NCBI GenBank assembly: GCA_900618425.1
Contig: UZAN01039861.1
Span: forward strand, 6,607 to 70,606
Direction: 5' to 3'
Length of the DNA: 64,000 nt
DNA from: Echinostoma caproni
Taxonomy: Eukaryota; Platyhelminthes; Trematoda; Plagiorchiida; Echinostomatidae
How positions within the stretch are numbered: position 1 is the stretch's first letter; each line of letters begins with the position of its first letter. The translations under genes were made by a program, and so were the position numbers. Below, piece by piece: positions 1-64,000 of this stretch. The notes below the pieces were generated by a model that made no database searches, was not told where the DNA came from, and saw only the letters and a list, made by a program, of their open reading frames with translations.

Positions 1-1995
1 CGTCGGTGTTAGACATGAATACGATCAATTCCTTTGGCATCGCATAGGCGTGTGTGTAGCAACGAATTTAAAGCATCGTACTTCAAAGACTCTTAACACG
101 GATATGAAAGCTGCTAGGCTCCGGGTTTCCCCCATATTATGAAAAGCAGCAACTATAAGCGGGTATATGGAAATAGCCGACGACGAATGCCGACTAACCA
201 AATAAACAACATTAGAATGATAGGTAATATTACTAGGGTAACAGTTACGGCACAATAGTGATTATTCGTCTCCGATTTCCAACATGAGGAGCTGGATCCC
301 GCGGGTTAAAAACGGCATACTACAGCGTTGTTCTAGTTTGAGGATGCATAGACCACACCCAGGAATAGTCCTTGTCACTTGATCCGCCTAGTCATCGAAT
401 CTCGAACGGAGAACAAAATATTTGGAACTTTTTACGGAATAACATAGGCCCAAGGGTAGTCTGTATCCAGCTGCTCTTTTGGCCGCTCCGAACAATCTTT
501 ATAAAAATATTTAGAAATAGGTAGAGGAGAGGGGTCGCGGACACAATATACACAATATACAGGCGAACATATGTTTTCGATGAATTCCTTTTCAAGCCTT
601 CACAATCACATTTATGTGAAACAATTTCAATACGGTCAAACAGTAAGGTGGATGAGTGCTGTGTTTGGCAATCAGCCCAAGAGAACTCCAAATGTGTGCG
701 CTGTTTGGATCACGTAAACAAAGTCGTTACGTCATGGTGTTACTTCGTGGTTGGGTGAACAAACGATTTTCTCTTTCCCTGGCCAGCGAAGTTTGAGAGC
801 TTGAATCAATTTGCTTTTTGCGCACCGCTCAGGCTTCATGAGTTGCCTCTGCGGTTGCTAACGTCCGAAACCGTATTGCTCCTAAGGGGTATGGTGGACT
901 CAATAAATGATTGTAAATGCCGAATGCATGTCAACCCGTCTCTACCAAATGAGCAACGATCGAGCCTGACGAAACTCCACTCCCTTCCTGTGTGAGCCAG
1001 CATGGATGGTGTTCTTTGATCCGTTGAGATAACTGCCTTGTCATTTGACCCACGTAAGTTTGACAATATTGAAATTGTTTCATGTAAATGTGATTGTAAA
1101 GGCATGGAAAAGGAATTCACCGAAAACATATGTTCACCTACATTGTGTTCTTAATCAATGAACATATTCCGTGATACACAATATACATTTAGACCTATCT
1201 GTCGTCGTGTAGTACCGACAATAACCGTTGTTCTTGAAGCCCGGCAATGAACGTTATGTTTGTCGAAAATCAATGCAGAACTTCGAACACAGACTCGCAA
1301 CCTTTAGTACTCAGCATTCAATTGAGATATGCTTAATCCGTGATCGATAAACTTTAGGGGACTATTTGTCAAACTGTTATTTTAATGTTTTTTTTCATAA
1401 TTCATCACAGTTTTGCTTTTGCTGGCGCAAACCAAACCCGTTTGTGAAATGTTCCAGGATTAACGCTGGTCGGTGCCAGTACCGGACCACTTAAGTCAAG
1501 ACCCTAGTGACTGCTGATAGATCTCACATGATTCTTGCAATACGTTATGTATAGCTCAGCCATCATTGTTGCTAAGACAGGTCAGTCAGTAGAGGTCATC
1601 ATAACAACTGTGACCAGGGGCGAGTTAGCACTTCAGGATGTAGCGTGAGTGATCCAGTCTTCTTAATGTGGATCACGTTTGAATGTCATGTGACAGCCAT
1701 TAGGGTACCACTCTGGTCGTTGCTGACTTCTACTGATCGAACCATGTACCTTTTTCCAGTGCGGGAAACGCTTCGTTTTCTGCAGTTTCTTCTGCTCGTG
1801 TGTGTATTTTGCCACATGTAAATGAAACTCGTTTACCAGCTTTCCCCCTAACTGGGCAAAGTTGATTTCATCTATGTTGCTGTGGCCCAATCAATCATAA
1901 ATGTTTATAAGCACGATACAGTGACGGTAGCACTATTTGAGACGGTTCTGTCTTCCTGGAGAAGCGTAGGCACTCTGCAAAGGGTTTCTAATTTA
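1..1995. other. Unannotated AT-rich sequence
   Basis: No recognisable gene, RNA or repeat was found here. The open frames are short, overlap on both strands, and match no family I know. A small minus-strand frame near 1663-1890 is lysine/histidine-rich but has no visible domain or convincing splice sites. Confidence 0.5.
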
Positions 1996-2049
1996 ACTGC
2001 ATTCAATTGTGTACTCTACAATTTTCGCTAGACAGTAGCGACCCAGAAT

Positions 2050-2090
2050 CACACCGCCAGTTTCACGGTCCTTACCGCTCGTCAGGTATG
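2050..2090 (-). ncRNA. Degenerate type I hammerhead ribozyme (unit 1)
   Basis: Read on the minus strand: CATAC (stem I 5' side), CTGACGA (a perfect CUGANGA box), stem II GCGG/CCGT with loop TAAGGA, GAAA, a CTGG mini stem III, then CG, then GTGTG (stem I 3' side). Stem I pairs over 5 bp with one G-U. The only departures from the core are at the cleavage site, where TC is replaced by CG (positions 16.1 and 17), so self-cleavage is not expected. It aligns base for base with the intact motif at 55166-55208. The mini stem III differs as C-G here and U-G there, which is compatible with real pairing. Confidence 0.65.
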
Positions 2091-2342
2091 GGTGACGACT
2101 AATCTTTTATCCGGTCATTCTTATACTTCAAGTCCCGATATGAATTAAGCTATGCAAATCTCATTTTCAGCTCGGGGAGTTGATTTTCAGATAGACAACC
2201 AAGCCTCGAACAGTCATTGCAATCATTCTATGTTGGATATTGTGGGTTAGATTCGTCCAAAATCAGTCGACTTAACGCCAGGGCCGATTTTCTGTTTTTC
2301 TAATGGGAGGAATACGAACGACTGGACAAAATTTCTCAGAAA

Positions 2343-2386
2343 CACACCACCGATTTTACCGTCCTTACCGCTAGATAGGCGTGCGC
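2343..2386 (-). ncRNA. Decayed hammerhead remnant (unit 2)
   Basis: The minus strand keeps stem II (GCGGTAAGGA...), an AAAA in place of GAAA, a CGG mini stem III and GTGTG. The CUGANGA box has collapsed to CTA next to the stem. It is recognisable only by alignment to the copies at 2050-2090 and 55166-55208, and it is certainly non-functional. Confidence 0.5.
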
Positions 2387-2419
2387 ACTTTTTTCGGTAA
2401 TGCGCATTAGCACATTGCA

Positions 2420-5400
2420 GGTCAAAAGTCTCAATCTAAACTTTCACAAAATATTACAAAATGTACTTGGTACACTAAATTTGTTTCTTACTTACCTTTT
2501 GTTTTACCAGTAGACATTGAGCTCAATGGATATGCATCTGTTTACTGCGATTTCAGCAAATCCGACATGTTTTTGTAAGTTTTCCTGTTTCTTCGCATCC
2601 GGCCGCTGCGCGAAACCATTACAAGGTATGATGATATCTTTGATAGTGAAAAGATTATGCGCATACGGAAGTCGAACTGAGTTGCGTACAACAGTTAAAC
2701 GCACGGCTCTTTTAGTTTATTCGAAATGATGTTCTCAGAGAAGTTCTAGGGGGAGAAATTAACCATGCCAGGTAAACCGGTCGATTATTGTATTGCACTG
2801 TCTGTAGATTTAAGAATTGTCTCAGCTCCTCATATCCGCTATCCTCAGGATTTTTGATTACCGAAGTGGCAGCCAAATCAAAGATTCATTGAGAAGTTTT
2901 ATTATTTTATCTCATATGAGCGAATATAAATCGATGACAGTTTTCATCGGTAAAAAATATTACAAACTTTAGCAAACTTTGCCAGTTTAATATCGAGTGC
3001 ACTGAGTATTCCGTCTCAAAATTTCCCTGCATCTTTTCCGGCTTACTCTGCAAGAGATTTCGAACAATGTAACAGTAGATTGCATTCCACCAATTGCTAA
3101 TCAAGGGTACCACAAATTAAAATTTGGATGTGAATTCAGTTAGGAATGACCCAAATAGTTTTTTATTTGTATTGAAGTCTGGGTTGCATACAACATACAG
3201 CAATGTTTTGATACGGTGGAATAAAAGGGAGCATTCTTTCACATGTCAGTTATGTAACACAGCATTATCATCCTAAAAAGTGGATTTCGTATGACCGTTT
3301 GATACCATTCCTGACATAGGTTACGAGGAAAAGCTCGTGCACCCTATTTAGTGTAACGATTTTGGTGGGACCTTTGCTCGAGAAGTCCCTCAATCCTATC
3401 AAGGGGACTTGATCGCTAATCTGGAGTGAAGCTCGTCTTACTGTAAACCAAACCAAAAGTAACTACGCATGCTGGGTGCAGCTAAACTAAATTCTGTTTT
3501 CATCTCCGAACTGGTCCAAATTTCATTTGTTATTAAAACAACTTTTTTTATCATCGATGTATTTTGAGACCAGACATGGGAAAATACGCTTAACTTTTTC
3601 CAAGCAGCTTCTTCTGGCATCAACTCCGTTTGTGATTAAGTTTTAGTTGTTTCCGCCTCCTACCACAGTGGATCTGGAGTTATGCAACTGCTTGATATTG
3701 CTCTCGTAGAAGGCAGGAATAATGGATTTCGCGATATCAGTAAACCTCTTCCACTGCGCCATAGGTGACCATAACTTGCACGGCTTTACATGGATGCCTT
3801 GGATGTTCTTTCGCTGTAACCGGGATCGTACATGGCCGTTACCTATGCTAGTCTGTCAACCACGGAGTCACCGCAGTTTCCAGGACACATGTGAAGCACA
3901 AATACGAGATGATTAGAGCACCCACAGTGCAACCGAGTTAGGCGTGTGAAGTCCTCAGAGGTGCAAAACTTTATTCCAAAGTAAATTGTGTTTATTTTGA
4001 TTTTTTGCTCTATATATTTCAAACGAGTTTCGTTCATTACTTAAGCCAAGTTCTGCATATCCTTTGGATGTGTTTGTTAAGCAGCGAGTCCCCTGCTGTA
4101 ACTACACACTTGTTAGCAAATCCCATGATTTTTGATAGACTGGTGCCATCTGAAATTTTGATTTTTTTAACGACACCATGCAATGTGCTTGTTCATCTAT
4201 CACGCTTTTCTTTCCGTCCTCAACCGTGTTCTCAGTCAACCTTTTGATACTCTTTCTCTCACCGCAGTTTACTTACCAACTGAAAGTTCTTCCTTTTGAC
4301 ATCTATCACACATCCTGGCTTTGCATTGACCAATGACTGATTATCTGCTTCAAGCTCCTTAGACCAGTAATCCCTAGGACTGTGCTATCACCGTGCAAGC
4401 TTTGCATTCCCTGTTGTGCCTGTCTCGCGTATTATTTGCATGTTTGGGGCATCATTTTAATCTCGTTTGTTGACTACTCGTTAGTAGCAAAATATTGTTA
4501 TCTGAATTTTCATCAATTGCATTTTAGTTCGAGGCATAATTCGCCTGTTTGATACCTTTTTTCTATTTCGTGAATAAAATAATGTCCCGCATTTTTCGAT
4601 CCAAGTATATTGAGAAGAGAGCGACATTCTGCTGTTTTGTAACCAAAGTGTAAATGAAAGTTTGTAGATCATGTTTAGTACATATTTATCTCAGCGTACC
4701 CTACTCAGTTTAATCGTAAAACATTTCTCTTCCTGGTAGTTATCGGTTAACTCATAGCGACAACCTGAAGTATTTGTTTGTTTGATTGATAAAAATATGG
4801 AGAAGAAAGATCACTTTTGTGCTACTAAATGCTAATATTCCTCCTTTCACAAAAGGCAAGTATTTCGAAAAATGAGCAGAGGTCATTGATTCACACCGAA
4901 GTCTGAATTTACGCTGGCATTTCATTATCCCAAGTCTTATAACATCCTCGAAACTTTAGCTACTTTTAGCAACTAAATCAATCTTGATTGAAGACCAGAT
5001 ATGAACCTTGGATAAAGCAATTTCGGAGGTATTCAAATTACGAACTGAAGGGACGCTGTGATAGCAAAATACGACTCCGAGTATCCGCGTACTTCTGCTA
5101 AGCGATCACACGTAGGGTGGGAGACGCGTTGAACAAAACGAACCATTTCATTTAACATCCAAAGGCACAGTGAATGTCGTTCGGTGTTACATACACTGTA
5201 AGTGCAAAATGACACGAAACAATTCAAAATCCCTATGCAATTGGTTCTGATTTGTCACCATAAAATACATGAAACTAAAAGAAAAACTCCGATCGATTGG
5301 TTAATGAATTGATCCAAATGAGCGTTCGTACTATTGCTATGTCACCAATGAAGGTAGCCAAATTAAAACAAATATCAGTGTGAAACTGGAGAGAAGAACG

Positions 5401-5580
5401 AATGCTCTGAAGAGGCTCAACTAAAGTTCAATGAAGTGCAGAAGCAAGAGTAAGATAAAAAAGATTGGTTGACATTTTTGAACAAATGGGAACGGGCATT
5501 GCTTTGACAGCGCACCAATTTTGAAAATGGAAGCAGAAGCCAAATTGTATTGTCATTTATTATACTAAATAACCAACAGT
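2420..5580. other. Unannotated sequence
   Basis: No gene or repeat is recognised over roughly 3 kb. It is AT-rich with scattered short frames on both strands, none with a domain. There are no simple-sequence arrays of note. Confidence 0.45.
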
Positions 5581-5584
5581 TTTG

Positions 5585-6430
5585 CTTCTTTATTTGTTTA
5601 ACTTTCTTGGCATATCCAAACCTCCGGCTGTTCTTTATCAAAGAATGTTCAACAAGACGGTAATTCCACACGCATGGAATGAAAAGGTGATTTCTCCCAT
5701 TTACAAAAGGGGCTCTCGAGGTCATCTGGCCAACTACCGCCATGTTACACTTCTGATACTGTTGAATGTCATAGAGGTTATTGTGGCAGATCTGTTGATG
5801 GATTACCTGATGAAGCATGACATTTTCTCTCCAAATCAGAACGGATTTCAGCACAAACATTCTTGCACTACAAATGTACTTCTTGTATGAGATGAGCGGA
5901 TAAAATCCGTGGATGCAGGGAGCCATTGGATATACTTTATTTGAAAACCCCCAAAGCGTTTGATATAGTAAATCATCCAGTTCTTTTGCAAGACCTCTAC
6001 AAATAGGGTTTAAGACGACTGGTCCTCAAGGACCAGCTTCTCTGAAGAACAACCATGTCAATTCGTGTTGGTGATTTATTATTTGGACCTACCACCGTGA
6101 TATCCGAGAGATTCCGCAGTTATCCGTCCTGGAACCTCGTCTGTTTACATTTATAAATGAGTAACCGCATGTCCTTGGAACAAATACACTACTATTTACG
6201 GACGGTCCTAAACTTTGAAGAATAGTAACACATCCAGAGGATTATTTAGCACTACAAAGAAGATCACCACAGCTGGTCGATGAGCAATCACCAATGGCAT
6301 TGAATTCAACGTTCCGAAACGCAAGTTATTTCAGTGCGGCACAAGACCCATTTCTCCTATGTTTTGGGGAACCAAATACTACCGCATGCCAACGATGAAA
6401 GGGAGGTAGGGAGTGGTGGTACGGGAGGAT
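5585..6430 (+). mobile_element. CR1-like non-LTR retrotransposon, RT relic
   Basis: A broken reverse transcriptase reads forward. The best frame (5582-5890) carries RMFNKTVIPHAWNEKVISPI, then YKRGSRGHLANYRHV and a PNQNGFQHKHSCTTN block. These are the palm and fingers motifs of RTs of the CR1/jockey type (usual forms: W..a.V.PI.KkG, NYRPVsLt, QhGFr...SC.tNL). After a stop at about 5888 the homology continues through frame changes: a KSVDAGSHWIYF block, a QLSVLEPRLFTFIN block (SVLGP.LF.iFIND type), and a degraded catalytic loop LFTDGPKLW near 6195, where FADD would be expected. It is truncated at both ends, with several stops, and is dead. It resembles the fragment at 51824-53465 but is more diverged. 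Confidence 0.8.
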
Positions 6431-6434
6431 GTAA

Positions 6435-7055
6435 GATGTTCCACGCAATGTGCCGAGAAACATGCACATGATTATTATTTTCTATCTGTTAAGTTGCCCA
6501 AAATATTCTGTTAAATTTCTTCGGGGAATTAAAAAAGTTAGCTTCGTTAAATGACCCATAATAAAACATTGACTTTATCACCGTTTGTTAGTCGTTGAAC
6601 CTCGAAAACCCGTCCTTTGTCTCCGAAATTAAAATGAATTGCAGGCGAGCAAATATCTTTCGCTCCTCGATGGATGAATCTCCATGCCTCGAAGAATAAA
6701 TAATTTACACGACATGTTGAAATGTCGTTATCAAGACCTGAAAACTGCGTATTGATTACCTTCGAGTAAGGGAACCTCAAAAGTGAGAGGTGATTCACCC
6801 AATGCGATGATTTCAAAAAGCGAAATTTCAGTAGTACGAAAACAAAAAACATTTGTTCCGCAATCCACAATGGCACATGCGGTAATACGGGAATTATGCA
6901 TGAAGGAATTTTGTGAACCTCCTTGCCAGATTCCAGATTGTTTAAATCACTTAATCTTCTTCTACCTCGAATGCCATTGATGAAGCAAACGGAGTCTTCT
7001 CTGTCTAAGGTAGCTTCCTCGAAATTAGGAGGGATACTTGAACATAAATTTATCG
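6435..7055. other. Unannotated sequence with one unrecognised minus frame
   Basis: A minus-strand frame at 6547-6876 (109 codons) has a fairly protein-like C-terminal half (AWRFIHRGAKDICSPAI, then FEVQRLTNGDKVNVLL). I recognise no family and see no clear splice acceptor. It could be an old transposon fragment. The rest shows nothing. Confidence 0.3.
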
Positions 7056-7060
7056 TTTCC

Positions 7061-7250
7061 TAAAATAAAAAATCTCCTTTGCTTCATTTCTATTTATTGG
7101 GTATAGAAATGAACGGTCAATTTTCAGGAAAGGGGCCGTGGTCATAAAAATGGCAGCTTAGGGAAATATAGAAATGGGAAAGGTGGGTAGTGGTAAAGCA
7201 ATTCAAAGCCCGGTTTTCCGGGTCATTCAACCACTTGACCCCCATCGCCC
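7061..7250 (-). mobile_element. tRNA-derived SINE, family 2, copy 1
   Basis: On the minus strand the element begins with a tRNA-like head. An A-box-like GGTCAAGTGG lies at 7231-7240 and a B-box-like GGGCTTTGAATTGC at about 7199-7212. The body follows (CCCATTTCTATATTTCCCTA, a GGCCCC block, TTGACCGTTCATTT) and ends in an AATAAATA-type tail. The same order of blocks recurs at 16590-16782. Two copies with a shared pol III head and body define a SINE family. There is no coding content. Mutations in both boxes suggest it is no longer transcribed. Confidence 0.6.
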
Positions 7251-7269
7251 AATTATTCGACTCACATCT

Positions 7270-8555
7270 GATTTTTGGTGGTGTTCGGATTTGGAAAGTT
7301 TAATCTCATCATCACTTCCTCTCGGATTTATCATTTGATGGTGTGCAACGATGGGATCATTCTTTTTCTTTCATTTCGCGGAATCCTTTTACTGATCAGG
7401 TGCTGAGACTCGGTGCGCTAATTTGGGTCGGGTTGGCATGATCCTATTGAACAGTCGCCGTCACTTGTTTTCGATCTTAAAGTGTTTTATCCAACGAATC
7501 ATTGACCTCTCAATCCTGTGGTGCATTTGGTTAGTTACTTGAATAGTTGACCTTCCCTAACGATCCGCGGATGTAGTGAACTCCGAACGGGGGCAACAGA
7601 TGCGGGCAGGTGTCACACAATCGTTTGGCCTATTTCACTCTATTGTTTATTTTATCACGTTAGATTCTTCAAATGGTGTTCAATTGCGTATAAGCAAAAC
7701 TAAATGACATCTCACCCCAAGCATTTTGTGTCCTTCAAATGGGTCGTGCTCTCGATCCTGTTTCAATACATCTCTGGTAGGATCAATGGTTGAATAAGAT
7801 CGATTGGAAAGCACATCATTATGGGAAAAATCGAAAAAGACTAGTAAGGGGAGAAACAGAACTCCGAAGTGGCTTATACAGTTTTCGATGAACTAATAAT
7901 AATAGTTAATAATAAACGTAGCAATAAAATTTGTTATTCCAGTGTTAACCATTTTTTAGTTTAGAAATTACATTAAATATAATTAAGCTGAGGACAATTC
8001 AAGATCGCTACAGAAGACAAATTAGAGAATTGAATCACACAAAGCAAAAACTAATGGGCTTCACCACTTTTTCAGTCAATACTGTCGTGAAACAGGGCTC
8101 TGTAGTGAGTCACAGATAAATGGATGAGAAAAATACAACGAAATATGAGAAAGGAGTTACCTGAACACAAACGGGTGCAACATATTCAGAATTACTGACA
8201 ACCAGCGGTGAATGTCGAGACCCAGATGAATCTAACATTAAGTCAACAGAAACGGAAGTTCTCAAAATATCATAATAGTGAACATTAGGTTTAATTGCGC
8301 AACATATTTTGAACAGATGAGATTTGATTCCTGCGCTTGACCATGAGAGATTCGACGAAGTTGCTTGCCCTTCTGCGAAAAGGACTCCTCAAGTCTATCA
8401 AATTTAACGATGGGCGTAAATCGACTTCGACATGTAGTATTGCATTGGGTTCATCACTTGGAGATGTCTGGGACCCTTTTAAATATCTCCTCAGTGATCA
8501 TTCTCAAACGGTCAGGCACCTGTCCACCTTAAGTACTGAGATCCTGTAAACTTTA
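7270..8555. other. Unannotated sequence
   Basis: No gene or repeat is recognised. The short plus frame at 8337-8549 shows no domain. It may belong to the PLE locus that follows, but I cannot show that. Confidence 0.4.
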
Positions 8556-8592
8556 CTTGAATAGAATTGCATGTGGCAAAGACATGCAAAAA

Positions 8593-8714
8593 CAAATCTG
8601 TTTTTGTGGCACTTGTCAACAGGCCAACACAGTACACAATCGAACATGTAGACACAACACAGCGTGATAATCCGTAGTGTAACTACTCATACAGTTATTG
8701 CAATGATTGATGTT
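8593..8714 (+). repeat. Left arm of inverted repeat bounding the nested PLE/CR1 locus
   Basis: This 122-bp block, including CAGTACACAATC, CATGTAGACACAACACA and GTGTAACTACTCATACAG, is repeated in reverse complement at 10558-10683 with only scattered differences and a 2-bp indel. Weaker similarity appears to extend inward to about 8765 and 10495. It lies just upstream of the PLE reverse transcriptase, where a PLE pseudo-LTR or inverted partial copy would sit. Confidence 0.8.
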
Positions 8715-8775
8715 GGGCAATGTATTCGGATGGACCAGTGAATGATGTTCAAGGAGAAACATTCGTAAACTTACC

Positions 8776-9780
8776 ATGGAATTCCAGATGGAAGATTTGT
8801 ATAATCAACCGAAAGATTTGATACCTATGGGTGAAGTGGAAGTAGCACAGTTGAAATCTACGTTTGTGAATTTCAGTCATCAAAATCTCACCTCCGAACT
8901 ACCCAGTAAGGGTATAATAAATGAGCAGCACAAAACAACCTTAGGCGAAATACGAGAAAATAAATCCATTCTCTTAACGCGTCGGGATAAAGGAGCAGGC
9001 ATTGTAATAATGGACAGACCCATGTATCGCGAAAAGGTGAAAGAACTACTGAAGAAAACAAAGACATTTTGCACAAAAGTGGGTGAAAAAGACAAAAGCA
9101 TTGCTATAGAGAAACGCATCAGCAAATTAATCCGACGTCTGAAACAACGAATTGTGATCGACTCCGCAGCATCTGAAAAGAGAAGACCAACAGGAAGTAT
9201 CATTCCGAGACTTTACGGTCTACCGAAAATACATAAGCCGGACGTACCCATGCGGCCCATTCTTGATGTGTCCGGTTCACCCTATCATTTTATCGCTCGT
9301 TGGTTAGCTGAACTACTAGAACCTGTCAGGAGGAAGTTATCATCACAGCTTACTTTACTCGTTTGGGTTCGTTGACGCAGTTCGAGAAATGAATATGGAA
9401 AATCAAAAGACGTTGTCATTAGACGGACCTCTCTGTCCACAAATGTCCCTCTCACAGAGACGATAGACCACGTTTATCACTTCCTCTCCAACAACGATAT
9501 CAACATAAGCATAACGGTCTATGTTTGTAACGAATGCATCACTTTTTGAATGTACAATTCCATTTCAATGGTACCATTTAAAAAGAGAAGGATGGCATAA
9601 TAATGGGGTCTTCCTATGGTCCACTACTCGCAGATATATTCATGTCTAAGACTGAGAGTAGCACCCTGTAACCTATCATCACACGGATGAACATGTAGAA
9701 GCGCTATGCTGATGATATATTCTGCTTAGAACCTTCAAAAATAAACATGAACGCGGTTCTGCTAACGTTCAATGAATCTA
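8776..9780 (+). mobile_element. Penelope-like element reverse transcriptase, truncated and frameshifted
   Basis: The first frame (8776-9375, 199 codons) has the PLE N-terminal block: LTRRDKGAGIVIMDRPMYRE, then the hallmark RLYGLPKIHKPDVPMRPILD and GSPYHFIARWLAELLEPVR. These match the conserved YGLPKIHK..P.RPI..S.GSP.y..a..La..L.p element of PLE RTs. Beyond the stop at about 9373 the homology continues with frameshifts: SLSTNVPLTETIDHVYHFL near 9430-9490 (SLFTNVPL type), GIIMGSSYGPLLADIFM near 9600-9645, and the catalytic KRYADDIFCL near 9699-9730. At least two frameshifts and several stops make it a pseudogene. The thumb and GIY-YIG endonuclease are missing, because at 9781 the sequence switches to the 3' end of a CR1-like element. 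PLEs replicate by target-primed reverse transcription. Confidence 0.88.
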
Positions 9781-9781
9781 A

Positions 9782-10490
9782 AAGTCAAAGTCAAAGTTTT
9801 ATTATGGGCGATTTACCAAAGCTAAAGCTTATCATGCCCCATAGGATTTTTACAGAATGTTTTGAATAACTTCACAAAGAGAAAATAACAATGATAATAA
9901 TGTGTGTGATCACTCACGGATATTGAAATTTTAAGTGTTCCAATGCTTTATCAAGTTGCGATTTATATTGTTCAACTGTAGGAGCACATACTTCATCAGA
10001 TGGGAGAGAATTCCATGCGCCGCACACTCTGACTGCAAACGAGTGATACCGGCAATCAAGGTGGCTGTTCTGGGTCTTTACCTTTAGTGGATGTCCCCTG
10101 AGGTGATCATTATGAGATAAAGGCAGTAGAGAACGGCAAGGGTGGTTGGGTCGATGCGGTATGTGATATGCCAATATTAGGTCCTCTCGAAGTCGGCGGT
10201 ATTGGGATGAGTAGAGTCCCAATATTTGCAGTCTTTCGGAGTATGTCTTGTTATATAGACCTTTTACCAATTTCGTTGCCAGCCTCTGCGGACGTTCTAG
10301 AGCCTTCCTGTCGCGGGTTAACCATGGATTCCATACTTGAACGACGTAATCCGTGTGTGGCCGAACGAACGCTGATAACAAGCGTGGAAACAGTGGTCTT
10401 TCGAAATGCCCGAAAACACGTCTGAGAAGTCCCACTTGCTTTAGAGCCATAGATGATGCGCTGGCACAGTGCGTTCAAACCATTCAAATG
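9782..10490 (-). mobile_element. CR1-like retrotransposon, 3' fragment inserted in the PLE
   Basis: The minus-strand frame 9914-10450 (about 178 codons) is the C-terminal part of a CR1/L2-type RT protein. Blocks include LLRRVFGHFERPLFPRLLSA, FVRPHTDYVVQVWNPWL, LERPQRLATKLVKGL and YRRLREDLILAYHI. The element ends with a short 3' UTR and a (TCAAAG)n-type tail, seen on the plus strand as AAAGTCAAAGTCAAAG at about 9781-9796. It is 5'-truncated at about 10490. The same 3' end, with TTTTATTATGGGC next to the tail, occurs at 51824, so both belong to one family. It interrupts the PLE, so it is the younger insertion, or replaces the lost PLE 3' part. Confidence 0.85.
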
Positions 10491-10557
10491 CTGATTCACA
10501 GCCGTTTCTAAACGTTCTTCTACAAAGAAAATTCGACGGGGGAATCACACAGTCCCC

Positions 10558-10683
10558 AATATCAATCATTACAATAACTGTATGAGTAGTTACACTACGG
10601 ATTATCACGCTATGTGTTGTGTCTACATGTTGGATTGTGTACTGTATTGACCTGATGAGAAGTGTCAAAAAAAAACAGATCTG
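10558..10683 (-). repeat. Right arm of inverted repeat bounding the nested PLE/CR1 locus
   Basis: Reverse complement of 8593-8714. The pair spans about 2.1 kb. The arm is intact although the enclosed PLE has lost its 3' half. Confidence 0.8.
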
Positions 10684-10709
10684 TCTTTATTTCTTTCAGA
10701 CTTCTCGGA

Positions 10710-13700
10710 CAGAATTGCATGTCTTGGAGCATCTGCAATACCAAAGCGCATACAGAATCCATGAATGGGCTCGAATCCCACAAATGTGTTTGGTAATCCT
10801 TATGGGTAGTTCAAATGAAGGTTACTGAAAAATACACGATCTACAGTATACTCAAATCTGATAAACTAAATCGAGTGAACTGCAACAATATAGGCCAACT
10901 TGGACTCAAATATTAATATGACCCAGTACGATCAGGTTATTCTACGTGGTATATGCAGAAAATATGAGGAGGTCTTGGTTTAAATACTTCCAGTAATATT
11001 GTCCTAAGCCGTAAAATGTCAACCTCCAAAATTTTATCCCAGCGTTTTCTTTCCAATACAATCACTTTTTCCGCTCTCAAACTCGCCGAACATACAGTGT
11101 TCACCTATCTGCGCTCTTCCTCAATTTTCTTACAAAACAATCTGCTCTATATTAGATGCTGCCGTTCACTCTACCACTAAGTCTCCGAACCTCTTAAAGA
11201 ACTCCGTCAGTTGTAAATTTCCTAACTACTCTTAGGTAGTCGACTTGGTCTCTTGCTTTTCCCTCGTTTGGTTACACGATGAGGAATCGTTCGTGAAAAA
11301 AAGATTATTCCATTAGCCGAGTTCAACGTACCGAGCTGGACAAAAAATTTTTCCAATGGTGAATATACCAGGATTTCGTCAACGTACTCTCCTCACCCCA
11401 TAACTCAATCATTATTGCTTTAGGTATTTCTGCTCCTCTACCCGCAACACTTATTTAGTACGCACATAACATGGTATAGTATCAAGCTATTGCAACTCGG
11501 TCTGATTTTCCTTCTTTATCTGATAAAATCACTGTTATTCAAGAGTTGACTCTGCACTCAGATCTTAACCTGTACTTGTCCAAGTGTTTCGAGTTTATTT
11601 TCATTCATTCGAGTTCCTTCTACCCCAATAAACCCCTGTGCATTAACATTTCTCTCGTATATCATTTAAGATGCATAAAGTGCCTTGGTGTTACTATGGA
11701 AATTAATTACATACGGTCGATCTGTCTCTAGAGTACTACACATAAACTCAAATGTTCATCCTTTCGTAATCTCAGGTTGAGGCTAATTAATGCCTAACAG
11801 TCCGTTGTTTTCTTACTTGTTGATTCTCTATTCTCTAATAAGCTCCTGCCGGCTTGCTCGGTTTATTTCAAAGAGAATTCATTGCTCCTGTTTGTGGCTT
11901 GGCAATCCTCCTCCACCTCCTCCCCCTCATCATCATCATCATTATCATCTTGTTATCAAGCTGTGCAACAGCATACTGCTTGTTGCGAACCCTTTGCGCA
12001 ATAAATTGTCGCTGATTGCCTATTTGTCTTTGTCAGTCCGAAAGACCTAGCGGTCTTGCTCATCGTTCAACTCGGAACTAGTTTTCTACTCCTTCCCTTG
12101 AAAATCAACATTTAAGAAAATTCCCCCGTTCCATATTTTACTCGTATCCTTAGTAACAAAGACAATTTAGCCACCGAGTTGCGGATGAGCCTGTTAGGTT
12201 TATTAAACAATTTTTCGTTTTGTTTCGAGTACGGTTTTGGTTTCAGAGTGTTTTCATCTGTAGACGTTTTACACGTGATTTTTAATCCGAATCTACCCAC
12301 AGCTACTTGCAAAGCCTGAAGTACGAGATAAGAGTAAAAGTGTGATTATAACTACAGGATGTCGTACTCTATTTATTTTTTTAATGAAAAGATCGAATTT
12401 CCATGATCACGCATCAAAATGTTTTCCAATATAGCACATGATTTGGATTACGTTCATATCACGTTCATACCAGAATCACCCGCGTGGTATACATCCAACA
12501 TTATTCACAAATCGAATTGATAAAAAAATGTAAAAGACTGGCTGAGTGGTTACCAGGAGTGAGTGAGTGCTTAACAAAAATACTCACCATATGGGGAATA
12601 ATGCTTTTGTCTGATGCAGAGAGGGTGAGGTTAAATTACGAGTAGATGCAGCAATTTCGAGCATTTTTGAGGAATAGGCGACATAGGTTTGGAAAACTGG
12701 TCACAGGCTGATATGAGCTGGCGAAAAATGAAACTGTCAAGATCTTTTTGAGGATCCACAAAAACGCACTTGGGAAGCCAAACACAGACAGCCAAGCCTT
12801 TATTTTTCAAGCCACAAAAATGATAGGAGTGCAACACAGAACTTGAGGTGTAATCTGGTTGATAACAGTTTGACGTGTTCATCACTGAGGGACATCTCGA
12901 TTCTGCAAGAAACTAGCGAACTTCCATAAAGATGCTTTCAACACATATGGGATTGTGAGGTTACATAAAATATAATATTTCACAAATAAGCTGTTAGGGA
13001 TGGTTACGCCACAGCCTGTGAGACGCAGATCCGTTGAACACGGTAGTCAAACAACCATGAAGAATAATCGACAGAAGGAGGTTTGGCATTATCAGCATAG
13101 TTGTCAGTAAGAAAACTAAGGGAAATAGAAAGATGCGTTTTGTAAGGAGAGAGGGGAACACACATAATGGCTCTCTGAAATACTGCAGAGTTGATTAAAG
13201 AAGCCGAACGAAATTCCGGAATCAAAGGATGTAAAATGCGTTCGGTTCCAGAAATTTTCAATCAAAACATTTGAAAAATATCTGTCCATCACAGTTATAT
13301 AGGAGATGAAGTAAGACTCCATGATTTCCTGAGCTGAAACAGTTGGTTGAATCAATAAATGCCGTTGGTAAACTCCTGAGGTGATTCTCTAAGATAGGAC
13401 ACAACATGGTGCACAGACCAAAACGTTTAACTCATTTATGAGTGCAGTAGAAAAGATTAATCAATCATATTACTGATGATTTTCGTTTCAGCAATGCGTT
13501 CTCGAAGACATCGGTAACAGCGATGCAAGAAATAGGATAGTACATACCGGGAGCTTCTTTGAAGACTACGATAATCCTGATCGTTTCTAGGTTTTGGGCT
13601 TCACTGCGATGAACATACCCTAACTAAAAACGTCGGTAATGTGCTCAACAAGTTGCTCAGCGCAACTTCTCAGCAGCTCACTTGATATCAGATCGGAATC

Positions 13701-14198
13701 ACAATGGCATTTGTCTCTGACGCTCTTCGGAACTATGAGGACTACGGAGGGGCTGAGGATGCGAGAATGTTTTCTTCAAATAAAAGAATAAATTGCTGCT
13801 TTAGTTTTTCAACAACCGGGTGGCGGTTTTTCCATGTAACAGGAAGCGGTTATAAGAAGAACTGAATCTCCTGATCGACCCTGTTGCCAAAAGGGGGCTC
13901 ACTAAAAAGCTGATCGATTCAGTCCTTTTATTCAGGATTATTATAAATAACCGCCTGATCAAATTGCATCTTCTAATTCATCGAACCCATCCATTTTCGC
14001 ACTGAAGGCGTTTAAGCTATGGAGAGAAACTTCCAGCCAGAAAGATGTAAATCGGCTCAACAGGGAAACCCGAAATGGAAGTAAACTTTTTGGTTTACGT
14101 GTCTACGTGTCTACTTTACCATAGAACTAATATTAGGCTTAAATAATACAGTTATCAGAAGTGTTAATGAAAAATCCAAAACTTTATTTCATCGCTTT
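10710..14198. other. Unannotated sequence
   Basis: No recognisable gene. The only structured feature is a short CCT/CAT-rich stretch near 11905-11950. Short overlapping frames on both strands (12631-12885, 13004-13355) have no family match. Confidence 0.45.
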
Positions 14199-14203
14199 NN
14201 NNN
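14199..14203. other. Assembly gap (5 N)
   Basis: Five unresolved bases. Confidence 0.99.
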
Positions 14204-14825
14204 AGTAATGCATTCCAATAAAGTAGGAACCGATTTGTTTGGTATTATGTAAAGTTTGAGGATAGAGTTTCATAAACAGTGGAATTCATTTCGTTGCAGA
14301 TTTATCAGCAGTGTGTTTAATCAGAACAAACTATGCGGCTTTCGACGTTAGTGAAATCGCTGGTCTAACGAATTTCTCATATCAATATCAAACTGCAGGA
14401 GAAATCAATAAGTTTAAAACTCTCTTATCTACTACTGTCAAATGGTTCACAGTTTTGTTCTTATGTGGATACCCGAGCTTTACTATTTGTCTGCATATGT
14501 TGGGGAAACCAGTATAGAACTTTTCAAGTACACATGCAGAATACTGGGTGTTTGAAAGTGGACAGCAATTGAGGACACATGGCATGCATAAACAAATATA
14601 TCTATTATAAATGTTTGATTAGCCTAATTGCCTCCTTACATACAACCCGGCAATAGATAGAAGATTCCTTTTCCCACCCACTGCCACCTAAACTAAACCT
14701 CACTAGACCGCCTGGTCATCTATGGCAAGGAGGTTGCGTGATCCGGTGACCTCATTCAGTGCTCAAACGTTCCTCATTGCAAGAAACAAGTTGGATGGCA
14801 AACTTACGGGTTTATGCATATTTAA
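14204..14825. other. Unannotated sequence
   Basis: No gene, RNA or repeat is recognised between the small gap and the GT microsatellite. Confidence 0.45.
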
Positions 14826-14826
14826 G

Positions 14827-14827
<1 letters not shown>

Positions 14828-14872
<45 letters not shown>
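14828..14872. repeat. (GT)n microsatellite
   Basis: About 22 uninterrupted GT dinucleotides. It creates spurious Val/Cys and His/Thr frames. CA-rich patches follow near 14965-15035. Confidence 0.97.
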
Positions 14873-15293
14873 ATATATGTACGTAGTGTGTCTAACTGTG
14901 CAACTAACCGGAGGAGTCGTCCGATCGCCTCCATGGTAATTGACCCTATTGACCTACCGAGAACACACACACACAGAGTAGTCAACACCTCTTGCCCCCA
15001 TCCTGTAGTGGTGAAATCCTGGCACACACATGCATCATCGGATTGGCAAACGGTCGATAGACGGACAAACAACAAAACAGGTAGAGAGACAAGCAGGCAG
15101 ACCGACAAACTGAGTGGCAATCCCTACCCATGGGAGAATGGTGAGTATTTTTCGTGATTAGATTGTGATTCGCTAAACAGAGCATATTTATCGAGTCACT
15201 ATATCTTGGCGTGTTTTGTGCCAATGTGTCTGTGCGTGTCTAGGTGCCGTTCACATGCTTGTTCTCATTCGCATATGTGCGCAATCCATTCAG

Positions 15294-15356
15294 ATACATG
15301 AACAGATAGACATATAGATAGATCGACTAACATACAGATAGACAGACAGACAAATA
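15294..15356. repeat. Degenerate GATA/GACA microsatellite
   Basis: Imperfect run of AGATAGAC/AGACAGAC-type units, including CAGATAGACAGACAGAC near 15334-15350. Confidence 0.85.
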
Positions 15357-15359
15357 AGC

Positions 15360-16585
15360 GAATACATTGTGTCGGGGTGTATGTGCTCTTCTTTCCACCG
15401 GTTCGGCTTCGCCCAGACATTGTGAATAGACTCGAATTTCCGGACCACAACTCACACATACGAAAAAAACAGAAATACACTGTCCACGTCCTGCGTAAAC
15501 TATCACAATTACACAGCACCAGTTCAGCAAGTCTGTGCACAGAACGGTGCCACCGGCCTCTTAACATCTGGCCAACGTCTCGCATAGCAATGAATTTGGA
15601 CTTTTACTGAACCTGCTCAAACCGATCCCTAGTGCTGTACAAAACAACTCGCCCTCGATATCGAAGGGATTCACGTGATTTGAGTAAGTTGTACAATTGA
15701 TTGCATACTGTGCCAGTTTCTTCGATCGATTCAGTTTACTGTTGAGCAGAACTGTGATTGTGAAGACCGATTTCGCTAGGATCAGAATCGTGCCTGCCCA
15801 ATGCAAGGCTGACGCAATTAAACTAGAAAACGATTAAAAAAATACCATTTCGATTAAAATAACTTTAAATACTGAAAGGTCAAATGCGATTATTATATCT
15901 GATCATGTGGCGTCAAGATGAAAAGCAATATTATCGTAGTTGTAACGGCCATGTCAAAGATCACACGCTCATTTTCACAAAGCATGTGATAAATAATAAG
16001 CACAATATTAGAAACGATACACATTAACTGTACACAAAGAGTAAGACGGAAGTTGTCTGTCAGTAACAACCGTGCAAGAAACGAAGCAGCAAGCCTCATA
16101 AGGGGCTTTGTGCTGGACGGGGTATGTCACCAACCAGGAAGTATGGAATGATGTAGAAAGGAAAAAGAGAGACCGTTGTACAAAGAATGCTAAGAGTCGC
16201 CTCTAAACAAATTTTACAGAGTAAGATCTGTCGTATCTGTGATCACATCACTGATTATCATTTAAAACAAATGGTTGGTAAACCGACGAGCCAAAACGCA
16301 AAACGTTTTCAAAAGACCGAGGATTAGGTACAATGAGGCAATGGTACAGTAAAACAGGAAGAAAACTGATTTTAAAAAATCACAAGTACTCATTTACGGT
16401 GCTCGGGACAAATTTCGGATCTTTAGGACTCTTTTACTAGAACATTTATTCTTTAACACAAAATTGAATTTTTTTGATGGCGGTAAATACGCACAGTAAC
16501 GAAGAAACATAAATCATTCTGTCGACATAACTGAAATACCTCAAAAGGGTACTAACTAATTGTTTTCTACTGAAAGAGAAGAAAC
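15360..16585. other. Unannotated sequence
   Basis: Nothing recognised. Frames on both strands are short and without domains. Confidence 0.45.
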
Positions 16586-16589
16586 TAAA

Positions 16590-16782
16590 AAATGTCTTTT
16601 TACTTCCTTATTTATTGTATATACAAATGTACAGTCAAATTTCAGAAAGGGGGCTGCGGCCATACAAAGGCCGCCTAGGGTAATACAGAAATAGGGAAGA
16701 TGGGCAGCGGTGGAGCGGTTTGAACCCGGGAATTCCGGGTCAAAATTTGATGATCTAGTCACTTGGCCATTACCACCACTCA
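16590..16782 (-). mobile_element. tRNA-derived SINE, family 2, copy 2
   Basis: Minus strand. A-box-like TGGCCAAGTGA (complement at 16759-16769) and B-box-like GGGTTCAAACCG (about 16716-16727) form a good pol III head. Then come GCCCATCTTCCCTATTTCTG, TATTACCCTAGGCGGCC, a CAGCCCCCTTTCTGAAATTT block, and TTGACTGTACATTTG with an AATAAATAAGG tail. The body aligns with 7061-7250 in the same order. This copy keeps the better promoter boxes. Activity is not shown. Confidence 0.65.
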
Positions 16783-16794
16783 GATTAAAAAAAT

Positions 16795-19700
16795 GAGTTT
16801 CAGACATTGCTTAGTTAACTGCAACAAGCCTTTCCCGAGGTTAATTTCAAAACAAAAGACCATATGGCAATACGGCTTAGTTACACACGTGTGTATCTGT
16901 ATTATTTTTCCACTGAATCACCCTATAAAACAGGCGAAAATCGGAAATGCTTACCAACCACGGAGAGAGAGTTGATGTTCATCGACTTGTTGGCGTTCCC
17001 GTCTGTCCGGGTGATTTTCTATGATTGTTGTTTGGGAAATTTCAAAGTTTGACTACATCAATTTAGATTTTAGTGGGGTTCCGTGATCGATCTTGAATGG
17101 CAGTCACCAAGTGATATTTCGTTTTTTGCTATCAAGTAGGGTCGGGAGAGACAGATAGAGTCCTTGATAAATTTGTTAAAATTATGGCCGTGTGATCATC
17201 AGCAGATTCGCTCTATTCAGCCCAATGCGGCTTTGCTGGAATTAGGTATACACAAATTCAATTAATTATTCATTTTTATTTGGCAATATTTAGTGAAATT
17301 GAAGGAAAACACTCTGTGCAATACCATCTAGTTTCTACGATTGTGTGATTTTTAGTTTTGCCTTCAGCAAAATCGTTGTTTCGCGTGTTCTCTATTAGCA
17401 CTCAAAGAATGTTCGCTCATCGGTGGACGGATTGGGATTATTTGTCGGCTATCTTCTAGCAACTAATAGGCATAGTCGATCACTATGAGTTAATAAACGG
17501 GGCCACTGAGATGGGAATCAGCGTTTGAATAATCAAAGCTAGTCAGCAAATGGGGAGAAGGAATATTTGCAGTTTTTATAAAACCAACTAGGACACTACT
17601 GACTTGGCGATGATACGAAGTGATATGTAGCTACTAAATGTAAAGAACCTTTCGTCCGCCTTTCGCTTTATTTTGCAGTTACAGCAGACAATGAATCACA
17701 ATTTGTACCATCTTCAGACTCAACGAGTAAAATATTGAGATTATAGGTTCAACAGAAACCATCGCCGATAAATCAATCAAGCAGCTAGAGTCATTTAATC
17801 AATCATCTGTCTAAGTAAACATCGACTGATCTTACCTAAAGACTCAAGTCGTGAACGGAAGCAACTTTTATGACCCACGTACTAAAAAGTTGATCGCCGT
17901 AGGCAGGTTGAACTAGAGTGCACCAATACTCCAGTCAAGTGTTCACTGCCAAAATCTGTTTGAGTACTGTCATCAATAAGACCACTTCAGATTCGGGATA
18001 ATGAATTAGACAGTCTCATGTGTGAATGATACTCATGCATATGAGGCTTGTAATTATTGATTTTTTTCTCAGAATCGGAGCAAACAAAAATAATACGTGT
18101 GTAGTGAAAAATCGTAGGTAACGTGCACCTTAGCACATTTGTTTTACTGATGAATTCCCGGTCACAACCAGCAATAAAACCATTTGAATAGGGTACATTC
18201 TGATGTATATTTAAGAGTAAAAATCGACAGAAATTGCAGCTGGATATCTTATTTATATAATTGTGTAAAAAAACGAAGGTGATTATCTCTTCAAATACAA
18301 AGACTACGAATATGTGACGTCAAGAAAGATGTGTGTTTACAAATATCTCTTTGCCACTTGCTTCTGGTCAGCATGACTGAACTGCAAACAGTAATTCGTC
18401 ACTGACTGTAGATTATCAGTTCTGCATCGATGCATACTCTCGATAAAATACCTTAAGAACTGCGCGAATTACATCTTTTTGCGTGTCGAAAGTTTTCATG
18501 GTCTGTATTACTTTCAGTACCTTACATATGAACAGAAACTACTTTTGTTGAAATAATCCCAAAACAACAGAGTGGCGAACAAGCTCGTTTTCAGAGATTC
18601 GTATTCATGCCAATACATCTTAATATATATCACTACTTAGGAATAAAATTGTCATGTGATCGTGGTGAACCCGATTTCCGGTCTCACGATGAAATCGGTT
18701 TTAGTAATCTGTTTTTATTTTATTTTATTTTCCCATAAACTACTTTGTTTTTTAACTGGCTGTAATTCTTGAAATTGGGATTAGGAATCTGTTGACGTTT
18801 TGAGGAACTTGTGATGCTTAATTGTTATTCGGTGGATCAAATGATTCAGCGATAATATCACTCGCTTCCGACGCGTTTCGTCAAAGCATTGATGGTTAAT
18901 GGTTTTTCCTGTGACAACATGTCAGTTCCTTTTTGTTTTGAAGAAAACTTGAGCATGGAATGTACTTTCAGAGTCCAAATCCATAAATAAAACAGCTTTT
19001 CCAAAGGACCAGATAGAACCAAATGGAATGCATTTTTACGTTCGAATAGCGCTTCAATGGTTGACGCCTCAAACAATCTGTGGTAATTTGAATCAGTGTG
19101 ACTAGACGGATACAAATTTTTAAATGGTTGAGATAGGTGCATTGTATAGAAAACCAAATGAGGTTCAGATCATGTCTGAAGAAGATGTATTAAGTGGTAT
19201 GTCTGCAGGAAAATGTGAATATTGTTCAACTAAAGAAGGAATATTCTAGTCGTAAAAGAAACATCAGCTTGTTATCAACTCTCATCATAATGCCATATTA
19301 TTGATCACTATTAAAAACATCCGTTCTTTATTTTCATTTGCATTTCAAAAATGGAATTTATAAAAAGATATTCAATCAAGGTGACATGGCTCGCGAAGCA
19401 TGAAACAAGTATCTGAATTTGAAGATAGAGGAATTATAGCCTTTCCAGAAAATAAAAACAATCAAGCAAAATAATAGGATCCTGTGGAACGAACATAAAC
19501 ACATTAGATAGTCACATATTGCGAAGCAATAAAGATTCTTCGCAGTAAAACCGCATGACACATACGACTACCGAATCGGCGGCCGTTCTCCAACTACTTT
19601 TCTCCTAAATATATGAATAACGTACACCTCAAAGGAACGCGTTTGACCACCTTCCACAGTTCAATTTATCCGTAGTAAAATCCTAAATACGCATTGTTGT

Positions 19701-20835
19701 TTTAACTAGATATCAAATTTAATTAGAGACTTCATTCAATTCTTTTGAAGCATTACTCATCATTTCTAGGATATGAATATTGCGTTTTTATCGATTTTTT
19801 TAAATTTGTTGCAAATTTGAATTCTTTATAAGCGCGCCGCTTTCAATTGGGTACCAACAAATCTTATTGGACTTCGATTACGAGGAAAAAGAATACCATA
19901 TCCCCTTTATGAATTTTAGTTGCCTAGGCAACACAAACATTCTACTCTGTTTATGTAAGTATAACATTTGAACTAAATCCGAATACAGTTTTCCAATGAG
20001 GTAGAAAAGTGCTCGATAAGCTATTGAAATTCGCATTTGAGTCAATTAATTTGTCAATACACAAAGATCCGAATGTTACTAATGAAATGATTTTTCAAAC
20101 AATGGCTGTTGGATGAAAGAAAGTGTAGATTCGAATCCATGTGCTGGACAAAAATCGATCCATGAATGAAAAAAATTCAAGGAATACATTTGGTCACCAA
20201 TTTCCTGATTTTCACAATCCCACTTGATTGAATAATGCAGAGATGGGGAAAAACATGTTTCCAGATAGTTTTTCTACATATTATTTCTTACCTTTTATTT
20301 TATTTATTACATTTTTTTTCTTTGGCCCCTTGTGGTTGAAAAAAAACCTATTATTATACCTATTTATTGATACAAATGGAAAGGCTGTAGAGCCAGACTG
20401 ACATGTGCAAGATGATGCAAGGTGAAATCACTCACGTCAGACAAGCATTCCGTCATCTTTGTATTATTCTACGATCAGAAATAGACAATGAAGTGACGTT
20501 TTTCGGTAAAGATTACGGCATGGTGCATGACAAACGTTTGTTGTGCAACTGCTGGCACTTAAATGTCGTCATTGATTGAATAGGCAATCATTTGACAGTC
20601 CTTTTTTTACCGATATGACACCATAACTGGGTGCATGAGATACTGTGTTAACTGATTCCTGGTGAAATACTATTCGTTCGCCGCAGGGTAATTTGCAGAG
20701 AGGAAGAAGAAATGATGAAGTGCAAAGTCACGAGGGACTACTGTTCTATGTTGATAACTAGAAGCCTTAGTTCTCAGATAGGATGCAGTGAAGAAACTTA
20801 GGACTCAATCATAGGTTGCTCCCTTTTATCACGAA
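16795..20835. other. Unannotated sequence
   Basis: Four kilobases with no recognised gene. The minus frame at 18858-19157 (99 codons) has no known domain. There are several TTTTATTTTATTTT-type runs near 18710-18735. Confidence 0.45.
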
Positions 20836-20840
20836 ATTTC

Positions 20841-20923
20841 GGTGGCGCACGGATTCAAACCTCGGATTTTTGAGCTTAGTACGTGTTTGCAGCGGTGACT
20901 TAAACCGCTTGCCCATCAGCACC
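20841..20923 (-). tRNA. tRNA-like sequence, probable pseudogene or SINE head
   Basis: An 83-nt minus-strand block has the length of a class II (Leu/Ser-type) tRNA. Acceptor ends GGTGCTG and CGCCACC pair at most positions. There is an A-box-like TGGGCAAGCGG and a B-box-like GGTTTGAATCC, with C to T against the GGTTCGANTCC consensus. I cannot draw a clean anticodon arm, so no amino acid is assigned. It could be the tRNA head of a SINE. No terminator-quality T run follows immediately. Confidence 0.4.
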
Positions 20924-20929
20924 GATGAG

Positions 20930-23900
20930 GTTTTTGAAAAACAATTATGTTTCATGTAAAAATGATTGGATACAATAGTTTTTACGAGACGTCGCTTAAA
21001 ACTGTACAACCGGAACTGAAAGACAAACAAATAACCAGTAATTGGAACTGATCGGGAATTTGTTACAATGATCGCCAAATTATCTTTCTCAGTGTTGTGT
21101 TCATACGAAACATGAGTCAATTAAAATAGGATTGCGAGCATTTTTCAAAATTTCTTCTGGGAATTGATTCAAGGTGTCGTGACGGATACAGAAAATTTTT
21201 TGGTTTATCTGATACCTTCCTTTGATGTTATGGCGCTGTCCAGAGACTGCGATGTGTGCTCCAGCTGTGCGCGATCGTCAACCATAATCCTGTTTGCGGT
21301 GTTGCTGCTTCTTATTTAACAGAAAAGCTCATTCTATACACTTGTAACACGCCTGTGTTGATCAGACGTGACGTACACACATTCAAAAAGAGAAATATCT
21401 TTACTTAATCGGGCTTTCTTCTAGGGGAATTGGACTGGAAGCAGATGTATGTCACAGATATGCATACTTTCAATTTTCACACAGTTTCTATAGATAGAAC
21501 TACCCTAACTCTACAATACCGGATTTATGACTTCTCTATTTCGAGCCGTTATGCTTTGATAGCCTGTTAATAACCACCGTTTTCTTTATATTTACAATAA
21601 CCTATTTTGTTTGATATAAAAAGCAAAAAATCAATAGATTCAGTCAATACAAGTGCTCTTTATCGATTTCTGTCAATTATGATTTATAGCAAACTCTTCT
21701 CAGTTTTGATTATCATCATCTTTCGTTTTGTTCAAAGAGTTCGCATTTCCAGAGTGACTGTCTTAGTCTGGAGAGTACAAAATCATTTATTGATGAAGTC
21801 AATATCTTAACTCAATCGATTGTGTGTTTAAATGCACTCTCATGTCAGTTTTTTATTATACTTCTGCAAATGATTGGATGGTTACTTGTGAAACAAAGTA
21901 CTTTTATTCCTATGGATGTTTCTGGTGAATACCATTGTATCGATTTCCGTTTTATGAATCCAACGTGTTCAAAACAGGTTGAACTTACTAGTGGTATTGT
22001 CCATGTAAATCTTAGCTTACTTCAAGTGGTCCATTCATTTCACAACCTGTCTAATAGTGTGCTAGTCATATTAGCTATTGGAGACATTAGTATTGTTACC
22101 TTCGGTAGTACTACTGCATAACATTTCGGGTATATACTAAAATGCACATAATAATCAAGGAATGTCTGAGCTGATCTTTTGAACCTTCGTCATGCTGGGG
22201 ATGAGGAAACCAACCCGGTTTGGGGTTATACGACCCTGCATTCCAGAAAACGAAGTGAACTTTTGTCAGTTAGATCATTCACCAGTCTTTTTCAGCGCAA
22301 CAGTTTGTACAACAATTCGATCAAAACCAGTCACTAACTTTTCGTGCTACATAGAATCCTAATTTCAATGACTGTGGAAACGGCTAGCCAAATGGTCCTC
22401 AAGGAGATAGAATAGTTGAGAAGTATACGGACCAGTAATGAGATTTATAAAAACCATATGAAGAGTGATGTAACCTACGGTTTCGTTAAAAACTGCTGGA
22501 TCTCAATAACTAACACAAAACCGGTTATTGCGTACAGTTATTCCAGTTTACAAGACAATCGAAGCCTATTGGATTCCCATCAGTTAATTTATTTTTGCTC
22601 TTTGTACAGCTGATCAGCAAATCTCGGGAGTGATTATAAACTGGTCACTTTTTGAAGCCCCCTAGTCGCATCGACACATCATATACGAAAGTGACACGGT
22701 CAAAGGTCATGGGGACTGGATGGGAGGGGAGATAGAGGGGGGGGGGTTGTTTCACACCACACACCTGAAATCAGGTGATAGCGTGAGCCAAATGCGCGCA
22801 CAATCTGCTGTCGTAGTAACAACGAAGCAACGATACGCTAACAACAGTCAACAGGCCTGACGTGTTTTCGCTTATTCTGCCACAAAGAGGTGGGAATCAG
22901 TGATTGGGTCCCAATAAAACACGAAAGAGTGTAAATTCAGCAAAATATTCTTCGAGTGAAAGCTTGCCCTACACAGCGGCCTAATGCATCACGAACCAAG
23001 GAGTTCGTGCAAAATAACACCGAAGGAGAACATCTTTGTTTAAATAATAACGCGGAGCACCAAGGCCAGTCAACAGAGTATAATTAAATCCATTATTGAA
23101 AAAAGTAGTATGTAATTCGTGGTATACTTCATCAGAAATCTCTAAGTAGTATAAATTTGTAAAATGTCCAAGTAAAATTTCGTTTCAACAATTGTGCCTA
23201 CAAACGCAATCTTCTAAACTGCTGACTTTGGTAAATAATGCAGTGTGTCACGCCTCGCATCAGGAATTTGCTTCGAGTAAAAAAATCAATTCATTGTCGT
23301 ATGTATGCCTTGGCGATTCACCCAGATCCTAGGGAACTTCGAGGTCAGATTGATATAACCGTTACCTAGAAGCCCCATCGTATTGTTATTCATAATCTAT
23401 TTTTCGTGCTCATATTCGGTCTCTGTTTGGACGTCATAGTCTAATTCATGCAGATTCACCAGATAATCAAGTTGTACACCTTGGTGAACCGGACGCATAA
23501 CGGAGTGAGCAAGACGAATAAGAATCGAAGTTGTGTATGTAAGGCACCCAGTTGTTTTAGACAACATAGCGTTGTTTTAGTAAATAGCGCTTGCATATAA
23601 ATCTAAAGAAAACATTGCTGTTCTCCATCAAAGTTAAATACTATCAAAGAGTTGCAATGACGACTTTTCACGAATACTCGCAAGAATCTAATCCCCGTGA
23701 ACTGTCGCGGGTAAAAACCTCATAACTAAGTAAAATGAGCTTCCCCGTCACGTTTAGTGATGAGATTGTCAGTCAGATAAGAACAATCGGTCAATTTGTC
23801 CAAATCCGTCTAGCGGAGCTGCTATACGTTTCATGTACATTATGTGATGTATAAGGAAGTAAACAGATAGGAATTAAATTCCCTGTAAGCGCCTTAGTAA

Positions 23901-24650
23901 AGTTCACCTAGTGGAAGGTAGTCCAACTGATTTACAGTTAATTCACAAATAGATCCAATCTTAAACGACGCTTTTTACATTTTTCAAAGGGAGAGAGAGG
24001 CGAATATCAGTCATGGTTGTCGGTGCGAGCGCAGACCACACACATATGGGGGTCAGGAACTTTTCTTCCGGCTGCACGTGGCACTTTTTCGCCAAAATGT
24101 AACTCGTACCAGTTCCGCCCCTTCCCCCACCCCGCCCAACTTGACTGCTGAGGAATCCTGTTATTAGACAGGTATGCGTGACCCAGAATGCAAATCTGTG
24201 CCACATGGTTACACAACTGGAATAACCTGATTTGAGCAAGGAAGTGTAATCTAGAATATAGACTACCCATTAATTATTTTCTCCCGTTTTATAATATTCT
24301 GAAAATTATAATGCTATCTCTAACGTATGTAAAAGGTGAAATGAGAAATATTTTAACTATCGTTGACAAGTAAGGTCTCATTCTTAAACGTGATGTAAAA
24401 TACAATACCCGGCTGCAATTTGGTAATTTACCGCAATCGATCGAGGAATGTGACGAGGATCATTTGGAGCGTGCGCGATAGATGTGTGTGAGATAGATGC
24501 CAGCCAGGTTCCCATCTCCCCAGAACCAGTTAGTGTGATGAGGTCGCTCAGGCCATTTGGCACACCCAATCGACGCTTCGTTTGTCCCACGCACTAGCTG
24601 AGGCGCTATGACGATAGTGCTAATGCGGGCAGGGCATGAACACTTCGCTT
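20930..24650. other. Unannotated sequence
   Basis: No gene recognised. There is a G-rich run at about 22725-22747, and a purine-rich stretch with GGGCGGGGTGGGG character on the minus strand near 24118-24142. The plus frame 21822-22121 has no recognisable domain. Confidence 0.45.
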
Positions 24651-24657
24651 CTAAGTT

Positions 24658-24667
24658 GTAGTAGTAA

Positions 24668-24756
<89 letters not shown>
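24658..24756. repeat. (TAG)n trinucleotide microsatellite
   Basis: About 33 imperfect AGT/TAG units with a short GGT interruption at 24689-24698. It generates artificial poly-Ser (plus) and poly-Tyr (minus) frames, which are not genes. Confidence 0.97.
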
Positions 24757-24757
<1 letters not shown>

Positions 24758-24759
24758 CA

Positions 24760-26755
24760 GTCTGACCTCAAAACGACGCCCCTACTTCCCACCCAGAACC
24801 GAAAATTTGATCCGTCCTCAAACTTGCATCCTACTATGAGCAGTTGTTCACTGTGAACGAATGAGGGATAGTGTTGATTTTTTCGATCCTCTTCTGCCAA
24901 ATAGTAAACACAAAATTCACAGTGTAATAACCCCGCCCACCTTCGAAGAAATTTATTGTCTTTAAATCCCCTTGTTAGTCGGATCACATTCCACTGTCTG
25001 AAGGGCAGGAACTAGTTTCTGTGGATTCGATTACTCCCGCGTGGCAGGTGAGTATTGTGAAATACTGCTTGCTTTCAGTCTGAATTGTTTGATTTCATTT
25101 GTTAAACATACCAGGGGCCCTTTTTGTGGTTTCTTACTGAACAGTCAGGTATCAGGTAACGGGGGGCCTTGCTACACATCACACGCAATGATCTATGCGA
25201 AGTGGATTGAAAAGTACTGGAAAACAGGTTGTGAACCCCGTAGTGAGCCTCTAATAAGCATTGTTTGATATGTTTCTTTTGTTTCCGTTTCTCCCTCACC
25301 GAAACCGAGATACAGGTTCAATGAATTCCGACCTTGCTTTGATCGATATCGCTGTATGTTTGCTGTTGTCAATACCATGGACCAATAAATAGACATACGT
25401 ATTGATATAGAGCTAAACACTCCCTAATCCGTACTATCGATCAAATCTGCTCATTTTGCACTACTTCAAACCTTTCAAACACACCAATTTATGTGACATT
25501 TCCATGGCACCATCATTGCATATGGATCCCACACACACTACTGAGGTTTAACAAGGACTAGAGAGTTCAGTCGAGGAGTGAATCGATGGATATTTTCCAC
25601 CATATAATGACAGACTATTTGTAAACGTCATCATGTAGGTTCACAAATCGAATATTTGAGTGTTAAAAATCAGTGTCATCGGTTCATATAATTTTCATTT
25701 CATTCATTACTTCTCCGATTCAAAAGATCATTCTTCAGTTCCCATGAATGAATAAAAATTTTCGTTTTCAGTTATTATTTTGGCGGACAGGATTGTCACA
25801 TTCGAATTTCAATCACCACTGGGGAAATCTCATGTACATAAGGACTACTTGGGTAGATGCGCATGAAAATATCGATAAAGGGACCTGAGTTACTACCAGA
25901 CACGGAATAATTTGATTAAAGCACTGACCAAATATGGAAGCAAAACTTATAACCTCGATGACGTAGTCATTCACAGTGTTCTTATTTGTCACAGTTCGTA
26001 CTCCATTCCCATAACCTTGCGTTTGACAATTGAGGTCAACTATAGTATTCTAACCCTTGGATTCCATCCCAATTATCAGGGGAGATTGTTTTTGTACAAT
26101 TAGAGTGCTACCAAAGTACGATAACTTGATAAGTAGGTTCGCTGTAACACCCAGACATTTTCTGCTCAACTGAGATCATATCACTTACTTGTGAGCTCCT
26201 AAGGGTGTATTGCAGTACCAAGGGGTTCTCAAATGCACTCTAACGTAGCCTAGAGATGCAGTGAACATATTTCTGCCCCATCACCTGCACGGTTCGCTAG
26301 GGTCGAAAACTCTGCAACCAGAATCTTTCGTGTAGATTACTTACCGGGACCACCAGGTGAACCAAAAGTGTACGAATTTCGATCCCTCCCCACCCCCACC
26401 CTCGAAAAAATCTTCAAGATTGACATATTCAAAGAGTACCATTTTTTATGAATAATGGAAACAGTCTAAATATTCTTCTTCTGAATTTCCAGAGGAACGA
26501 GGGAGGAGGAATGTGAGCATTCGCCAGTTACCATGGAGCTCAACTCTTACCACTTCGTCACTAGTTGAGTTGATGGTGGCAGTACGATATGTGGTGTTTA
26601 ACGAACGTTTGGTCGTAGAGGTTTTGAGTTGGACCTCCTGAACTTAAAATATCACGTCCGCTAAACCAAGTTATCAAGTGGTCTGTTGGAGCAAGTGAAT
26701 TGATCTATTATTCTGTAACCACAGGTGGTGTTATAGTTTGATAGGACTTTAGGTC
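24760..26755. other. Unannotated sequence
   Basis: No recognisable gene or repeat. Short frames only. Confidence 0.45.
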
Positions 26756-26761
26756 TATCCA

Positions 26762-26800
26762 CTGGTGATGTTGCCTAGCCTGACTAAGAAACGTCTGCGA
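26762..26800 (+). ncRNA. Hammerhead-like relic (GAAACGTC type)
   Basis: CTGGTGA (CUGANGA box with A6 to G) is followed by TGTTGCC, a short loop, a decayed 3' side of stem II, and then GAAACGTC at 26788-26795. The GAAA-C-G-TC ending is the minimal stem III seen in PLE-associated hammerheads. Stem II is poorly paired and one core base is changed, so no activity is expected. The sequence downstream (CAGCTTGGAGAACACACC) resembles a trematode dispersed repeat as I remember it; that recollection needs a search. Confidence 0.4.
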
Positions 26801-26804
26801 ACAA

Positions 26805-27605
26805 CACTTCCAGCTTGGAGAACACACCACCACCAACATCCGGATCCCGGGCTACGCCATTTCCACCACTGTGAGCTCCCTAATTCAGTGAGTATATTCG
26901 GAACCCATTATGATTAATTAAAAGTGATTGCGGCCCACGCTGAGATCTCTTTATAACAAAAATGACACAAAGTTCACCGTGAGAGGGGGGGGGAATTGGA
27001 CCAACAACGGTGTTTAACGGACAGATAACCTGAAGAAGGGGTTTTGTTGCCGTCACCCGTTTAGTGCATTTTGCTGCGATCAAGTAGTCCAAAGCCTGGA
27101 AGCACTTGCTCAATGGGAAATTTGTGAGTGGGACCTGTGAATTGATTGGGGCTATAGAGGTCATTGTCTCACACGAGGAATTCGCAAATATCTACGGATC
27201 GGGCAAAGTACCCCTCCTGGAGAATTTCACCTTCGAAAATTATTCGGATGAGAACTTTCTCGCATTTGGGTTACTGCATGCACTCATGCGTGCTATATGC
27301 AAACGTGTGTATGTGTGTGGGTGCATGAGTGCTTGTCCTATTAGACATGTGTATGTACAAACCTGTTCCGTGGACCACGAACAACTGCTGAGATTCGCGT
27401 GCAAACCAAAACACCAGTATCGGCGTTTTATTCGCGCGCGTTGTGTGTGTATGTGCATCGGTGCCCGTCGTGGACTTGCACACCACGCCCCGGAGTTTTC
27501 TTCATCGATCGGTACATTTTCCGAACTACTTTGTCGACCGTTCGTTTGCGAGAGCACACAGGGAGGTATACACAGACACACATGCAGGCACACACAGGCG
27601 CACGT
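26805..27605. other. Unannotated sequence, partly CA/TG-rich
   Basis: Frames on both strands overlap here, including a plus frame from 27106 and minus frames 26880-27164 and 27240 onward. Much of 27300-27605 is low-complexity TGTG/CACA-rich sequence. I see no domain. The segment follows, in transcription order, the exon candidate at 27613-27827, so it would be intron. Confidence 0.4.
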
Positions 27606-27612
27606 GACTAAC

Positions 27613-27827
27613 CGCAAACCCAAACGGGGACGGTTAAATTCCGGCTGAAGGGCTCCAATAGACTGAGTATTGTCGATCGAACGAACGTCCCCCAGAGGAA
27701 CGTGCGTGACAAACTGATCGATCCGATGAAATAGCAATTCTGTGAACCACATTTGTCGCCTTTGGTCGGTCTCGGGCAACAGTTCTTCACATTGGTACTT
27801 TAGGGCGTTTTGCTTCAAATCGAAGTG
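27613..27827 (-). CDS. Candidate internal exon of an unrecognised host gene
   Basis: On the minus strand a 215-nt block is fully open and has codon use unlike the surrounding noise. It is bounded by AATTTAG before 27827 (acceptor) and GTTAGT after 27613 (donor). A stop (TAG) sits in frame immediately upstream of the acceptor, so the open frame starts where the exon would. Conceptual blocks include ALKYQCEELLPETDQRRQMW, FTELLFHRIDQFVTHVPLGD and ALQPEFNRPRLGLR, rich in charged and helical residues with no transmembrane segment. Length is 71 codons plus 2 nt (acceptor phase 0, donor phase 2). I do not recognise the family. No partner exon was found in the window, so the gene would have to use long introns. 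Confidence 0.45.
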
Positions 27828-27829
27828 CT

Positions 27830-28155
27830 AAATTAACAATTTTTCAGCGGTCTGAATAGATGATTGGCATGGCCATCGATAAATGGTTATTGATTTTTTC
27901 TGTCCACAAGTCTAATTTCCTGGGTACATTATTAATATTGGCAAAACAGCTTTGGCACCATCGACTGCGGATAGGGTGTTTTCGTAAACAATGAACGTTA
28001 CTTCACTTTGTGATTTTCTCTGTGTTACACAGCAACCTTCCTTCCAGAAAACATTTTTATGTGAAATTAACGCAAAAGAAAGTAAGAAAATCAAGTGGTT
28101 CATTCGTTTATTCGGAACAAAACTTCTTGTCGCACACCACTGTATGGTGAATCGC
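27830..28155. other. Unannotated sequence
   Basis: Nothing recognised. If the exon at 27613-27827 is real, this is its upstream intron. Confidence 0.4.
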
Positions 28156-28160
28156 AAGAA

Positions 28161-28224
28161 TCGGGTAGACCCCGATAGTCGTGAAGATCCATCTTCCAGT
28201 CATGAATACCGACAGCGTTGACCT
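28161..28224. repeat. Dispersed repeat R4, copy 1
   Basis: A block including GTAGACCCCGATAGTCGTG and AAGATCC..CTTCCAGTCATG matches 31699-31762 in the same orientation. A related CCCCGTCTCCGGGTCAC string on the opposite strand at 28469-28486 matches 31691-31703. The repeat is non-coding and probably part of a SINE-like element. Confidence 0.5.
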
Positions 28225-28229
28225 TGTAA

Positions 28230-29100
28230 CTTTGCCCATCTAACCAAATAAAGCCCAGCTAGTTTAGACGTGCGGCTGAGCCAGACAACAACGGGGAGGC
28301 TTAACACCAACTAAAAGAACGATGAAGACACATCGGGCACGAAACATTAATGGAAAAGAAAAATACTTCTCCCTGAATAACCCGTGTTCGTCGGCCATTA
28401 AAAATGAAAGGTTATTATAAAAATACTAAAAACAAAGGGATTCAGGTTAAACCAATAGGATTTGAACACCCCGTCTCCGGGTCACAGTAATAGCGACCTA
28501 AAGGAATAAACTGTGGCAATTACAACCTGCTTGAGAACTCGTTTGGAGCAAAGGCTTTCACGTGGATAGTATTTACGTTGCATGTCAACCAAGACTGCGG
28601 TGGACACAATATAAAAATATAATACATGTAGACCAAATATATATTGATACTTATCGTAGCAATGGATTTCGATCTTTTGTGATTATGACCGTTCCGGAAG
28701 AGGAAAATCATTTCCAGTCGGTTTCGATGTACCCTGAAATGAGAAAGTTTTTCGAATAAAATAAGATTTAAATTGAATAACACTACACTTAACTTTTCAA
28801 AGTCCACTGTTTTATTGTCCGCACAATTTGACGCATGCGACTGAAAATCACATGAATAGGTAAATTCAGTCGACTGCATTTGCGAAACCTCCTTACGCTA
28901 AAGTTTCTAACCCTCAGGCGAATCTGTGTTATCTTGATGATCTGAGATGTGCCGTTAGAAACACATTTTCACTTTCCCCTGTGTAAAATGTGATGCACAT
29001 GACGTGCAGGTGTTCGACAGAAACGGTGTCGGTTTTCAGTGATTTATTAGGTTTAAAATACTTGATCGCTCACATATCAGTATTGGGTTTCAGCTACAGA
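28230..29100. other. Unannotated sequence
   Basis: No gene recognised. It contains the inverted R4 scrap at 28469-28486 and overlapping short frames at 28520-28879 with no domain. Confidence 0.4.
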
Positions 29101-29106
29101 AACAGA

Positions 29107-29143
29107 TAATAATATTATTATTAATAATAATAATAATAATAAT
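29107..29143. repeat. (TAA)n microsatellite
   Basis: ATT/AAT trinucleotide run directly flanking the tRNA-hammerhead composite, possibly the remnant of an A/T-rich retroposon tail. Confidence 0.85.
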
Positions 29144-29240
29144 CATATAATCTCATTTGAGTAATGGAGGATTTGATTAAATTTCAAATGGGAATTCATC
29201 GTGTATATGGTAAATAAAGTGTGAACTGAAAATCTAGGAA

Positions 29241-29285
29241 GCACTGGACAGCTGTTCCTACCTGGTTCGGTCTCATCAGCAGTGC
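29241..29285 (-). ncRNA. Type I hammerhead ribozyme motif (near-complete)
   Basis: On the minus strand: stem I is a perfect 6-bp pair of GCACTG (29285-29280) and CAGTGC (29246-29241). CTGATGA matches the CUGANGA box exactly. Stem II is GACC/GGT. The GAAA box reads GGAA (A13 to G), and stem III plus cleavage site is ACAGCTGTC, with cleavage expected after the final C. The A13 change and an unpaired closing base of stem II probably abolish activity. The spacing of about 20 nt downstream of the B box is the same as in the copy at 48542. Confidence 0.75.
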
Positions 29286-29299
29286 GAATGCATCAACCT

Positions 29300-29367
29300 A
29301 ACTGGGGATCGAACCAGGGACTTCATGGGCAGAACGCATGCATGCTACCCACTAAGCCACCAAGCGG
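29300..29367 (-). promoter_or_regulatory. tRNA-like internal RNA polymerase III promoter
   Basis: Minus strand. A box TGGCTTAGTGGG (complement at 29348-29359) and B box GGTTCGATCCC (complement at 29305-29315) match the TRGYNNARNGG and GGTTCGANTCC consensus, with tRNA-like spacing. GCATGCATGCGTT between the boxes is shared with 43660-43673. Confidence 0.75.
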
Positions 29368-29462
29368 CTGATCAGACTGCTCTTCATTTTCCATCTACAC
29401 GATATAACACAACCCATCTTTGCGAGCTTGTTGCGGGCCACAGACCCTGCTCATCTCAGAAG

Positions 29463-29501
29463 CAGATGAGACCCAGTCAAATCGAAACAGCTGTCCAGTG
29501 C
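29463..29501 (+). ncRNA. Hammerhead motif in the inverted arm
   Basis: CAGATGA (U4 to A in the CUGANGA box), GACC, a long loop, then an intact GAAACAGCTGTC and the stem I 3' strand CAGTGC. The matching 5' strand of stem I and the 3' side of stem II are lost. It restores the GAAA box that the minus-strand partner has lost, so the ancestral ribozyme can be inferred from the pair. Confidence 0.6.
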
Positions 29502-29569
29502 TTCCTAGCTTTTCAGTTCATGCATCATTTGCCATATACACCACGAATTCCAATTTGAAATAATATGAT

Positions 29570-31680
29570 CGTTTTGGTGGCAGTCATCTTTTTAAAGTAC
29601 GAAATCTTCAAACGAGGTTACAACAGTAACCGTCACCTATTACGGTTTTACTCATATTCAAATTTTCTTTGAATATGCAAATTACTATATACCATAATTG
29701 CACCATTTTAAAATAAATGGCTGCCACCAGACTAAGGAGGAGAATAGCCTATTTTGTGTGTCTATCTATCCCGAGAACACTAGAAGATCTTCGATGATAA
29801 ATTCCAAGCCTATGTGCTTTAACAATGCAGAGCTTTCCTTGATCGCTGTGAAAAATTCCCACCCACAAAACCCTAAATATATTAGCTAAAAACTAACCTC
29901 CAGAAAACAGTGATTAAAATTCCAAATTTTTTCAAATCACACATTTTATTAATGATGTTCCGACTCTGAACGGGACCTAAATCAAAATGATCAGAAATCA
30001 ATAAAAAGTAGTCTCTCTCTCCGTCTGTCTCTCTGTGCTCTGCGACAACTAAACTTGACCAGCGGAGCTTATAACCATTTAAGGGCTAAAATATCTGTCA
30101 GATTATACATACAATTATCAGTTTTTGTAGGGATTCTACAAGTGAGCTCAAATGAGCTCAGTCAAAACAAATTGGATCTTACCAACTGTTATTGTTGTCA
30201 CGACCGGAGTGGCACTGTCATATGACATAAGTAGCCATACATCACAAAGGGTGATAATGTGACTCTGATCAGGAATGAGCCCTGAAACTCGAAAACCGCT
30301 GGCGAAGTATTCACAATTCTAGAGTCGCGTTTCCATTGGCGTCGGTTATATGTATCACGTGATTTCAGACAATTCGATTTATCAGCTATGGTTTGCGGAT
30401 TCATTCACGTATCCTTTGAATCAGCTGCAACTGGTGAATTTGGGAACACCACATGCAATTCAAATCTTGATACTGATGGAACTGGATTGATTCCAGGCTC
30501 CAGATAGATCAGGTGTGAATGACAACACAATAATTTAATTATGTGTATTAATAATGGTTGAGTGAATCATTAACCATTCGGATGAAAGTAAATGCTCCGA
30601 ATTTCTATTTAAAAGGTCATTATTTATATTACCATGGGGTTAATGGGATAAGGAAATCTTGCATAAGTTTGACGAATGACGTGAAGGAGACAGGCGTTTG
30701 GTAGATCATCACCGGTGGTGTTATTGGGAGAAAAAGAACCTCGCATTCTTTAAAACTGTAACAAAGGGTGTTTTTCCTGTTAAGCTTTAATGAAACTGTG
30801 TTCTGTAACACCAGATTTTTTATTTGATTATTGATTTGGTTCGTTCATAGTCCATAAGCAGACCCTCACCCCTTGGTATCTTGCTAGGCGCATGAGGAAA
30901 GGATAGCATTTACTAACCACCACAATAATCGTTATGGTGGAATTTCCCACAGCAACTTCACCCAATATAACAGTACAGTTAGATAATTTTGCACACGTGA
31001 GCCATTCTGTGTGTGTTATACTTATGGTCAGTTTCCACTCAAAATCGACTAGGAAAATTCCAGCTAATTAGCATATCCAATTCGGTTTTACGGGAATCGC
31101 ACGCATATATTATTTGACCCACGTTTGGTCATTCATCAGTTGCAGAATGACCAAACATCTTTGCTGACTGAGTTTTTATAAAAGGCAGTTTGTAGGTAGC
31201 TTTTGCCTTTTCTGAATGCTTTTTCGATACACAGAAACTAGCTGAAAACTCGATTGATGCCTGGAAATACATGACGTGCTAAATTAAGATGATTTAGAAA
31301 ATTTATTGAAGAAATGGCACTTCAGTCTTTCCCTATCACTCAACTATGTGATCAGGTTTTCTATTATTTTTAGGTTCATTTCACGAAATACAGCCAGTCG
31401 GTTTTGTGTCAAGTTGGAGTTAAGCTGTGAATAAAAAGCTTTGTCTTTGTTATTTTGTAAATCCGACCGGAATCCACAGAAATTCCGTATTGATCTGTAG
31501 AAAATCAGTTCTGCATTCACGGGGCTTCTAATCGTGAATTTAAGGTGAATATAGATCAGCCGTTCCTACGATCTCAGAGTTTTGTTCTACTGTTGATCTC
31601 CTGAATATGCTTTGCTTGTGGATGGATATAGTCATAAGACCGATGCCTATTTTTATCTGTATGGTTTGAATACATACACT
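29570..31680. other. Unannotated sequence
   Basis: No gene or repeat recognised over about 2 kb. Confidence 0.45.
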
Positions 31681-31690
31681 TGTGGAATGA

Positions 31691-31925
31691 ACCGGAGACG
31701 GGGTGAACCCCATAGTCACGAAGATCTGTTGTTCAGTGATGGAAACCGGTAGCCTAAACCTCGGGATTTGGAGTGGTAAACCACATAAGTCCCCTCTAGG
31801 TCGAACTGGATAGCACGAAGAATACCTACCACGACCGTTGGGGGTTGGGGGGTGGTGGCGGAGCTCAGACCACGGGATCCAAAGCACGCCGGTGACAGTG
31901 ACTAAACTACCGTACCACTACCACT
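31691..31925 (-). mobile_element. SINE-like repeat R4, copy 2
   Basis: The block 31699-31762 matches 28161-28224. Further along, the minus-strand reading starts with GGTAGTGGTACGGTAGTTTAG and TGCTTTGGATCCC (31870-31925), which resembles a worn tRNA-like head. A G-rich stretch (GTTGGGGGTTGGGGGGTGG) lies at 31839-31857. The frame 31540-31887 that spans it is not thought to be a gene. Assignment as a SINE is tentative. Confidence 0.4.
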
Positions 31926-31934
31926 CATTGTTGA

Positions 31935-34900
31935 TTCCGGCTGAGATGCTCAACTATTTTAGGATTCCTGTGTTAAAAACACCATCGACCTTATTTTGAG
32001 GAAGATCACATTTGCTTTGCCCGATCGTGTCCACGGTGCATCTTTTCGTCATATCTGGTTGTCCAACTCAATCTCATTCGAAAACACTGTCCCTATTCCA
32101 CTTACCAAGTTGGTGTCGGTTGTAAATAATGATTTTCTGAAATAAAGTGGTACAAATGGCAATGATTTATCAATTCTCTTTTGGAAATATCATCTGGGTT
32201 TTTATTATCGATGCATTTAACTCCTAAACTTTCGGGGATTCGGTCTCATGAACACATTCTGTGCATTTGCTAACGATTTGGTTCTCCTCCTTCCAGATTC
32301 CCAAGCAAATATTCCATGCTTCACTTTGCAGACTCCACATTCTTCCGCTTGAAGTAGTCTGCACCAGTGAGGCGGAAAACTGTAAACCGCGACCATTTCG
32401 TCGCATTGGGTTTGAAACTTTCTCTGCTCTATAGAACCACATCAAATAAAATAGTGTTGAGCGAGAATGCAATGGCTAAAAATACAATTCGTTGGGGAAA
32501 GCAATACACAATCAGGTTAACTCCATTTCAATACTCCTTAATGCACTCGCCAACCCGCAAATCTTGTCCGTTGAATTGCGCACATGGACCCCTGCTTGGC
32601 TGGATATTGGCTAGTCTGTTGAGTTCATTCACAATAACAGTAACAATAGTCAATCCCAAAACAGTTTTCCTAATCTCGACGAACAAGGACATGCGTGTGT
32701 CTACCTATCTTTCAAAGCAGATGAAGTAAACTCATAAAACCTAGTTGTTTTGCACAGGCCGTGATAGGAACGTGTGATTCTGACAGATCCTGTGTAGGGA
32801 ACCTGCATTGTTTTACCTTGCACCTGCAGACAGACACACCGAACGATTAGAATCTGTTCCATTAACCAGAATGTGTAAACATGTCTTGAAAGAATTCGGT
32901 CATCCTCGGGAAAACCAGCATGAAGTTCAATCGTTTGACATATAATAGACTCCGATTTGCCAATCAACAATCCAAAAGCATCCAGGGTTTATGTGCTACC
33001 TCGAAGTTGACTGATTTCTAGAATTGATAACTATTCATCACCTGAATCCCCAAGAATATGTTCCACAGCATTTGTGTTGCAACCAGTGTTGCTGTGATGT
33101 GGTATAGTCACACAAGACATCGCGCGAAACCATACGCTCCACCACCACCCTCCACTCTCACCCGCAACCACCGCTGCTAATCACCGTCTTTTTTAAGCGG
33201 TCTCTTTCACTAGGTTATTGTCAAATTATGTGATTTGCTTTAATCTGTAAAAACGAACAAAATTTAGTAAATCACTTGTCCGGACGGAAATTTTCAACTA
33301 CTTTGTTCATTCTCTTGACCTGATTGTACGTTGGAATGTCAAATATAGTATAATCTCTGATAATGGTCACGCGATAATGAGTGAGGGGTTGATGCATACA
33401 ACAAACAAGATACATTGTGTAGAGTTATTGAAATAGTCTTCGTAATTAATTACCCACTGTTTATGGATGTAAAAAGCCACAGACCAGGTTTTGGCTCCAA
33501 ATTGACATCTCATTTTGCTACAAAATACGAACCTAGAGATAATTGAATATGCAGGTATTGCCTGTTTGTGTCAAACACTTGCATGCAGTGTTACCCAATT
33601 GTCATTCACAAATATACTCTGTCACGCAGCATACCGGGTATTGTCAGGGAACGCATAGTTCTATAAATATCCTGTCAATGTTTTTGGGAGTTTCTGCTCC
33701 TCAAGCAAGTTTAGTTCACAATTAGATGACGACGATAGACTTACACACCGATTTTTCAAATTTATCTCAAAAATGATTAGTTTAGATCGCTCCATGATTT
33801 GAAGTCAACTGACGACATCAAGCAACGTTTGGTGTTGAATTTATTTAGCTACTTTTATATAGCTTCCATGGTCGAACCCTTTCCCTACAGCGTAATAAGA
33901 TACAATTTATCTCTATTTGCTCCCAGAGTCATTAAAGCTGCGTTTTTATGAAATATTCCCTATCCGTGCTGTGCGTTAAACTTTATGCTTATCGGGTTCA
34001 CTTTGTATTTCATTGACAACGTGTAGACTGTGTTACAAGCAGGAAGTCTTTGACAACCATACCTCAAACAAGAGAATATTCTACTAGTAATTTTAGTCCT
34101 TCTTAACTTTCAAGAGGTATATTTCTATGGAGACAGAACGGAACAAAAGGTTACAGCTGAAGTGTTTCGTGGATTTGTTAGCCGTTTACGTTACAGTTTG
34201 CATCCCTGGCACGATCAATTGGTGAAGTATCGAAGAACAAACCTTTTTCATTCACAGCAATCTCCATATGTGCGTGTGCTAAGATTAAGGAACAATGGAT
34301 AACGGGATGAGACTATTTTTTCTTCTCAAATTCTGTTCGATCTAATTACTGCCTCAGTTTATTTAATCGCTGAGAACAAAAGGATTGGCTTGAATCAATA
34401 AGAACACCTAGTGTCCTTATAGATCCAGGTGGGTCATGTGACGACGATGTATGTACATACTTCCGTGTGAAACGAGTACACTCAGTCACGTGAAAGACTT
34501 TACTTGAAAAGGGTTAGCTACAATATATCATTGAATAAAAACGTTTTCACACAAACGATAAATTATGAGCCTTAAGTATTCAGTGATCGAGAATATACTC
34601 CATATGGAGGTATATTGAAACAGTCAGTAAATGTTATGAAATGTGATCTTCATGGAATTAAATGAATAGAAATGAAACAAACATTGGCATTTCAATCGCT
34701 AAGGGAAAAAAATTGTGCTAAGCAGTTTATAAATAAAGTGTTTAGGCAGCTTCTTGATGCGAATTTGTAGTGGTCGCATCAACGATTAGGCAGAATATGC
34801 TGAATATCATGTGACACACATCCAGTGAGTTCTGTGGATTTGTCGAAGAAATCAATGAAATCCTTGAACCAGAAGTTATGTGATCTTAAATCGGTTTATT

Positions 34901-35560
34901 TGCTTGGGCGCTGTCACAGAAGACCATTGGAATTCGAATGTTGCTAAACCATTATTCTCGACTGGTTTGTGGGGAAATGCATTTTTCATCTATCAATCAT
35001 CTTCTGGTGCTTTTGACTACTGGAAATCATAACGGGCCTTACCTTTGTAGAATACGAGAAGGACAGCTCTTGTGAGGCAAAACATTAAATTGAAAATGAT
35101 ATGATACTATAGAACATCTTTGTACAATGCTTCATTTGATTCTGTACCGTAGATGCAATCCTTGTTTCTGGGTGAACTTTCATTCCTCGCCAGTTCTTCC
35201 TATTTCTCATTCCGATTTGAGAAATGGTCAAAAAGATACTTATTAATAGGTGTTTTGCATACCATTTCGAAATATTGTTTTCTTTTAGCATCACCTGGGA
35301 CATAAATATCGAATGCCGTTCAAAATTCTAAAAGGAGACAAAATCTGATCAAATGTCCACCACCGGTTTATGTATCATTACTTTACCATCCATAAGAGTA
35401 AAGCATGAAATTAAAAAGACTAACAGTATTCGACCGATTCGTGTATAAACCTTTCAATTTGCTATTCGAACTAGTTGAATATAAATTAGCTAACCAAAGC
35501 TATATATTTATATTTTTAATTCCTAAAATGAAGAATTATCGGTTATTTTGATTCTCATTG
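31935..35560. other. Unannotated sequence
   Basis: No recognisable gene over about 3.6 kb. Frames at 32224-32472 and 32367-32729 overlap on opposite strands and have no domain. Confidence 0.45.
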
Positions 35561-35568
35561 GGATTATT

Positions 35569-35610
35569 CTACACTTTCAGTCGCCCTAAAGCCAACATCA
35601 TCAGCATCAA
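35569..35610 (-). ncRNA. Hammerhead-like relic
   Basis: The minus strand reads CTGATGA (exact CUGANGA box, complement at 35598-35604), then TGTTGGC, a TTTA loop, GGGCGACT and GAAAG (complement at 35574-35578). It parallels the 26762 motif (GATGTTGCC...GAAACGTC), but stem II pairs imperfectly and the cleavage side reads GTG instead of GTC. Weak, inactive relic at best. Confidence 0.3.
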
Positions 35611-35614
35611 TCTT

Positions 35615-38443
35615 TCCACTTCATTCCGCGGTGAATGTCACCAACTTATCATCTCGTTGGTCGGATTTTCGAATCTCACAATTACCGCTGGTTCTTCCCT
35701 CATTTTCTATACATTATATGACAGTCTCCCCCCCCCCTCTTTTCCTATAATCCTATATATGCAGTAATATGAAGTGAAATGAAATGAACTTGAAATAAAG
35801 TTGCAAATCGACATTTGATCTGATCCTGGATATACAAAATCTAAACACAGAAGATGATTAGACATTCGATATTCCGAATCGTTACCAACTCCAGGTGTTT
35901 ACACAGTCGATCGTGTCCACTGCATGATACTTGAAGTCTGTGCATGCATCTCTATCCACTTCCGCCTGACCAGCTGGGCAACCAAAAAGGCCTATTTCCA
36001 GTCCACTCACCACCTAGCTGTGTTCTTATCAGTTCCTAGCACTAGAAATCAAACTATGAAGGGCACATCTGGTCACGTTGTGGTTGGGTGCGGCTGCGTT
36101 AAACGTCATCGTGACATCGGGGATGACTGGACTGGACCGGACGGGTCCCGCCCACAGCATCCTTTTACTCGCTCCGTCGGTTCTGTCGATTGTGGAACGA
36201 TCGAAAACGTGAGTCACAAACTACAAATTGGGAAAATACTGGAACATATTCGTCCATCCACAACAGAGGAATGCACGCGATGTGAGCCAGTGACCCCCTA
36301 GTCTGCTTGCACGGATGAATAAACATATACACGAGAAATGACATTCCAGTTAACCAATTTTTTTAGATTAAAACGCCTGATATGTTGACGACACACACTT
36401 TGTTATTAACGATCGACCCAAGTTACTTGTTTCAGAAATGTCTTCTCGTAACGTAATTATTCTTCTCGCCCATTATTCCACCACATCCCAGTTAGAGAAT
36501 CAACCCGGATTAAATCTCCTCGTTTTCATACCAACACACCAGGAACTCCCTATCAGCCTCTTATAAATAACAATCTGATGGCTTGAAAATGAATTCGCTG
36601 GAAACACGTTAGCCTAAGCTCTGTATTTACTGTTCGATAATGTTGAGGGGAAAAATAAACACAATGATTTCTAACTCTCATGAGTCACACTTATTCTCGT
36701 CCACCCAAATGCATAGTCCACTAACCCCATCGACCAATCAAAGTCACACATACCAAAAACAGTCGAGAAGTTCAATGCACTTTTTCTATATTTATGTATG
36801 TGTACTAGCCAAGGAACGAAGTTATTGAAAACAAGGGTGTTCACCATTTCGGGTTTTTCGCGAAACCAACTTTATTTATCCAAAACAATTGTGAACCTAG
36901 TTCATGTTGGTGCCAATCCTTGGTGCCGAGGGAAAACCGCCTCGTTGTAGGTAACAGAATTGTTCATGCACAGAAATATGGTACCCATTTAGTCTTCCTC
37001 CATGATTAAACATCTCATCGGGAAAAACAATGACCATTAGAACCCATTCCTGTAGAAATCAAAAGTACGCGTATATGCTAGTTTGGTCTACCAAACACGC
37101 TCCCCCGTCATTTACAATAAGTTCTCGTAAATTGCGATGATCGTTGATAGAGTTAGTTTCTTGCGACTCCTCAGCAAAACCTCCTTTCATGTTCATTCTG
37201 CATTTCAATTCGTAGACAATCGAGTTCAGAAACAAGATCAACAGCTGTGTGCGTACCTGAACGTTTTGATGCTCTCATATTTATTCGCCTTTTATTATTG
37301 TCCGGTAATCAAGCAATATTTTAATCACAACATTTGGTAAGGCTTTAAAATCTCACCTCCACTTCATTATATCCCGAAATTGGAGTAGCGCTGTATAACT
37401 ACTTTGCGTTAATTGCTTCGTGCCTTTTGGTTGCTATAACAACGAACAAAGTGCAAATAAAGTAATGCCGGCCAATGAATATAGTCGTGTATATCATACA
37501 TCAATCAAATTTTGGAAAAGTGTTAGTTGCAGAAATGCAAAAAGCACATTCACAGAAGTTTTTGAGGACGTGGGAAAAAGTACTGAAGCAAAGAGCGAGT
37601 CACTTTGGGTTGAAAAAATATATATAACTCGCATATCAGTGATACAGGTTTTATTCTGGGCTCGAAAACCTGCCATATTTATCTGGTGTTATAATTAAAC
37701 GAGAACAATACCAAGCAGTTGCTGGTTTTCCAGAGCTAACCTAGGTACATGCTAACGTTGAGGATGCATTTATCAAAAAAATAGTTAAGCTTGTCATTGA
37801 TTTGGTGTTAAGCATGTTTTCTATCCCAGACTGGGAGCGGGGCCGGGGTGGATCATCGGTTACACTGTCATTGCGTCAAGTCGACATTTACACCAAACAC
37901 TTTGCATATGAACTCCAGTTATTCTATGCAGACCTAAACTTTTGAATAGTTACGGCTCTATTGTTCGTGGTAATAGTTTTACTTGTCTTATAAGATCGCC
38001 AGAGAGATTTTTAGAACACTGTGACTGTTTTTTTGTTTCCTTATACGATGTACAGACTCATCTGTTGTGGTGCAGGATGAAAACATGCTCGCCTAATCTG
38101 GATGAAACTGACAGACAGCAACCAAGTCCCGATTAAATTTAATGCCCAGCTAGACATGTTTAATCTGGTAATTGCATCTTGTCGCTCTGTCAGTAAACAG
38201 AGCATTGTCAAAATCTCCCCTATCATTCACGTCAAGTGCAATCACAGACATTTGAACAGAAAGCTGAGTTGTAAAGGTTTGTGGTGAATCGTTTTTTGAC
38301 ACTGCATCGGACCGTTGACAAGATTGATTTTTACGTTGTCCTTAAATCTGTCTGCATTCTACTACGATTTGATTGATTTCTCAAGCTTTTTCTGTCCCGA
38401 GAACCTCTGTAGGTATGTAGGAACCGTATAGCCTCAAGTGTAC
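35615..38443. other. Unannotated sequence up to the large gap
   Basis: No recognised gene. A C-run lies at 35728-35738. The plus frame 35924-36301 (125 codons, relatively GC-rich) has no known domain, and its minus-strand counterpart is equally open, so I do not call it. Confidence 0.4.
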
Positions 38444-39358
38444 NNNNNNNNNNNNNNNNNNNNNNNNNNNNNNNNNNNNNNNNNNNNNNNNNNNNNNNNN
38501 NNNNNNNNNNNNNNNNNNNNNNNNNNNNNNNNNNNNNNNNNNNNNNNNNNNNNNNNNNNNNNNNNNNNNNNNNNNNNNNNNNNNNNNNNNNNNNNNNNNN
38601 NNNNNNNNNNNNNNNNNNNNNNNNNNNNNNNNNNNNNNNNNNNNNNNNNNNNNNNNNNNNNNNNNNNNNNNNNNNNNNNNNNNNNNNNNNNNNNNNNNNN
38701 NNNNNNNNNNNNNNNNNNNNNNNNNNNNNNNNNNNNNNNNNNNNNNNNNNNNNNNNNNNNNNNNNNNNNNNNNNNNNNNNNNNNNNNNNNNNNNNNNNNN
38801 NNNNNNNNNNNNNNNNNNNNNNNNNNNNNNNNNNNNNNNNNNNNNNNNNNNNNNNNNNNNNNNNNNNNNNNNNNNNNNNNNNNNNNNNNNNNNNNNNNNN
38901 NNNNNNNNNNNNNNNNNNNNNNNNNNNNNNNNNNNNNNNNNNNNNNNNNNNNNNNNNNNNNNNNNNNNNNNNNNNNNNNNNNNNNNNNNNNNNNNNNNNN
39001 NNNNNNNNNNNNNNNNNNNNNNNNNNNNNNNNNNNNNNNNNNNNNNNNNNNNNNNNNNNNNNNNNNNNNNNNNNNNNNNNNNNNNNNNNNNNNNNNNNNN
39101 NNNNNNNNNNNNNNNNNNNNNNNNNNNNNNNNNNNNNNNNNNNNNNNNNNNNNNNNNNNNNNNNNNNNNNNNNNNNNNNNNNNNNNNNNNNNNNNNNNNN
39201 NNNNNNNNNNNNNNNNNNNNNNNNNNNNNNNNNNNNNNNNNNNNNNNNNNNNNNNNNNNNNNNNNNNNNNNNNNNNNNNNNNNNNNNNNNNNNNNNNNNN
39301 NNNNNNNNNNNNNNNNNNNNNNNNNNNNNNNNNNNNNNNNNNNNNNNNNNNNNNNNNN
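38444..39358. other. Assembly gap (915 N)
   Basis: Run of N. The long frames spanning it are artefacts. Confidence 0.99.
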
Positions 39359-39447
39359 TAACGCGTAATCCGGACAAAAGTCACGGTGCCACTTGACCCC
39401 ATCTGAGAATGGGAGTTAGTATGACAGACGACGAATCATTGAGCTCG

Positions 39448-39483
39448 CCACATACACACATACACGGAGACACACACACACAT
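39448..39483. repeat. CA-rich low-complexity stretch
   Basis: Imperfect ACACAC run interrupted by a GGAGA. Confidence 0.8.
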
Positions 39484-39542
39484 GATGAAATATCCGTTAA
39501 CTTGTGATTATTCCTTTGAGTCATTTGATTGTAAAAACCTTC

Positions 39543-39580
39543 CTTGAGAAAGTTTACCCACGGTAACCGAAACGTCGGCG
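39543..39580 (+). ncRNA. Hammerhead-like element (GAAACGTC type)
   Basis: CTTGAGA is followed by a stem-loop GTTTACC-CAC-GGTAAC (one bulge) and then CGAAACGTCGG (39568-39578). The GAAACGTC ending is the minimal stem III typical of PLE hammerheads. GTCGG can also pair with CCGAC at 39595-39599. The first box fits CUGANGA only with one insertion and one deletion, so this is either a decayed ribozyme or a mimic. It lies 185 bp after the large gap, so the parent element may be hidden there. Confidence 0.4.
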
Positions 39581-39731
39581 AATATAATTCTCTACCGACA
39601 TCGCTGTGTTATTAACTCTATCACTTTCACAATTCAACTATTCTTCCCCAGCAAAGTTACCCGCCCTTCCTTGTTTACTTCCGAATGAACATCTTCTCAA
39701 ATCTTTAACACATATACCCGCTATTGGGAAA

Positions 39732-39842
39732 ATGTTTGTGCGGCGTAACCCCTTTCAGGTGATAGTCTTTCTTTCGACCATTTGTTTATCCCTAATTTAT
39801 GCATCTCCCTACCGGTACTACACACCGGTCACAGAAGAATAA
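39732..39842 (+). CDS. Possible small secreted peptide or first-exon fragment (36 codons)
   Basis: An ATG frame ends at TAA (39840-39842). It begins with MFVRRN, followed by a hydrophobic run VIVFLSTICLSLIYA and a short polar end SPYRYYTPVTEE. The layout (basic start, hydrophobic core, A-S-P junction) resembles a signal peptide plus a very short mature peptide. No homologue is known to me, and chance hydrophobic frames are common in AT-rich DNA. Confidence 0.15.
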   Translation: MFVRRNPFQVIVFLSTICLSLIYASPYRYYTPVTEE

Positions 39843-39844
39843 TT

Positions 39845-42800
39845 TCTACTATCCTCATTGGTCTTTCTGACTGTTTGAATCCTTCAAATGTATTGATGTC
39901 TGAGTAGTATTGAAAAATGTTTTCACTTCACTTCAACTTGTCCGCTTTATTTCTGCTGGTTTCATTGACAAAGAATTGCAAATTAATCTGCAGGTTCCTT
40001 TAGTTTACATCCATCGGCAGAGGCCTTTCCACGCATTCGTCTCATTCTCTCAATAGATCAAGGTATGAGATAGGTTTTACAGAAAATTGTATCTGATACC
40101 AGTCATCCTAACCCCCATGTGTACTCACCGTAAACTCGCGCATCAACCTCGGTAAAAAATGCATCCACGGCAGTGCCATTCGTTGCTAGAGTCTTATACA
40201 GCACTGCGCTTACATGCCACGAATCGATGGTACGATCGACTAACCAACCTTTTTTTTCTGAATCGCCGCTTTACCCTTATGTACTAGTTCTTCATCGTTC
40301 ATACATCATTTGAATAGAGCAAATATTTTGCCTCTATTGAAATTAGAACAAAAAATATTTTATCTCTCCCTGTTGGATCACTTGATGTGTGTTTGACTGA
40401 ATTCAGCTATATATACTCGTGAATCGATAAATAGTAAGGAATGCACATGCTGGGGTTGATTCATCAACTATTCATTCACATTTTGCCAAATAATGTTTGT
40501 TCTTCACTCGTCTGATCGATTGTTATAAAGATTATTAAAAATAAATGCGAGTGAAATTTCGAAATTTCTTATCCTATCCCAAGTTATTCCAGTTTCTTGT
40601 CATTATTTATTCTGCCTTCAAGCGTTACTCAAGGTCTTCAGACCCCCTTTGTTCACCAGACAAAGGTGTTCCGTCTTTGCCTCTTCTGAGCTCGATTCGA
40701 TTCCAACGATCAATGTGTATCTCTCGTCCGCGATCGCGTATCCCTATAATTTAAACGACAATCTCTGTGCTTGGTGGCCCTAACTACAGACTGGTTCTGG
40801 GGTCATTCCGATGGACTGAAAAACTGCCTCCGGTAGAATGATTCACCAGTCCTATGCATATGTCACCATGTGTTACCATGTGTGCGTGAAATTCCATTGG
40901 GGATTATCTAAATAGTTCTCTCTCTCGGGACACCAGACCGGAGTATTTACTCGTTTCATGAAACATTTGTTTACAAACGACTTGCTTACTAAGCTTTTGT
41001 GGAAACGGGTCCCGTTGCTTGAAGGCTAGAGAAAACTTTTGGATGCTGTTACCTAATGACATTTATATCGGACCTGTGTCCGGCACTCACGTGATATTGC
41101 CTATGCACAGGGTGCTTGAGAAATTGGCATAATCAATGACCTAACCTTCATACTGGGAGGAATCAGCATACACAGGAGGAACATTTGATAAAGTCCAATT
41201 CAGGACAGTATGCGTTTCATGTGGTTGTGCCAATGCTCTTCTGGGGCGATTTCGACAACCATGACACTTTCCACAATCGTCATGATCACTGTTCTCTTAA
41301 TTTTGTGTAATGAATCAATAATGTCGGAATCCTTTCCAGCAGTTCAACATTCAACGCAAGCAACTGATTATCGTTAACTATTTTCTAAACATGAGATAAA
41401 CACTATGCCACACAGAGCAGGGAAAAACTTGAGCTAGGAAGCGCTGTGCGGCTGCTGTTTCATCATTGGTTTGCCTTGTCTGCAGGGGCAATTCAGTCGA
41501 ACCAAATGAGGACAGAACCTGACAGAGTGATTGCAAATATTCCATCAATTTGACAAAAAACATTGAATGTATTATCAAGGTTTAGCTCTGCTATTTCAAT
41601 GAGTCCGCTCTCGTTTGAAAATAAATTTAGGAACCACCCATACAAAAAACAGAACATCTTTTAATGTGAAATTGAGCGTTACGCTTTAAACAACCAAAGC
41701 TCGCTTTACGAGACGATGAAACCGCTTCTTTATAATTTCGGATAGCCTCATTTGGTGAATGAGAAACCAGCAATCAACTTTCAAGTGGTACCATGTAATG
41801 CGTTTGACCGTAAATACGTCTGTACATTCGCAGTATCTCATATTTCAGCGAGACACTATATCAAACAGCCAATTTTAAACAACCGGCACTTAGATAGCTA
41901 AAGTTGGAAACTATTTGCGTACAAATTTGTCAGAAAGCCGGGACACGGAACTGTCAGTCAATTGGTGTGAAAACGTTTGACAGAACGTCAGAGAGAATGG
42001 AACAAAGAAGGCACCAAGTGAACTCGTAATATGTATATCCGTAATCAGTCCAGGTGAAACGTGATCGATTTATTGTACCGTGGACTCGCAAATATTGGAA
42101 TATGCAACGAATGTATTTCTGGGATGAGTTCTCCTTAGTTTATTTCGTTTAAACTGTTGGGTTTCTCTTATTCGGTAAACTTTGTCATGGACGAAAATGA
42201 GGACACCGTATTTCAGTGTATAATGAACCATGAAAATAGCAACCGCAAATGGACTTTTTAGATCTTGTTCTGTTTATGCATCATACCTCATGCATTGAAC
42301 GCGTTGGTTGATCACGGATTCCCTGATGGTTTGTTGTTGCATTCTGAATCCGCGAGAAAGCAAAGCAATATATAATAGACCACTTTCCATAGCAAAACGT
42401 ATTCTGCATTCACGATTGAGTTGCGTTCTCTCGGTATTAATTCTCATCCTATGATGCAATATTTGTCCGTATTTACATGGTACAACAGTACTTTTAACCA
42501 ACAGACATCTGACTGCATTTCGTACAAGCCCAGGTGATGGTTGCGAGATAAAAAGACAAGTTAGGTAACCCATTTAGCGGAGAAAATTTGAGAGGAGGAC
42601 AGAGGATTCATTTTTCTCGCATTTATGCTTGAGAAAGGCAAAATACCGCACAGAGTAGTGTGAACGGAATTCCGGGTGGTAAGAAACCCGAAGTATGGAT
42701 GTAATTTTTCAAATCCCACACTAACCGTTCACTGAGTTCCGTGAATCTGTACCGTATTGTTAATTTGATATGAGAATACAAGCAGGAAAAATGTGTCTAA

Positions 42801-43535
42801 CGCTTTGCCCACAAATGCAACAGTCACGCGTAGTTGCTTCAAGTTCATTGTGATCAGACGAAAGTTTGGTAAAGTATTTCTGCTCTATAACAGGAACTTT
42901 ACAGTGAGGCACTACAGACTGCCAAGAACTATGTAAAAGTATTCCATTCGGCATTTATTTCAGGTACTTCAAAGAGTAGTTTTTTTATCGGGGATAGTTC
43001 ATGCATAAAAACCTAAATTTGGTAGAAACAATCCTATCCGTCGAAGAGGAAGACATGGAAAATTGAAGAAACTGTACAAGAAGAAGTTCGTTCTGCCCCA
43101 ATGTTGCATTCGCAGCTCAGTAGCCTTCAGATCTGTTTCAGAGAGATGAAGAGATGGAACAATAAACATTTTATGGACGCCGAAATACCCAGCGGTAACG
43201 ACTCAACAAACGATAGCTGGTTAAAGGATAAGAATGACACAGCTAAATCAAAATGAGTTGAATGTGACAAATCAGTGAGGATCACATGAGCTCAACTTTT
43301 CACATGGTCGGATATTGTGGTTACTCATTTTTGTGATAATTGAATTGATACGAATGAGATAACTGGGACTCTTTTGCGAATTCGTTGTATAAATGAGGTG
43401 TGGGCTGCTTGGAAAGGAATTGACATAACTTGGGGACATCGAAGGAAAATAGTCTCTGTTCGTGAAGGTTATTCAGAATGGGAGAATAATTCCATTCGTG
43501 GATGCACTTCAAGACACCTGATAAAATTTCATAGG
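39845..43535. other. Unannotated sequence
   Basis: No gene or repeat recognised over about 3.7 kb. Confidence 0.45.
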
Positions 43536-43587
43536 GAGAGTTCATCATGAATAGAGCAAAATGAAGCCTGAACTGAAAAGCTAAAAA

Positions 43588-43632
43588 TCACTACATATCT
43601 ATTTCGACCGAGTTGGGTTTCATCGGCATGGG
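43588..43632 (-). ncRNA. Decayed hammerhead motif
   Basis: Minus strand: CCGATGA (U4 to C), AACC, CAACTC, GGTC with pairing ACC/GGT, an intact GAAA, then TAGATATG where ACAGCTGTC is expected, and AGTGAT for stem I. Cleavage site and stem I are lost. It is recognised by alignment to 29241-29285. Confidence 0.55.
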
Positions 43633-43685
43633 GATCGAACCCGGGACCTCAGAAGCATAACGCATGCATGCCACCCACTCGGCCA
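43631..43685 (-). promoter_or_regulatory. tRNA-like internal pol III promoter
   Basis: A box TGGCCGAGTGGG (complement at 43674-43685) and B box GGGTTCGATCCC (complement at 43631-43642) fit the tRNA consensus almost perfectly. This is the best-preserved promoter of the family in the window. Confidence 0.8.
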
Positions 43686-43884
43686 CCGGCAGCCAATCAA
43701 ACCGTTTCTGATTTTGAATATTCACGATAAAGTACAATCCATCTTTGTGAGCTTGTTGCGGTCGACGGACTTAACTTATCTTAGCACTAACCTCCAGGGT
43801 TGTGACTCGGTTTCGAAACCTTCACAACCTGACAACTTGTTATGTGAGAGGAGTGGAGGATTTGATTTGATTAGCTAATGAAGT

Positions 43885-46800
43885 CGTGGACAATATACTT
43901 TTTCCTTTACTTCATTCAATGGAATATTGTGAAAATAATGTGATTGTCGCAAGTGTTTTACAGAAGAGATACCGAGGGAACATGCAGAATACGGAAGGTG
44001 GAGCAGATTGCTGTGCCTATACAGTGCTTGACACTCGTGTCAAGTTATTTTGTTTGAAAACATTGCATCATTAGCTGAAATAACATTTTCCGCGCTTCTG
44101 TTCATTTCAATTATGACTATGTTTTTTTCCGGATGTTTTAATTCACATTCCGCACTGTCTCGCACCAATTCGTCACTAGGAAATTACCTAACAACTGTTG
44201 TTGTTTCGATGATACGTTGTTGGATCGAAGTACCGAATCTTATGTGCGTCCTATTCCATTATTTTTCCCAGTACTTCTATTTGATACAAAATACAGATCG
44301 TTTTCATAGTGATAATTACATAACATTTTGTAAATCATGACTTTCGTTGCCACCATGTGATCATATATTAATGTAGAAGCTTGAGAATGAGCAATCGAAA
44401 AGAATTCTTCGTTTCACTGGTCTTTTCAATTACATAACTGACAAAATGTTTCAATTATTCATAAACATAATTTTTAACTGCGGATAGTGAACTGGTCCCT
44501 TGCGTATCTGTCCACAATTCTCAATGTGAAAGCATACTGCACAGTCCGATTTTTCTAATGAATATTCTCTTTATCGTACGAAATTTTTACATGGAAGCAA
44601 CCGTGATGGTTTGAAGCATTTCAGGGTTGCATTGGTCAAGCGATCAAATTTACCACTATATTCGTTAGAAGTGTCTCACCTTCAACTCTTTTCAACACCG
44701 TCAAACAGCCCCATTTTCGTGTGCACTCAGACAGTTGTGATTGATCGATCGATTCCTCCTTCTGGGAAAGTGACCAACTCATTAGATAAACTACGAGATA
44801 CTTGGCTCGTATGCGCGGCAGGATGTCCTCCGTGAACGAATACACCAGACAACCGCAAGTGGGCTGAGTCTAGATGTGTATTGAAACCGTCGACAGACAG
44901 GATGTTGTTCGTAGAGGGGGTCGATTGATAATCTGTAAGAGAGGAAAATGCGGACACCATGAACCAAAAGGTCCAGTGAGACATAAACACGACTCACACT
45001 CGAACGGAATGGTAAATTGCTAAGGTCGTTATAACACAATAAAACAATGAGGGACTAGATTATTCTTGAAAGTATCATTTCTTTCAGAAATCGTCAGTAC
45101 CGCTTTTGGTTGAATGCACTCTAACACGAGAGAGTGTATGTGTTCAGTTTGACGCACTACTGACTCGATTCAAGTATAAGGCCCTAATTCAAAGCGGTTC
45201 TTGTCGCAAGCACGTGATCCATTGCTCATTTTTTTTCCTGTCTTTGAACGTACCAGATTACAGCAGATACCATGCAGGTGCCGAAACCCCTTTCCATGTC
45301 ACGTCGCAGAGGAGTCTGACTTTTTCATCTAATAATCATGTGATGCATCTGTTAAGGTAATTTATACTTTGACTGGTTACTCACCTCCTCATAAAGACCT
45401 ACTCATCCCAGGACTCCATGGAGTATAACTCATATGGGAAAGTAACTGGTCATGTAACAAAAGTTGAATTCAATAGATTATGAGAGGTACAATGAACATT
45501 TACCTCTAACTTCACTTAAAAATAATGCAGGTTGAATGTCTTTCAGAATCAGCCCACCGAATAGTATTTATATTTGGCTCTAGAAATTTGGTATTAGGTC
45601 AATTGTGCATTTTACACGAGTGTAAAATTCAGGGGATAGTACTGTGATGCTCAACACTTGTAGCAGCCACAACAACAGCAATAGTGTCAAAAAAAATTTA
45701 CTTTGCACCTGATCAGCATAATTTTCTTCTTGTTGGTCTCTAAATTAAGTTTAAGTGATTGATTTAGTGCTACAAGTTGATGATCTCTTCAGAAAATCAA
45801 AATATCTTTCATTGTTCGTTTCGGAAAAAGCATGGGCAAGCCTGGCTATCTCCATTTGTACTTGGAATTGTCTTCTCCTTATTGTACCACACAAAGATTT
45901 GGATACTTCCATTTCCATTGTCCGTGGAGTTATGGAAGTGAATACAGTAATGTATGCTCCTTCTCCTCGCCCCTGTAAGCCTAAACATGGCCATAACATT
46001 TATCTGAAGTCTCATATTGTCTTCTTGCTTGAGTTTGAACTAATGGGTCGATTATTGATTGACTTTCAAATGAAGCACACAGCAACTTTCTCGCATGACT
46101 GACCCCAAATTGATTCAAGGTGACCTCAAGAATATCTGAAAGTTGTTCGCTAAACGCAGATTTGGTTCTATATACATCTTGATACAAGCGTAAAAATAAA
46201 ATGAGTGAGTAATGACAGGCGCGCTTAGTTCGTGAACGTTTACACTGGTACGCTTACCGTTAGTTATGCTGTCTGAGATACATGCACTCCAGTGACGATA
46301 TATTGTCGATTCATTGGTGAGGTTGACAACATTCTCTTAAGAATCACAGAATTGCGTATAGCAAGATAAGCAGGCAACACATTTTTGAGAAGAAGAATAC
46401 TGAGTGATCTCCTAGTCCCCTTTATACCACAAAGGAATGTCGTATCTGCATTTTGCTCAAGTAACAGGTTCTTACGAACGGTGTTATCCGAATGAGTGTG
46501 GTTAGATCTTTCCGACGACCCGGAGTTACTAATTTCAACTGCATAGTCTTTGGCAAGTGTGATGCGATCAATGTTTAAACCGTGAAATGATTTCCTGTGA
46601 ACCCTGACCTTAAAAAAGGGTAGGAAATAACTGTAGCTGCTGTGTTCCCGTGGTTTTAAGAAATGATAATCCAGTTCGTAGTCCAAAATGAAAGAGCGAC
46701 AACTACACACAGACCATGAATTCACCTGAACGACGGTGAAGAATGTATAATTGATGCAACGAAGTCATTCAGTCTATTTGTTGGTTGCCGACGTTGCGAC

Positions 46801-48455
46801 TGAGAAGAATACGAGGGAGAGAGAGAAATTGACCTTCTATGTGGAGGACTGTCGTATCAGTGCAGGGGTATCCATCTAGTTTTTGGTATGCGCCTGATAC
46901 TCACCTTTGCATCCTCTTGTTCCGAGAAGCTGCTCTCCGAGACAGGAAGACAAGTAATGTTTGAGTGCAACCTAAACATGTAAAAGAGGCTTAGTTAGAT
47001 AGTACTCTTCTGCCTTGCAGATTGTACTTGATTGTGCCAAGTGTGTATCCTCCAATGGAAAAGCCAACTGTATTGGAAACGCTATCTCTTATCGCATTCC
47101 CATTAAACTTCCAAGAATTTCGGGGAGGGCGGGATCGGTGAACTCCGATGTGCAGTGCCCACGACCTACTTGGTTCACGGCATTTCGCTGTGGACCCGGG
47201 ATTGGGTCTTTATCTGCACCGAATACAGCAAATACCGCCATGTATGGAAAACAACCATACTGTATGCTTGACCTATCTTTTCTATCAAGACAGTAGTGCG
47301 AAAAAATGAAATGTACTCTATAGTGAGAATTTCGCCTGTCCATCCAAAAGCTTGCAGTTTGAGATATAAAGCATTCATCACGAGTTCCAAAACCCTATGA
47401 GGTGATCTGTGGAGGCAATTGTACAAACTTCCATGATAAATAACGCTGTTGTGAGTCATTTACCAATGGAATGAATCCCTCAGTGCATTCTTCATCCTTA
47501 TATAATTAAAAACGTAAGAATGGCCCTTTGAATTGAGTAAATTTCATCTTATCTATCAGCGCTTCAAATTATTCGTCCCATTGGTTGTGATATCACTATA
47601 GGATACGTGATTTGCCATATAGGATTTCAGCTAATGCTTCAATTTAGCAATAAATGCACAAAAATTGTATTTCTTCTTTAAAAATGCAGGTCGACATGCA
47701 AATCTAACCAAAATTTCCCAGTTGTTTGTTTTACGCAACCGATTGGTTCCTTTTGCAAACTTGGCATTACCAACTCCGATTCCATTGTGTGTCACCAGAT
47801 CAGGTTCATGTGTGTATGTGTGATTGATTGTGACTCCGGGTGGGGGTGGATGGCAGGAGAATAGGGTGTTTCAAAAGAGTCAGTCATTTGTTGTGAAGCT
47901 CTATCCCCGCCTGTTCCAGTAGTGTTTTCAAGCGAATAGTTTTATTTATGTACACTGGCTATCACTATTCAGGATTTACTCCATGCATACAAAAGTTTAC
48001 AACTCCTAATTCCACCTCAGTTGGATCGATAGGGATTGTGTTTTGTATATAATCATCAATCTGTTTGGATGCATTTGTGAAGAAATCGGACAACCTCAAA
48101 ATCTGGAACACGTTTGTTCCTATGTGTGACGAAGATACAAATATTCATTGATTAGAAATCACCGTCCTTCAGGCTTCACCTTCAAGCATAATCCTCAGCT
48201 CTTTCTCAATTCTTCCAACTAATCAATATAAGTTATCCCATACCACTGCTCACAAACAGCTGAGTTAAATGTGGATTACTAACCCAGTCTAGGTGATTTG
48301 TGGCCGTGGAAGACCTGATTTGGTGGGAGGCTTTTGATTGCAGTTAACATACGGTCAACTGTCTTCCTTCGTTGCTATCGGGCCAAAATTAACTGACGGA
48401 CTATCAATAAAGATGAATCTTGAATAAACATCAATTGAGCTTTCTCTTCAGCCCT
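43885..48455. other. Unannotated sequence
   Basis: No recognised gene in 4.5 kb. The longest plausible frame, minus 46264-46725 (153 codons), has no domain I know. It reads like an old element or chance frame, and no supporting splice structure was found. The frames at 45751-46102 overlap on both strands. Confidence 0.4.
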
Positions 48456-48464
48456 GGCATTAGT

Positions 48465-48590
48465 CGTTTAGCACAGAGGTAACACTCATACCTTCCATTC
48501 GATGGGTCCGGAGTTCAAAGCCCGGACAGGACTATAGAAATGCACTGTTGATGAGCTCTAATAGGAGCAAAACTCGAGTCTAATGCTTTC
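48465..48590 (+). mobile_element. tRNA-hammerhead retroposon, third copy (different ribozyme stems)
   Basis: Plus strand. A box TAGCACAGAGG (48469-48479), B-box-like GAGTTCAAAGCCC (48511-48523), then, after about 18 nt, a hammerhead (48542-48586). The spacing and the stem I strand GCACTG are the same as in the 29 kb copy, but stem II and the mini stem III have different sequences that still pair. This supports a conserved ribozyme and not a chance match. The 3' boundary is unclear. Confidence 0.7.
48542..48586 (+). ncRNA. Type I hammerhead ribozyme motif (two core changes)
   Basis: Stem I is GCACTG (48542-48547) with TAATGC (48581-48586): four Watson-Crick pairs, one G-U and one C-A mismatch. 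The box reads TTGATGA (C3 to U). Stem II is GCTC (48555-48558) with GAGC (48565-48568) over a TAATAG loop. It is followed by AAAA for GAAA (G12 to A) and ACTCGAGTC, with cleavage expected after C48580. G12 and C3 matter for catalysis, so this copy is probably inactive, but the whole architecture is present. Confidence 0.7.
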
Positions 48591-48599
48591 AAGTGTATG

Positions 48600-51500
48600 G
48601 TTGGACGAACGAGTTGAGAAATATTCGTGAAGATGAAGTCTGAAGGATGGTCAATGCATTTTTTAAACATAACCTCGAAATCTCACCATAACTGACGAAA
48701 TATTGCTACTTAAGTCTCGTGTTGAGCTTTGGGGCTATAACTTGCACTTTCTGTTAAGTTCATTTGCCGTCAGCATTCTATGTCCTCGTTTTTCGATGTA
48801 TTCACCAGATCCGTGACTATCAGCAGTAACTTCTTCTTCTTCGAATTCTGTTGGATCTGTGTCTCATCAAAACATACCAACAATTATACGAGTAACCAAA
48901 GCAAGTATATGATATTCAGTATACTATTTCGAAGTACACTGACTATAGGTCAACTACTCTGTGAATCAAAAATTTATTGATTTCACAGAAAGGGAATAAC
49001 CATTGCATTTCTACCATCGCCTTCGTAGAAGCAAACGAAGTTGTGTCGGTTTGTCCCTTGCAAGTAACTTCTTCTGAAGTGTTATAAATCCCCAAAAGTG
49101 ATTTTTACTGTCCTACCTTCTTGTCCATTTTGAAGTAGCAGAAAACAGATATCAATAAACAAAAGAATGTGATCTACGTGTTAACCTTGGGGTGACTCAA
49201 ACATCTATTTGATATATCCACTGTAAAACACCAGGAGTCCTCGAACGAAGAATCATTTAGTATTGACACTCATCTGCACCAATGAGATGTCGTTATCTTG
49301 AACAACATTACCGGTCTGAGATATGGAATCTGTTGTTTTATGTTAAAACTTTACTAAATGACAGAAATTCAAATTGGAAAGAAACCATCGTTATTTAAGC
49401 CAAATTAGCCATTGTGGTCCACTGGTTATCTCGTCAGTTGTTCCACAGCTAGCGGTCAGATATCGCCTATGGAGCCTATTATCTTTAAATTCATGATAAC
49501 AAATAGGTGTCAAATATGTTGTTGTGTATTCTACCCTTTTCAAAGTCCCCAGTCATTTTTAAGACAGCTGTTTTTATTTCCTTATGTTGTACATTCCTGA
49601 TTTGTTTGAGTTCAGCTTATTTCAGACCACACGAAACATTAGTGGCTGATGATTGGGTAGCTCGACAACGAAGCCCAACGATGTAAGCCCCGAGGTTAAC
49701 ACAAAATAAGTAGCTGATCTGTGTTCAGCCCTGGCCACTATAATACTATAGAGCAAAACAAAGGTCTAACGCATTATGAATGAATAAAATAAATAAGAGA
49801 TAAATAAGTAGAGGGACGAAGCTGAATTCCATAACATTTGTCCCTAAAGGTTTTTGATAGTTCATTGAAAGGACGCAAGCCACTTCAAATCCTGTACTGC
49901 TCACATTCCATCCAAGTGAGCATGCGGGTTAAGAATGCATGAGTCAGATACAATTGACGTCATGCGACCAGGTAACATGGGTCATTGAGCGATGGGTTGA
50001 TAAACTGAAACCTAACCTTTGTGCGCTTCATATGCTAACTGTGACAAGCCATTCAGAGCCTACGGCAATATAAATGGCTCCAACACATATAAATCAATCA
50101 ACAGAATGTCTCATGAATACCTGCGGGAGTATGAAAAGAGGTAGGAGAATGGTCCCTTGCTGAAAAACCATGTCAAGTGTGCGTACCAGTAATCCTGACA
50201 TGTTAAGTCCGTTCATCAATCGGAAGCTAATTATATCCTTTGGATTAAATTTGAAAATGTGAATTCGAACACGTGGTGTCATACTTATTCAATAAACATG
50301 GCACATGACATTGGTGATGAACATATAAAACTGTAAGAGTTTTCATCCCACTCGGTTGGTCATCTTACTCTGTATTGAATCATAGAGGCGAAATCAATAA
50401 TTACATCAGCAATCACCGATGCCAGTTTGCCAAGAAACTGTTCATTTATTCTGTCGTTTAGTTAAGTGGTTCCCCGACCGAATACAAGCACAAGTTCCTG
50501 AACCATTATCAATTCATTATACTTAATAATGTTTACATCTTCCTTTTATGCTTATTTGACAATAATTTCAAACAATAATGCCAAATTTCGAAACTTCGCA
50601 ATACCTAACTTGTTCGGATTTTGACCATGTTGAGAGCTTAGTAAACAAGAGAGGCCTTCCAACCGGAAATAACAACCAGTTCGATTTGCTTTGTCCTTAT
50701 CGATCTTAATCTGGTTTTTGTATCCCCTGGGTTCTTTGCTCGCCCTCCTGATCAAGTTATTATTAGGATTTGCAACACGGTATATAGTCATTTCAACCAC
50801 ACAACACATTTGAAGTCACAACCGTCAATGGAACCTGAAGAACGTCATGCTACTAGCTTACACGGTCTCTGAAGCAGATTTTTCTAATTTTACTCATTGT
50901 GTTTCATCCATTTTTGGTCTCATCTAACTGATTATCTAAATGTTTATTTCAAGTTTGCTACCCACGTGAAGTCCTTAATTTTATTTCTGAAACACAGAAA
51001 ACACCTGTTAATCGAAATGATTTGATTTTATGAGGATTTCGACCTTTATGGATTAGTAGACCCATAATGGTTTAATATTGAAACCATATTTGTCGCAAAT
51101 CGAAGAAAATCAGATAGATTCTCCGAATCAAGCCTGAAGTAATCCTTTCAAAATGCAAAAGCATATTCTAATATTGACTGACTACACCTTGATTTGAAGT
51201 CTGGTCTATTCCTGATTGCTGGGTCTAGGTTAAGGCAACTTGTGTTGATTCGGTAGGCATTTTCGTTTATGCTAGCAATGTACGCTTGTTACAGCACGGA
51301 TTATTATGACATAATGTATAGTTTATATATCAGTTCTGCGCATCATTTGGCCTTCATGAAGAGCGAATGCTCATCAACACGGAACTTCCTGCTCGCGAGC
51401 AACTCAACTTTTGGGTCAACCAAACTGTTTCGCTTCTGAGGTCATTCGCCTTGGGGAAGAAAATGCTACTGTCACGAAATCGTACTGTTTCCCATCACGC

Positions 51501-51815
51501 ACAAACTGATACGCTTGCGCAGATGGGAGTGGCCTCTCTCTCTGTCCAGCTCCTCGTCCCTTCCCTGTTGTGCGTGAACTGAAAATCGGATGGTTTGGTG
51601 TCGTTGTTACGGTAACCAAAATGAAAAGCATTGATCCTCCCTATTCTAAGTCGCATTGCTTTCCACGCATTCACATGCAAAGATCCCCGAAATGGATGTT
51701 TATCGTGCACGTGGACGGGTAAAAAATAATGAACTTGTAAGGGAATACCAAAAGGGACTGTTTATGTCCAAAAAAAAGTAAATCGATCAATGAAACAAAA
51801 AAATGAGCATTAATT
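48600..51815. other. Unannotated sequence
   Basis: No recognised gene. A CTGATGA box at 49646 followed by a TTGGG/CCCAA stem lacks the GAAA box and is discussed under rejected items. The frames at 51367-51710 are open on both strands and match nothing known. Confidence 0.4.
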
Positions 51816-51823
51816 AGAGTTCA

Positions 51824-53465
51824 AAGTTAAAGTTTTATTATGGGCATTACTTACAAGCAGATGCTTTTCTTGTGCCATAGGGTGTTAACACTAATTGAAC
51901 TGTAACAACAATGAACAAAATTCCACATGATGCATTCGGTTGGTTTTTGTGTGTTCATGGATGTTGGAATGCAATGTGTGTTAATGATTCGTCAAGTTTT
52001 ACCTTGATAGAATCAATCGTCTCGACACAAACAACATGAGATGGTAAGGATTTCCAGGCAGTGCACAACCTGCGAGGAGAAGGAATGAAGTCGACAGTCT
52101 AGTCAAGACTTTTGGAGTACTAACTTGAATGGATGTCCTCATAGATGAACGTTTGATGACAAAGTCAAAAGTCGGTGACAAGGGTGGTTTAGGTTGTGTA
52201 ATATTTGGTACCCTAAGATTAAGTCTCCTCGAATCCGACACTACTGAGCAGAGCATAGGCCCAATCGGTGCAGTCTCCCCATGTATGAATCATAATAGAG
52301 TCCTTTGACCATCTTCGTGCCGAGCCTTTGTGGACGCTCCATAATCTTATGATCAGGTTGTAACCACGGATTCCAAGTTTGGATAGCATAATCAATATGC
52401 GGCCGGATGTATGCTGACAGCAGACGTGAGAATAAAGATAGTTCAAAACCACCGAAAACACGTTTAAGTAGACGGACATGTTTGAGTGCTGTTGATGACG
52501 CCTAGGCACAAGTAATAGAACAGCTCAGGTCTTCTTGGACTACAACACCCAAGTCCTTCTCTGTTGATGCATGAGGCAGTGCTTCGTTTCCGAGGAAATA
52601 AGGAAACCGCCCATGATGGCGTAGTGAAATCACCTTGCATTTGGGGACGTTGAATTGGATGTCGTTCTCAATAGACCATTTGTAAGCTGCATTCAGTATT
52701 TCTTAAAATTCAAGCGAACCCCCACTTTCTGTCACTGTCTTCCAGATTTTTACGTCGTCTTCTAACAATAATGTTTGCGGTTCTAGGACATTCGGTAGGT
52801 CGTTTATGAACAAGAGAAAAAGTCGCGAACCAAGCACAGAACCCTGGGAGACTCCGCGAGAATCGGTGATAGGGGCGGACAGTAAATTAGAGACTCGAAC
52901 CGACATTGTACGTTGTTGGAGAAACGCAGCAATCCAATCAAGCGCGAGGTCTCTAATACCAAAATTGTACAGTTTACGGAGCAGTATTTCGTGGTTCACC
53001 CAATCGAACGCTTTGGAACATTCCAGGTAAACCACATCAACTGCGTCCCCTTTGTCTATTGCCTTTTTCCATTCATCGCGGGCCAGGAACAGATTGGTAG
53101 TACACGAGCTCTTTTGACGGAATCCATGTTGAGCTCGGGAAAGGAGGTCGTATTTCTCTAAGTATTCCATCAAGAAATCCGCTACGATGGATTCCATGAC
53201 TTTGGATAGAACGGGTAGGAGTGTCACCAGGCGATTGTTGGCAGGATCACTAAGACAGCCGCCTTTGTGAATTAGAGAAATTATGCCATGTTTCCACGAC
53301 TAGAGCAGCACGGTTGCGTCAAACATCCTTCGGAAAAGAAAGGCTAGCGGCTCACAGATGTGATCCGCTAACGAAATAAGCGGTTGGGGATGTGGATTGT
53401 CTGCAATTGGAGCCGAATTCTTACGTAGATCCAGAAGCTTTGAGTTGTGACTTCACCTGGATCTG
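51824..53465 (-). mobile_element. CR1-like non-LTR retrotransposon, 5'-truncated, mutated
   Basis: From 53465 down to 51824 the minus strand gives most of an RT: ICEPLAFLFRRMFDATVLL, a stop (53300-53302), SWKHGIISLIHKGG, and NRLVTLLPVLSKVMESIVAD. Then the long frame 53227-52703 has LLSRAQHGFRQKSSCTTN, YLECSKAFDWVNHEILLRKL, GVSQGSVLGSRLFLLFIND and LEDDVKIWKTV, where FADD has become LEDD. After a frame change come NVPKCKVISLRHHG, LLKRVFGGFELSLFSRLLSA, YIRPHIDYAIQTWNPWL and RIRGDLILGYQI. The 3' end is TTTTATTATGGGC plus a TCAAAG-type tail, as at 9782. Stops and frameshifts plus the altered catalytic motif mean it is dead. Confidence 0.92.
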
Positions 53466-53474
53466 GCAAAAACA

Positions 53475-54980
53475 TTGTTAAGTTTAACAGCTAACAATAT
53501 GTTTTACCAACGTTGAATTAAAGCCTTTTTAAATAGTTTTTCAAATCCTGATGGATGTTTGCAGCATTGCGAATCAGTTGACCTAAGTAGATAGATTTTT
53601 GAGTAACACGATAGCTGACAAATCCTATGATGATTGCCAAAGGGAGCATCGAATTCCAACAGGAAACTTCTATGAGAGACAATATACAGATTATTGTTAA
53701 ACAGAATTAGATTGAACCGGGCAAGAAATGTTCTACATCTTCCGGTTACCAGTAGGTCCATAACATTGTTTAGAAGACATCATGAGTGCTCAGTCTACCA
53801 GTTTTACCAAATTATTTTACAGTAGAAATTTGGTAATATTATGTTTTCACCATTTTCAAAACGAATATTTGTATGTGAATGAAATTCAAAAAAATCAATA
53901 TTAATGGTTCGCTTAAACATGAGTCTGAACAAAACGGAACTTCCAAGCTGAAGCAAACAAGTATTGCCTGCGAAAACAGACAGACAGATAGAAACTTTTC
54001 CTTAATCCGATTTGATATTTGGCTGGGAGTGAAATGGAACTCTCTCTGCTTAGTTTTCCCGTAAAACGACTGCATTGGACCTGTGGACACATATTATGGT
54101 GATGTTTTTCCTCATTTTCTTCATCCGCTCTTGTTATTGAATCAACAGGTCTAAGAGCTAAATGGAGTAAATGCAATTATTTACGCTGTTAATCGTATTG
54201 TAATAACTGAAGTCCAAAGAGAATTACTTTTGAAACCCCACCAGTGCAGTATGACAGGCAGGTAGCATGCTACGTATTGCAAGTGGGAAAAGAGTATCAA
54301 GTAAAGACGGGCTCCATGATCAGCCGGGCATCAAACGGAGTTAGAGGATAGCGTTTTGTAACAACTAAAATAGGCAGGGAGATCTATTGATTGAGCTTCA
54401 AACAAACAGGATTATTAGCACAGAATTTCGGGAATAGTTAGACTTAGATTCAACTATTTGTAAAGTAATTCTAGTATTTCTTCTGCTTGCTACTCAGAAC
54501 TATCTAAAAATACAAGTAATTATTTGTTCGTATTTCTCGTCATCTATCGTAGCACGTGTTGTTGTACGTTGTTGTTGTACCTGTTATTTGAACATACGAA
54601 TGAAAGACAATTGATCGCTTGGTAATTAAACCGTCAACAACTAAGGGGGTGTAACAAGGCTGAAAAATGTGATGGCCCCAAAAGACAGAATATTCTTTAG
54701 AACTACTCTTCAGAAAGATGCCAATTCTAAGTCACTCAGGATGGCAGCTGCAAACCAGATAGAGCTGCAAAAGAGTCCAGCCTTATTAAGTACATGTGCG
54801 GTTTTCAGACGGTGTGGAAAGGACTGACTTTTGATGAATGCGGTCACTGCACCATGCAGTTAAATTGACTGATGCTTGCTGAGTAGTCCAGATGAATGTA
54901 CCATAGTGCAACTTTGAAACGCATAGGAGCAAGTAAATTAGTATACATTAAAAGAGACTGCATGAACGGGCAACTTATCT
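53475..54980. other. Unannotated sequence
   Basis: No recognisable gene or repeat. Confidence 0.45.
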
Positions 54981-54984
54981 ATGG

Positions 54985-55240
54985 AGTAGAACAATGCAAT
55001 GCAAATCTCATTTGCGGCTCGGGGGAGTGGATTTGATTGAGCAAGTCTCGAAGAATCATCGAAACTTGCTAGTCTCAAATTCACACCAAGAGCTGCAAAT
55101 GAGATTTGCATTGCATAAGTCACATCGAGCGTGGAAGTGTAAGAGATACCAGACAAAGGGTTACGCATACCTGACGAGCGGAAAGTACCGTGAAATAAGT
55201 CGTGTGCTTCTGGAAAGTTTTGTCCAGTCATTTATGTACT
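54985..55240 (+). mobile_element. Hammerhead-bearing element with inverted 5' half
   Basis: The segment 55090-55240 is the family seen in tandem on the minus strand at 2000-2400: shared GAGATTTGCATTGC, TACACTTC-type and GACGAGCGG blocks, a hammerhead, then TTCTGGAAAGTTTTGTCCAG. Its 5' part is repeated in reverse at 54993-55019, giving arms of about 26 bp (54993-55019 and 55091-55116) with a partly paired interior. The transcript could fold into one long hairpin followed by the ribozyme. There is no convincing ORF. It is best read as a non-autonomous PLE-like or retrozyme-like unit. Confidence 0.65.
55166..55208 (+). ncRNA. Type I hammerhead ribozyme with intact core
   Basis: Stem I: GCATAC (55166-55171) pairs with GTGTGC (55203-55208) over 6 bp with one U-G. 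The CUGANGA box is CTGACGA (55172-55178). Stem II: GCGG (55179-55182) pairs with CCGT (55189-55192), closing on G-U, with loop AAAGTA. GAAA follows at 55193-55196, and TAAG forms the minimal stem III and loop. The cleavage triplet is GTC (55200-55202), with the scissile bond after C55202. Every invariant core base (C3, U4, G5, A6, G8, A9, G12, A13, A14, A15.1-U16.1, C17) is present. The sibling at 2050-2090 keeps the same stems. It is a strong candidate for a self-cleaving RNA. Its short stem III suggests dimeric or tertiary-contact-dependent cleavage. Confidence 0.8.
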
Positions 55241-55264
55241 ACTCACTAGGGGTAGAACGGCCTG

Positions 55265-57235
55265 TACTGAATGCAAAGCAGTGCTGGGAAAAATGAATTT
55301 TTCGACATTCTGAACATTCATCCACCCTGTGTTATTCCGAAATATATTTCAATCTATAGTAAGCTATCCGATGCACAGAAGTGGGAGTTAGTATACGTTC
55401 ATGTATTGTGTTTGATATGCTATAATACTAATAATTGCTTGCGTGAATAAAAAAGTGATCATATCGGCTGTTTAAGTGAATTGATGTCTGCGGGTAACAG
55501 ATCTCATCAAAGAGGAGCATTTGGGTTCCCTCTCGAGATCACTAACGAGCCCTTCAGAACTGAAAAAAGTTAGATAAAAACTATGATCTCGGTCACAGGG
55601 TTACTCGCAAAAGCCTCGAGGAAACCAGCCAATTGAGCCATGCTGTGTTTCTCAAATTTTCCATCATTCGATTTGTGTTTCAGCGTCACATCTGGTGCAT
55701 GAAGCTCCCAGCTTTACTAAAAGCGAGAAACAGTCTACTCGGAACCCTATGTTCTGTTATCAGTGCATAATTGTTTATGGATCGTATTTCACCGTTGTTA
55801 CCACAGCTGCCTCTTCCAACACTACTAAAAATGCTGCTAACTAGCTTTGTTTCGTATAGACTTCATCTTTATTGTTTTCAAGTTAACGTTTTATATCGCA
55901 ACCAGAAACAAGGGAATAATATCATTGTTCTATTGATTTCAATACAAGGTTTAATAAATTCGCACAAACACGTGTCGTTGGTGCTATGCCTGATTGTACA
56001 TACAAATGCGTCTCAGGGTCTGTTTTATTTTGTTTGTTGCCTTTCTCCGTAGTTGACAGCACTGATTCTTATTGATTCTTATTGAACACTTGGAGCTTAT
56101 CTTCTAACACTAAAAACTTTTTTGCTTGTCACACAGTGTGTCAACAACAATAAAAGACGATCGCCTCCTCAACGGGGAATCACCAAAAAAGAAATATTTG
56201 TCCCTTCTGTCGACGTTTTTGGTCCACAACGCTTTTACAATTATTGATTAGGTAAGATCTCTAATTTGCAAATCCGGTGAAAGTGTTGTGTCTGTCGAGG
56301 TCACTCAAGGCTAAAATTTGAGACATTCAGTCAGTCAGTCAGTCAGTTTGACCCCATTGCGCAGGCAGTCTAATTGCATTCATTGTGCCGTCTTTGCAAA
56401 CACTGACCTTGCGTTCGTGTTTGCTTTTTCTCCGACTGAATATGAAACTTTCTCTCCATAACACAAAACAGCTTTGTGCACCAGTTGCTTGAAGCTTGTA
56501 TGTATTTTTAACAACAATAATAACGAACCGACTGATGCAAAATGTCAGTCTGATTCCGCAGAGAAACATTTGTGCTTCACGACTGATCGGTTTACACCTC
56601 TTCATCTAACTTCGAATGCACTTCGTGATTTGTGTCTTCTTGAGTTCGCAATGACTCACAGATCCCGTGCCCCTGATGAAAATAGATTCCGTGATCGAGC
56701 ACGATTATACATTTTGGTTCTCGAGGTTTTGCAAACAATTCAACGCAATAGCACCTACCTGACCCCGTACTCGAATAAACTTGTTGGAATCAAATCAATT
56801 TTGTATTGCGTTACCATCTTCCTCGCATAGGACAATCCAGATTGGCTGTGTTTTGTTCAAGATATTCATCCGGATGAAAGACTTTAGAGTAGGTTTGTAA
56901 TTTCACTCCCGGAGAATTTTTGAACTGAATTGATCGCAATATACTCCTATTGACTAAGTGAAAAATGACTGAATAAAATTGTACACGGAAAGCAATTAGC
57001 TCATGCAATGTAACCTCCATGTCTACAAAAGGTTTGCGTGAAAAGTGAACCGCAATAAATTTGGATTAGTAGAGCAGTCAGATGTCATCCACCCACCATT
57101 TATTCGTTTCCTTACTTCTTCTCCATCAATACCTACGTATAACATTTGCCTACCTTCATCCTAATCACAAAGCACACCAAGCTCCACTGTGAGTGGAACC
57201 GGCTACGGAATGATAGGTCGGAAATCGGTGTTAAA
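55265..57235. other. Unannotated sequence with one weak plus frame
   Basis: No gene is recognised. Within the plus frame 56474-56830, the stretch NALRDLCLLEFAMTHRSR and RARLYILVLEVLQTIQ looks protein-like, but I see no good donor site and no family. A (CAGT)n run of about six units lies at 56326-56348. Confidence 0.35.
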
Positions 57236-57236
57236 C

Positions 57237-57396
57237 CATCAATATGAATTTCCCATTCAACAGACCATTTACCAGACACTCGTCCTCCCTCCTCCAGTCT
57301 GTCAAAGAACGCCCAGCTCTGTACGCCAACTCAAACGTAATCTTTCAATTCCAGTGTGGATGTGGAGACACTCGCATTGGCAGAACAGAAAGCTAA
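57237..57396 (+). mobile_element. Penelope-like element GIY-YIG endonuclease, N-terminal remnant
   Basis: The frame from 57237 to the TAA at 57394-57396 reads through RPALYANSNVIFQFQC and then GCGDTRIGRTES. PLE endonucleases have a typical linker plus domain start of the form L.SNVIYqF.C.CG..YIGRT.r.L. The cysteines and GRT are kept; the Y before IGRT is R here, and a stop replaces the residue after the serine. The rest of the domain does not follow, so this is a short relic. It lies 540 bp upstream of another endonuclease scrap and may or may not belong to the same insertion. Confidence 0.75.
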
Positions 57397-57776
57397 TTAC
57401 GTAATCGGGTTTTTAACACATTCCGAACTGGGTTCAGTGCAAAATTGTCATGTCAAAGTCCACGCAGCCGATAACTGGTACGGACCGTGCTTACAAATCA
57501 CCAACCACATCGATTATAGTGTCATATCTATAGGTATTGACCAAACTCGTGCAACATCCTGATTTTCTTCACATTTGTTCGTCTCAGTGTTTCGTTTATC
57601 CAGCCTCATTCGAGGGATTGAAAATGATATTGCCCCAAATCAGACGCGACATATTCATAATAATATCCATCTATATATTTACTTCTGTTAGCCACACACC
57701 ATTAAAGTGTACGATTTCGCGATTTTGGCGATGGTTGCTGGTGCGTCAGTTGTAAAATAACAAAGTCACGGTATAG

Positions 57777-57922
57777 CAAAATTGCACGATTTACTTCCTG
57801 GACGATTTCGCTGCATCTCAACTGGTGTCTACTGCAGACGAATACTGCTTATATAGGGCTTGGTAATGGATTACAAAATAAACACTTATAAATGGGGGAA
57901 GTGTCACCAAGACAAGGCCAAG
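57777..57922 (+). repeat. Left arm of a 146-bp inverted repeat around a PLE fragment
   Basis: The arm includes GACGATTTCGCTGCATCTCA, ATTACAAAATAAACACTTAT and GTGTCACCAAGACAAGGCCA. It is repeated in reverse complement at 58092-58238 with modest divergence. Such inverted flanks are a known arrangement of PLE pseudo-LTRs. Confidence 0.85.
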
Positions 57923-57937
57923 GTGCTTACAAACCAC

Positions 57938-58091
57938 CAAGCTCTTCGATTACCAAGCACTATCTGATGACGCAACACCTCGTGTACCGCGAGAAAGCAT
58001 TTCGAGTGATTTTTACTAATGATAACATCAGAATGCTCAGGATGGCCGAGGCGATTGCAGTCACACGGTGGAAACCAACTCTGTGTCCATA
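57938..58091 (+). mobile_element. Penelope-like element endonuclease, C-terminal remnant
   Basis: The frame 57892-58092 reads SSSITKHYLMTQHLVYREKA, then FRVIFTNDNIRMLRMAEAI and RWKPTLC before a stop. This matches the C-terminal end of the PLE GIY-YIG domain, which typically has S.I..HL...H..d...f.vl....n...LR..EAl.I....P.LC. The glutamate of AEAI is the position where GIY-YIG nucleases keep a catalytic Glu. It fills exactly the spacer between the two inverted arms (57777-57922 and 58092-58238). The N-terminal part of the domain is missing. Confidence 0.75.
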
Positions 58092-58238
58092 AAGGTCTTG
58101 GCTTTGCCTTGGTGACGCTTCCCCTATTTACAAGTGTTTATTTTGTAATCGATTCCTAAACCCTATATAAACATTGTATTTTTCTGCCGTAGGCATCAGT
58201 TGAGATGCAGCGAAATCGTCTAAGACATAAATAGTGCA
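58092..58238 (-). repeat. Right arm of the inverted repeat around the PLE fragment
   Basis: Reverse complement of 57777-57922. It contains a hairpin GCATC-AGTTGA-GATGC (58192-58207) followed by GCGAAATCGTC. This is vaguely ribozyme-like but has no CUGANGA box. Confidence 0.85.
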
Positions 58239-58244
58239 ATGTTC

Positions 58245-60475
58245 CCATACTGACTTCTCTTTTCAGACTTTATAGTGACAGTTTGGTACAGTTTTCAAAC
58301 GAGTCCACTAAAAACACCTTTTGTTGGCACCGAGTGTAACGGTCTACCGAGCATTGCACGCGTGTGAGGCATGTGAAAAGAGGAATTGAAATTTGGCTGC
58401 AAATAATTTTTAGACAAATTAGTTTGATAAATGTTTCTTAAATCTCGCATGAATGTTTTATCTAGCTAACTCCAGCAGTTGCACTCCCCCAAAGTATTTC
58501 ATTCTAGCAAGCATTATTCACTCTCCGCAGACGACGACAGATATATAAGTAGTATATGTATGACTGCATAACGGATTGCACAAGGCATTTCACAGTAGTT
58601 GAACAAAAGCTATAATATGAGACACATTTTGAATAAGTGCTCATTGAAATAAGAGCGATAACAAATAGAAAAGAATTATAATAATTAACTGAAAGGTGGT
58701 AACTTAATTAGAAAAGATATTTGTAATTCTACTGCAAGTATCAAGTTCGCTTATGTCAAAGTCAATGAATTAAATCGCAATCCTTGTGCAATCCCCTTTT
58801 TCAGCCTGTCTGATGGTTTATGTTGGTACATAAATCTAAGGATAGTATCATCCGATTATCGGCTTTTTAACTGAAAGATCGTTTGTGTTGGATTGGTATA
58901 ATCATCTCAAAACTTCTGTGCAAAACAACAAAGGGTAAACAAAAGCTAGTTGAGGATAGATCTGTTCTAAGATCTGTGGCTAAGCAGATTAAACGAATTG
59001 ATTCAGATCATCTGATTGTTTAAAAGCCTTTGCAGTGTTGCAGCAAACGAACTCACCTTGACCTACGTGGAGCAGGTCACTGCTGTTTGACAGTTTTGAT
59101 ACCAATTAGGCACGAACAGTGGTCACATTGTCATTGCCCCAATGAACTCAGAAGCTGATAATCCGCGCAGTTGAGAGTGTTGTACCGGCTTCATTGAGCC
59201 GTGTCCCATTTCCAAAGCAGTCCATCATCCAAATAAGTGAATACACATTGTGTCAATAAGTAAAAAGTATTTTCGTAAATATTTGAAACATCTATCAAGG
59301 AAATCCTCGGAAAGCCTGCTGCATGTCTAATTGAGTTAACACAAATGTGTAATGCAGATTTTTCTCTGCGGACCGCTGATTTAGATAAACCACCGTCTCA
59401 CAATGAAATGTTGCGTCTGAGAGTCCGTGTATGAGCTTAGAATCAGAAGTACCGATGCCTTAGTTCATGATTCAAGTGTTCGCTTGTTTGTGTTACCCAC
59501 CGCAACGGCATAATAAGATCCGATGCACCATTATGTGTTCCAAACCAAGAGAGTCTATTTGACTGATGTACACTGAAGTATAAAACCACTACAGAATGCT
59601 CTCTGTGTTTTGTGCGAACGTGGGGTAAGGCGTTTCGAAACAGAAATGCAATCGATCAGCAAGTAGACAAAGGCACTTTGTCACCAGGTGAGGTAGAGAT
59701 TCATGCATGGGACGAATCGTGCAAGTGAGCAATAAACAGTAGGTCAGAATAACACTGACCAGTAAAACAAACTATTTTCCATCACCATTTCCAAATGTTT
59801 CAAACTAAAGTCTTCGTGGTCAAAATATATCCAAAGGAGAACAAGTCTGGGATTGATCGTCGTTTCGTTTTTATGTTGCTAAAAGATTGATGGTAAACAG
59901 TACATCATTTGAAGCCCATTTGAAGTGCCTTTCTCTGTTAAACGGGGAAAATCATTTCTTCCGGATGCTGTGTAAATGGAATGAAAAGCTTTCAGTGTAG
60001 AGTCATTAGAGTAACAGATTAAAAAAGGAGTCAAATATTGAGCATTGCGCATTTAATTGTTTTATCAAATTGCTTCCTCTACCAAACACCTGGAGGTAAG
60101 CGACAGTGATGCATGATGCAGGCGACTACACTTGCAAATAGAGTGCCACTGGTGATCAACTCCGGAGAACAAAAGCTGTATGTATGGGTCAAGCGATGGT
60201 TAGCAAACTTTGAAGAGGGACTTGTATCTCATTAACTTCCTAGGAGCCAGACATTCTGATGTGATTACTTACTGTCACCATAAATTATTTGGTCAAATCA
60301 ATTCAATAACAGACTACCAGTGGTCGCTTTGTTACTGCGTGACTGTTATGGATTACATTACGCAATAAATAAAAATTCCAAATTATGCGCGTTTGTATGA
60401 TGTAATTCTCTCCGGTTGCAATTCAAACTCGAACCATTCCACTTGCCACATACATCTCCAGAATAAGTGGGGCGG
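58245..60475. other. Unannotated sequence
   Basis: Nothing recognisable in 2.2 kb. Confidence 0.45.
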
Positions 60476-60476
60476 G

Positions 60477-60477
60477 N
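60477..60477. other. Single ambiguous base
   Basis: One N. Confidence 0.99.
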
Positions 60478-60478
60478 C

Positions 60479-63400
60479 TATCGAACAAGCTTCATGGCCA
60501 GCATGAGGTCGGTGTACGTTTTGGGAAACCGAGTCAATGATTCTGAATCAAAACTTTGCATTCATACAACAAATCTTCAGCTAAATGGGAGTGTCAACTT
60601 TATGACATTCCGATGCAATTCTCGATCTCTAAATATATCTTCCAGGGCAACAAATCTTGTGCGTGGATGTGGGCTTGTGATGCAGTGTATGCTATAGAGC
60701 GCCAGTGAATAATTTCCATAAACTTTGTCGCCGGTGGCAACGTAAAACCTTACGTGATGATGAGTGAGCACATGCTCTAGGTATACACGTATGGATATCA
60801 AAAGAAAACGTTCTCGGAATTCCATCCCGGGCTGAATCGAAGATGAAGCCCTACAGCTCTATGAGCACCATTAAAACAGACAGAGAGTGACAGAGAGAGA
60901 GAGAGTAAACTGTCTTTTAAATTGTTTTATTTTAGAAAGTTGTAAACATTTTAGCACAAACGATGTTTTCTTTTTCTCTTGAAAATTTAAATAAATATGG
61001 CATTTTGACTGTGGAGGGGACCTTTTCTTGGTAAATTTTGACATTTATAAATACAAATGGACAAGTTGTTGACCACTTCTTTCGATCACTACTCTCACCG
61101 TGACTTAAAGATAGTGACAAGAGTAAATTAAACCTTCATATCTAACAAGCTCAGCTTCACAAATTTAATCAGACTTTACCAGAAACATTAATTTCGAGTA
61201 TGGAAAAGCTATTTTGAAAAATGAAGTACATGATAGATAACGGCCTAATGATAATCATAAATACGAATTAGTACAGCTTTATTTGATATTTTGCGCAATG
61301 AATTGCAGTGTACATAGCTGATAGACTGAATCAAACCCGAGTGGTGTTTATCGGATAGGAACACATCACGGGATCTTCCTATCTTAAAGGTGACTCAGAC
61401 AAACAGAGCTGTTTTTTTATTCGAACTGATCGTTCTACCAGATTTGTCGTCTCACACACTCCGCAATTCATCCAGTCGATCTCCTTCTCAAGACAGATGC
61501 GTGCTAGGATTTTCCCGCAGAATCAACTAGAACACCGACTAGACGGCACACGCTTGGAAAATTTAAACTCATGCCCCACGTATTTGTCCCAAGCGTCCTC
61601 CCTGATAGGCAGATGATTCTAAACAATGTTCCAATAGATAACAGTGGTAGTTTTAGAGTAATATCCAACATTTGTCAAGTTATTGGCATGCTGGTATTGA
61701 TTGCTAATTTAGTCAATGGAGCCTCGACGCTGCTGTTATCCATCGAGATGGTAATGACCGCTCATTAGATCATTTTCTCGTTGCTATGTGAATGACAGTT
61801 ACGGTTACAGAATTTTATCGAATGCTTAATCAATCTATTCTGCATAAAAATTCTACTTTCATTATGTGAAAGGTTACCAGGATGTCTGCTTTTTTTATCG
61901 ATTAGAACCCAAGATAATTTAACCAATTTGAGGAAAACAATTATATATTACATTATTAACGGTGATGTTAGTTCCAACCTGAAATACCATCCGTGAAATG
62001 GTCTCTTCTTAGCTTAGAGATTTGCGGAAAACTTATCACACTAGCTTCTTAGATTCCTCTGAATTACAAGGCTCATGTTTCGTCCAACTCACATGGCGGT
62101 GACGGGAATGTTGCCTCCCTTTCCCCTCGTTGCTTTTGTTTATGTTAACGATGACGAGGGGCAGAATGAACGACAAACGCTGAGAAACCAGGTTTTGTTA
62201 GTGTTCACCGATCTCCTAGTCTAAGAGAAGAACAAACTGATTAGTGTTTAGGCGTAAACCAGAGCTACACGCAATAACTTCCTCCCAGTGAAATCCACCG
62301 AGTAAAGATAAAATTATTAGCTCTAACTGATATCCAATATAAAACGCACTTCATACGACAACAGAAATAAATCACAACAAGGAATATTACCCTGGATTTT
62401 CGGAACTTATTCCAACCTTGGATGACTGAATAAAAGGATTGAAACTTGGACCAGCAGATAGCCTGATAGACTAATTGTATCCAACACAATAGAGGTCTAT
62501 TTGGGTTAAAACTGAATACGCAACAATAAATATATATTTGTATTACTTGATTTCTCATTGGGCTTCCCCGCAACGAGTGGGCTTCATTTTGCTGATAGAA
62601 AATAAGTATTATTGATCGAGAAACTACTGTTTAGCGGTAGCCAGAAACGGTTTAGGAAACACCTGGTGATATAGTTTTCCCTTTCCCTTCAGGATGTTTT
62701 CTCCTTCGCCCTCTCCTTCAAACACACTTCGCTCGAGAAGTATAATCATCTTCCCTGAACGGTTTCATTGGGATCGTCTTTTCGACTGCTTGAATGGGCA
62801 GGCAGAAAGCATATTAGATAGTGTTTATCTACTTGAACGGTAACTAATGCATTGTATCAAGCTTCTTTCCTCACTATCCACAAAGATGCTGCTCCATTTC
62901 GTGTTATTGAACAATCTAACTGAATCAATAACGTAAACTGCCATTAAAATATCGCTTTTCAAATTGAAGCACACGCGCATTCATATAAATGACGTATTTC
63001 GATTCAGGTGTTCTTCAGGCACTTTATTCAAGCAATCTTTGCGATTGCCATGGCAACCGGATTGCTGAGACTAGTATAAGTGAACCGAAGTTAGTGCCCC
63101 TGTAAGAAGCGGACAACAAAATTAGTCACAGAATCACCTCTAATAACGGTTCTACTCGTGGCTATCATGAACAATTCGTCTGCCCTTACGTGAAACGTAT
63201 TGCTAAAAAATACTTTACCCTCACTGGATAATAACGAATTACATTCGGGGAGTCCATTCCATCAATCGATGCCCGTTTACTTTGAGCATCATTAGGCCAG
63301 CCCCTCATAGTCACTGAAAGTAGCCACTTTCCGATAAATCGGACCGCTACATTAAATTAAGAATGATAGTTTTATATTGTTATCTAGGCAGTTATGTTTC

Positions 63401-64000
63401 ACCATTTGTATCACTAATCAATTCTTAATTTTACGCTTTTTGATGTAGATCATTTAGTATGACTTTGGTAGGGAATTAATGTTACCGATGAAATTGAACC
63501 GAAACCCCGGATGGTTAAAAGTCATCAGCCTGGCGGTTCAGAAAAACCAAGCAGTGGAGATATCCGGGGCCGTATGAACATGATGTTGAGAAAGCACTGG
63601 GTACCAAACTGTAGGTGGGCATGGGTTATTCGAAGGCTAAGTTAATTGTGGGGTTTCTTAGAAAGGATTATTTCCAAATTGTCCTATTTTCGTTTGAAGT
63701 GGCCGATATTATCACCGAAATCATCGTAATTCAGAATCTGCCGGAGAATATCTTTCATAATCGGTAAGATATTTGATAGTGAAGACTCAACTGGTTACGG
63801 ATTTAGCACTGCGGAGGCACTCATTTCCAGAGGTCGCACAAACAAGCAGGTGGGAAAGTAATGCTATGGGATGTATGGTAGTTTGTTCGGTTCTGTTTAG
63901 ATCACGGTTTGGAAACAAAGCACTATCGGGACGCGTTCCCTCTTTAAAATGGTCACTGAAACGAAGAATTCTTTCCAATTATTCATTCTCAAGCTTCTTT
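60479..64000. other. Unannotated sequence to the window end
   Basis: No gene or dispersed repeat recognised. A short GA run lies at about 60890-60906. Frames such as 61571-61768 (hydrophobic C-terminal half) and minus 62265-62573 have no known domain. Confidence 0.45.

Follow-up and report, generated by a model that had tools for sequence, protein, structure and literature searches.

An intact hammerhead ribozyme core in a probable remnant of a small mobile repeat

Introduction

Among the closest described systems are the Penelope-like elements, whose pseudo-LTRs carry tandem minimal hammerheads without helix III; the available sections of PMC7761336 and PMC6155905, which describe this arrangement, also suggest that these minimal hammerheads may cleave as dimers. 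For one such element, excerpts of PMC11167929 report that the hammerhead cut only with the protein of the element present, that insertion in vitro was unaffected by hammerhead mutants, and that the cut site coincided with neither the start nor the end of any RNA-seq read. The same excerpts also mention earlier self-cleavage of a Penelope-like hammerhead at 3-25 mM magnesium. As far as these excerpts go, the mutant and RNA-seq results weaken the role assumed for Penelope-like hammerheads.

A second group of relatives is formed by the animal retrozymes. Their units are about 300 bp long with less than 45% GC, and efficient dimeric cleavage is described for amphibian hammerheads in which helix III is weak, according to parts of PMC7229834. 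In flatworms, the Schistosoma mansoni W-elements carry hammerheads with a short stem III, of which five were tested in vitro: three cleaved, and the other two, which had defects, were inactive (excerpts of PMC8490949). This is the nearest flatworm experimental precedent found. According to the accessible part of PMC2770079, blastn with the Rfam hammerhead gives more than 38,000 and more than 5,000 matches in Schistosoma genomes.

The repeat analyzed here shares with the minimal type I hammerheads of Penelope-like elements (Cervera & de la Pena 2014 and Lunse et al. 2017, as cited in other papers) the type I order, the canonical core, and a minimal stem III, the last of which is seen in the copy with an intact core (copy A). 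The tandem occurrence described there is matched at a locus with two further copies (B and C). However, a search with Penelope-like reverse transcriptases found no such frame attached here, and the likeness is by description, not sequence. The same kind of likeness, again by description and not sequence, exists with the W-element hammerheads W25.2 and W36.2 of S. mansoni, which in the excerpts of PMC8490949 are likewise part of a flatworm-type repeat, have an extremely short stem III, and occur as a mixture of intact and broken copies.

With the animal non-LTR retrozymes, as outlined in parts of PMC7229834, the repeat has in common a type I hammerhead, a tandem unit of about 300 bp (293 nt here), and a GC content below 45% (43% here). 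In the window, the 64,000-nucleotide stretch of DNA that was analyzed, tandem units of this length and composition with a hammerhead each were found at the B/C locus only. In contrast, the invertebrate retrozymes of the same parts have a stronger stem III, and animal retrozyme units are highly self-paired, whereas the B/C unit is not: folded as a circle, this decayed copy of 293 nt was no more stable than expected, its minimum free energy of -62.9 lying close to that of 100 shuffled sequences, which averaged -61.9 (z -0.2).

The schistosome SMalpha/Sjalpha SINE-like elements are also hammerhead-bearing repeats of trematodes, and the other hammerhead-like sites of the window resemble them. Copy A differs in that no tRNA-like head was seen there and it aligns with none of the SINE-type sites of the window, which served as the comparison. 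Word searches of the open-licence literature by name, not by sequence, returned no record of the repeat. Because hammerheads in animal mobile elements are known, we regard the repeat of copy A as mostly ordinary, a further hammerhead-bearing repeat of an already known type.

Results

Hammerhead positions are numbered here by the usual scheme with its list of invariant bases. The type I core consists of C3, U4, G5, A6, N7, G8, and A9, followed by G12, A13, and A14, the A15.1-U16.1 combination, and H17. Direct reading and a script found every one of these bases in copy A, in the correct order, and this is the only hammerhead-like site seen in the window with all catalytic bases. The motif reads GCATAC (55165-55170, 5' strand of stem I), CTGACGA (55171-55177, core start), GCGG-AAAGTA-CCGT (stem II at 55178-55181 and 55188-55191, with its loop at 55182-55187), GAA (55192-55194), ATAAGT (stem III, 55195-55200, beginning with A15.1 at 55195), C (C17, 55201), and GTGTGC (55202-55207, 3' strand of stem I). 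The sequence can form three helices with stem I open. Stem I has 6 bp including one U-G, stem II has 4 bp with a G-U as the core-adjacent pair, and stem III is marginal, with an A-U and a U-G pair enclosing a loop of two A residues. The cleavage triplet is GTC, and from the sequence the cut is predicted after C17. The initial annotation had listed all catalytic bases in order, a 6-bp stem I, a 4-bp stem II, a minimal stem III, and a GTC triplet, and each of these was confirmed. Its coordinates (55166-55208) were off by one, and the cut that it placed after 55202 is predicted instead after 55201. The features of the window are listed in Table 1.

Table 1. Coordinates of the hammerhead copies, associated repeats, and related features in the window
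Feature	Position	Strand	Evidence
Copy A, minimal type I hammerhead motif with intact core	55165-55207	+	Direct reading, script, strict descriptor
Hammerhead A plus outer stem Ib (CCAG 55149-55152 / CTGG 55210-55213)	55149-55213	+	Pair probabilities
Repeat remnant around copy A	55059-55244	+	Local alignment, BLAST within window
Fold-back, inverted duplication of the upstream part of the repeat (arms 54994-55020 / 55090-55116)	54994-55116	+	Sequence, RNA fold
Copy B, hammerhead homologue; CTGACGA and GAAA intact, triplet GCG for GTC	2043-2096	-	Alignment, BLAST, RF02275
Copy C, hammerhead homologue; damaged core (CTATCTA, AAAA, GTG)	2336-2389	-	Alignment, BLAST
Partial tandem: hammerhead C, spacer, hammerhead B	2043-2399	-	Alignment
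Decayed Penelope-like reverse transcriptase fragment, possible helper relative, unlinked to copy A	8746-9785	+	Protein matches, tblastn
SINE-like repeat, tRNA-like head with hammerhead just downstream	29236-29296; 29448-29506; 43500-43790	-; +; -	Rfam, eye
Second tRNA-headed (by eye) repeat with well-formed hammerhead	48440-48600	+	RF02275, alignment

The folding of copy A was examined by pair probabilities, which were 0.98 to 0.99 for stem Ib, 0.79 to 0.86 for stem I, and 0.98 to 0.99 for stem II. With stem Ib added, stem I is interrupted by an asymmetric internal loop. A competing pairing of G5-A6-C7 with G16.2-U16.1-C17 reached a probability of 0.71 to 0.72. Folded alone, copy A was no more stable than shuffled sequences (z -0.74 for 76 nt and -1.60 for 53 nt).

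A loose core pattern gave 4 matches in the window versus 1.44 expected, which is unremarkable, as at least 4 matches occurred in 7 of 100 shuffles. A hammerhead descriptor scan, as proposed in the initial annotation, was carried out in a strict form, which required pairing and A15.1-U16.1/H17 and was designed with copy A already in view: 55171-55201 was the sole match in the window, at a random expectation of 0.067 matches per sequence (60 Markov-1 sequences of the window length minus N). With a stem I of at least 5 and a stem II of at least 4 pairs, none of the 60 random sequences matched. Further forms were compared with 10 random sequences each. At most one core mismatch with stem I at 6/6 and all four stem II pairs gave 1 match versus 0.1; with stem I at 5/6, 1 match versus 0.9; and at most two core mismatches gave 12 rows (11 sites) versus 8.3. 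The contrast with random sequences therefore disappears as the descriptor is relaxed.

No Rfam family reached its own gathering score anywhere in the window, and a whole-window scan at E<=10 gave 10 matches, none of them copy A. In a scan of 201 bases, RF00163 gave copy A 13.5 bits (E=2), where the cut-off is 34. The alignment jumps directly from CUGACGA to GUC, so that beyond the start of the core only the triplet and stem I contribute to the score. The low score may come from the missing stem III, as the model expects a fuller one. The initial annotation had taken the lack of a covariance-model hit as evidence against a hammerhead, and the sub-threshold score comes near to such a lack. Because minimal variants without helix III are on record in the available sections of PMC6155905 and PMC7761336, we did not count this score as decisive.

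Next, copy A was compared with the other copies of its repeat. The local alignment of A with B (55059-55213) scored 146 versus a maximum of 42 in 200 shuffles, and that of A with C (about 55147-55244) scored 77 versus a maximum of 38 in 200 shuffles. BLAST within the window aligned the remnant around A at 74% over 149 positions with B and at 75% over 69 positions with C. On these alignments we regard the homology of the three copies as firm. The diverged sibling with the same stems claimed for copy A is thus real in copy B, with all four stem II pairs kept and 5 of 6 stem I pairs retained. Copy C pairs at 6/6 in stem I and 3/4 in stem II. The type I core is broken in B at positions 16.1 and 17 and in C at several positions, and both copies carry G at position 17. 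With G at this position, cleavage is not expected. As both siblings have it, the ancestral base at position 17 of the repeat is not settled, and together with the one damaged core it makes the family look decayed.

The aligned B/C locus is bounded, approximately, by the outer stem I of C on one side and that of B on the other and comprises one unit and a truncated neighbor, with the position-17 bases 293 nt apart and a unit GC content of 43%. The lowest-energy fold of copy B is not a hammerhead. RF02275 matched copy B in a scan of 601 bases (20.1 bits, E=0.025, cut-off 52); we rejected this match as support for a cleavage site in B, since its GUC sits downstream of the homologous triplet.

Both a covariance model and a profile made from A, B, and C found the three copies strongly, which follows from their construction, and their next matches had E=0.58 and E=0.4, respectively. 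In the three aligned copies, 91.7% of 36 cells pair, versus 11 to 53% in slid versions. Covariation in the stems of the three sequences comprised four further pair types and no two-sided change, and 156 of 500 shuffles reached the pairing score. Between A and B, identity was 21/23 in the core (P = 0.06) and 34/43 in the whole motif (P = 0.39), compared with 85/112 in the flanks. Excess conservation of the hammerhead over the flanks was thus not significant between A and B, and the core comparison gives no support for selection on the ribozyme core.

Local alignment and the covariance model over the window found no tandem partner for A in its own element. Around A, the B/C locus, and the 29-kb repeat, the search for target-site duplications gave matches of 6 to 8 bases, which are unusable. 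An exact-pattern search for further copies had no match in viral contigs, and a protein search with the 114-amino-acid frame across A returned two candidates, none at E<=0.001.

The reverse transcriptases (RTs) of the window were also investigated. We take the decayed RT fragment in Table 1 to be Penelope-like from its RT motifs; three of its 11 matches named an organism, namely Paragonimus kellicotti, Schistosoma mattheei, and S. spindalis, and Pfam gave no match on the 8746-9372 piece. When the RT part of these 11 proteins was used in tblastn, this fragment was the sole strong match, and none adjoined A, B, or C. A LINE RT at 52706-53299 on the minus strand matched RVT_1 (E 5.3e-18); its best match had 69%, and the matches that named an organism, 5 of 61, were all from Dicrocoelium dendriticum. 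By these fluke RT matches, the setting of the window looks trematode-like. An inverted repeat of 150 bp (87%; 8578-8723 and 10549-10696) flanks the Penelope-like fragment and an apparent LINE 3' piece, which was recognized by eye on the minus strand (9917-10474) and had no Pfam match.

Other hammerhead-like sites of the window belong to repeats with tRNA-like heads. In the repeat at 29 kb and 43.6 kb, we presume these heads from an A/B-box-like stretch seen by eye. At the 29-kb locus the hammerhead end is present again in inverted orientation, giving two outward-facing hammerheads, and RF00163 scored 31.2 and 21.7 bits at this locus, below the cut-off of 34. Each of the three SINE-type sites (29.2-29.5 kb and 43.6 kb) has core changes, and they disagree at position 4 with no majority there. 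The 48.5-kb hammerhead has a 4-bp stem II, a palindromic stem III strand, and two core changes, and RF02275 matched it at 48537-48597 (19.9 bits, E 3.2, cut-off 52). The consensus of all four sites has a complete hammerhead core. The alignment of the 48.5-kb with the 29-kb repeat was weak (score of 53 versus a shuffle maximum of 43). ARAGORN found no tRNA genes in the window, and the recognition of tRNA-like heads at the SINE-type sites is accordingly a judgment made by eye.

Discussion

It is very likely that copy A is a minimal type I hammerhead by descent within a degraded small repeat of the Penelope-like/retrozyme type, surviving as a solitary, neutrally decaying fossil. The hammerhead identity given in the initial annotation is well supported by descent, through the intact core, its rarity, and two homologues of the same plan. 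From the observed motif, its rarity, the two homologues, the 293-nt spacing, and the RT remnants, we infer how an active family might have propagated. A tandem-unit transcript would be cut at each hammerhead, and the stem III strands of two hammerheads may pair and thereby aid cleavage. The self-pairing of this strand spans 6 bases in C (AUCGGU, -3.1 kcal/mol) and 4 bases in B (-2.0) and is poor in A (+2.2). Cutting would release a unit-length RNA of about 293 nt, which would be circularized and then reverse transcribed by partner machinery, for example that of a Penelope-like helper element. Copy A would be a fossil that kept its intact core by happenstance.

Two alternatives concern what the intact core of A means. 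A copy that is active and selected, transcribed and cleaving in vivo, is unlikely in our view. Its core bases are all intact, its stems I, II, and Ib are favored in the ensemble, and three of five short-stem-III schistosome hammerheads cleaved in vitro (excerpts of PMC8490949); against this stand the poor stem III, the competition of G5-A6-C7 for G16.2-U16.1-C17 (0.71 to 0.72), the uncleavable position 17 of the siblings, the partner that was not found in its own element, and conservation that does not significantly exceed that of the flanks. We consider it quite unlikely that the motif arose by accident within an unrelated repeat. In favor of an accident, about 1.4 matches to the bare core pattern are expected per 64 kb, relaxing the descriptor slightly brings it to the random level (1 versus 0.9), and the Rfam cut-off is not reached. 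Against it, the strict form is expected 0.067 times per window, and CTGACGA, stem II, and GAAA are kept in B and most stems in C. A motif occurring twice in tandem at a hammerhead-typical spacing by accident is also improbable, although A and B share descent and the trial is not fully independent.

The type of the repeat was considered separately. As a non-exclusive version of the fossil reading, A may come from the pseudo-LTR of an autonomous Penelope-like element, and not from a retrozyme-type repeat that is non-autonomous; we give this somewhat less than an even chance. The available sections of PMC7761336 and PMC6155905 describe the minimal stem III as the form carried by Penelope-like elements, and a Penelope-like remnant is present in the window; however, this remnant lies about 6 kb from B/C on the opposite strand and 45 kb from A, and no RT match adjoins any of the three copies. 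It is extremely unlikely that A is a further copy of the hammerhead SINEs of the window with tRNA-like heads (the SMalpha/Sjalpha kind). The two share the window and the ribozyme class, but in eight comparisons of A or B/C with the four SINE-type pieces no alignment exceeded shuffles, and no tRNA-like head was seen by eye upstream of A.

For copy A, slow cleavage in vitro is plausible, and a present-day function is unlikely. To call it the most likely functional RNA in the window, as was initially done, is too strong, given the Rfam score of 13.5 versus 34, the decayed siblings, the absence of a partner, the poor stem III, and no significant excess conservation. Copy A opens no new mechanism. 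The repeat probably adds a family to the hammerhead-bearing mobile elements of flatworms, and it illustrates a minimal hammerhead under the Rfam cut-off that is detectable only by a descriptor combined with homology. Hammerhead repeats may be common in the host genome, as in schistosomes; the window also holds remnants of apparently two tRNA-headed SINE families.

Upstream of copy A lies a fold-back of 123 nt, whose 27-nt arms are 96% complementary. Its RNA (54990-55120) folds at -77.3 kcal/mol (z -14.0), and none of 200 shuffles was as stable. BLAST also aligned the left arm (54996-55059) with the B locus in inverted orientation, at 77% over 70. Self-priming or twin priming during reverse transcription, at the 5' end of the inserted copy, is a possible origin of the fold-back. 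A match to MIR399 on it (25.4 bits, cut-off 57) was taken as a hairpin artefact. The predicted cut of A is 85 nt downstream of the fold-back. It is conceivable, though very unlikely, that in a transcript of this locus, if there is one, the cut trims a long hairpin RNA at its 3' side. Such a ribozyme-trimmed hairpin, the product of a decaying mobile element, could then be a source for small-RNA silencing directed at the family it comes from.

Two further inverted-repeat pairs, one of about 160 bp (83%; 57763-57922 and 58097-58256) and one of 92 bp (87%; 550-641 and 1058-1148), resemble small inverted-repeat elements. A run of 915 N at 38444-39358 is an assembly gap or a masked stretch.
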